Source of the DNA: Candidatus Borkfalkia stercoripullorum
Lineage (GTDB): Bacteria > Bacillota > Clostridia > Christensenellales > Borkfalkiaceae
Direction of reading: 5' to 3'
Length of the DNA stretch: 33,938 bases
Assembly: GCA_019119395.1 (NCBI GenBank)
Contig: DWXC01000014.1
Location: forward strand, 1-33,938
Below, in pieces: positions 1-33,938 of this stretch. The notes below the pieces were generated by a model. It saw only the letters and a list, made by a program, of their open reading frames with translations, did no database searches and was not told the origin of the DNA. Both the position numbers and the translations under genes were made by a program. Position 1 is the stretch's first letter, and each line of letters starts with the position of its first letter.

Positions 1-251
1 ACAGTCAGGACGAGTCCTCTTACAAAATAGAGGACGGAAAATTTATCGCCCTGAAACAGCAGGCAGAGCTTGAAGCCGCCGCGCTGCGCGCGCGGCGCGA
101 GACGGAATGTTTTTCGGTCGTGGACAGGGGCGGGTTCTGGTACGGCAAACTGACGGAGGAACAAAAAACGGAACTTTCGGCATGGTACGAAGCGTGGCTC
201 GACGCGCCGGCGACGGGCGTCGCGCCGCAAAAGCCCGAATGGCTCGGATAA
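1..251 (+). CDS. 3' end of a phage-tail-like hypothetical protein (partial)
   Basis: An open frame enters from outside the window and stops with TAA at 249-251, giving about 82 C-terminal residues. The tail contains LTEEQKTELSAWYEAWLD and ends PQKPEWLG. This pattern, an EEQ..EL..WY.AWLD helix followed by a Pro-rich stretch and a terminal P-x-W-L, resembles the C-termini of small proteins encoded near tail-fibre genes in Clostridia prophages. That resemblance is from memory and is not a verified family call. The start is not visible, so length and domains are unknown. It may be the last gene of a prophage or prophage remnant lying to the left. Confidence 0.5.
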   Translation, partial: SQDESSYKIEDGKFIALKQQAELEAAALRARRETECFSVVDRGGFWYGKLTEEQKTELSAWYEAWLDAPATGVAPQKPEWLG

Positions 252-334
252 GCGAAACCTCGGTTTGTCCTGTCAAAATTCACCATAATAAAAATGCCGC
301 GGGCGGGACAGACTATGAACAGGAGGTAACGCAT

Positions 335-568
335 ATGATCATTGCGAATCTGGTTTCTTATATCCTTGTCCTTTTGGGTGCGGTGAACTGGGGGCTTTAC
401 GGAATTTTCAATTTCAACCTCGTTTCCGCCGTTTTTATGGGCGACAGGAGCGTCGGAGCGATCATAACTTATTGTATCATTGCGCTTGCGGCGATCTGGC
501 TGATCGTTTATACCGTGTTTGCGAACGGCATCCTGCGCTTTACGGGACGCCGCGACGACCGCGCGTAA
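335..568 (+). CDS. DUF378 family small membrane protein
   Basis: A 77-residue protein with two or three hydrophobic segments (about residues 5-25, 32-42 and 43-63) and a basic C-terminus. The early LVLLGAVNWGLYGIFNFNLV stretch is the hallmark of DUF378 (YuzA-like) proteins, whose function is unknown. The ATG at 335 is chosen because an excellent AGGAGGT lies at 321-327 with 7 nt spacing. The longer frame open from 107 overlaps the previous gene and has no such site. A rho-independent terminator follows at 588-650, so this looks like a single-gene unit. I see no convincing promoter in the 83-base gap upstream. Confidence 0.85.
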   Translation: MIIANLVSYILVLLGAVNWGLYGIFNFNLVSAVFMGDRSVGAIITYCIIALAAIWLIVYTVFANGILRFTGRRDDRA

Positions 569-587
569 AAACCCCTGCGTCCGCAAG

Positions 588-650
588 AAACTGCCCGACG
601 GGGAACGGTGTGGCGAATTTGCCTGCCGAATCCCTTTCGGGCAGTTTTTA
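588..650 (+). terminator. Rho-independent terminator after the DUF378 gene
   Basis: Arms 588-604 and 631-647 pair over 17 positions with two mismatches, around the core AACTGCCCGA/TCGGGCAGTT. The 26-nt loop is long, and the second arm runs straight into TTTTTA. Confidence 0.75.
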
Positions 651-696
651 TTTCATATTTGTACACAATTTTTCGCGCAGTTTTAACACGTCGGCG

Positions 697-725
697 TTGA
701 CAAACCGCGGGCAATGGAATATAAT
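697..725 (+). promoter_or_regulatory. Sigma-A promoter of the ABC exporter operon
   Basis: TTGACA at 697-702 and TATAAT at 720-725 are both perfect consensus, with a 17-nt spacer. Transcription should start near 732, about 100 nt before the ATPase start codon. The following inverted repeat covers the predicted start site. Confidence 0.85.
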
Positions 726-736
726 ATAAGTACAAT

Positions 737-757
737 ATAGTTATTAGGGATAACTAT
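737..757. promoter_or_regulatory. Inverted repeat, candidate MarR operator
   Basis: Perfect 8-bp arms ATAGTTAT (737-744) and ATAACTAT (750-757) are separated by 5 nt. This 21-bp palindrome begins 11 nt after the -10 box and covers the predicted initial transcribed region. Its size and symmetry fit a dimeric winged-helix repressor. The operon's own MarR protein (4287-4754) is the obvious candidate, since MarR proteins usually control their own operon, but the pairing is inferred. Confidence 0.6.
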
Positions 758-830
758 TATCACTATTGTCATAAAGAATCGTGAAATGTCACAAAAAACT
801 GTTACGCAAAGTGACCGGGGAGGCAGAAAA

Positions 831-1598
831 ATGGTCGATTTCATGGAAAAGCAAAGCGCGGCTGAAAAGCCGAACGCGGGCGTAAAAAGTGCGGAAGCCG
901 AATTCGTCAGGTTCAAAGACGTTTATCGTTTTTACAAGATGGGCGACAACGTCATCAAGGCCGCGAACGGGGTGAGTTTTTCGATCGGCGAAGGGGAGTT
1001 CTGCGTCATCGTCGGCCCGAGCGGCGCCGGCAAGACGACCGTTTTGAACATGCTCGGCGGCATGGACAGCGTGACGGAGGGGGAGATCTTCGTGGACGGA
1101 GTGAAGGTCAGCTCCTACAACGAAAAGCAGCTCACGCTCTACCGCCGTTACGACGTCGGGTTTGTTTTTCAGTTTTATAACCTCATACAGAACCTGACTG
1201 CGCTCGAAAACGTGGAGATCGCTTCCGAAATTTGTAAAAATCCCCTGGATGCGAAAAAGACGCTCGAACAGGTCGGATTGGCGGAAAGGATGAACAATTT
1301 CCCCGCGCAGCTTTCGGGCGGCGAACAGCAGCGCGTTTCCATTGCGCGCGCCATCGCGAAGAATCCAAAACTCCTGCTTTGCGACGAACCCACGGGCGCG
1401 CTCGATTACGAAACGGGCAAAAACATCTTAAAACTTCTGCACGAAGTGTGCAGGCAGAATAAAAAGACGGTGATCGTCATCACGCACAATCAGGCGATCA
1501 CCCGTATGGCGGACAGGGTGATCCACATTAAAAACGGTCAGGTTTTTTCGGAAGAGGTCAACGAACATCCCGAAGACGTTTCGCTCATCGAATGGTAA
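831..1598 (+). CDS. ABC transporter ATP-binding protein (MacB/LolD type)
   Basis: A 255-residue nucleotide-binding subunit that would power the FtsX-type permease encoded next. Walker [10 protein letters not shown] is at residues 62-70, the Q-loop Gln at about 114, the signature LSGGEQQR at 161-168, Walker B LLLCDE at 181-186 and the switch His at about 219. The roughly 25 residues before the domain are hydrophilic and unremarkable. The ATG at 831 is preferred over the frame opening at 786 because GGGGAGG lies 7 nt upstream of it. It is the first gene of the operon and ends 30 nt before the permease start. ATPases of this class serve exporters of peptides, lipids or drugs; the substrate here cannot be told from sequence. 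Confidence 0.93.
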
Positions 1599-1628
1599 AC
1601 AACATGCGTGTTGAAGCGGAGGCGCGGT

Positions 1629-4265
1629 ATGAAAAAATACGGTAAGTATATCGCAAAAGAATTCAAACACAGTTTCGGAAGGTTTATCGCGATCATGGCG
1701 ATCGTGGCGCTCGGCGTCGGTTTTCTGATCGGCGTCATGCAGGCAACGCCCGACATGAAGCGCTCCATGGACATATATTACCGAGAATCCGCGATCTATG
1801 ACATCGACATAAAGGGGGCATACGGGCTGACGCAGGCGGACGTCGACGCGATCTCTTCGCTGACGGACGAGGACGGCAACGCGCTCGTCTCTTCGGCCAT
1901 GCCCGTGCTTTCCACCGACGCGATCGTTTCGGCCGGCGGGGCCGAAGTCGTCGGAAGGATCGTCGGGCTCGATTTTGCAAAAGTCAGATCGGGCGATTAC
2001 CTCAATAAGTTCGAACTGATCGAAGGGGAATTCCCCGACGCTGCGGGCGAGGTCGTCATAGAGCGTTCCAACAATTATTTCGTGGACATAAAAGTCGGAG
2101 AGAAGATATCTGTCGTGTCCGGCGGGCAGAAACAGTACGGCGACGTGTATGCGATCGAAGAGTTCACCGTTGTCGGCGTCGTCGCTTCCCCCGATTACTT
2201 TTTCAGGGACGGCAGAGAGGTCACCACGATCGGCACGGGCGTCGTCGGAGCGGTGATATACGGCCAGGCGTACGACAGCGCGGAAAATGCCGGCGACGGG
2301 ATTTACGACCTTTCGGGCGGAGATCTTTTTTCCGTGCTCAACCCGTACCTCGAAACGACGGAAGGCGAAGGCGGCGGCATCCTGTACACCGATTGCCGGG
2401 TCGCGCTTGCGGGGTCGGACGAATACGAGGCCTTTACCGAAAATTATAAATCTTTCGTATTGCAAAGCGCGGATGCGTTCTCGTCTTTGGGTACGGAGAG
2501 AAGCTCGCTCCTCAACGGCAAGATCGAAACGCTGAACGGGATCCTTGCGGGGATGGGTATGTCTTCGTCCGTTCCCGCTTCTGCCGAATGGTACGTGCTG
2601 GACAGGGCGAGTACGAACGTCAGTTATGTCAGTTATGACCTGAACGTGGAAAAAGTCGAGGATATCGCGGGGATCTTTCCCGTGTTCTTTATCGTGGTCG
2701 CGGCGCTGGTCGCTTTGACTTCCATGACGCGTATGGTCGAGGAAGACCGAATGCAGATCGGCACGTTCAAGGCGCTCGGATACAGTAACGGCAGGATCAT
2801 GTCGAAATACCTGCTTTACTGCTGCCTTGCGAGCTTTATCGGCTGCGTTGCGGGTATCCTCATCGGGTTCAGCCTGCTGCCCAGCATATTCTGGCGTGCC
2901 TATGCGACGATGTACTATCTGCCGTCGCTCTCCCTGTTGTTCAGCCCTTGGTTTGCCGTGGCTGTGTTTGCGATCGCTTTGGCGGGTACGGCGCTCGTCA
3001 CGCTTTTCGCCTGCCGCGCTTCGCTGAAAGAAAAGCCCGCGACGCTCATGCAGCCGAAAGCGCCGAAGCCCGGAAAGCGCATCCTTCTGGAAAAAGCGAC
3101 GCCGGTCTGGAAGCGGCTCAAATTCAAATGGAAAGCGACTGTCCGCAACATTTTCCGATACAAGAAAAACATGATCCTTACGATCATTTCGGTCATGGGC
3201 TGTACGGCGCTCATTCTTGTGGGCTTCGGGCTCAACGATTCGGTCGGCGCCGTGGAAAACATCCAGTACAAAGAGATCGTGAAGTATGACGCGATCATCG
3301 AATACGACTCTTCCGAAGAAGCGGGCGAGCATGCGTATCTGGATGAATTTCTCGGCGGGGAAGGCGTGGAAAGCGTTGCCGTTTACGGAGAGAACGGGCA
3401 GCTCGTCATGAACGGAGGCAGGGAAAGCATAGAACTGTACGTGGTGAATACGGAGGGCGGCGAAGCCGTTTCAAAATTTAATTCTCTTGTAGAGTTGCGA
3501 ACTCGGAAAAAATCTGCTATAATAGATATAACGCAAAACGGTTTGATCCTGCCGGAAAACATTGCGACGGTCTACGGCGTGAAAGCCGGGGACACGGTGA
3601 CGTATGTTTCGGCATCGGGAACGGCGCATGAAGTGCCCGTGGCGGCGGTCTGCGAATATTACACGGGGACGGTCGCGTACATGAACGGCGCGTTCTTCTC
3701 GTGGCTCGAAGAGAATGCCGACCTCACGCCCAACACCTTGTTCGTAAAGTCCGGGGTGACCGATACGGGCGCGGCGACGGAATTGCTTTTGCAGGACGGG
3801 CGGGTCACGTCGGTCACGTTTACCGACGATACATTGGAAACTTTCCGCGGGTTGAGTTCCACGATGGGGCTCGTCATTGCCGTGCTGGTCATCAGCGCAG
3901 GCGCGCTTGCCGCGATCGTTTTGTATAATCTCACCAACATCAATATCGACGAACGGAAAAAAGAGATCGCGACGCTCCGCGTGCTCGGTTATAAGAAGTA
4001 CGAAGTTGCGGGATATATTTACAGGGAAAGCGCGATATTGACCGTTGCGGGGACTTTGTTCGGGCTGTTGCTCGGTTTCCTGCTGCACATATTCATCGTG
4101 AACAGGGTGGACAGCGTGATGATGATGTTCGGGCGCGCGATCGGCGGGCTGAGCTATCTTTGGGCGTTTCTTCTGACGCTTGCGTTTGCGGCGATCGTGT
4201 ATGCGTTCATGTTGATTAAATTGAACAGGATCAGTATGACGGATTCGCTGAAGTCCAACGAATGA
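1629..4265 (+). CDS. ABC transporter permease with two FtsX domains
   Basis: An 878-residue membrane protein. An N-terminal anchor (about residues 14-34) is followed by a long extracytoplasmic region. A first FtsX-like bundle starts near residue 350 and carries the typical RMQIGTFKALGY coupling segment. A second anchor lies near 516, another external region follows, and a C-terminal FtsX bundle runs from about 745 to 862 with the paralogous KKEIATLRVLGYKK segment. This duplicated MacB/FtsX layout is typical of large Gram-positive exporters of the YtrF/YknZ/BceB kind. The ATG at 1629 has CGGAGG 6 nt upstream. A GTG at 1608 is also in frame but lacks a site. The stretch around 3470-3540 is AT-rich compared with the rest of the gene and contains a promoter-like sequence. 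Confidence 0.9.
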   Translation: MKKYGKYIAKEFKHSFGRFIAIMAIVALGVGFLIGVMQATPDMKRSMDIYYRESAIYDIDIKGAYGLTQADVDAISSLTDEDGNALVSSAMPVLSTDAIVSAGGAEVVGRIVGLDFAKVRSGDYLNKFELIEGEFPDAAGEVVIERSNNYFVDIKVGEKISVVSGGQKQYGDVYAIEEFTVVGVVASPDYFFRDGREVTTIGTGVVGAVIYGQAYDSAENAGDGIYDLSGGDLFSVLNPYLETTEGEGGGILYTDCRVALAGSDEYEAFTENYKSFVLQSADAFSSLGTERSSLLNGKIETLNGILAGMGMSSSVPASAEWYVLDRASTNVSYVSYDLNVEKVEDIAGIFPVFFIVVAALVALTSMTRMVEEDRMQIGTFKALGYSNGRIMSKYLLYCCLASFIGCVAGILIGFSLLPSIFWRAYATMYYLPSLSLLFSPWFAVAVFAIALAGTALVTLFACRASLKEKPATLMQPKAPKPGKRILLEKATPVWKRLKFKWKATVRNIFRYKKNMILTIISVMGCTALILVGFGLNDSVGAVENIQYKEIVKYDAIIEYDSSEEAGEHAYLDEFLGGEGVESVAVYGENGQLVMNGGRESIELYVVNTEGGEAVSKFNSLVELRTRKKSAIIDITQNGLILPENIATVYGVKAGDTVTYVSASGTAHEVPVAAVCEYYTGTVAYMNGAFFSWLEENADLTPNTLFVKSGVTDTGAATELLLQDGRVTSVTFTDDTLETFRGLSSTMGLVIAVLVISAGALAAIVLYNLTNINIDERKKEIATLRVLGYKKYEVAGYIYRESAILTVAGTLFGLLLGFLLHIFIVNRVDSVMMMFGRAIGGLSYLWAFLLTLAFAAIVYAFMLIKLNRISMTDSLKSNE
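3495..3523 (+). promoter_or_regulatory. Promoter-like sequence inside the permease gene
   Basis: TTGCGA (3495-3500) and a perfect TATAAT (3518-3523) are 17 nt apart in an AT-rich patch of an otherwise GC-rich coding region. A short palindrome with arms GAGTT/AACTC (3493-3505) covers the -35. It could give extra transcription of the downstream regulators, or it could be chance. Confidence 0.3.
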
Positions 4266-4286
4266 CGGCAAAGGACGGTGGAGCAT

Positions 4287-4754
4287 ATGAAAAACAAGGA
4301 AGAATTGCGCGACGAGCTGATACAGGAACTCTGGCAGATGAACAAAATGGACATCATCGTGCATCTCATGGAATTTATCGAGGGGGAGACGGCGGCGCTC
4401 GGTTTTTTGTCTCAACACATCGGCATGCGCGTCAACCCCTCGCAGATCAGCGAAGAACTGAATATCAGCCGTGCGCGCACGGCAAATATCCTGCGCTCTC
4501 TCCGCAACAAGGGGCTGATCGCAATGGAGATCGATGACGACGACAGGCGCAAGATGCACGTTGACCTTACGGAAGCGGGGAGGGACTTTTTCCGCAGGAA
4601 ATATGCTTTCATCGTCCGCTATTTCGACATGTACGTCGACGTGATCGGAGAAAAAGATATTTCCGAACTGAACCGCCTTCTGCATAAGACGGTGGAGAGC
4701 GAAAAACTGCTCAAAAGCAGGCAGATGTTACCGGAGGATAAAGATGATCGATAA
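4287..4754 (+). CDS. MarR family transcriptional regulator
   Basis: A 155-residue winged-helix protein. The recognition region reads NPSQISEELNISRARTANIL, and the wing follows as GLIAMEIDDDDRRKMHVDLT, the classic MarR D-D-R-R wing. Helices at both ends would form the dimer interface. The ATG at 4287 follows a weak GGTGGAG; a GTG at 4278 is an alternative start. It lies 21 nt behind the exporter permease and overlaps the next regulator gene by 11 nt, so it is co-transcribed with the exporter and probably represses it through the palindrome at 737-757. The inducing ligand is unknown, but toxic small molecules are usual for exporter-linked MarR proteins. Confidence 0.9.
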   Translation: MKNKEELRDELIQELWQMNKMDIIVHLMEFIEGETAALGFLSQHIGMRVNPSQISEELNISRARTANILRSLRNKGLIAMEIDDDDRRKMHVDLTEAGRDFFRRKYAFIVRYFDMYVDVIGEKDISELNRLLHKTVESEKLLKSRQMLPEDKDDR

Positions 4755-5136
4755 CGAATCGGGCGAAGACTATCTCGAAGCGATCCTGCGGCTTTCGTCG
4801 CAGAAAGAGGACGTGCATTCCGTAGAGGTCGCCAGGGAGATCGGCGTTTCCAAACCCGCCGTTACAAAGGCGATTCGCATTCTGACGCAAAAAGGCTATG
4901 TGCGGGTCGTTTCGAACCACATCCACCTGACGGAAAGCGGAAAAAAGTACGCGGAATCCGTTTATGCGAAGCACAGGATGTTCACGGCGTTTTTCATGAG
5001 CCTCGGCGTTGACGCGAAGACGGCCGAAGCGGACGCCTGCCGCGTCGAGCATGTTTTGAGCGAAGAGACCTGCAACGCGATCCGGAACGCTCTCGGCTCG
5101 CGGGAAGCAAAAGAAATCCTGACGTCCGAAAAATGA
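4744..5136 (+). CDS. DtxR/MntR family metal-dependent regulator
   Basis: A 130-residue protein with an N-terminal winged helix (SVEVAREIGVSKPAVTKAI, about residues 26-44) and a DtxR dimerization and metal-binding domain. Aligned to the known family, the metal ligands fall at D9, E12, H77, C99, E102 and H103. D9, E12, H77, E102 and H103 match the manganese sensor MntR. C99, in the string DACRVEHV, matches the Cys of iron-sensing DtxR in place of MntR's Glu. Metal preference is therefore uncertain. There is no SH3-like C-terminal domain, as in MntR. GGAGG at 4733-4737 supports the ATG. It closes the exporter operon and is followed at once by a terminator. Confidence 0.88.
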   Translation: MIDNESGEDYLEAILRLSSQKEDVHSVEVAREIGVSKPAVTKAIRILTQKGYVRVVSNHIHLTESGKKYAESVYAKHRMFTAFFMSLGVDAKTAEADACRVEHVLSEETCNAIRNALGSREAKEILTSEK

Positions 5137-5140
5137 GTTT

Positions 5141-5173
5141 TCCGCGCGGGGCCGCTCCCGCGCGGATTTTTTT
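5141..5173 (+). terminator. Rho-independent terminator of the exporter operon
   Basis: Perfect 10-bp arms TCCGCGCGGG (5141-5150) and CCCGCGCGGA (5157-5166) flank a 6-nt loop and are followed by seven T residues. It starts 4 nt after the regulator's stop codon. Confidence 0.92.
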
Positions 5174-5194
5174 GCGCCGCGCGGGCGGTTTCTG

Positions 5195-5224
5195 TCATGG
5201 TACAAGCCGAAAAAATCATAGACT
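5195..5224 (+). promoter_or_regulatory. Candidate SigE-type promoter of sigK
   Basis: TCATGGT (5195-5201) and CATAGACT (5217-5224) are 15 nt apart. They match the sporulation SigE consensus (KMATATT, CATACAHT) at 5 of 7 and 7 of 8 positions. The predicted start near 5231 is 25 nt before the GTG of sigK. In Bacillus, sigK is transcribed in the mother cell by SigE. Confidence 0.45.
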
Positions 5225-5255
5225 AAAAGCAGTAAACGAAGGGGGCTTTCGGTCT

Positions 5256-5957
5256 GTGTTTTTTGAATTTCTTCACGTCATTCTCGGAAAATTTTTGTTC
5301 TTTACTTCGGCGATCGGCGGGAAGGGGTCTTTCCCCAAACCGCTGCCGCCCGAAGAAGAGGCAAAGTATCTCCGCCTTGCGGCGGAAGGGGACAAATCGG
5401 CAAAGGATATGCTCGTCAAGCACAACATGCGGCTCGTTGCGCATATCGTAAAAAAGTACAACGGGGCGGCGGAGACGGACGACCTCATTTCGGTCGGCAG
5501 TATCGGGCTCATCAAGGCGATCGACACCTACCGCCCCGGCCGCGGCACGCAGCTTGCCACGTATACGGCGCGGTGCATTGAAAACGAGATACTCATGCTG
5601 ATCAGAAGCAACAAAAAACATAAAAACAACGTGTATCTGTTCGATCCCGTCGGCGTAGACAAAGAAGGCAACGAACTGACGCTGATGGATATTCTTTTCG
5701 AAAAGGAAGACGGCGTTTTTCAGGCGGTGGAATCCGAACTGGTCAAAGAAAAATTCATGAAGGCGCTTTCGGGCGCGCTCACCGAGCGGGAATACACGGT
5801 TCTCTGCCTGCGGTACGGGCTGAAAGGCGGCGCGCCTATGCCGCAGAGAGAGGTTGCGGCGTTTTTGAAGATTTCGCGTTCATATATTTCGCGGATCGAA
5901 AAGCGCGCGATCGAAAAGGTGCGCGCCGCCGTGAAGGAGAGCGATTTTTACGGCTGA
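5256..5957 (+). CDS. sigK: RNA polymerase sporulation sigma factor SigK
   Basis: A 233-residue sigma-70 family factor acting late in the mother cell during endospore formation. It starts with a hydrophobic stretch (residues 1-20, like the pro-sequence removed from pro-SigK) followed by SFPKPLPPEEE, the SigK-type junction. Region 2 contains HNMRLVAHIVKK, DDLISVGSIGLIKAID and ATYTARCIENEIL; region 4 is at about residues 180-228. The GTG at 5256 is chosen because GAAGGGGG lies about 10 nt upstream and the resulting N-terminus matches SigK. The open frame to 5133 runs through the previous terminator and is not coding. The gene is uninterrupted, with no skin-type element. SigE is the nearest alternative, but the junction favours SigK. 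I see no clear terminator behind it. Confidence 0.9.
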   Translation: MFFEFLHVILGKFLFFTSAIGGKGSFPKPLPPEEEAKYLRLAAEGDKSAKDMLVKHNMRLVAHIVKKYNGAAETDDLISVGSIGLIKAIDTYRPGRGTQLATYTARCIENEILMLIRSNKKHKNNVYLFDPVGVDKEGNELTLMDILFEKEDGVFQAVESELVKEKFMKALSGALTEREYTVLCLRYGLKGGAPMPQREVAAFLKISRSYISRIEKRAIEKVRAAVKESDFYG

Positions 5958-6029
5958 AGCCAAGGTGCGCCCGAGCGAAAAAATATGCGGCGGGATCGCG
6001 CGCGGAGGGGAGTAATTTTAAAAAAACTG

Positions 6030-6058
6030 TTTACAGCGCGCGCTTTCCGTGCTATAAT
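6030..6058 (+). promoter_or_regulatory. Sigma-A promoter of mcsA-mcsB-clpC-hpf
   Basis: TTTACA (6030-6035) and TATAAT (6053-6058) are 17 nt apart. Transcription should begin near 6065, leaving a leader of about 90 nt before mcsA. I see no CtsR-type GGTCAAA direct repeat around it. Confidence 0.85.
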
Positions 6059-6072
6059 ATAGTATAAGATAT

Positions 6073-6145
6073 AGATAAAAAACAGATGTTGCGCTTTTTG
6101 TCCTCCGCCGGACAGGCCCTGCGGGGCGGCGCCGATTTATCTGTT
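6073..6145 (+). other. Foldable 5' leader of the mcsA operon
   Basis: The leader can close by AACAGAT (6081-6087) with ATCTGTT (6139-6145), whose last base is directly followed by the CGGAG ribosome binding site at 6146-6150. A competing helix pairs AGATAAA (6073-6079) with TTTATCT (6136-6142). Two short inner hairpins (GTCC/GGAC near 6100-6113 and GCCC/GGGC near 6116-6127) fill the interior. Mutually exclusive helices beside the ribosome binding site suggest translational control, but this rests only on reading the pairings by eye. Confidence 0.35.
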
Positions 6146-6155
6146 CGGAGACTGC

Positions 6156-6647
6156 ATGATCTGTTCGAATTGCAACAAAAACCTCGCGACGCATTGCATT
6201 GAGCGCGCGGGGGGAGACCTGTTCCTGTGCGACGACTGTTATGAACGCCTGGGCGAGGCTGCGGAATACGGCGCCGAGCCGGATTTTTTTGTTTCCTTTC
6301 TCGGCATAGACGATACAAACGAGAGAAAATGCCCCGCTTGCGGGACGGCGCTGTCCGAATATTCCGCGACGGGGCTCGTCGGATGCGCGCATTGCTATGA
6401 AACGTTCCGCAAAGAGCTTATGCCGTCCGTCCGCAGGATACACGGAAAGACGCTTCATATCGGCAAGCGCCCTTTGGGGGACGGGAAGTTTTTCGAACTG
6501 GTCGAAGAACGCAACCGTCTGCGCGCGGAACTGGAACGGGCGCTCAAAGAAAAGCGCATGAAAGACGCGGAGCGTCTCAACCGCGACATCCGCGAGATCA
6601 GCGAGATCCTTTTGCGCAGGGACTTCGGAGGTTCGGAAGATGAATAA
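6156..6647 (+). CDS. mcsA: McsA, zinc-finger activator of the arginine kinase McsB
   Basis: A 163-residue protein with four CxxC pairs at residues 3/6, 25/28, 59/62 and 77/80, which should hold zinc. The C-terminal UvrB/UvrC-like helical segment (about 115-160) is rich in Glu, Arg and Lys. McsA stimulates McsB and helps deliver substrates to ClpC. The ATG at 6156 has CGGAG 5 nt upstream. It overlaps mcsB by 8 nt, implying translational coupling. In Bacillus this operon begins with the repressor gene ctsR; here mcsA is the first gene, and sigK lies upstream. Confidence 0.93.
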   Translation: MICSNCNKNLATHCIERAGGDLFLCDDCYERLGEAAEYGAEPDFFVSFLGIDDTNERKCPACGTALSEYSATGLVGCAHCYETFRKELMPSVRRIHGKTLHIGKRPLGDGKFFELVEERNRLRAELERALKEKRMKDAERLNRDIREISEILLRRDFGGSEDE

Positions 6648-7680
6648 TGTAGAAAGCACCGTCGTTTCTTCCCGCATCCGTCTGGCGCGCAATCTTGCGG
6701 ATTATCCCTTTCCGAATCGGCTGCGCGACGTAAAACAGGCGAAAGAGATCGTCCGTGCCGTTTCGGATGCCGCCCGGAAACTTCGCCCGTTCAAACTCTA
6801 TTATATGGACGAAATTTCCGACGGCGTCGCCATGGCGCTGCGCGACGATCATCTCATCAGCGAACAGCTTGCGGCGAACAAAAAGTACGGCGCGGCGCTC
6901 ATCGACGAGGGAGACCGCGAAGAAGTCGGCGGCGAACGTTCCGCAGACAAAATTTCCGTCATGATCAACGAAGAAGACCATCTTCGCGAACAGTATATCG
7001 CTCGGGGGCTCAACCTTGCGGGTGCGTACGTAAAACTGTCCGAACTGGACGATTCTCTGTCCCTTTCCGTGCGGTTCGCATACGACAGAAAACTTGGATA
7101 CCTGACGGCTTGCCCGACAAACCTCGGCACGGGGCTTCGCGCATCGGCGATGCTGTTTCTTCCCGGGCTTTCCCGGATGAACAAGATGGGCAAACTTATC
7201 CGCGAGATCTCCCGCCTCGGTCATACCGTGCGCGGCGTGTACGGCGAGGGGAGCGCGGCGGAAGGGTACATGTACCAGATCAGCAATGAGGTGACCCTCG
7301 GCGTCACCGAGGATTATATTCTTTCCGAAGTGGAAAAAGCGGTGCTTGAAATCGTCACTTTGGAAACGCAGGCCCGGCGCTCGCTCGTCGCAGAAGACGG
7401 CATAGGGGTCAAAGACCGCTGCCGCCGCGCGTTCGGTATACTGATCTATTGCGAGCGCATCTCTTTCGTTGAATTTTTGAAACTGATATCCGACGTCAAG
7501 CTGGGCGCGGCGCTCGGGTTCATCGATATAGACGACGCGGCGGTGATCGACGACCTCATCGCGTCGGTGCGCCCCGCCAACCTTTCGCTTTTGAGCGACA
7601 AACGGCAGACGGCTGCCGAACGCGACGTTCTGCGGGCCGAAAAATGCCGCAAGACGCTCATCCGCGCGACTTTGAAATGA
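6640..7680 (+). CDS. mcsB: McsB, protein arginine kinase
   Basis: A 346-residue ATP:guanido phosphotransferase-fold kinase that phosphorylates arginines on misfolded or regulatory proteins and so marks them for ClpCP. Family features seen: VSSRIRLARNL at residues 9-19, the INEEDHLREQ loop, LTACPTNLGTGLRASAM with the active-site Cys, and VRGVYGEGSAAEGYMYQISN. Near the C-terminus is ERDVLRAEKC, which corresponds to the RD-type phosphoarginine-sensing site. All key positions look intact, so the enzyme is probably active. It starts within mcsA and ends 15 nt before clpC. Confidence 0.95.
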   Translation: MNNVESTVVSSRIRLARNLADYPFPNRLRDVKQAKEIVRAVSDAARKLRPFKLYYMDEISDGVAMALRDDHLISEQLAANKKYGAALIDEGDREEVGGERSADKISVMINEEDHLREQYIARGLNLAGAYVKLSELDDSLSLSVRFAYDRKLGYLTACPTNLGTGLRASAMLFLPGLSRMNKMGKLIREISRLGHTVRGVYGEGSAAEGYMYQISNEVTLGVTEDYILSEVEKAVLEIVTLETQARRSLVAEDGIGVKDRCRRAFGILIYCERISFVEFLKLISDVKLGAALGFIDIDDAAVIDDLIASVRPANLSLLSDKRQTAAERDVLRAEKCRKTLIRATLK

Positions 7681-7695
7681 TTTTACGGAGACAAC

Positions 7696-10203
7696 ATGAG
7701 TTACTTTGACAGATTTTCCATAAACTTGCAGAAAGCGCTGAAACTTTCCATAGACGCGGCAAAATATTACGGCAGCAATTACGTCGGGAGCGAGCACATC
7801 CTCTTCGGCATCCTCAACGTGCCCGAATGCCGCGCCTGCAAGATCCTGCGGGCGGCGGGTATTTCCGAACCGGAATACCGCAGCGCGTTCGTGCGCACGC
7901 TGGATAAGCGGATCAAGATCAGCGGTTTTACCCCGCGCACGAAAAACATGTTCGAAAAGGCTTCCGAATACGCCGTCAACCGCGACGGCGCGAGCGCGAG
8001 CGTCGGTTCGGAATATATGCTTCTCGCCATCATCGCGGATGAGGGGTCGGTCGCGGTAAGGCTGCTGCGCTCCCTCGGCGCCGATATCGACGAGATCGAA
8101 TCCGCGATCGAAAACGAGATCGGAGTCGATTACGGGGACGACGACGATTTCGACGAACCTGTTTTTCGTTCCGCGCCTTATATGAAGAGCCCTTCGTACG
8201 AATCGATGCAGGGAGGCGCGCCCAATCAAGGCGGGAAACAAGGCGGCAAAGACGGGATGAACCTGCGTTTCGGCATCGATCTCACGCAAAAAGCGCGGGA
8301 AGGAAAGATCGACCCCGTGATCGGCAGGAAAAAGGAGATCGACAAGATCATCCAGGTTCTTTCCCGCCGCACAAAGAACAATCCCGTCCTGATCGGAGAG
8401 CCGGGCGTCGGCAAAAGCGCCGTCGTGGAAGGGCTCGCGCAGGCGATCGTTAAGGGCGAAGTGCCCGATCTCCTGCTCGGCAAAACCGTCTTTGCGCTCG
8501 ATCTTCCCGGTATGCTCGCGGGGGCGAAGTACCGCGGCGATTTCGAAGAACGGCTGAAAGAGACGATCGAGCAGATACAGAAAAACGGGAATATCATCCT
8601 GTTCATAGACGAGATCCACAGTATCGTCGGCGCGGGCGCGAGCGCGGACAACAGCATGGACGCGGCCAACATCTTAAAGCCGATGCTTGCGCGAGGAGAA
8701 CTCCAGACGATCGGCGCGACGACCATAGACGAATACCGTAAATACATCGAAAAAGACCCCGCGCTCGAGCGCAGGTTCACGCCCGTGGACGTAGAACAGC
8801 CCAGCGTGGCGGAGACGATCGAGATCCTGCGAGGGCTTCGGGACAAGTATGAAGCGCATCACAAAGTCGCGATCAGCGACGACGCGATCGTCGCGGCGGC
8901 GAGCCTTTCGGACAGGTACATCACCGACCGCTTCCTTCCGGATAAAGCGATCGATCTCATCGACGAAGCCGCGAGCCGCGCCCGCCTGGACAGCTATAAC
9001 GGCCCGGCGGGCATCAAGGAGAAAGAGGCGGAGGTCGAAAAACTCAACGCTGAAAAGGGGAAAGCGATCCGCAGGAACGATTTCCATCGCGCGCAGGAGA
9101 TCCACGACCGCATCAAAGCAGCGGAAGCGGAGATCGAAAAGATACGTGAAGACTGGGAAAAGAACCGCGGGGAAGTCCGTGCGACCATAGGCTCCGACGA
9201 CGTGGCGAAGATCGTCAGCGGCTGGACGGGCGTGCCCGTCGTGAAGCTGACCGAGGAGGAGAGCCACAAGCTCATGCACCTCGAAGAGGAGCTGCACAAG
9301 CGCGTTATCGGCCAGAACGAGGCTGTCAGCGCGATCTCCAAGGCGATCAGGCGCGCGCGCGCGGGATTGAAAGACCCTGGCCGCCCGATCGGTTCGTTCA
9401 TTTTCGTCGGGCCCACGGGCGTGGGCAAAACCGAACTTTCCAAGGCTTTGGCGGCGGCGATGTTCGGCGACGAACGGCTGATGATCCGCCTCGACATGAG
9501 CGAATACATGGAAAAACATTCGGTGAGCAAACTCATCGGCGCGCCCCCCGGATACGTCGGGTTTGACGACGCGGCGGGGCAGCTTACCGAAAAAATACGC
9601 AGGAAGCCCTATTCCGTCGTGCTGTTCGACGAGATCGAAAAGGCGCATCCCGACGTGTTCAACGTCCTTTTGCAGATCCTCGACGACGGAAGGCTGACGG
9701 ACAGCAAGGGCAGGGTGGTCAGCTTCAAAAATACGGTCATCATTATGACGAGCAACGTCGGTGCCGGAAACGTAAATAAGATGACCAGGCTCGGTTTTTC
9801 CGCTTCGGAAGATTCGGACGAATACGAGAAGATGAAGGACAGCATCACCGAGGAACTCAAAACGCAGTTCAAGCCGGAATTTCTCAACCGCGTGGACGAT
9901 ATCATTATTTTCCACAAACTTACCCGCGAGGATGCGGCAAAGATCTGCGACCTGTTTCTTGCGACGCTTGCCGAACGGCTGAAAGGGCGCGGCATCGAGG
10001 TCAACGTTTCCAATGCCGCGAAAGACAAACTCATTGAAGAAGGTTACGACGAAGTTTACGGCGCAAGGCCGCTGAAAAGGGTCATACAGCGCCGCATCGA
10101 GGATGCTTTGAGCGAAGAGATCCTCATGAACCGCGTATCGAACGGGCAGAAAGTGAACATCGACGTTAAAGACGGCGCGTTCACCTTTACGCCCGCGAAA
10201 TAA
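7696..10203 (+). CDS. clpC: ClpC, AAA+ unfoldase of the ClpCP protease
   Basis: An 835-residue Hsp100 protein. The N-terminal double repeat (about 1-145) binds adaptors and phosphoarginine. A flexible Gly/Gln-rich linker (about 165-190) leads to the first AAA+ domain, with Walker [10 protein letters not shown] near 234. The coiled middle domain is at about 420-490. The second AAA+ domain has Walker [10 protein letters not shown] near 572 and the pore-loop PPGYVGFDD. The ClpP-docking loop near 697 reads LGF, close to the VGF of Bacillus ClpC. Length and order are typical. It is the third gene of the operon and supplies the unfoldase fed by McsA and McsB. ClpP is not in the window. Confidence 0.97.
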
Positions 10204-10220
10204 ATCAACGGAGGTGCGCT

Positions 10221-10751
10221 ATGCGTATTGAAATCATCGAAAAGAACTGCAAAGCGAGCGAAAAATTGACCGGCGTCGTCGAAAAAAAGATCGGCAGGCT
10301 GGACAAATATTTCGACGACGACTCTGTTTGCACCGTCTATCTCAAGCAGGACGGAAGGTTCTGCAAGACGGAAGTGACGATACTTTATAAGGGGAATATG
10401 ATCCGTGCGGAAGTTGCGGGAGAAAATTTTTACGACGATATCGACGAAGTGCTTCCAAAGATCGAAAATCAGATTTACCGCCACAAATCCAAGTTGGAAA
10501 GCAAACTGAAAAAGGACGCCTTTTTCGAGAAGCGGCTGTTTTTGGAAGAAGCGGACGCGCCCGTCGGGAAATTGGTGCGCACGAAAACTTTCCGCCTCAC
10601 GCCCATGACGACGGAAGAGGCAGTCGAACAGCTCGACCTGTTGGGGCACAGCTTTTATATCTTCCAGGATGCGGATACGAACGAAGTGCGCGTCGTTTAT
10701 CTGCGCTCTAACGGCGATGTGGGGCTGATAATCCCCGAAAAAGCGAAGTAA
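10221..10751 (+). CDS. hpf: Long-form ribosome hibernation promoting factor
   Basis: A 176-residue protein. The N-terminal HPF/RaiA domain (residues 1 to about 100) binds the 30S decoding region. A linker leads to the C-terminal domain (about 120-176, VRTKTFRLTPMTTEEAVEQL to the end), which dimerizes 70S ribosomes into 100S particles. GGAGGTG directly precedes the ATG. It lies 17 nt after clpC and before the operon terminator, so it should be co-transcribed with mcsA-mcsB-clpC. This links ribosome shutdown to the protein-stress operon. Confidence 0.94.
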   Translation: MRIEIIEKNCKASEKLTGVVEKKIGRLDKYFDDDSVCTVYLKQDGRFCKTEVTILYKGNMIRAEVAGENFYDDIDEVLPKIENQIYRHKSKLESKLKKDAFFEKRLFLEEADAPVGKLVRTKTFRLTPMTTEEAVEQLDLLGHSFYIFQDADTNEVRVVYLRSNGDVGLIIPEKAK

Positions 10752-10773
10752 TATGTCTGACATAGAACGGATG

Positions 10774-10814
10774 AACCGGGATAGGCGGCAAATCGCCGCC
10801 GTCCCGGTTTTTTC
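10774..10814 (+). terminator. Rho-independent terminator of the clpC operon
   Basis: Outer arms AACCGGGA (10774-10781) and TCCCGGTT (10802-10809) enclose an inner GGCGGC/GCCGCC hairpin (10784-10800). A T-rich tail follows directly. Confidence 0.93.
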
Positions 10815-10839
10815 TTAAATTTTCCGAATGTAAATTGCA

Positions 10840-10845
10840 TACAAT
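10840..10845 (+). promoter_or_regulatory. -10 box seven nucleotides before the YihY/BrkB start codon
   Basis: TACAAT ends 6 nt before the ATG at 10852, so the first transcribed base would be the A of the start codon or close to it. No ribosome binding site is present. No good -35 is visible. Confidence 0.4.
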
Positions 10846-10851
10846 ATTTGC

Positions 10852-11664
10852 ATGACGAAGTTTACCGACATTGCGGAGAAGGCGCGCGCGGCGTACGGAT
10901 ATCTGGCGGCGAAAAAATATACGACGCTCGCGGGGACGATGGCTTTTTTTCTCGTACTCTCCATCGTGCCGTTTTTGTTTTGGCTCACCTTGATTTTCGG
11001 CAGACTGAATATCGACTACGACCAGATCTTCGAACTGGAGATATTTGCTGGGATCAAGGAGTTTCTGTTTTATTTGCGCGATTCCGCAAAGAGCGCCACG
11101 GTCGGCGCGTCCGTCGTCCTGCTCGCGACGACGCTGTATTCTTCCACGAACCTGTTTTACCATATGCGGAGAAGCGGCGAGATCATCTACGACTACAAGC
11201 GGAAAAAGGGCGGGATCGTTTTGCGCTTTTCGGCGCTGGTACTCATCTTTGTCGTCATGATTTTGCTGCTTGCCGAGGCGATCGTCTTTCTTTTGTGCAA
11301 CGCGCTTTTGCGGCGGGCGTTTCCGTCCTTTCTCGCCCAGCTGGGCGTCTATGCCATTCTCGGCGTTCTAGCGTTCCTGTTCATCGTCATACTCAATTTG
11401 TATGTGTGTCCGTACCGGGTGGGATTTTCAAACGTCGTCTGGGGAAGCCTGCTGACCCTGCTCATGGGCGGCATCGCGTCTTTCGGGTTTACGATCTATC
11501 TTACGTTCGGCAGCGTGGAAAGGTTGTACGGGGCGGTCGCTCTGTTTATCGTGTTCCTTTTATGGCTGTACGTGCTCATGATCTGTTTCGTAACGGGCGT
11601 GATATTGAATTGTTATCTTATCGGCAGGGATAAAAAAATAAAAAAAAGGCATAAAAAATTTTGA
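10852..11664 (+). CDS. YihY/BrkB family integral membrane protein
   Basis: A 270-residue protein with about six transmembrane helices, the first ending in the family-typical LAGTMAFFLVLSIVPFLFW segment and the last around VALFIVFLLWLYVLMICF. The tail is strongly basic (KKIKKRHKKF). The family was once named ribonuclease BN, but that assignment is generally regarded as mistaken and the function is unknown. The ATG at 10852 has no Shine-Dalgarno sequence and sits just behind a -10 box, so it may be read from a leaderless transcript. It stands alone between the clpC terminator and the degV promoter. Confidence 0.88.
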   Translation: MTKFTDIAEKARAAYGYLAAKKYTTLAGTMAFFLVLSIVPFLFWLTLIFGRLNIDYDQIFELEIFAGIKEFLFYLRDSAKSATVGASVVLLATTLYSSTNLFYHMRRSGEIIYDYKRKKGGIVLRFSALVLIFVVMILLLAEAIVFLLCNALLRRAFPSFLAQLGVYAILGVLAFLFIVILNLYVCPYRVGFSNVVWGSLLTLLMGGIASFGFTIYLTFGSVERLYGAVALFIVFLLWLYVLMICFVTGVILNCYLIGRDKKIKKRHKKF

Positions 11665-11679
11665 AAACGGGAAAATCCG

Positions 11680-11710
11680 TTTGCAAGCGGAGCGTCTTTT
11701 ATATTATAAT
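11680..11710 (+). promoter_or_regulatory. Probable promoter of the degV-apbE group
   Basis: A perfect TATAAT is at 11705-11710. The best -35, TTGCAA at 11680-11685, is 19 nt away, which is longer than ideal. Transcription would begin near 11717, 31 nt before degV. Confidence 0.55.
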
Positions 11711-11747
11711 AGAGCAAAGAGATCTACCGAAGAAAGGGGTGTGAGAT

Positions 11748-12614
11748 ATGTATAAATTGTTTTGCGATACCAACTGCGAACTTTGGTATACCGAGGCCGA
11801 ATCGTTCGGGCTGCATGTGATCCGTATGCCGTATGTGCTCGACGGAAAAGAGTACTGTTACGATCTCGGCAAGGAGACGGATTTTGCGCATTTTTATAAG
11901 CGGATGCGCGAAGGTGCGGTGCCTACGACTTCCGCGATCAACGAGCAGGATTATATCGATTATTTCGAACCCGTCCTTGCGGCGGGCGACGATATATTTT
12001 ACGTCACCTTTTCTCATAAACTTTCCGCCACATTCGAGAGCATGGACAGGGCCATCGCCGCTTTGAAGGAAAAATACCCCGAAAGGCAGATCCGCACGTT
12101 CGATACAAAGTCGATCAGCCTCGGCGCAGGGTATCAGGTGCGCATTGCGGCGGAAAAATACAACGCGGGCGCGTCTATGGACGAGCTGGAGAACTGTCTG
12201 AACGAGGCGCGCGACCGTACGCACGTTTATTTCGTCGTGGACGATCTCGTTTATCTCAAACGCGGCGGCAGGATCTCCGCGGTGACCATGGCGTTCGGCA
12301 AGTTGCTCGGTATCAAGCCGCTCATTACCGTCATGCCCGACGGGTCTTTGCAGAGCGTCGGCAAGATCAAGGGCTCGAAAAAGGTTTATGCCGAATTTAT
12401 CCGCCTCATGAAAGAGGACGGTTTCGACAAGGATATGCGCGTCGAAGTTTTGCAGGCGGATTGCCCCGAATCGGGAGAAGGTTTCGTTTCCGCGCTTAAA
12501 GAGGCTTTCGGCGATATAAAAATCGATTATCAGATCGTCGGGCCGGTCATTGCGTCGCATTGCGGGCCGGGCACGCTCGGGTTGATATTTTACGGAAACA
12601 AAAAGAAAGGGTAA
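11748..12614 (+). CDS. DegV family fatty-acid-binding protein
   Basis: A 288-residue two-domain protein. DegV/FakB-family signs are the early D-T-N-C-E-L strand-loop, PTTSAINEQDY near residues 63-73, the SHKLSATFESM loop near 88-98, VDDLVYLKRGGRISAVTMAFGKLLGIKPLI in the middle, and the terminal SHCGPGTLGLIFYG, which lines the lipid head-group pocket. Members present fatty acids to the kinase FakA; that gene is not in the window. GAAAGGGG precedes the ATG. It ends 5 nt before apbE. Confidence 0.92.
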   Translation: MYKLFCDTNCELWYTEAESFGLHVIRMPYVLDGKEYCYDLGKETDFAHFYKRMREGAVPTTSAINEQDYIDYFEPVLAAGDDIFYVTFSHKLSATFESMDRAIAALKEKYPERQIRTFDTKSISLGAGYQVRIAAEKYNAGASMDELENCLNEARDRTHVYFVVDDLVYLKRGGRISAVTMAFGKLLGIKPLITVMPDGSLQSVGKIKGSKKVYAEFIRLMKEDGFDKDMRVEVLQADCPESGEGFVSALKEAFGDIKIDYQIVGPVIASHCGPGTLGLIFYGNKKKG

Positions 12615-12619
12615 TTTAT

Positions 12620-13885
12620 TTGAAAAGAAGGTTTTTGTCTGCCGTTGCGTTTTTCGCCGCCCTGTCCGCCTTTTTTTGCGGCTGTACGGGCGGCGGGCGG
12701 GAGGAACAGGAGGAGCAGAACGGCGGCTCATATTTCGTACAGCTCGATATCGAACCCGGTGACCTTTCCGTCGACGGCGTTTCCGTCGCGGGCGAAGAAT
12801 ATGCGTCGCTCATGCAGGAACTCGAAACGCTCTTAAACGGATTAGAGGACAAGATCAGTCTCGATTTTGCCGAAAGCGACGTTTCGCGCATCAATGCCGC
12901 AAAGGCCGGAGAACAGGTCGCGGTGAGCGAAGAAATGCGTGCGCTCCTGGAGGCTTCCGCATCGTTTTCGCGGATCTCGGGAGGCAAGTTTTCCCCCGCC
13001 GTGTTCCCTTTGACGGAGTTATGGGGGTTTGCTCCGTCCGACGAGGGGGAATATACGGTTTCGCGCCCCGAGCCGTCGGCCGACGAGATCGCGCGGGCGG
13101 CGGCGCTTTCCGATCTCTCCCTTTATACGTTCGGGGAAAGCGTCGAAAAGTCGGAAGGCGGGGCAAAGCTCGACCTCGGCGGCGTTGCGAAAGGGTATAT
13201 GTGCGACAGGGTCGTTTCCTATATACTCGACAAATATGCGGGCAGCCGCGTGGACGGCATCGTCCGCGTTTCTACGTCCAACAGCGCTTACCTCGGCACG
13301 GTGCGAGAGAACGGCATCGAGCGCGGTTACAACGTCGCGGTGGAAAACCCGAGGCGGCTTTCGACGGGGATCGCGTACGGGCTGTATCTCGTCGGGCTTT
13401 CGGACGTTTCGGTCACGACCAGCGCGGACAATTACCGCTGTTACGTTTACGACGCAAAGATATATCCGCACATCATCGATCCCGAAACAGGCAGCCCTGC
13501 GGACAGGGGCATCATCAGCGTCACGGTCGTGGTGCCGAATGCGGCGCACGAATATCCCGGGGCGTTTGCAGATTCGCTCTCCACGGCCGGGTTCTGTATG
13601 TCTCTTACGGAGGCGATCGCTTTTTTTGAATCCCTTTCCGAAGAATACGGTATCGGCGCGCTCATCGTCACAAAAGATTTCAAATATTATTCGGTCGGGG
13701 ATCTTACCGTAATGAACCGCAGCGAGTATGCGCGGTACTGCAACGAATATCTGGGCGGAGATTACGACCTCGACAAGATTGCCGACGTTTTTGCCGAGGG
13801 GGATATCGATTCGGCGACCGAAGAGATCGTGCCGGATGCGCGCGAACTCGAATATATCGAAAAATTGGAAAGTGTTCTGAACTGA
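12620..13885 (+). CDS. apbE: ApbE family FAD:protein FMN transferase (lipoprotein)
   Basis: A 421-residue exported enzyme that moves FMN from FAD onto Thr/Ser of partner proteins outside the membrane. A Lys-Arg start and hydrophobic signal (residues 5-20) end in FFCGC, a plausible though non-ideal lipobox with Cys22 as anchor. Catalytic-fold motifs are LDLGGVAKGYMCD near 182-194, HIIDPETGSPADRG near 284-297 and ADSLSTAGF near 316-324. The TTG start at 12620 follows AAAGGG by 8 nt and yields the signal peptide; the upstream part of the frame overlaps degV. It is followed 1 nt later by a NusG domain II protein. No obvious flavinylation target is encoded nearby. Confidence 0.9.
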   Translation: MKRRFLSAVAFFAALSAFFCGCTGGGREEQEEQNGGSYFVQLDIEPGDLSVDGVSVAGEEYASLMQELETLLNGLEDKISLDFAESDVSRINAAKAGEQVAVSEEMRALLEASASFSRISGGKFSPAVFPLTELWGFAPSDEGEYTVSRPEPSADEIARAAALSDLSLYTFGESVEKSEGGAKLDLGGVAKGYMCDRVVSYILDKYAGSRVDGIVRVSTSNSAYLGTVRENGIERGYNVAVENPRRLSTGIAYGLYLVGLSDVSVTTSADNYRCYVYDAKIYPHIIDPETGSPADRGIISVTVVVPNAAHEYPGAFADSLSTAGFCMSLTEAIAFFESLSEEYGIGALIVTKDFKYYSVGDLTVMNRSEYARYCNEYLGGDYDLDKIADVFAEGDIDSATEEIVPDARELEYIEKLESVLN

Positions 13886-13886
13886 C

Positions 13887-14372
13887 ATGAAGGAAAACGG
13901 TGAGACCGTAAAGACCGCAATTTCGGCGAGTCGTGAACAAAAGATCGAAAAGATCAGGTCGGGCAAATTTTTTGCGAAGGGTGACCTGATCGTTTTTGCC
14001 GCCTGCATCCTGCTCGTCGGCGTGTTTACCTTTCTCGCTTTCGGGTTCGGAAGGAGCGAAAAGGGGGCTTCGTTCGAGGTCATATCTTACGGAGAAACGA
14101 TCGCCACGCTCCCGCTCGGGGAGGACGCGGAATATCTGTATACCGTCGGCGGAGGCAAAGGTTCGCTCGTGCGGGTCATGCTCGGCGAACTGTATGAAGA
14201 TTATACGGACGGCAACCTCATAAAGGTCGAAGGCGGCAAGGTCAGCGTTGCCGAGGCGGATTGCCCCGACAGGATTTGCGTGTTGAACGGAGCCGTCGAC
14301 AGCGGTGAAATCATCTGTATGCCGCACGGGTTGACGATCAAAATCGTCGGCGGGCTGGAGGGCGACGCATGA
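13887..14372 (+). CDS. NusG domain II-containing membrane protein
   Basis: A 161-residue protein with one transmembrane helix (about residues 31-54), preceded by a basic cytoplasmic segment. The extracytoplasmic domain carries the NusG_II signature ADCPDRICVLNG, followed by EIICMPHGLTIKI, with three conserved Cys. Such proteins often sit next to apbE and Gx transporters in Bacillota and are suspected to work in flavin-based electron transfer at the membrane. The gene begins 1 nt after apbE and overlaps the next start codon (ATGA), so the three are translationally coupled. Confidence 0.85.
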   Translation: MKENGETVKTAISASREQKIEKIRSGKFFAKGDLIVFAACILLVGVFTFLAFGFGRSEKGASFEVISYGETIATLPLGEDAEYLYTVGGGKGSLVRVMLGELYEDYTDGNLIKVEGGKVSVAEADCPDRICVLNGAVDSGEIICMPHGLTIKIVGGLEGDA

Positions 14373-14887
14373 AAAATTTTTCCGCAAAGCGCGTCGCGGC
14401 GCTCGGCGTGCTGCTCGCGATGGCGAGCGTGCTGTTCATCGTCGAATCGTTGATACCGCCGCTCCTGCCGATGGCGCCGTACGTAAAGATCGGGCTGGCA
14501 AACTGCGTCGTGCTGTTCGTCATCGTCGTGTTCGGCGCGCGCGACGCGTTCTTTTTCGTCCTTTTGAAAAACCTCGTCACGGCGCTTGCCGTCACGCCGT
14601 TCGTGCTTCCGTTCAATCTCGCGGGGAGTCTCTGTTCGTATGCGGCGATGGCCGCGCTGTATTTTTGGGCTTTCCCGAAAGTCAGTCTGATCTCCGTGAG
14701 CATTGCGGGGGCGGTTTTGAGCAACATCGCGCGTACCGCCGTGGCCGTTCTCATCATGCAGGCAGAGTCGCTCTTTATCCAATTGCCTTTTGTTTGCGCG
14801 TTCAGCGTGCTCGCCGGCATCGTGATCGGAGTTTTGTCTACTTTCTTGATAAAATACCTGCCCGAAAGATTGACAAAATTTAAATAA
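14369..14887 (+). CDS. Gx transporter family protein (heptaprenyl diphosphate synthase component I type)
   Basis: A 172-residue membrane protein with about five helices. Motifs include ALGVLLAMASVLFIVESLIPP, PYVKIGLANCVVLFVIV and FNLAGSLCSYAAMA. The glycine- and small-residue-rich pattern matches the Gx_transp family, often mislabelled as heptaprenyl diphosphate synthase component I and related to ECF substrate-binding proteins. Its partnership with apbE and NusG_II suggests it moves a flavin, quinone precursor or lipid for the same process; this is inference. Its last codons overlap the promoter of tRNA-Ser. Confidence 0.85.
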   Translation: MKNFSAKRVAALGVLLAMASVLFIVESLIPPLLPMAPYVKIGLANCVVLFVIVVFGARDAFFFVLLKNLVTALAVTPFVLPFNLAGSLCSYAAMAALYFWAFPKVSLISVSIAGAVLSNIARTAVAVLIMQAESLFIQLPFVCAFSVLAGIVIGVLSTFLIKYLPERLTKFK

Positions 14888-14898
14888 TATAGTAAAAT
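14870..14898 (+). promoter_or_regulatory. Sigma-A promoter of tRNA-Ser
   Basis: TTGACA (14870-14875) and TAAAAT (14893-14898), 17 nt apart, overlap the end of the preceding gene. Transcription should start about 7 nt before the mature tRNA. Confidence 0.8.
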
Positions 14899-14911
14899 TA
14901 GTAAGTGTTAC

Positions 14912-15003
14912 GCAGAGATGGCGGAGTGGTCGAACGCGCACGACTCGAAATCGTGTGTGCTCCCATAAGAGCACCAAGGGTTCAAATCCCTTTCTCTGCG
15001 CCA
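14912..15003 (+). tRNA. tRNA-Ser(CGA)
   Basis: The acceptor stem GCAGAGA/TCTCTGC with discriminator G and encoded CCA (15001-15003) closes the cloverleaf. The anticodon stem CACGA/TCGTG holds the loop CTCGAAA, anticodon CGA at 14946-14948, reading UCG. A long variable arm (GTGCTC/GAGCAC) is typical of serine tRNAs, and the T-arm carries GGGTTCAAATCCC. An accessory island begins directly after the 3' end. Confidence 0.97.
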
Positions 15004-15247
15004 AAGGTGATTGCGTTTGAACACTTGTAAAAAGGTGTTCAAACGCAATTTTCACTTCTTTGAGCCTTATGTCCGCCACCTCGGTTGCATTGCCTAATTT
15101 GCTATGCACAGTTGCATAGCCGTCGTCTACGAATACTTTGACAACGAGGTTGTCAATCAATTTCTTTTGATAGTCCTTGTCGGCGGGGTTGCCTTTCAAT
15201 AAGTCGGCTATAAATTCGAGTATGTCTTTTTCCGTGAACTGGTTTGT
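15004..15247 (-). pseudogene. C-terminal remnant of a large serine recombinase
   Basis: On the minus strand, in frame after a stop at 15248-15250, about 75 residues read FTEKDILEFIADLL, DYQKKLIDNLVVKVFVDDGY and VKIAFEHLFTSVQTQSPLAQR. The lysine-rich K-x-LID-x-LV-x-KVFV-x-DD string is the usual C-terminal segment of large serine recombinases. The catalytic and DNA-binding parts are missing. The frame then runs antisense through tRNA-Ser, as often happens when such elements are inserted at tRNA 3' ends. It is probably a scar of an integrated element. Confidence 0.7.
15010..15053 (+). terminator. Hairpin terminator behind tRNA-Ser
   Basis: Perfect 15-bp arms ATTGCGTTTGAACAC (15010-15024) and GTGTTCAAACGCAAT (15035-15049) with a 10-nt loop are followed by a short T-run. 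It starts 7 nt after the tRNA CCA and also lies inside the recombinase remnant on the other strand. Confidence 0.75.
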
Positions 15248-15309
15248 TCACACTTATGATTATGTATCAAAAAGTGATTTTCAAAGAAAAATAAGGCAGG
15301 ATAAATTGA

Positions 15310-15555
15310 ATGAGCAATAAAATAAAATGTTATATTTGTGGTACAGAACTTGAAGGGGATGAAAGTTTGGTTGATTTTTGTCCTTATTGTGATTGGATTT
15401 ATTTGGGGTGGGAAAGTGAACTTGATTTAGACGATAAAGATAATGTCAATCGCGTATCTATAAGACAGGCAAAGGAGAACGTTTCCAAAGGATTAGATGT
15501 TCATGGCGATCCTTTACCGAATAAGAAAAAGCGAAAAAGGAATTTGAACGTATAA
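15310..15555 (+). CDS. Small zinc-ribbon protein, CPCC-like (copy 1)
   Basis: An 81-residue protein with CxxC at residues 7/10 (CYIC) and 24/27 (CPYC), a central DWIYLGWESE, then an acidic patch and NRVSIRQAKENVSKGLD. The order (two CxxC, a tryptophan motif, N-x-VS-x-xQA) recalls the Cys-rich CPCC family of unknown function. The C-terminus is strongly basic. Base composition is much more AT-rich than the core genes, in line with transfer. The ribosome binding site (AAGGCAGG, 15293-15300) is weak. Copy 2 follows 18 nt later. Confidence 0.75.
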   Translation: MSNKIKCYICGTELEGDESLVDFCPYCDWIYLGWESELDLDDKDNVNRVSIRQAKENVSKGLDVHGDPLPNKKKRKRNLNV

Positions 15556-15573
15556 GGAGGCAAGACAAATTAA

Positions 15574-15792
15574 ATGGCATATAAGGAAAAGTTAAAATGT
15601 CCGATTTGCGGGACGGAGTTTGAAGGCGGTTCGTTTGATGACTGCCCTTATTGCGACTGGACTTATTTAGGGTATGAAGGGGAAATGGAAGAAGACGAGT
15701 TGGATTCAGCCAATCCCGTGTCGATACAGAAAGCAAAAGCACTTGTGGCCAAAGGCTTAAACATCTGGGGCGAGCCTTTGCCGAAGAAATAA
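15574..15792 (+). CDS. Small zinc-ribbon protein, CPCC-like (copy 2)
   Basis: A 72-residue paralogue of the previous gene, with CxxC at residues 9/12 (CPIC) and 24/27 (CPYC), then DWTYLGYEGE and NPVSIQKAKALVAKGLNIWGEPLPKK. AAGGAGG at 15555-15561 overlaps the end of copy 1, with 12-nt spacing, so the pair is one unit. A terminator follows at 15816. The two proteins share the framework but differ in tail charge, suggesting an old tandem duplication. Function is unknown; zinc binding is inferred from the Cys pairs. Confidence 0.78.
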   Translation: MAYKEKLKCPICGTEFEGGSFDDCPYCDWTYLGYEGEMEEDELDSANPVSIQKAKALVAKGLNIWGEPLPKK

Positions 15793-15815
15793 AAACAACG
15801 AAATAAACCGATACG

Positions 15816-15847
15816 AAGCACCGAGCCGAAAGGCAAGGTGCTTTTTT
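15816..15847 (+). terminator. Rho-independent terminator after the zinc-ribbon pair
   Basis: Arms AAGCACC (15816-15822) and GGTGCTT (15837-15843), with an inner GCC-GAAA-GGC hairpin, are followed by a run of six T residues. Confidence 0.9.
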
Positions 15848-15871
15848 AATACGAAAAAGGAGACGGTATCT

Positions 15872-16042
15872 GTGGCGAAACTGTCTGACCGTCAGCGGAA
15901 GCAGATCATCGCCGAATATGTAGAAGGCGACGGGAAAGTGTCGCAAAGGTCGCCGGCAAAAAAGTACAACGTTTGTTTATCCACAATATCGAAGATATTG
16001 AGCGATGAAAAAGCAGAACAAAGTGTACACATAAAAAAGAAA
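15872..16042 (+). pseudogene. Truncated phage-type HTH gene (terminase small-subunit-like N-terminus)
   Basis: The GTG start at 15872 has AAGGAGA 8 nt upstream and encodes KLSDRQRKQIIAEYVEGDG, then KVSQRSPAKKYNVCLSTISKIL, a helix-turn-helix typical of the N-termini of small phage terminase or transposase-like proteins. After about 57 residues similarity ends in a Lys-rich stretch where the frame meets the terminator of the antisense RNA gene. The frame stays open to 16402, but the rest is antisense to the RNA and looks random. I read it as a gene fragment; a short functional DNA-binding peptide is possible. Confidence 0.6.
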
Positions 16043-16318
16043 AGAAAAAAGACTGATAGGGAGGACGCGCATTTCCCTCCATCGCGCCGAAATCGGTGCG
16101 GCAGGCGAGCGCGGTTTTCTGCCATTCGTATCAGTCTTTTTTATAAAGTGTTTGCCTTTGGATGGACGCCTTCCTCAAAAGAGGAACCATCATTATTTAG
16201 CAGCTACGGCGATTTTTCTGCTGTCAAAGGCTGTTTAACTGAACGGGGAGCCGCACGGTTCCTCCCATTACAAGCGACAGCGAGTGCGGAGCATAATTTC
16301 TGTCGTCGTTCAGTTTTC
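16041..16318 (-). ncRNA. Candidate structured noncoding RNA, about 275 nt
   Basis: It is transcribed leftward from a perfect promoter (16325-16353) and ends at a 14-bp hairpin plus U-run. Helices, given in plus-strand coordinates, fall into three domains. Domain I: 16307-16315 pairs with 16237-16245 (9 bp), enclosing hairpins 16300-16305/16275-16280 and 16262-16266/16246-16250, whose loops can kiss through 16284-16289 with 16251-16256 (6 bp). Domain II: 16225-16231/16154-16160, with hairpins 16218-16222/16199-16203 and 16187-16191/16161-16165 capped by 16181-16186/16171-16176 and a UUUU loop; 16208-16211 can pair with 16167-16170. Domain III: 16129-16142/16045-16058, with hairpins 16119-16123/16100-16104 and 16076-16080/16060-16064, whose loops can kiss through 16109-16113 with 16066-16070. 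It has no tRNA-like ends (so not tmRNA), no SRP or RNase P core motif, and no sensible open frame. I cannot assign it to a known family. Confidence 0.75.
16045..16142 (-). terminator. Terminal hairpin and U-run of the candidate ncRNA
   Basis: A perfect 14-bp inverted repeat (16045-16058 and 16129-16142, core AGACTGATA) closes domain III. On the minus strand it is followed by a T-rich stretch that continues to about 16032. The six T residues in the right arm could also stop plus-strand transcripts. Confidence 0.7.
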
Positions 16319-16324
16319 ACTTAT

Positions 16325-16353
16325 ATTATACTCCCGAACCGAAAAAATGTCAA
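16325..16353 (-). promoter_or_regulatory. Consensus sigma-A promoter driving the ncRNA
   Basis: On the minus strand TTGACA (complement of 16348-16353) and TATAAT (complement of 16325-16330) are both perfect, with a 17-nt spacer. Transcription should start near 16318. No ribosome binding site or open frame lies downstream, which points to an RNA gene. Confidence 0.88.
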
Positions 16354-16373
16354 CAGTAAAGGAGAATTTTTTT

Positions 16374-16622
16374 ATGCCCGATATACAAACATACCCGTAT
16401 GACGACGATTTTATGATCTTCGACGGCGTTACGGGGCAATACGTCATAGCGGAAAAGGCGTTGCTCTCGCGTGGGACAGACATCCGTGCGAGGCTTGTTG
16501 CGGCATCATCGCAATGCCGTATATTGAGTTCGGTCTTACCTTTTCGCAGTATCTGCGGAATTTATTCGGTATACGCAGTTATCGGGCCGTTGCGGGAGGC
16601 CGTTTACCGATTTTTCGTTTGA
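16374..16622 (+). pseudogene. Phage-structural-like gene fragment
   Basis: The ATG at 16374 has AAGGAG 10 nt upstream and encodes MPDIQTYPYDDDFMIFDGV, then TGQYVIAEKALLSRGTDIRARL. This start resembles small structural or connector proteins of Clostridia prophages, which are usually longer than 140 residues. Here similarity fades after about 45 residues, and the frame stops at 82 residues, 20 nt before the converging penicillin-binding protein gene. It is best read as a truncated and perhaps frameshifted prophage remnant. The family resemblance is recalled, not computed. Confidence 0.5.
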
Positions 16623-16641
16623 CGATTTTCCGAATTCAGCG

Positions 16642-18873
16642 TCATGGATTCCACCAATCATCAAGGCCGCCGATTTTGCTTTCGTTTCCGCTTTTCGGGC
16701 GGATATAGACGGACGGCAGAATTATTTCGTCCCCGCAAATCCTTTCGCCCGTATCGCTGAAATAATAGGGGGTTATACTATATTCGTAGTGTTTCCCTTC
16801 CTTTAAGTCGGTATCGGTGTAAGGTGCGGCCTTCCCGTCATAGATCACCCGTATATTCCCTTCTTCGCTGCGTTTTATCAAAATTCGATAGTACTCTGTG
16901 TGACATACATCAATAAAAACGGTCGTGTTTTTGCAGCGCAGATCCGCCTGGATCTGCGGGGCGGAATATTCCGTTCCGTTGCGGGTCGGCGCGGTGCCTT
17001 TGCGAAAGTATTCCAAAAAAGTGAACTGCTTCGGCAGATTTTCCGATGCGGCGCAAACTTCGTGATATTTGTCGTAGGCGATCTTATCCAGCAAAACTTC
17101 TTCTACGTTTTCGGGCTGTTGTAAGGGCGAAGGCGACGCGTTGCCGTAAAGCCGTTTGAGCAAAAGCATGGCATAATGACAGGGAAGTCCGCCGCCCGTG
17201 ATGTCGGTCAGACCGTTATCCGCGTTGCCCATCCATACGCCGACCGTATGCGATCCCGTATAGGCGATCGTGTATGCGTCGGTGTTTCCTTTTTCGTTTC
17301 CGCACGTCCCCGTCTTTGCGCAGACCTCGAAAGGCAGCGAAGCGAGTTTTTTCGCCGTTCCCGTTTTGGCGGCATCCTTTAAGATATCGTTGATGAGAAA
17401 TGCCGTGTCTTCCGAAAAGACGCGCCTTTTTTCCACGTGTCTTTCGTAAAGCACGTTGCCTTCCGAATCCTCGATCTTTTTGATGAAGGCGGAAGGCGTA
17501 TAAACTCCGCCGTTTGCAAAAAGCGCGTATGCGCCCGTAAGCTGCGGCAGGGTAAAACCTTCGCTTACGCCGCCGAGCGCCATGGAGAGAGTCCGGTCTT
17601 TTTCGTTCAGCGGCAGATCCATGCGGGCGAGATATTTTTCGCTTTTATCAGAACCGAGTTTTGCGAGTATTTTGACCGCGGGTACGTTCATGCTTTCGGA
17701 AAGGGCGCGGCGGACGGAAACGAATCCGTGGTATTCGTCTTTATAGTTCGACGGCGAGTAGCCGCCGAAGTCGGTCTTTTCGTCGGCGATCGGCGTGCAG
17801 GGCGAGATCATGTTTTCTTCCATTGCGGGAGCATACACGGCGAGCGTTTTGAGTACGGAGCCCGGCTGTCTTCGTATGTTCCCTTCGCTTGAAAAATAAG
17901 CGGTTATGCCGCAGGTCTTATTGTCCTCGACGACGATCGCTTTTCCCGATCGGTCGGCGTCCGTTTTCAGGTTTTCGGCATATTCCTGCAACCGCGCGTC
18001 CATGTAGGTATAAATTCTGATCCCGCGGGAAAACGAATAGGGGGAATAAATTTCCGATATGCCGTCCAGCTCGCGAACGACGCATTGCAGATACGATTTT
18101 GCGGAAACGGCGTTTTCGCGCTTTACCGGCAAAGGCTCCTTGCAGGCGGTTTCGTATTCCGATTCTGAAAGGTATCCCTGCGCTCGCATTGCGGAAAGGA
18201 CGCGGTTTCTTGCGGAAAGACATCTTTCGGGCGCGTTGAACGGAGAATAGCCGCCGGGCGAGCGGATGACCGCAGCGAGCATCGCCCCCTCGGCTTCCGT
18301 CAGTTCGCTGACATTTTTAGAGAAATAATAGTCGGCCGCCCCCGCGATCCCGTAACAGCCGTGCCCGAAATAGATCGTGTTGAGATAAAGTTCCAGTATC
18401 TCGTCTTTGGAATATTTTTTTTCGAGTTTGCGGGTCAGCCGTATTTCTTTCAGCTTCCTCTTTAACGTTTTTTCGTTCGTAAGGTGCGTGTTTTTAATGA
18501 GTTGCTGGCTGATCGTCGAAGCGCCTTGTTTAAAGGAACGCGCTCCCAGGTTTTTCAGCGCGGCTTTCGCCATGCGCGCGTAATCCAGCCCGCGGTGGCG
18601 GTAAAATTTTTTGTCCTCGGCGGCGATAAACGCGTTTTTCACGTATTCGGGAAGCTCTTCCAGTCCGGCTTTTTTATCCGATCCCGTAAACGAGACCTCG
18701 GCGGTTTTGTCTCCGGCATCGTCAAATACTTCCGCGTAGCAGTCGGATAAAACGAGTTTGCCGCGTTCGAGTTTTGTGTCGGCCGTGACGGCGAAATAAT
18801 AACCTGCGGCGATAAGCAATGCTGCGCACAGCAGGAGCAATGCCGCCAGCGAGATTTTCCCTAATACTTTCAT
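16642..18873 (-). CDS. Class A penicillin-binding protein (PBP1A type)
   Basis: A 743-residue bifunctional peptidoglycan synthase. One membrane anchor (about residues 7-28) is followed by a GT51 glycosyltransferase with AAEDKKFYRHRGLD, GASTISQQLIKN, KKYSKDEILELYLN and YFGHGCYGI. The transpeptidase has GSVLK as the SxxK nucleophile motif, SESMN as SxN and AKTGT as KTG, all intact. The last 100 residues form a beta-rich, fibronectin III-like tail. The ATG at 18873 has GAGGA 7 nt upstream; the frame upstream of it is not supported. It is divergent from miaB and converges on the accessory island. I see no clear promoter or terminator. Confidence 0.94.
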   Translation of the reverse strand: MKVLGKISLAALLLLCAALLIAAGYYFAVTADTKLERGKLVLSDCYAEVFDDAGDKTAEVSFTGSDKKAGLEELPEYVKNAFIAAEDKKFYRHRGLDYARMAKAALKNLGARSFKQGASTISQQLIKNTHLTNEKTLKRKLKEIRLTRKLEKKYSKDEILELYLNTIYFGHGCYGIAGAADYYFSKNVSELTEAEGAMLAAVIRSPGGYSPFNAPERCLSARNRVLSAMRAQGYLSESEYETACKEPLPVKRENAVSAKSYLQCVVRELDGISEIYSPYSFSRGIRIYTYMDARLQEYAENLKTDADRSGKAIVVEDNKTCGITAYFSSEGNIRRQPGSVLKTLAVYAPAMEENMISPCTPIADEKTDFGGYSPSNYKDEYHGFVSVRRALSESMNVPAVKILAKLGSDKSEKYLARMDLPLNEKDRTLSMALGGVSEGFTLPQLTGAYALFANGGVYTPSAFIKKIEDSEGNVLYERHVEKRRVFSEDTAFLINDILKDAAKTGTAKKLASLPFEVCAKTGTCGNEKGNTDAYTIAYTGSHTVGVWMGNADNGLTDITGGGLPCHYAMLLLKRLYGNASPSPLQQPENVEEVLLDKIAYDKYHEVCAASENLPKQFTFLEYFRKGTAPTRNGTEYSAPQIQADLRCKNTTVFIDVCHTEYYRILIKRSEEGNIRVIYDGKAAPYTDTDLKEGKHYEYSITPYYFSDTGERICGDEIILPSVYIRPKSGNESKIGGLDDWWNP

Positions 18874-18944
18874 AGTGCATTCCTCACGTTTACAGTATTC
18901 GGAATTTTGCAAAAATTATTTAAGGAACAGAAGCCCCGAAAGGC

Positions 18945-18973
18945 TTGAAAAAATTCGGCAAAAAAGTTATAAT
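18945..18973 (+). promoter_or_regulatory. Sigma-A promoter of miaB-mutS-mutL-miaA
   Basis: TTGAAA (18945-18950) and a perfect TATAAT (18968-18973) are 17 nt apart. Transcription would begin near 18980, 28 nt before miaB. Confidence 0.82.
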
Positions 18974-19007
18974 AGAATGTGCATTAAACGAACTTTACAA
19001 GGATTCC

Positions 19008-20336
19008 ATGGAAAAACATTATTATATCATCACTTACGGTTGTCAGATGAATGTGCATGAGTCCGAAAAGATCGCGGGGATCCTGCGAAGCAAGGGCTAT
19101 GCGGAGTGCGGTTTTCAGGAAGAGGCGGACATCATCGTTTTCAATACCTGCTGCATCAGGGAAAACGCTGAAAACCACGCTTACGGCAACATCGGCGCGT
19201 TGAAAAAATTGAAAAGGGCGAAGCCGTCGCTTCTGATCGCCGTCGGCGGCTGCATGACCCAGCAAAGCGGCGCGGCGGAAAAACTGAAAAAGAAGTTCCC
19301 GTTCGTGGATATTATTTTCGGCACGCACAATCTGGAAGACCTGGGCCGCCTCATCGATATCAAATCTTCGCAAAAAAAATCGGTCATCGAGATCGAGGAA
19401 GGCCGCGACGATATCGGGGACGACGAGGATATCTCTTTCCGCACGAGTTACCCCAACGCATGGGTGAACATCATGTACGGGTGCAACAATTTCTGCTCTT
19501 ATTGTATCGTGCCGTACGTGCGCGGCAGGGAAAGGAGCCGCCGCCCCGAAAATATCATAGCCGAGGTAAACGGATTGCTCGATCAAGGGTATAGGGAGAT
19601 TACGCTGCTCGGCCAGAACGTCAATTCATACGGCAACGATGCGGGCGGCGGGTTTACCTTTCCGCAGCTTTTGCGCGACATCTGTAAAAGGAAAGAAAAA
19701 TTCCGGCTTCGTTTCATGACCAGCAACCCGAAAGATTTCGGTGAAGAACTTGTGCGGGCGATCGCGGACTGCGAACAGATCTGCAACCTCGTGCATCTGC
19801 CCGTGCAGGCGGGTTCAGACAGGATTTTGCGGTTGATGAACAGAAAATATACGGCCGAAGAATATCTGAAAAAGGTGGAACTTCTCAGGAAATACGTGCC
19901 CGATTGCTGCCTTACGAGCGACGTCATGGTCGGATTCCCCACGGAAACGGAGGAGGATTTTCGGGCGACGCTCGATCTGGTCAGAGAGGCAAAATTCAGC
20001 ACGGCGTTCACTTTCGTCTATTCGCCGAGAAGCGGTACGAAGGCTGCGGGGATGGACGGACAGATCCCCGACGAGGTAAAAAAGGACAGGATCATGCGCC
20101 TTGTCGAACTTGTCAACAGCCAGACGAGAGAGATGTCTGCCGAATACCTCGGCAAAACGATCGAAATTTTATGCGAAGATTTTGACGAAAAAAAAGGTTT
20201 GTATCTCGGGCGTGACGAATACGGAAGGATGGGTTACTTCAAAAGCGACGCCCGTCCGATCGGAAAATTTGTCAGGCTGAAAATAACGGATGCGTCCGGC
20301 GTTTCGCTTTACGGCGAAGAGTGCGGGCGCGCCTGA
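19008..20336 (+). CDS. miaB: MiaB, tRNA-2-methylthio-N6-dimethylallyladenosine synthase
   Basis: A 442-residue radical SAM enzyme that adds the methylthio group to i6A37 made by MiaA, encoded further down the same operon. The N-terminal UPF0004 domain has TYGCQMNVHESE, FNTCCIRENAE and VGGCMTQQ, whose three Cys hold the auxiliary cluster. The radical SAM core has GCNNFCSYCIVPYVRGRE with CxxxCxxC. A TRAM domain ends the protein. The ATG at 19008 follows AAGGA; the frame from 18945 starts inside the promoter. mutS begins 23 nt downstream. Confidence 0.95.
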   Translation: MEKHYYIITYGCQMNVHESEKIAGILRSKGYAECGFQEEADIIVFNTCCIRENAENHAYGNIGALKKLKRAKPSLLIAVGGCMTQQSGAAEKLKKKFPFVDIIFGTHNLEDLGRLIDIKSSQKKSVIEIEEGRDDIGDDEDISFRTSYPNAWVNIMYGCNNFCSYCIVPYVRGRERSRRPENIIAEVNGLLDQGYREITLLGQNVNSYGNDAGGGFTFPQLLRDICKRKEKFRLRFMTSNPKDFGEELVRAIADCEQICNLVHLPVQAGSDRILRLMNRKYTAEEYLKKVELLRKYVPDCCLTSDVMVGFPTETEEDFRATLDLVREAKFSTAFTFVYSPRSGTKAAGMDGQIPDEVKKDRIMRLVELVNSQTREMSAEYLGKTIEILCEDFDEKKGLYLGRDEYGRMGYFKSDARPIGKFVRLKITDASGVSLYGEECGRA

Positions 20337-20359
20337 AATTACCGAAGAGGGGAGCGCTT

Positions 20360-22948
20360 ATGAGCGGACTGTCGCCGATGATGCGGCATTATCTTGAAAT
20401 CAAAGACAAATATAAAGACTGCGTCGTCTTTTACAGGCTCGGGGATTTTTACGAGATGTTTTTCGAGGATGCGGAAGAGGTGTCTCGGCTTCTCGATCTT
20501 ACGCTGACGGGCAGGGATTGCGGGCTGGAAGAGCGAGCGCCGATGTGCGGCATTCCTTTTCACGCGGCGGATACTTACATCGCGAAGCTCGTCGCTCTCG
20601 GGAAAAAAGTCGCGATCTGCGAACAGCTTTCCGATCCCGCGACGACAAAGGGCATGGTCGAGCGCGACGTGATCCGCGTCGTATCGTCGGGCACGCTCAT
20701 CGAAGACACTCTGCTGGACGAAAAGAAAAACAATTTTATCGCATGCTGTTACAAGGACGGGGTACATAGCGCGGTCGCCTGGACGGATATTACGACGGGC
20801 GAGTTTTCGGCGGCTGTTTTCGGCGGCGAAAACGGTCTGGGCGCGGCGTTGGAGCATCTCGTCAAGCTTTCGCCTGCGGAGATCATCGTAAACGAAGAAT
20901 TTTTGCTCGCATGCAAAAATTCTCCCGCGTTGCGGAGCGGAGGGCTGCCCGCTCTTTCCTGCTATGTGCCATGGGCCTTCGGGCAAAACCGCGCGCAGAA
21001 AAACCTGTGCGAACAACTCGGCACAAAGACGCTCGAACCTTTCGGCGTCGCGGATAAACCCGAAGCGATCGCGGCGGCGGGCGCGCTCGTGGAATATTTG
21101 CGCGAAACGCAGAAGCACGCCCTGAAAAACATCGATTCGCTGCGGCTCGTCAGCTCGGACAAAGTCATGATGCTCGACAATGCCGCGATCAAAAATCTCG
21201 AACTTGTCAAAACATTGGGCGACGGAAAGCGGAAGGGTTCGCTCCTTTGGCTGCTCGACGATACGCATACGGCGATGGGCGCGCGGCTCATGTATTCGCT
21301 CGTGCTCAATCCGCTGCATGAAAAGCAGGATATTTTGTACCGCCTTTCGGGGGTGAACGAACTGTACGGCGCTACGGTCATCCGCATCGGGATCGCCGAT
21401 ACATTGAAAAACGTGCGCGACATCGAGCGCATTGCGGGGAAGATCTCCAACAACAACCTTACCCCGCGAGACTGCGAGGCGCTCGGGGCTTCTCTCGCCG
21501 TCATTCCCAACCTGAAATTTCAGTTATCCGGTTTTTCCTCGCCGATCTTAAAAGAGATCGGCGAGGGGCTGGGCGATTTTTCCTCTCTTTGCGATTTATT
21601 GAAGCGCGCGTTTATACCCAATCCGCCCGTAAACGTCAAAGAGGGCGGGTATATCGCGGCAGGATACAGCAAAGAACTGGACGAGCTTCGCGACGCGCAT
21701 AAAAACGGCGCATCGCGCATTGCGGAAATGGAGGCGCGCGAGCGGGAAGAGACGGGCATCAAAAACCTGAAAATCAAATACAACCGCGTGTTCGGTTACG
21801 GGATCGAAGTCACCAACTCTTTCCGCGACAAAGTGCCGTACCGCTACCAGCGCAAACAGACGCTTGCCAACGCCGAGCGGTTCGTGACGGACGAGCTCAA
21901 AGAGATCGAGGAAAAGATCCTTTCCAGTTCGGAAAAAAGCCTTGCTACGGAGATCGCGCTCTTTGAACAGATCAAGGGCGTCCTTTCCGATAATATCGGC
22001 AGGCTCAAAAAACTTGCAGCCTCGATCGCGTTGCTCGACTGTCTGGTTTCCTTTGCGAGCATTGCGAAAGAGCGCGCTTATTGTAAGCCCGAGATCGTGG
22101 CGGCGGGAGGGGAGCTCATCGTCAAAGACGGACGTCATCCCGTGGTAGAGGCGCTTTCCAAAGAGCGCTTCGTTCCGAACGACACCACGCTCGACGGGAA
22201 AGAAACGCGAACCATGGTCATTACCGGTCCGAATATGGCGGGCAAAAGCACGTATATGCGGCAGACGGCCCTCATCGTGCTGATGGCGCACATCGGCTGT
22301 TTCGTGCCCGCGCGTTCGGCGCAGATACCCGTCATCGACAGGATTTTTACCCGCGTGGGGGCGAGCGACAACCTGATCCTCGACCAAAGCACCTTTATGG
22401 TTGAAATGACCGAAGTCGCTTCGATCATCATGAATGCGACGCCCGATTCCCTTCTGATCCTCGACGAGGTCGGGCGGGGAACGAGTACTTACGACGGATT
22501 GAGCATAGCCTGGGCCGTGCTCGAATATCTGACGCAGAACATCCGCGCAAAGACGCTGTTTGCCACGCATTATCATGAATTGACCGAATTGGAGGGGAAG
22601 ATCGAGGGTATCAAAAATTACAAAGTAACGGTCAAGGAAGCGGCCGGAACGATCATTTTTCTCCGCAAGATCATGCGCGGCGGCGCAAACAAGAGTTTCG
22701 GCATCGAGGTCGCGAAGCTTGCGGGCATTCCCGCCGCCGTTACTGCAAGGGCGAAAGACATCCTGAAAAAATTGGAAAAAAACGATATCGCCCGAACGGC
22801 GATCGAGGAGACGGCTGCCGAGGCGGATATCCGCCCCGCAGAGAGTGAGACGGATAAACTTCTACGCGAACTCGACCTCGACAATCTCACGCCGATGCAG
22901 GCGTTTCACATTCTTTCCGATCTGGCTGAAAAAGCGAAAAGGGATTAG
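20360..22948 (+). CDS. mutS: MutS, DNA mismatch recognition ATPase
   Basis: An 862-residue protein. The N-terminal mismatch-binding motif is F30-Y31-E32 in RLGDFYEMFFEDA. Connector, lever and clamp domains fill the middle. The ATPase has TGPNMAGKST near residue 622, LLILDEVGRGTSTYDG as Walker B and signature, and FATHYHEL after it. The C-terminus includes a helix-turn-helix dimerization part and LDLDNLTPMQAFHIL. The ATG at 20360 has AGGGGAG 5 nt upstream. It is followed 3 nt later by mutL, so the mismatch repair pair is coupled. Confidence 0.96.
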   Translation: MSGLSPMMRHYLEIKDKYKDCVVFYRLGDFYEMFFEDAEEVSRLLDLTLTGRDCGLEERAPMCGIPFHAADTYIAKLVALGKKVAICEQLSDPATTKGMVERDVIRVVSSGTLIEDTLLDEKKNNFIACCYKDGVHSAVAWTDITTGEFSAAVFGGENGLGAALEHLVKLSPAEIIVNEEFLLACKNSPALRSGGLPALSCYVPWAFGQNRAQKNLCEQLGTKTLEPFGVADKPEAIAAAGALVEYLRETQKHALKNIDSLRLVSSDKVMMLDNAAIKNLELVKTLGDGKRKGSLLWLLDDTHTAMGARLMYSLVLNPLHEKQDILYRLSGVNELYGATVIRIGIADTLKNVRDIERIAGKISNNNLTPRDCEALGASLAVIPNLKFQLSGFSSPILKEIGEGLGDFSSLCDLLKRAFIPNPPVNVKEGGYIAAGYSKELDELRDAHKNGASRIAEMEAREREETGIKNLKIKYNRVFGYGIEVTNSFRDKVPYRYQRKQTLANAERFVTDELKEIEEKILSSSEKSLATEIALFEQIKGVLSDNIGRLKKLAASIALLDCLVSFASIAKERAYCKPEIVAAGGELIVKDGRHPVVEALSKERFVPNDTTLDGKETRTMVITGPNMAGKSTYMRQTALIVLMAHIGCFVPARSAQIPVIDRIFTRVGASDNLILDQSTFMVEMTEVASIIMNATPDSLLILDEVGRGTSTYDGLSIAWAVLEYLTQNIRAKTLFATHYHELTELEGKIEGIKNYKVTVKEAAGTIIFLRKIMRGGANKSFGIEVAKLAGIPAAVTARAKDILKKLEKNDIARTAIEETAAEADIRPAESETDKLLRELDLDNLTPMQAFHILSDLAEKAKRD

Positions 22949-22951
22949 GGC

Positions 22952-24943
22952 ATGGCAAAGATCAACATTCTCGACAGCAGCATTTATAACCGCATCGCGG
23001 CGGGCGAAGTGGTCGAACGCCCCGCTTCCGCCGTAAAGGAATTTGTTGAAAATTCGATCGATGCGGGGGCGCGGAATATCGAAGTGCGTATCGCGCGGGG
23101 AGGAAAAGACCTCATTTCCGTCATAGACGACGGATGCGGGATCGAAAAATCCGAACTTCGTTCCGCCTTTTTGCCGCACGCGACGAGCAAGATCGCCAAA
23201 GTGGAGGATCTTGACGTGATCCGCACGCTCGGCTTCCGCGGCGAAGCGCTCGCGTCCGTCGCGTCCGTCGCGCACGTCACTTTAAAGTCGAGGGCGGCGG
23301 GGTGCGATGAGGCTTATTCGCTCACTTGTTCGGGCGGTGAAATCGGCGAGATCGTGCCTTGCGCTTTGGAGAGCGGCACGGAGATCGTTGCGGAAAACTT
23401 GTTTTTCAATACGCCCGTCCGCGCAAAATTCATGAAAACGGACAAGAGCGAGGAAAGCGAAATATCCGCCGTTATGTCGCGCTTCGTGCTCGGCAATCCC
23501 GAAATATCTTTCAAATATTATATCGACGGGAAACTCTCCGTCCAATCCTTCGGGGGCGGGCTGGACGAGGCCGTCGCGGCGGTGTACGGCGCTGCGGCGA
23601 TCGCCGAATGTTATAAGATCGACGCCGTAAAACACGGCGTGCGCGTGCGCGGCTATATCGGCAAGCCGTCTTATACGAAGGCAAACAGAACGTATCAGAG
23701 TACATTCGTGAACGGAAGATATGTTTCAAACAATACGATATCTTCCGCGGTCGCGAACGCTTACGCGAGTTATCTGATGAAGCGTCAATATCCGTTTTAT
23801 GTTTTGTTTATCGACGTTCCGCCGGAAATCGTCGACGTAAACGTACACCCGAATAAATCTGACGTGCGGTTTGAAAACAATCAGGTCATTTACGGAAGCA
23901 TTTATTCGGTCGTTTCGGCTGTTTTGGACGGTAACGCTTCGGCGTTGGAATATGTCGTGAAAGATGCGGACGCTCCGCGAATGCCCGAACCTTTGTCGGT
24001 CGAGCCTCGGGAAGATGTGCCGCGGCGGGAAAAGGCAATACCTTTCCAAGCGGAAAAAACCGTTCCGCTTCCGTTTCCGGAGGCGGGCAAGAGTGCTGTT
24101 TCGGATATACACGCTTATGAGCCGCCCCGCGTGCGGCATGGCTTTATTCCGGAAAGCGAAACCGGCCGCGGATTTGCAATAACTTTCCACGACAGCGGCG
24201 TTCGGGCGGAAAAACCTGCGCCGCAAAACGTGCCGCCTCCGACTTATGTCAACGAAGCTTTTCTCTCGCAGGACGTGCGGGAAACTTCCGGAGAGCAAGA
24301 CGTTTTTGCGGAAAACAAGAAATATCTCGACCTCCTCGATCAAAAGGCGAAACGGCAGAAGTTCATCTTTGAAAACGCCGAACTGAAAGGCAGTCTGTTC
24401 AACACCTATCTGATATACGAGGAAGGTGACAATGCCTATATCATCGACCAGCACGCGGCGCATGAACGGCTTATTTTTGACAAACTGTGCGAAGAGATGG
24501 ATTCCCGCAAAGTTGTGAGCCAGCCGATGCTCGTGCCCTTCGTCCTTTCCGTAAACAGGGAGGAGGCGGCGTTTATTGCCGATCATCTGCAGAGCATTGC
24601 GGAGATCGGGTTTGAGATCGAAGAGTTCGGCGCGGGCAGTTTTAAGATCTCTTCCGTACCGCTGGATTTGCAGGAGATCGACCTGAAGGGTTTTTTCGAC
24701 GACCTGCTCGGCGAAGTCGGAAACCTGAAAGGCATTCGCCTGACCCAATTGCTGCGCGATAAGATCGCGATGACGGCTTGTAAACACGCGGTCAAGGGCG
24801 GCATGATGCTGACCGATTCTGAAAAAGAAAAATTGTTTGAAATGCTCCACGGCGATATGGGGCTGAAATGCCCGCACGGAAGGCCGGTCGCCGTAAAGCT
24901 CACCAAATACGAGATAGAAAAAATGTTTAAAAGGATCGTTTGA
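22952..24943 (+). CDS. mutL: MutL, mismatch repair endonuclease and ATPase
   Basis: A 663-residue protein. The GHKL ATPase has GEVVERPASAVKEFVENSID, DDGCGI and FRGEALASVAS. A variable linker covers about residues 330-440. The C-terminal dimerization domain carries DQHAAHERLIF, TACKHAVKGG and CPHGRP, the metal-binding motifs of MutL proteins with nicking activity. Strand choice is therefore methyl-independent, as expected where MutH is absent. miaA begins immediately after the stop codon. Confidence 0.95.
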   Translation: MAKINILDSSIYNRIAAGEVVERPASAVKEFVENSIDAGARNIEVRIARGGKDLISVIDDGCGIEKSELRSAFLPHATSKIAKVEDLDVIRTLGFRGEALASVASVAHVTLKSRAAGCDEAYSLTCSGGEIGEIVPCALESGTEIVAENLFFNTPVRAKFMKTDKSEESEISAVMSRFVLGNPEISFKYYIDGKLSVQSFGGGLDEAVAAVYGAAAIAECYKIDAVKHGVRVRGYIGKPSYTKANRTYQSTFVNGRYVSNNTISSAVANAYASYLMKRQYPFYVLFIDVPPEIVDVNVHPNKSDVRFENNQVIYGSIYSVVSAVLDGNASALEYVVKDADAPRMPEPLSVEPREDVPRREKAIPFQAEKTVPLPFPEAGKSAVSDIHAYEPPRVRHGFIPESETGRGFAITFHDSGVRAEKPAPQNVPPPTYVNEAFLSQDVRETSGEQDVFAENKKYLDLLDQKAKRQKFIFENAELKGSLFNTYLIYEEGDNAYIIDQHAAHERLIFDKLCEEMDSRKVVSQPMLVPFVLSVNREEAAFIADHLQSIAEIGFEIEEFGAGSFKISSVPLDLQEIDLKGFFDDLLGEVGNLKGIRLTQLLRDKIAMTACKHAVKGGMMLTDSEKEKLFEMLHGDMGLKCPHGRPVAVKLTKYEIEKMFKRIV

Positions 24944-25840
24944 GTGAAAACTTTGGTTGTATGCGGCGCTACCGCGTCGGGTAAAACGGGATTTGCCGTA
25001 AAAATGGCGGAAGCGGTCGGCGGAGAAGTTGTCTCCGCCGATTGCATGCTCGTCTATAAGGGGCTGAATATCGGCACGGCAAAACCGACGAAAGAGGAAA
25101 TGCGCGGGGTCAGGCATCATATGATCGACGTTGCCGAGCCGTCGCAGTCCTATTCCGTCGCCGACTATGAGACTGGTGCCGAAAGCGTGCTTGCGCGGCT
25201 GGCGGAATGCGGAAAGCCTGCCGTGATCTGCGGCGGAACAGGCTTTTATATCCAATCGCTGTTGTTTAGCAGGGGGCTGGGGGGCGCGCCCGCGGACGAA
25301 AATATACGAAGAGAATATGAAGAGATCGCAGAGCGTGACGGGAAAGAGGCGCTTCACAATTTATTAAAGATGGTCGATGCGGAAAGCGCGGACAAACTGC
25401 ACCCGAACGACGTAAAGCGCGTGATCCGCGCGTTGGAGATCTATCGGCTGACGGGTAAAAAGAAATCCGAACAAAGCGACGGCTTTATCCCGAAGCGCGA
25501 GTATGTTGCGGTCGCGTTCGATTATCCGAGAGATGAATTGTATGAAAGGATCGACCGCCGCGTGGATGAAATGCTTTCGGCGGGGCTCGTGGACGAGGTA
25601 GAGGGGTTGTACCGTTCGGGCATCGATGAAAAATGCCAATGCATGCAGGGAATCGGCTATAAAGAAGTGCTCGAATATTTAAAAAATAAAATTTCGTACA
25701 GTACTATGTCAGACGTGATAAAGCAAAACACGCGCAGATATGCGAAACGGCAGATCACTTTTTTTAAGAAGCTGCCGCACATTGTTTGGCTGAATCCGCA
25801 TGCGGATCAGAAAGAGAATATTTTGAGGTGGATACAATGA
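24944..25840 (+). CDS. miaA: MiaA, tRNA dimethylallyltransferase
   Basis: A 298-residue enzyme that prenylates A37 of tRNAs reading U-starting codons, making the substrate of MiaB. The P-loop GATASGKTGFA is at residues 7-17, then SADCMLVYKGLNIGTAKP, GVRHHMIDV, CGGTGFYIQSLLF and LHPNDVKRVIRALEIYRLTG. The C-terminal KRQITFFKKLPHIVWL is typical. The GTG start directly follows the MutL stop. Its stop overlaps the next start codon (ATGA). Confidence 0.95.
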   Translation: MKTLVVCGATASGKTGFAVKMAEAVGGEVVSADCMLVYKGLNIGTAKPTKEEMRGVRHHMIDVAEPSQSYSVADYETGAESVLARLAECGKPAVICGGTGFYIQSLLFSRGLGGAPADENIRREYEEIAERDGKEALHNLLKMVDAESADKLHPNDVKRVIRALEIYRLTGKKKSEQSDGFIPKREYVAVAFDYPRDELYERIDRRVDEMLSAGLVDEVEGLYRSGIDEKCQCMQGIGYKEVLEYLKNKISYSTMSDVIKQNTRRYAKRQITFFKKLPHIVWLNPHADQKENILRWIQ

Positions 25841-27054
25841 ATATAGATGAATTGATCGCTTCGAGCGAAGCGTCTTTGAAAGATGCGTTTCGATACGCGG
25901 AAGAAGTGGCTTACCGCAATCAATGCAAGGTTATGGATGCTTTCCGCAAAAATAAAATTGCGCTGCGCCATTTTGTGCCGTCTACGGGCTACGGTTACGG
26001 AGACGAGGGGCGCGACACGCTGAACGCACTGTTCGCCGATATCTTCGGAACGGAAAGCGCTCTCGTTTCCCCGAACATCGTATCGGGCACGCATGCGCTG
26101 ACGGTCGGGCTGTTCGGAGTCCTGAAAGCGGGCGATACTCTTTTTTCTGTCAGCGGCGATCCGTACGATACGCTCACGGAAGTGATTTCCGGCAAAGGCA
26201 ACGGCTCGCTTGCGGATTACGGTATCAGATTTAAAAAATGCGCGCTGAAAGACGGCGATTTTGATTTAGAGGCGATCGCTTCGGGATTGAAAGATGAGAG
26301 CGTCAAGATTGTTTTCATTCAGCGCTCGCGCGGTTATGAATGGCGTGATGCTGTCAGCGAGGAAAAAATCGGGAAGGTGATTTCCTTTATACGAGGCCTC
26401 GGGTTTGACGGCTGCGTCTTTGTTGACAACTGTTACGGCGAATTCGTCGAAAAAACCGAACCGACCGAAAACGGGGCCGACGTTGCCGTGGGATCGCTCA
26501 TTAAAAACGCGGGGGGCGGCATTGCGCCGAGCGGCGGCTATATCGTCGGGAAGAAAAAGTATATCGACCGCATCGCGGGGCGGTTGACCGCGCCCTCCGT
26601 CGGGGCGGAAGTGGGGTCGTATGCTTTCGGGTATCAGTATTTTTATGAGGGAGTTTTCCTCGCGCCGCACGTCGTCTGCCAGGCTGTCAAGGGCAGTTTG
26701 CTGATCGGTGCATGCTTGGAAAAGCTCGGATATAAAACTTCTCCTTCGCTCGGCGTTGCTCCGTACGACATTACGCGGGCGATCCGCTTTGATACGAAAG
26801 AACAGTTGATAAGTTTTATCCAGGCGGTGCAGGAATCTTCGCCCGTCGACAGCTTTGTTACTTTGGAACCGTGGGACATGCCGGGGTATCAGGAGCAGGT
26901 CATTATGGCGGCCGGTACGTTCGTGCAAGGGGCGTCCATCGAGCTTTCGGCTGACGCGCCGATCAAAGAGCCGTATATCGCGTATTTTCAGGGCGGGCTC
27001 ACCTACGAGCATTGCAAATACGCTTTGACGAAGATCTTGCAAAAATTAGTATGA
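25837..27054 (+). CDS. YnbB-type PLP-dependent methionine gamma-lyase family protein
   Basis: A 405-residue fold-type I PLP enzyme, described as methionine gamma-lyase or aluminium-resistance protein family. Motifs are RHFVPSTGYGYGDEGRDTL, SALVSPNIVSGTHALTVGLFG, VFVDNCYGEFVE and VAVGSLIKNAGGGIAPSGGYI, with the Lys of SLIKN as probable Schiff-base residue. The true substrate is uncertain. The ATG at 25837 has GAGGTG 6 nt upstream and overlaps miaA by 4 nt. In many Bacillota hfq lies between miaA and this gene; it is absent here. Confidence 0.9.
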   Translation: MNIDELIASSEASLKDAFRYAEEVAYRNQCKVMDAFRKNKIALRHFVPSTGYGYGDEGRDTLNALFADIFGTESALVSPNIVSGTHALTVGLFGVLKAGDTLFSVSGDPYDTLTEVISGKGNGSLADYGIRFKKCALKDGDFDLEAIASGLKDESVKIVFIQRSRGYEWRDAVSEEKIGKVISFIRGLGFDGCVFVDNCYGEFVEKTEPTENGADVAVGSLIKNAGGGIAPSGGYIVGKKKYIDRIAGRLTAPSVGAEVGSYAFGYQYFYEGVFLAPHVVCQAVKGSLLIGACLEKLGYKTSPSLGVAPYDITRAIRFDTKEQLISFIQAVQESSPVDSFVTLEPWDMPGYQEQVIMAAGTFVQGASIELSADAPIKEPYIAYFQGGLTYEHCKYALTKILQKLV

Positions 27055-27114
27055 TTTATTTCAGACATAATACATCGCAAACTTGTGCAAATGATAGGAT
27101 TTTATAAGTCGGTT

Positions 27115-27645
27115 ATGATTTTACGGTCAAACAAGATCTGCAAGCATTATGCCGATCTTAAAAAGATAAAGAAATTGTATAAATCTTCTTTTCCGAAAAA
27201 CGAGCGCATGAGGTTCGGGACGTTGCTGAAATCGGCAGATTCCCCGATGGTCGATTGGTCGGCTTATTACGACGGGGAAAAACTTGTCGGGTTTACTTAC
27301 CTCGCGTTCGACGAAGAAATCGCCTATCTTTTTTATTTCGCCGTGGACGAGGCGCTGCGCTCGAAGGGGTACGGAGGCGAAATATTGACGCATCTTAAAC
27401 AAAAATATTCGGATAAAACCATTGTTCTCGATATGGAAGCCAGCGGAGATGTCGCCGCCAACCGTGAACAGCGAATCAGGCGCAAGGCGTTTTATGTCCG
27501 CAGCGGATTTATCGGGGCGGGATTTGATTCCGTTTACCGCGGCGTGCATTACGAATCGATGGTGCTCGGCGGTGAGTGCGGAAAACAGCGGCTCATGCAA
27601 TTGTTTAAGAAGTACCGCCGCGAAGCGCTGGGTAAGCGTAAATAA
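27115..27645 (+). CDS. GNAT family N-acetyltransferase
   Basis: A 176-residue protein with the GNAT core: KLVGFTYLAFDEEIAYLFYFAVDEALRSKGYGGEIL, where R-S-K-G-Y-G is the acetyl-CoA-binding turn, then KTIVLDMEAS and FYVRSGFIGAGF. The substrate is unknown. The start is uncertain. ATG 27115 gives a normal N-terminus but has no good ribosome binding site; GTG 27085 is the upstream alternative. It lies 60 nt after the PLP enzyme gene and could be the operon's last member or have its own weak promoter. Confidence 0.85.
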   Translation: MILRSNKICKHYADLKKIKKLYKSSFPKNERMRFGTLLKSADSPMVDWSAYYDGEKLVGFTYLAFDEEIAYLFYFAVDEALRSKGYGGEILTHLKQKYSDKTIVLDMEASGDVAANREQRIRRKAFYVRSGFIGAGFDSVYRGVHYESMVLGGECGKQRLMQLFKKYRREALGKRK

Positions 27646-27720
27646 CTTGTGTATTTTCTGATTTTACAAAGAGAAATAACGGCCGATGTTTTTGAATGTC
27701 AGTTTATATAGAGGGGATTG

Positions 27721-28563
27721 ATGAAATTTTATGACCGGCTGGCGGAGATATTGCGGCTGCCTCCGCTGTATAAGCGATCTTCCGCACCTTTTTGGGAAGA
27801 CGACCACATTTCTGCGCAGATGTTAAAGGCACACCTCGATCCTGCGTCCGACGGGGCAAGCCGAAACGCGGATTTTATCGATCGTTCCGCGAGGTGGATC
27901 AGCACGCTCCTTCCGTCGCAAACGTATGTAAATCTTCTGGATCTCGGGTGCGGGCCGGGTTTATATGCCGAGCGTTTTGCACGCTGCGGTTACGACGTTA
28001 CGGGCGTGGACATTTCCGAGCGATCTATAAATCATGCCGTGCGTTCTGCGCAAGAGAAGGGGTTGCCCGTCCGATATTTCTGCCGCAATTATCTTTCGTC
28101 GGAGTTTGAAAAGCAGGCGTTCGACTTTGCCGCCATGGTCTATTGCGATTACGGCGCTCTGACGCCGCGGGAACGGCAGATCGTCTTAAAAAATGTATTC
28201 GCCGCTTTGAAAAACGGCGGTAAATTTTTGTTGGACGTCTTTTCGCCGTTTTTTTGGGAAAAGTTCACCGAAAGCCGGACTTGGGAGGTTTGCCCGCACG
28301 GCGGTTTTTGGAACGAGAGAGAGCATGTATTATGGCAAGGCCGCTATCGGTATGCCCCGCGAGTCACTTTGGAAAGGGCGGTCGTTCTGACTGCGGACGC
28401 GCTTTGTGAATATAATATCTGGAACACCTGCTTTTCGCGGGATGATTTGACTGAAGAGGTGCAGCGTGCGGGGTTTTCCGTATGCGGCGCGTGGAGCGAC
28501 GTAGCCGGCACGCCTTATGCCGACGATTCGCCGACGATCGCGGTCTTGTTGGAGAAAGAATAA
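27721..28563 (+). CDS. SAM-dependent class I methyltransferase
   Basis: A 280-residue protein. Motif I reads NLLDLGCGPGLYAERF (about residues 77-92), followed by YDVTGVDISERSINHA with the acidic ribose-binding residue and FDFAAMVYCDYGAL as post-I and motif IV. The C-terminal part is beta-rich and may bind the substrate, perhaps a small metabolite. GAGGGG at 27711-27716 supports the ATG at 27721. It converges on groEL, with a shared hairpin between them. Confidence 0.88.
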   Translation: MKFYDRLAEILRLPPLYKRSSAPFWEDDHISAQMLKAHLDPASDGASRNADFIDRSARWISTLLPSQTYVNLLDLGCGPGLYAERFARCGYDVTGVDISERSINHAVRSAQEKGLPVRYFCRNYLSSEFEKQAFDFAAMVYCDYGALTPRERQIVLKNVFAALKNGGKFLLDVFSPFFWEKFTESRTWEVCPHGGFWNEREHVLWQGRYRYAPRVTLERAVVLTADALCEYNIWNTCFSRDDLTEEVQRAGFSVCGAWSDVAGTPYADDSPTIAVLLEKE

Positions 28564-28636
28564 ACCTCCGCGATCGAAGCGGGCGGAGGTTCAATACGTT
28601 CGATGAAAAGAAAGGCGCGGATAATTCCGCGCCTTT
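28563..28636. terminator. Convergent terminators between the methyltransferase and groEL
   Basis: The first hairpin is AACCTCCGC/GCGGAGGTT (28563-28571, 28583-28591), without a T-run. The second is a perfect 11-bp stem, AAAGGCGCGGA/TCCGCGCCTTT (28611-28621, 28626-28636), with a 4-nt loop. Read leftward it is followed by CTTTTC, so it should end the groESL transcript. Confidence 0.75.
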
Positions 28637-28673
28637 CGGTATTGCTTGGCCGTAAACTGCTGTAATTGAGAGA

Positions 28674-30616
<1,943 letters not shown>

Positions 30617-30648
30617 AGAGTCTGCCTCCTAAAAATTTTCGTAACGGT

Positions 30649-30675
30649 TTAGCACTTTCAATACCTGAGTGCTAA
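30649..30675. promoter_or_regulatory. CIRCE element 1 (HrcA operator) in the groES leader
   Basis: TTAGCACTT (30649-30657), nine nucleotides, then GAGTGCTAA (30667-30675). This is the CIRCE consensus except for one T in place of C at the inner end of the left arm. It lies between the groES -10 box and start codon, the usual place for HrcA repression. Confidence 0.95.
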
Positions 30676-30685
30676 TTTACTATAT

Positions 30686-30713
30686 ATTATATACAATCGG
30701 AAGCAAATGTCAA
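30686..30713 (-). promoter_or_regulatory. Sigma-A promoter of groES-groEL
   Basis: On the minus strand TTGACA (complement of 30708-30713) and TATAAT (complement of 30686-30691) are both perfect, with a 16-nt spacer. CIRCE 1 begins about 10 nt downstream. Confidence 0.88.
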
Positions 30714-30740
30714 ACGTTTTGACGGCAAAAAAACAAAAAA

Positions 30741-30767
30741 TTAGCACTTTTATCAAAAGAGTGCTAA
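30741..30767. promoter_or_regulatory. CIRCE element 2 between groES and the dCMP deaminase gene
   Basis: TTAGCACTT (30741-30749), nine nucleotides, then GAGTGCTAA (30759-30767): the same arms as CIRCE 1 with a different spacer. It lies 27 nt upstream of the groES -35 and about 40 nt upstream of the rightward promoter. Its centre is 92 bp from that of CIRCE 1. Confidence 0.92.
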
Positions 30768-30806
30768 TTTATGCGGGAAAGGAAGAAAAAGAAATTTTTT
30801 CCGCGC

Positions 30807-30835
30807 TTGCCTTTTGCCTGCGGATGTGATAAAAT
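30807..30835 (+). promoter_or_regulatory. Promoter of the dCMP deaminase-cyclophilin operon
   Basis: TTGCCT (30807-30812) and TAAAAT (30830-30835) are 17 nt apart. The TGA just before the -10 makes an extended -10 element. Confidence 0.65.
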
Positions 30836-30860
30836 AAATAAAAAGGAGCGTGATACTGAA

Positions 30861-31322
30861 ATGGACAAGTGGGATAAGCGGTTTATGGAGCTTACGGAAA
30901 CGGTGGCGGGCTGGTCGAGCTGTTTTCAGGAAAACAGGCACGTCGGCGCGGTCATCGTGCTGGACAAGCGCGTTCTGACAACGGGATACAACGGCGCTCC
31001 GGCGGGGATACGCAGCTGCGTCGATAAGGGCGAATGCCTGCGCAGGAAGATGAACGTGCCGAGCGGCACGCGGCAGGAATTGTGCTACGCCGTACATGCG
31101 GAGCAAAACGCGATCATACAGGCGGCGCGCCTGGGCATCAAGATCGGCGGCGCGACTTTGTATTGCACGCATCAGCCCTGCGTCATCTGCGCAAAAATGA
31201 TCATCAACGCGGGCATCGCGCGCGTTGTATATAAGGAAGGATACCCCGACGAATTTTCCATGCAGTTATTTAAAGAGGCGGGAGTGTCTGTGCAGAAATA
31301 CGGAGATCTCGAAAAGGAGTAA
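30861..31322 (+). CDS. comEB: dCMP deaminase (ComEB family)
   Basis: A 153-residue zinc cytidine/deoxycytidylate deaminase-fold protein. The zinc site is VHAEQNA with the catalytic Glu, plus HQPCVICAKM with two Cys. GYNGAPAGI and a Cys-containing insertion (CVDKGECLRRKMNVPSG) fit dCMP deaminases, which feed dUMP to thymidylate synthesis. The ATG at 30861 is the only sensible start; AAGGAG is 12 nt upstream, which is long. It is followed 4 nt later by a cyclophilin gene and divides the intergenic region with groES. Confidence 0.92.
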   Translation: MDKWDKRFMELTETVAGWSSCFQENRHVGAVIVLDKRVLTTGYNGAPAGIRSCVDKGECLRRKMNVPSGTRQELCYAVHAEQNAIIQAARLGIKIGGATLYCTHQPCVICAKMIINAGIARVVYKEGYPDEFSMQLFKEAGVSVQKYGDLEKE

Positions 31323-31326
31323 AACT

Positions 31327-31851
31327 ATGAAAAATCCGATCGTTACGATCAAAATGCAGGACGGAAAAGTTATCAAACTCGAACTTTACCCCGAAAAAGC
31401 GCCCAATACCGTCAACAATTTCATCTCCCTCGCAAGGAGCGGTTTTTACGACGGTCTGGGTTTTCACCGCGTGATAGAGGGCTTTATGATCCAGGGCGGC
31501 GACCCCGCGGGGAACGGCACGGGCGGCCCCGGCTACACGATCAGGGGCGAATTCCGTTCCAACGGATTTGCGGGGAACGACGTCAAACATTTGCGCGGCG
31601 TGATTTCGATGGCGCGTTCCATGATGCCCGACAGCGCGGGTTCGCAGTTCTTTATCATGCACGAAAACGCCGCTCACCTCGACGGGCAGTATGCGGCGTT
31701 CGGCAAGGTGATCGAAGGCATGGACGTCGTAGACGAAATCGCCGCCGTCCCGACGGACATGCGCGATAAACCCCGCGAGCCGCAGGTCATGCAATCCGTC
31801 ACCGTTGAAACGTTCGGAGCGGATTACCCCGAACCTGTAAAAGCCAGGTAA
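31327..31851 (+). CDS. Cyclophilin-type peptidyl-prolyl cis-trans isomerase
   Basis: A 174-residue cytoplasmic prolyl isomerase without a signal peptide. Active-site motifs are FHRVIEGFMIQGGDP (Arg, Phe, Met and Gln of the pocket), GGPGYTIRGEF, GVISMARSMMPDSAGSQFFI and HLDGQYAAFGKVIEG. The family speeds proline isomerization during folding. The ATG at 31327 has AAGGAG about 8 nt upstream and starts 4 nt after the deaminase stop. It ends at a strong hairpin. With groESL and two CIRCE sites across the gap, co-regulation with chaperones is possible. Confidence 0.94.
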   Translation: MKNPIVTIKMQDGKVIKLELYPEKAPNTVNNFISLARSGFYDGLGFHRVIEGFMIQGGDPAGNGTGGPGYTIRGEFRSNGFAGNDVKHLRGVISMARSMMPDSAGSQFFIMHENAAHLDGQYAAFGKVIEGMDVVDEIAAVPTDMRDKPREPQVMQSVTVETFGADYPEPVKAR

Positions 31852-31865
31852 CAAACATATTTTGC

Positions 31866-31903
31866 CGAGGGGCGCGGAACTTAAAAAAGTTCCGCGCCCC
31901 TCG
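31866..31903 (+). terminator. Hairpin terminator after the cyclophilin gene
   Basis: Perfect 15-bp arms (31866-31880 and 31889-31903) share the core GGGGCGCGGAAC. The 8-nt loop is A-rich. The following GTGTTGTT is T-rich but not a clean T-run. Confidence 0.75.
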
Positions 31904-31914
31904 TGTTGTTCATA

Positions 31915-31922
31915 TATATAAT
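31915..31922 (+). promoter_or_regulatory. TATA-rich -10 region abutting the dipeptidase start codon
   Basis: TATATAAT ends 3 nt before the ATG at 31926. If the -10 is read as TATATA (31915-31920), transcription would start at or next to the A of the start codon. No ribosome binding site or good -35 is visible, and a terminator lies directly upstream. Confidence 0.35.
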
Positions 31923-31925
31923 ATT

Positions 31926-32723
31926 ATGATAGCGGATTTTCACAACGATTTTTTAACGGAAGGTGCGGGAGCGCTCCGCGATTTTTCGCGGAAAACCGAT
32001 GCCATGGTTTGCGCGCTCTATCGGGGCGGGCGCGGGACGGAAGAGATAGGGGCTTTGTTGCAAAAATTCGGGTCGGAACGCGCCGCGAATCAGTTTTTGG
32101 GATTGGAAGACGCGGGGTATTGCTTTGCATTCGGCATTCAAAAACTTGCGCAACACCGCCCCGTGTATGCTTCGCTGACGTGGAATTACGAAAACGAACT
32201 TGCGGGCGGCTGTCTGGAAGATACGGGATTAAAACAAAAAGGGGCGGCTGCCGTCCGCGCGCTGACGGAATGCGGCGTTACGATCGATTGCGCGCATTTG
32301 GGGCAAAAGGCCTTTCGCCGCGTCGTCGACCTTACCGACGACATCGCAGATTCGCACACTTGCGCGGCGGCCGTTCATGCGCATCCGAGGAATCTGGAAG
32401 ATTGGCAGATCGGGGAGATCGTGGCGAGGGGCGGATTGGTCGGCATTGCGTTTGTCGGAGCGTTTTTGTCCGATGCGCCGTGCGCGGAAGACGTTTTCAG
32501 GCACATCGATCACTGCGTGCAAAAATTCGGCGGAGACGGTTTTTGCATCGGCACGGACTTTTACGGGACGAACGACCTTCCGCGGGGCGCTGCCGATTAT
32601 TCGGAAGCGGAATCTCTGCGTTCTTTTTTTTCGCGCGCGGGTTATGACGAAAAAACGATCGATAAGATTTTTTTCGAGAACTTGAAAAAATTTTTAGACA
32701 AAAAACGACACATTGTCCCGTAA
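31926..32723 (+). CDS. Membrane dipeptidase (peptidase M19) family protein
   Basis: A 265-residue zinc dipeptidase-like protein, shorter than the usual 310-330. The N-terminal HxD is H6/D8 in DFHNDFL, the bridging Glu is probably in FLGLEDAG, TIDCAHLG corresponds to the D-x-S-H site, DSHTCA to SHS, and HPRNLEDWQI to HPRN with its conserved Arg. The final catalytic Asp is in GTDFYG. All metal ligands seem present. Substrates in the family include D-Ala-containing or other dipeptides. The start is fixed by the HxD motif, yet no ribosome binding site precedes it. Confidence 0.85.
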   Translation: MIADFHNDFLTEGAGALRDFSRKTDAMVCALYRGGRGTEEIGALLQKFGSERAANQFLGLEDAGYCFAFGIQKLAQHRPVYASLTWNYENELAGGCLEDTGLKQKGAAAVRALTECGVTIDCAHLGQKAFRRVVDLTDDIADSHTCAAAVHAHPRNLEDWQIGEIVARGGLVGIAFVGAFLSDAPCAEDVFRHIDHCVQKFGGDGFCIGTDFYGTNDLPRGAADYSEAESLRSFFSRAGYDEKTIDKIFFENLKKFLDKKRHIVP

Positions 32724-32800
32724 AAGCGGAAATTGCAACAAAATTACGCAAAATTATACAATATTTGTACATTTATTTTTTATTATTTTTACAAAATTAC

Positions 32801-32829
32801 TTTACAAATGTAAAACGATGTAGTATAAT
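32801..32829 (+). promoter_or_regulatory. Sigma-A promoter of spo0A with overlapping palindromes
   Basis: TTTACA (32801-32806) and TATAAT (32824-32829) are 17 nt apart. The -35 lies in the palindrome TTTACA-AA-TGTAAA (32801-32814). A similar one, TACAA-TAT-TTGTA, is at 32757-32769. These could be operator sites. I see no clear Spo0A box. Confidence 0.75.
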
Positions 32830-32867
32830 CGAAAATACAAAACAACCTCTGGAGGCGAAAGAGCAAT

Positions 32868-33641
32868 ATGAACAAAATTGTTGTGTTGGATGGCAATGGC
32901 GAGTTTACAAAAGAACTTGCCGACAGATTGACAAAAGAAGGGTTTGAAGTGAGCGGCATTGCCGACGACGGGGAAGTCGGGCTGGAATATATTCGCCAGT
33001 TTCAGCCGGACGTTGTGATCGTCGGCATGGTTTTAAAGGCGATCGACGGATTCGGCGTTTTGGACAAGCTGAAAGAAAGCGGAGAAAAAAGGGATATCAT
33101 TGCGGTCGGCAGTTTCAACGACGACGCCGTCGTGGCAAAAGTGCTGGCAAAAGGGGCAAAGTATTATTTGATGAAGCCCGTTTCCGCGGGGCTTGTTGTG
33201 GAAAGGGTGAAAGAGCTTACGTCCGAAAAGCGTTACGCCGCGCCGAATCCGTCGTCGGTGAGCGTCCGCGAACGCAAAAGTTATGCGAGCCTGGACGAAA
33301 AGATCAGCAATATATTTATTTCGATCGGGATACCTGCAAGCATCAAAGGATACGGGTATTTGCGCGAGGGCGTCAAAATGGCGGTGGAGAATCCTTCCAT
33401 CATAAACAACATAACGAAAGAATTGTACCCGAAAATTGCGGAGAAGTGTTCCACGACTCCGAGCAAAGTAGAGCGCGCGATCCGCCACAGCATTGAGGTC
33501 GCGTTCAATAAAGGACGCATCGACGCGATCAATTCCATTTTCGGCGTGCGCGTGTACATCGGTACGGAAAAGCCGACAAACAGCGAGTTCATCGCTTTGC
33601 TTGCCGATAAATTGTTGCTCGACGCGGCCTCCGGTAATTGA
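32868..33641 (+). CDS. spo0A: Spo0A orthologue with a degenerate receiver domain
   Basis: A 257-residue response regulator that normally starts sporulation when phosphorylated. The C-terminal DNA-binding domain (about 140-252) is a clear Spo0A effector: ITKELYPKIAEKC, TTPSKVERAIRHSIEVAF, IDAINSIFG and KPTNSEFIALLADKL. The N-terminal receiver fold is recognizable (PDVVIV, MKPVS with Lys103), but the phospho-accepting Asp (D56 in Bacillus) is Gly53 in VIVGMVLKAIDG, the Met-Pro after it is Leu-Lys, the acidic pair near the N-terminus is Asp8-Gly9, and the switch Thr is Gly81. Phosphorylation at the usual site is impossible. GGAGG lies 12 nt before the ATG. It is probably a single-gene unit. Confidence 0.92.
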   Translation: MNKIVVLDGNGEFTKELADRLTKEGFEVSGIADDGEVGLEYIRQFQPDVVIVGMVLKAIDGFGVLDKLKESGEKRDIIAVGSFNDDAVVAKVLAKGAKYYLMKPVSAGLVVERVKELTSEKRYAAPNPSSVSVRERKSYASLDEKISNIFISIGIPASIKGYGYLREGVKMAVENPSIINNITKELYPKIAEKCSTTPSKVERAIRHSIEVAFNKGRIDAINSIFGVRVYIGTEKPTNSEFIALLADKLLLDAASGN

Positions 33642-33658
33642 ATAAAAGAAAATATTTA

Positions 33659-33701
33659 TATAAAAGCCGTTGGATTTGCTTGCAATTCATCGGCTTTTAT
33701 A
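33659..33701 (+). terminator. Terminator of spo0A, interleaved with the tRNA-Leu promoter
   Basis: Perfect 11-bp arms TATAAAAGCCG (33659-33669) and CGGCTTTTATA (33691-33701) enclose a 21-nt loop. A T-rich tail follows. Confidence 0.65.
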
Positions 33702-33708
33702 TTATAAT
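33680..33708 (+). promoter_or_regulatory. Sigma-A promoter of tRNA-Leu
   Basis: TTGCAA (33680-33685) and TATAAT (33703-33708) are 17 nt apart. The -35 lies in the loop of the spo0A terminator hairpin. Confidence 0.75.
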
Positions 33709-33731
33709 TTTTATGTTTACGAGTTTGATAA

Positions 33732-33818
33732 GCCGCTGTGGTGAAACTGGCAGACGCGCCAGACTCAAAATCTGGTGGTAGCGATACCGTGTCGGTTCGA
33801 GTCCGACCAGCGGCACCA
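33732..33818 (+). tRNA. tRNA-Leu(CAA)
   Basis: The acceptor stem GCCGCTG/CAGCGGC with discriminator A and encoded CCA closes the cloverleaf. The anticodon stem CCAGA/TCTGG holds the loop CTCAAAA, anticodon CAA at 33766-33768, reading UUG. The variable region is long, as in class II tRNAs, and the T-arm contains GGTTCGAGTCC. Confidence 0.97.
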
Positions 33819-33824
33819 ACTCTT

Positions 33825-33877
33825 AATAGCTTGAACTTCTTTGTCATAAAAAGAATGTTCGGGCTATTTTGTTTTAT
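33825..33877 (+). terminator. Terminator behind tRNA-Leu
   Basis: AATAGC (33825-33830) pairs with GCTATT (33863-33868) and the helix continues inward with G-U pairs (TTGAAC with GTTCGG), around a loop near 33843-33849. A T-rich tail follows from 33867. Confidence 0.7.
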
Positions 33878-33916
33878 TGAGGAATTTGAGAAGTTCCGAA
33901 AGTAAAAAGAAAAGGA

Positions 33917-33938
33917 GCACGCGGATTTCCGCGTGCCC
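33917..33938. terminator. GC-rich hairpin at the window edge
   Basis: Arms GCACGCGGA (33917-33925) and TCCGCGTGC (33928-33936) form a tight hairpin. Read leftward it is followed by a T-rich stretch, so it may end a minus-strand gene outside the window. The right flank is cut off. Confidence 0.45.

What the first reader, a model, noticed from the sequence alone, without database searches (positions are those of the whole stretch)
16041..16353. Unassigned structured RNA gene with three pseudoknotted domains in a phage-remnant island
On the minus strand a perfect TTGACA-N17-TATAAT promoter is followed by no ribosome binding site and no plausible frame. Instead there is a 275-nt sequence in which almost every segment has a complementary partner. 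Three consecutive domains each hold two hairpins, with a possible loop-loop or loop-bulge pairing between them (6, 4 and 5 bp), and the last domain is closed by a 14-bp helix that ends in a U-run. Repeated use of paired hairpins joined by tertiary contacts is typical of large functional RNAs rather than simple antisense RNAs. It lies between two phage gene fragments, a setting also known for RNAs such as GOLLD and ROOL, but it is much smaller than those. It does not show tmRNA, SRP RNA, RNase P or 6S hallmarks. It could be a divergent member of a known class such as raiA RNA, or new.
Basis: partly seen in the sequence, partly recalled or inferred. Interest (0 to 1): 0.88.

Follow-up and report, generated by a model that had tools for sequence, protein, structure and literature searches.

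The report
RNA antidotes to phage nuclease toxins
The stretch encodes a small RNA made of three look-alike folded modules whose relatives sit beside predicted phage RNA-cutting toxin genes, so it is most likely a stored set of RNA antidotes against toxins that phages deliver.

Summary
In detail: a TTGACA-N17-TATAAT promoter, then about 275 nt folding into three closed junctions, each with a possible loop-loop contact (6, 4, 5 bp), then a U-run; no Rfam hit. It is not one RNA with three domains but an array of three separable modules, found alone or in other orders in 16 of 398 family genomes and in metagenomic phages.

In relatives a module lies beside predicted nuclease genes (LPD13, PBECR1): all 6 family genomes with these domains have one, one of them missed by the model scan, as do 6 of 6 distinct LPD13 and 5 of 14 distinct PBECR1 viral loci. 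The modules resemble skipping-rope RNA (RF02924, function unknown) in fold and weakly in sequence. In 245 class genomes, 18 of 25 PBECR3 loci have a skipping-rope RNA just downstream (about 0.0002 expected by chance). Loop-loop pairing covaries in both.

Best reading: RNA antitoxins (type III-like) to BECR-type nucleases. The window keeps three orphan antidotes in a decayed phage cluster without a toxin gene. Structure and association are shown; transcription, toxicity and neutralisation are inferred and untested.

The parts
16325..16353 (-). sigma-70-type promoter TTGACA-N17-TATAAT of the RNA array
   Evidence: read; a promoter of the same kind lies before the module in 13 of 17 toxin-linked relatives by a fixed motif search
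16238..16314 (-). module W1: closing helix ACUGAACG/CGUUCAGU, two hairpins, loop-loop CCGCAC/GUGCGG; type also found beside LPD13 genes (L087, L112)
   Evidence: (59.7 bits)
16154..16231 (-). module W2: closing helix GCCUUUG/CAAAGGC, two hairpins, loop-loop CGCC/GGCG; type also found beside PBECR1 genes (L022, L105)
   Evidence: (61.0 bits)
16045..16142 (-). module W3: 14-bp closing helix ending in a U-run (terminator-like), two hairpins plus a junction hairpin, loop-loop CGCGC/GCGCG; not seen beside a toxin gene in any locus I read
   Evidence: (56.6 bits for 16053-16131)
16374..16622 (+). fragment of the phage gene that follows the RNA in the G032 phage (head-connector-like is my label from position; no PHROG hit)
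   Evidence: 68% identical over 41 aa to L022:7849-8289
15872..16039 (+). start of an open frame like the first gene of the G032 phage cluster (DNA-binding/invertase type by PHROGs; small-terminase-like is my guess from position); the frame itself stays open to 16402
   Evidence: 57% identical over 56 aa to L022:565-1002

Best explanation
The locus is a promoter-driven array of three RNA antitoxin modules. Each folds into a three-way junction (closing helix, two hairpins) locked by a loop-loop contact, and is proposed to bind and block one kind of BECR-type ribonuclease toxin, as type III RNA antitoxins block theirs. In intact phages a module, usually one with its own promoter, sits next to the toxin gene among the head genes; the toxin is probably packaged and injected, and the RNA, made from the prophage, protects the producing or lysogenic cell. 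Here the phage has decayed: between two gene fragments only the RNA is left, and it holds modules of several types, so it can only act in trans, as orphan immunity against toxins of incoming phages. Shown: structure, modularity, covariation, toxin linkage in relatives, distant relatedness to skipping-rope RNA, no LPD13 or PBECR1 match in this genome (92% complete). Inferred: transcription, toxicity, direct binding, protection, virion packaging.
For: (1) From the protein side: LPD13 in 3 of 398 family genomes and PBECR1 in 3 of 398; all 6 carry a module beside the gene, one of them (G269) missed by the model scan. (2) LPD13 relatives in viral contigs: 6 of 6 distinct loci have the module (the pattern stage was capped at 600 stretches). 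(3) In the 17 toxin genes that have an R1 module, the nearest module edge lies -7 to +37 nt from the toxin stop, always on the opposite strand. (4) Over these 17, module similarity follows toxin similarity: Mantel r = 0.459, 2 of 20,000 permutations. (5) Skipping-rope RNA, the related family, lies 75-198 nt downstream of the PBECR3 domain, same strand, in 18 of 25 PBECR3 loci of 245 genomes, about 0.0002 expected by chance. (6) Helices and loop-loop contacts covary. (7) Some contigs carry two or more such genes, each with its own RNA (L087; L108/L109; L110/L113), so the RNA follows the toxin, not one phage site. (8) 11 of 16 module-bearing family genomes have no LPD13 or PBECR1 match. (9) Precedent: the RNA RCd22 (abiF motif) neutralises AbiF by direct binding (PMC12373285, passages).
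Against: No experiment or transcript data. Toxicity and nuclease activity rest on Pfam/PBECR prediction; fold searches with both predicted toxins found no solved structure at E <= 0.001: the LPD13 model's best hits are CorA transporters (E 3e-3) with a CDI toxin at E 0.03, the PBECR1 model's best is a CDI toxin at E 0.04 with RelE/YoeB-type toxins far below significance. Only 5 of 14 distinct PBECR1 viral loci have an R1 module; five others have a different RNA at the same place, read by eye. 15 of 33 skipping-rope hits have no PBECR3 beside them. Within single toxin families the module-toxin correlation is weak (811 and 674 of 20,000). W3 was never seen beside a toxin. The genomes without LPD13/PBECR1 are incomplete, and other toxin families were not excluded (PBECR2: 0 of 12, no positive control). 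Related sequences inflate the covariation counts.
Confidence: 0.72

Rival explanations
1. Antisense regulator (type I-like): the RNA pairs with the toxin or late-operon mRNA.
For: In phage loci it is transcribed against the structural genes, ending next to the toxin stop.
Against: RNA-toxin ORF duplex energy is no better for true pairs than for swapped ones (-41.9 against -41.7 kcal/mol; 7,897 of 20,000 permutations as low; only the ORF, not the operon's intergenic mRNA, was tested). Skipping-rope RNAs lie on the same strand as their PBECR3 gene (18 of 18). Structure, not complementarity, is conserved.
Confidence: 0.08
2. The RNA is a cofactor, guide or packaged partner of the nuclease (an RNP effector) rather than its inhibitor.
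For: Tight linkage and toxin-type matching would fit this too.
Against: Arrays of several modules in genomes with no LPD13/PBECR1 match are hard to explain as cofactors; 13 of 17 have a promoter of their own by motif, opposite to the toxin gene.
Confidence: 0.1
3. A phage structural or packaging RNA (pRNA-, GOLLD- or ROOL-like) or other phage regulator tied to the head genes.
For: In phages the module lies near portal and terminase genes.
Against: Relatives follow the toxin to other sites and to stand-alone toxin genes; some arrays lie beside genes that do not look phage-like by eye.
Confidence: 0.06
4. A small-molecule aptamer or sponge RNA; the three-way junction with kissing loops resembles the purine-riboswitch topology (recalled).
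For: Topology only.
Against: No Rfam riboswitch match; loop-loop sequences vary freely between modules; toxin linkage is unexplained.
Confidence: 0.03

Closest known systems
skipping-rope RNA (Rfam RF02924; no function given in the Rfam rows seen)
   Same: Same topology: closing helix, 5-bp hairpin, optional junction hairpin, 5-bp hairpin; AUG before the last hairpin in most; covarying loop-loop contact; beside BECR-type nuclease genes. Cross-detection at the exact module positions in both directions, sub-threshold.
   Different: Window modules do not reach the RF02924 gathering score; in relatives they stand convergent to the toxin, not co-oriented; tandem arrays; mostly different toxin families (LPD13, PBECR1 rather than PBECR2/3).
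Type III toxin-antitoxin systems (ToxIN, CptIN, TenpIN; AbiF-RCd22)
   Same: Structured RNA next to a ribonuclease-type gene, tandem repeats, pseudoknot-type contacts; direct RNA-protein neutralisation is the proposed mechanism.
   Different: Toxin is BECR-like by Pfam, RNA is a junction of about 75-95 nt, lies 3' of the toxin with its own promoter, modules in one array are of different types and often without a toxin; no binding shown.
MuF polymorphic toxins of temperate phages and their immunity genes
   Same: Phage-encoded head-cluster toxin genes with an immunity determinant directly 3'; PBECR domains occur fused to MuF (PMC5512222, PMC5576092, passages).
   Different: Immunity there is held to be a small protein ORF (89.4% of 191 toxin genes followed by one, PMC5576092); here it would be an RNA. 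The proteins here are separate and short, several with an N-terminal HPRxxDGKF-like leader.
GOLLD, ROOL, raiA RNAs
   Same: Structured RNAs, partly in phage settings (recalled).

Membership tests
skipping-rope RNA RF02924 | reaches the family's gathering score (36.7 bits) | tested here: not met
   no RF02924 hit in window 15950-16450 even at E <= 10; best module elsewhere 24.1 bits (L113)
skipping-rope RNA RF02924 | topology P1, P2, (junction hairpin), P3 | tested here: met
skipping-rope RNA RF02924 | homology detectable by independent models | tested here: inconclusive
   R2, built from 25 skipping-rope RNAs: of 12 matches at E <= 2 in 311 kb besides the true skipping-rope copy, 8 lie on module positions (two are one module held under two locus ids) and 4 do not; best E 0.0019; so 8 of the 50 R1 matches are seen. 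In the window, W3 11.4 and W1 10.6 bits in register, W2 only 1.9 bits, and W3's place on the wrong strand 5.9 bits. R1 finds 1 of 29 skipping-rope loci given (L154, 17.5 bits)
type III toxin-antitoxin | RNA gene adjacent to a ribonuclease-type toxin gene | tested here: met
   in relatives; not in the window itself
type III toxin-antitoxin | tandem RNA repeats with pseudoknot contacts | tested here: met
   window and several loci; many phage loci have one module only
type III toxin-antitoxin | RNA upstream of the toxin, co-transcribed, terminator between | tested here: not met
   RNA is 3' of the toxin; opposite strand in 17 of 17 module pairs, 13 with a promoter by motif; same strand, 3', in skipping-rope loci
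type III toxin-antitoxin | RNA neutralises the toxin by direct binding | not testable with these tools
   needs experiment
BECR-fold nuclease toxins (PBECR, LPD13) | neighbour protein matches the Pfam family above cut-off | tested here: met
   LPD13 in L085, L087, L088, L109; PBECR1 in L022, L086, L120, L121, L125, L126, L128; PBECR2/3 in 14 of 20 ORFs I picked near skipping-rope RNAs. LPD13 itself is not named a nuclease by Pfam; L085 also hits PBECR2 weakly (E 0.007, below cut-off)
BECR-fold nuclease toxins (PBECR, LPD13) | BECR fold by structure comparison | tested here: inconclusive
   models with mean pLDDT 78 and 72; no PDB hit at E <= 0.001
raiA, GOLLD, ROOL RNAs | Rfam covariance model match | tested here: not met

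The most novel reading that the evidence does not exclude
A widespread superfamily of three-way-junction, kissing-loop RNAs (skipping-rope, these modules, and a third RNA type beside distant PBECR1 genes) is the RNA-based immunity arm of phage-borne polymorphic nuclease toxins. Phages and hosts collect the modules into mix-and-match orphan arrays, a modular repertoire of RNA antidotes against toxins injected by competing phages.
Probability: 0.5. Interest if true: 0.92.

Novelty: new variant of a known kind. Interest (0 to 1): 0.85.

Why it matters
It gives a concrete, testable function to an Rfam family without a known one and to a set of RNAs that Rfam does not recognise. It would add a BECR-toxin branch to RNA-antitoxin systems, put RNA in a role so far assigned to immunity proteins of polymorphic phage toxins, and show orphan RNA-immunity arrays in bacterial genomes. 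A two-plasmid toxicity test can decide it.

Tried and rejected
Rfam scans of the window: two tRNAs and sub-threshold hits only. Exact-pattern scans of viral contigs with W3- and W2-type strings: 0. blastn against phages and plasmids: 0. tblastn of the LPD13 protein in INPHARED phages: 0; of the PBECR1 protein: 116 records, mostly with Helicobacter hosts, which I did not check for an RNA. Viral-contig scan with one PBECR1 protein: none; the alignment-based scan worked. Genome pattern scan: 5 loci, three with the contig lengths of G007, G024 and G038; L080 (Cohnella) scores 17.1 bits and L082 (Pseudomonas) nothing with R1, taken as chance. PBECR2 in 12 genomes (11 with modules but no LPD13/PBECR1, plus G019): 0 of 12, with no positive control, so uninformative. 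PDB sequence and fold searches of the toxins: inconclusive. Antisense idea: not supported. A peptide reading of the RNA was not tested beyond the ORF list.

Rows dropped or chosen before counts: 17 matches >= 46 bits were kept and everything <= 24.1 bits treated as chance. L111, L114, L116, L118 were treated as duplicates of L110, L113, L115, L117 from identical lengths and scores, not by alignment. The 17 pairs are the LPD13/PBECR1 genes that have an R1 module; PBECR1 loci without one, the second ORF of L087 and the PBECR3-like ORF of L109 are not among them. A8 and R2 use 24 of the 30 skipping-rope loci plus L109; one search was given 29 of 30 (L135 left out). The permutation tests use 19 of 50 and 16 of 25 sequences after removing similar loops.

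Full report
What is there. On the minus strand a perfect promoter (16353-16325) is followed by about 275 nt that fold better than shuffled sequence (z = -3.48), with no Rfam match. The sequence splits into three modules, W1 (16314-16238), W2 (16231-16154) and W3 (16142-16045). Each has a closing helix, two hairpins and a possible contact between the two hairpin loops; the last closing helix, 14 bp, runs into U's. A plus-strand frame of 176 codons (15872-16402) also runs through the stretch; only its first 56 codons were compared with a phage gene.

Modules, not domains. A DNA search of 40 genus genomes hit 10; of the 13 places listed the last three, in three genomes, are 20-43-nt matches that look like chance, and the partial matches among the others correspond to single modules. 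Reading the loci: the own genome has a second array on contig C28 and G024 has the same one (A1, W3 type, A3 type); G038 has A1-W1-W3; G007 has W3-A3-C3-W2; G008 has A1, a W1 remnant running into C3, and W2; G032 has W2 alone. A covariance model (R1) from 14 modules separates sharply: in the genus 17 matches of 46 bits or more in 6 of 40 genomes, then nothing above 24.1. In the family 16 of 398 genomes in 6 genera have modules at E <= 5e-4. In G183 and G198 several modules have promoters of their own (by eye).

Covariation. On 50 aligned modules (48 distinct rows) 89.1% of helix cells are paired (66.5% after shuffling), 13 of 16 pairs show changes on both sides and the covariation score is 0.579 (0.185 shuffled, 0.09-0.14 when slid); the number of further pair types, 37, is not above shuffles (36.1, 218 of 500). 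The alignment was fitted to the structure and sequences are related, so these numbers lean upward. The loop-loop contact is not part of the model. Over 19 non-redundant modules own-partner complementarity is 12.7 against 10.8 +/- 0.5 for permuted partners, 5 of 20,000 as high. Contact pairs include CCGCAC/GUGCGG, CCGCGC/GCGCGG, CGCC/GGCG, CGCU/AGCG, CGCGC/GCGCG, CUGCU/AGCAG, CUGCC/GGCAG, GCGU/ACGC and CGCAUU/AAUGCG. The divergent A3-type modules are not in R1; one of them (L011, C2) shows no clear contact by eye.

The neighbour. In five family genomes (G032, G067, G169, G245, G254) a module with its own promoter lies directly 3' of, and convergent with, a gene for a 173-198-aa protein. In G032 and G067 the genes around include a portal or a large terminase by PHROGs; the genes I take for capsid and head connector have no PHROG hit. 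Pfam gives LPD13 for the protein in G067, G245 and G254 (A1 or W1 modules) and PBECR1 in G032 and G169 (W2 or C3 modules). Several, not all, carry an N-terminal HPRxxDGKF-like leader (G245 and G254 lack it). [quoted passage not shown]

Tests of the linkage from the protein side. (a) Searching 398 family genomes for LPD13 found 3 and for PBECR1 found 3. Five of these six are the genomes in which I had first seen the pair. The sixth, G269, was missed by R1's scan but has a module at the predicted place (22.8 bits; by eye its P2 is AUAUA/UAUAU where relatives have AGCAG/CUGCU). (c) PBECR1 relatives in viral contigs: 17 loci, 14 distinct; 5 have R1 modules. Of the other nine, five (L120, L122, L124, L126, L127) show by eye another hairpin pair closed by a helix at the same place; RNAalifold pairs 26 columns there, 17 with both sides changed in at least one of five sequences. 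L125 may be similar, L123 is cut off, L128 shows nothing clear and L129 is a large polyvalent protein. (d) Among the 17 genes with an R1 module the nearest module edge lies -7 to +37 nt from the stop codon, opposite strand in 17 of 17; 13 of 17 have a promoter by a fixed motif. (e) Similarity of nearest module and toxin are correlated over these 17 (Mantel r = 0.459, 2 of 20,000); within LPD13 (n = 9, 811 of 20,000) and PBECR1 (n = 8, 674 of 20,000) only weakly.

Skipping-rope RNA. Scanning ten loci with all of Rfam gave RF02924, skipping-rope, at 53.8 bits directly behind another predicted nuclease gene in viral contig L109 (PBECR3, E 5.6e-5, below cut-off), and at 24.1 bits (E 0.3), below gathering, exactly on the A1 module of L113. 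Its consensus structure is the same junction. In 245 class genomes there are 33 skipping-rope hits in 27 genomes. A PBECR3 search of a class draw of the same size gave 25 loci in 22 genomes. By coordinates 18 of the 25 have a skipping-rope hit 75-198 nt downstream of the domain, all on the same strand (about 0.0002 expected, taking 2.5-Mb genomes and a 300-nt window). A nineteenth (L181) is visible by eye. Of the six without, four are in frames of 797-2437 aa, one in a 262-aa frame, and one (L162, 149 aa) stands alone with no RNA that I could see. Of 20 ORFs that I picked near skipping-rope RNAs, out of 30 loci fetched, 14 exceed a PBECR2 or PBECR3 cut-off and one more is below it (L136). Fifteen of 33 skipping-rope hits have no PBECR3 beside them; three of these have PBECR2 (L136 below cut-off, L151, L153) and one a MuF/DUF4258 protein (L154); the other eleven have no such gene that I found. 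Skipping-rope RNA also has the loop-loop contact: 16 non-redundant of 25, 11.8 against 7.6 +/- 0.8, 0 of 20,000 permutations.

Are the window modules skipping-rope members? By Rfam's rule no: they miss the gathering score. A model of 25 skipping-rope RNAs (R2) run over 29 loci returns, besides the true skipping-rope copy, 12 matches at E <= 2; 8 fall on module positions (two are one module held under two locus ids), the best at E 0.0019, 4 do not, and most of the 50 modules are not seen. With filters off the best two matches in 551 bases of the window are W3 (11.4 bits) and W1 (10.6 bits), in register and on the right strand; W2 gets 1.9 bits and W3's place on the wrong strand 5.9. R1 finds one of 29 skipping-rope loci, L154, at the right place. 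I conclude distant relatives, not members. R2 finds nothing in the nine other PBECR1 loci, so the third RNA type is an analogue or a very remote relative.

How it likely works. A structured RNA that stays beside a toxin-like gene across phages and protein families, changes with it, is independently expressed by its promoter, and also occurs in arrays where LPD13 and PBECR1 are not found (11 of 16 module genomes, own genome included) behaves as an immunity determinant. Antisense action is disfavoured: true RNA-toxin ORF pairs do not hybridise better than swapped ones and skipping-rope RNAs are co-oriented with their PBECR3 gene. Direct binding, as in type III systems and AbiF-RCd22 (PMC12373285, passages), is the simplest mechanism. 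Virion packaging is inferred from gene position, the leader and PMC5512222. Fold searches of two predicted toxins did not settle the fold.

The window. Beyond the RNA's 3' end lies a 56-aa stretch like the first gene of the G032 phage cluster, and beyond its promoter a fragment like the gene after the RNA in that phage. In G032 a portal, a capsid-like and the toxin gene lie between the two; here there is room only for the RNA. It holds three module types, W1 (seen beside LPD13), W2 (seen beside PBECR1) and W3 (partner unknown). Two small cysteine-rich CPCC-like proteins lie at 15310-15792 (just below cut-off); in G007 such a protein overlaps the end of a gene with the same leader, so they may be protein immunity remnants.

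Literature. In the held library 'PBECR' occurs in 2 papers, RF02924 in 2 (listings), 'skipping-rope' with 'RNA motif' in 1, which only counts it among phage RNAs (PMC8501573, passages); 'skipping-rope' alone gave 15, of which the 10 listed are unrelated. Searches on MuF toxins, type III or RNA antitoxins, BECR, and RNA immunity listed 15 of 19, 20 of 41, 15 of 123 and 9 of 9 papers; no listed title or abstract start links these RNAs to BECR toxins. The paper that I recall as describing skipping-rope is not held, and most subscription papers and preprints are not in the library, so priority is not settled.

Noticed in passing
window 15310-15555 and 15574-15792 (+): Two small cysteine-rich CPCC-like proteins (PF14206, just below cut-off); a similar one in L020 (3644-3856) overlaps the end of a HPRxxDGKF-leader gene (3846-4277), suggesting protein immunity partners gathered in the same island.
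   Followed up: partly
L025 (G000:C28) 1-360: Second array in the own genome: promoter, A1, W3-type and a more divergent terminal module (AACCCAAUGG...); same array in G024.
   Followed up: partly
L120, L122, L124, L126, L127, just 3' of the PBECR1 stop: A third RNA type with a GGxCUG-type loop and a UUAGU...CCU loop, closed by a helix, beside distant PBECR1 genes; not found by R1 or R2, and no Rfam hit in these five loci.
   Followed up: partly
L087 5769-5833 (+): A second module (25.6 bits) on the same contig, next to a different ORF (5857-6552, weak LPD3, E 2.5e-4, below cut-off).
   Followed up: partly
L113 3628-3975 (-): A phage array of four modules of different types (C3, A1, W2, W2') beside one PBECR1 gene, while the same contig has an LPD13 gene with its own module.
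   Followed up: partly
L085, L086, L022, L105, L106, L108-L110, L112, L113, L115, L120 and others; HDKNGRF in L134: Short N-terminal leader HPRxxDGKF-like shared by otherwise different phage proteins; possible virion-targeting signal.
   Followed up: no
window 14912-15003 (+): tRNA-Ser next to the island, a possible integration site.
   Followed up: no
L154 1501-2249 (-): MuF/DUF4258 protein followed by a 73-aa ORF and then a skipping-rope RNA whose loops look like A1 modules: an intermediate between the two RNA families.
   Followed up: partly
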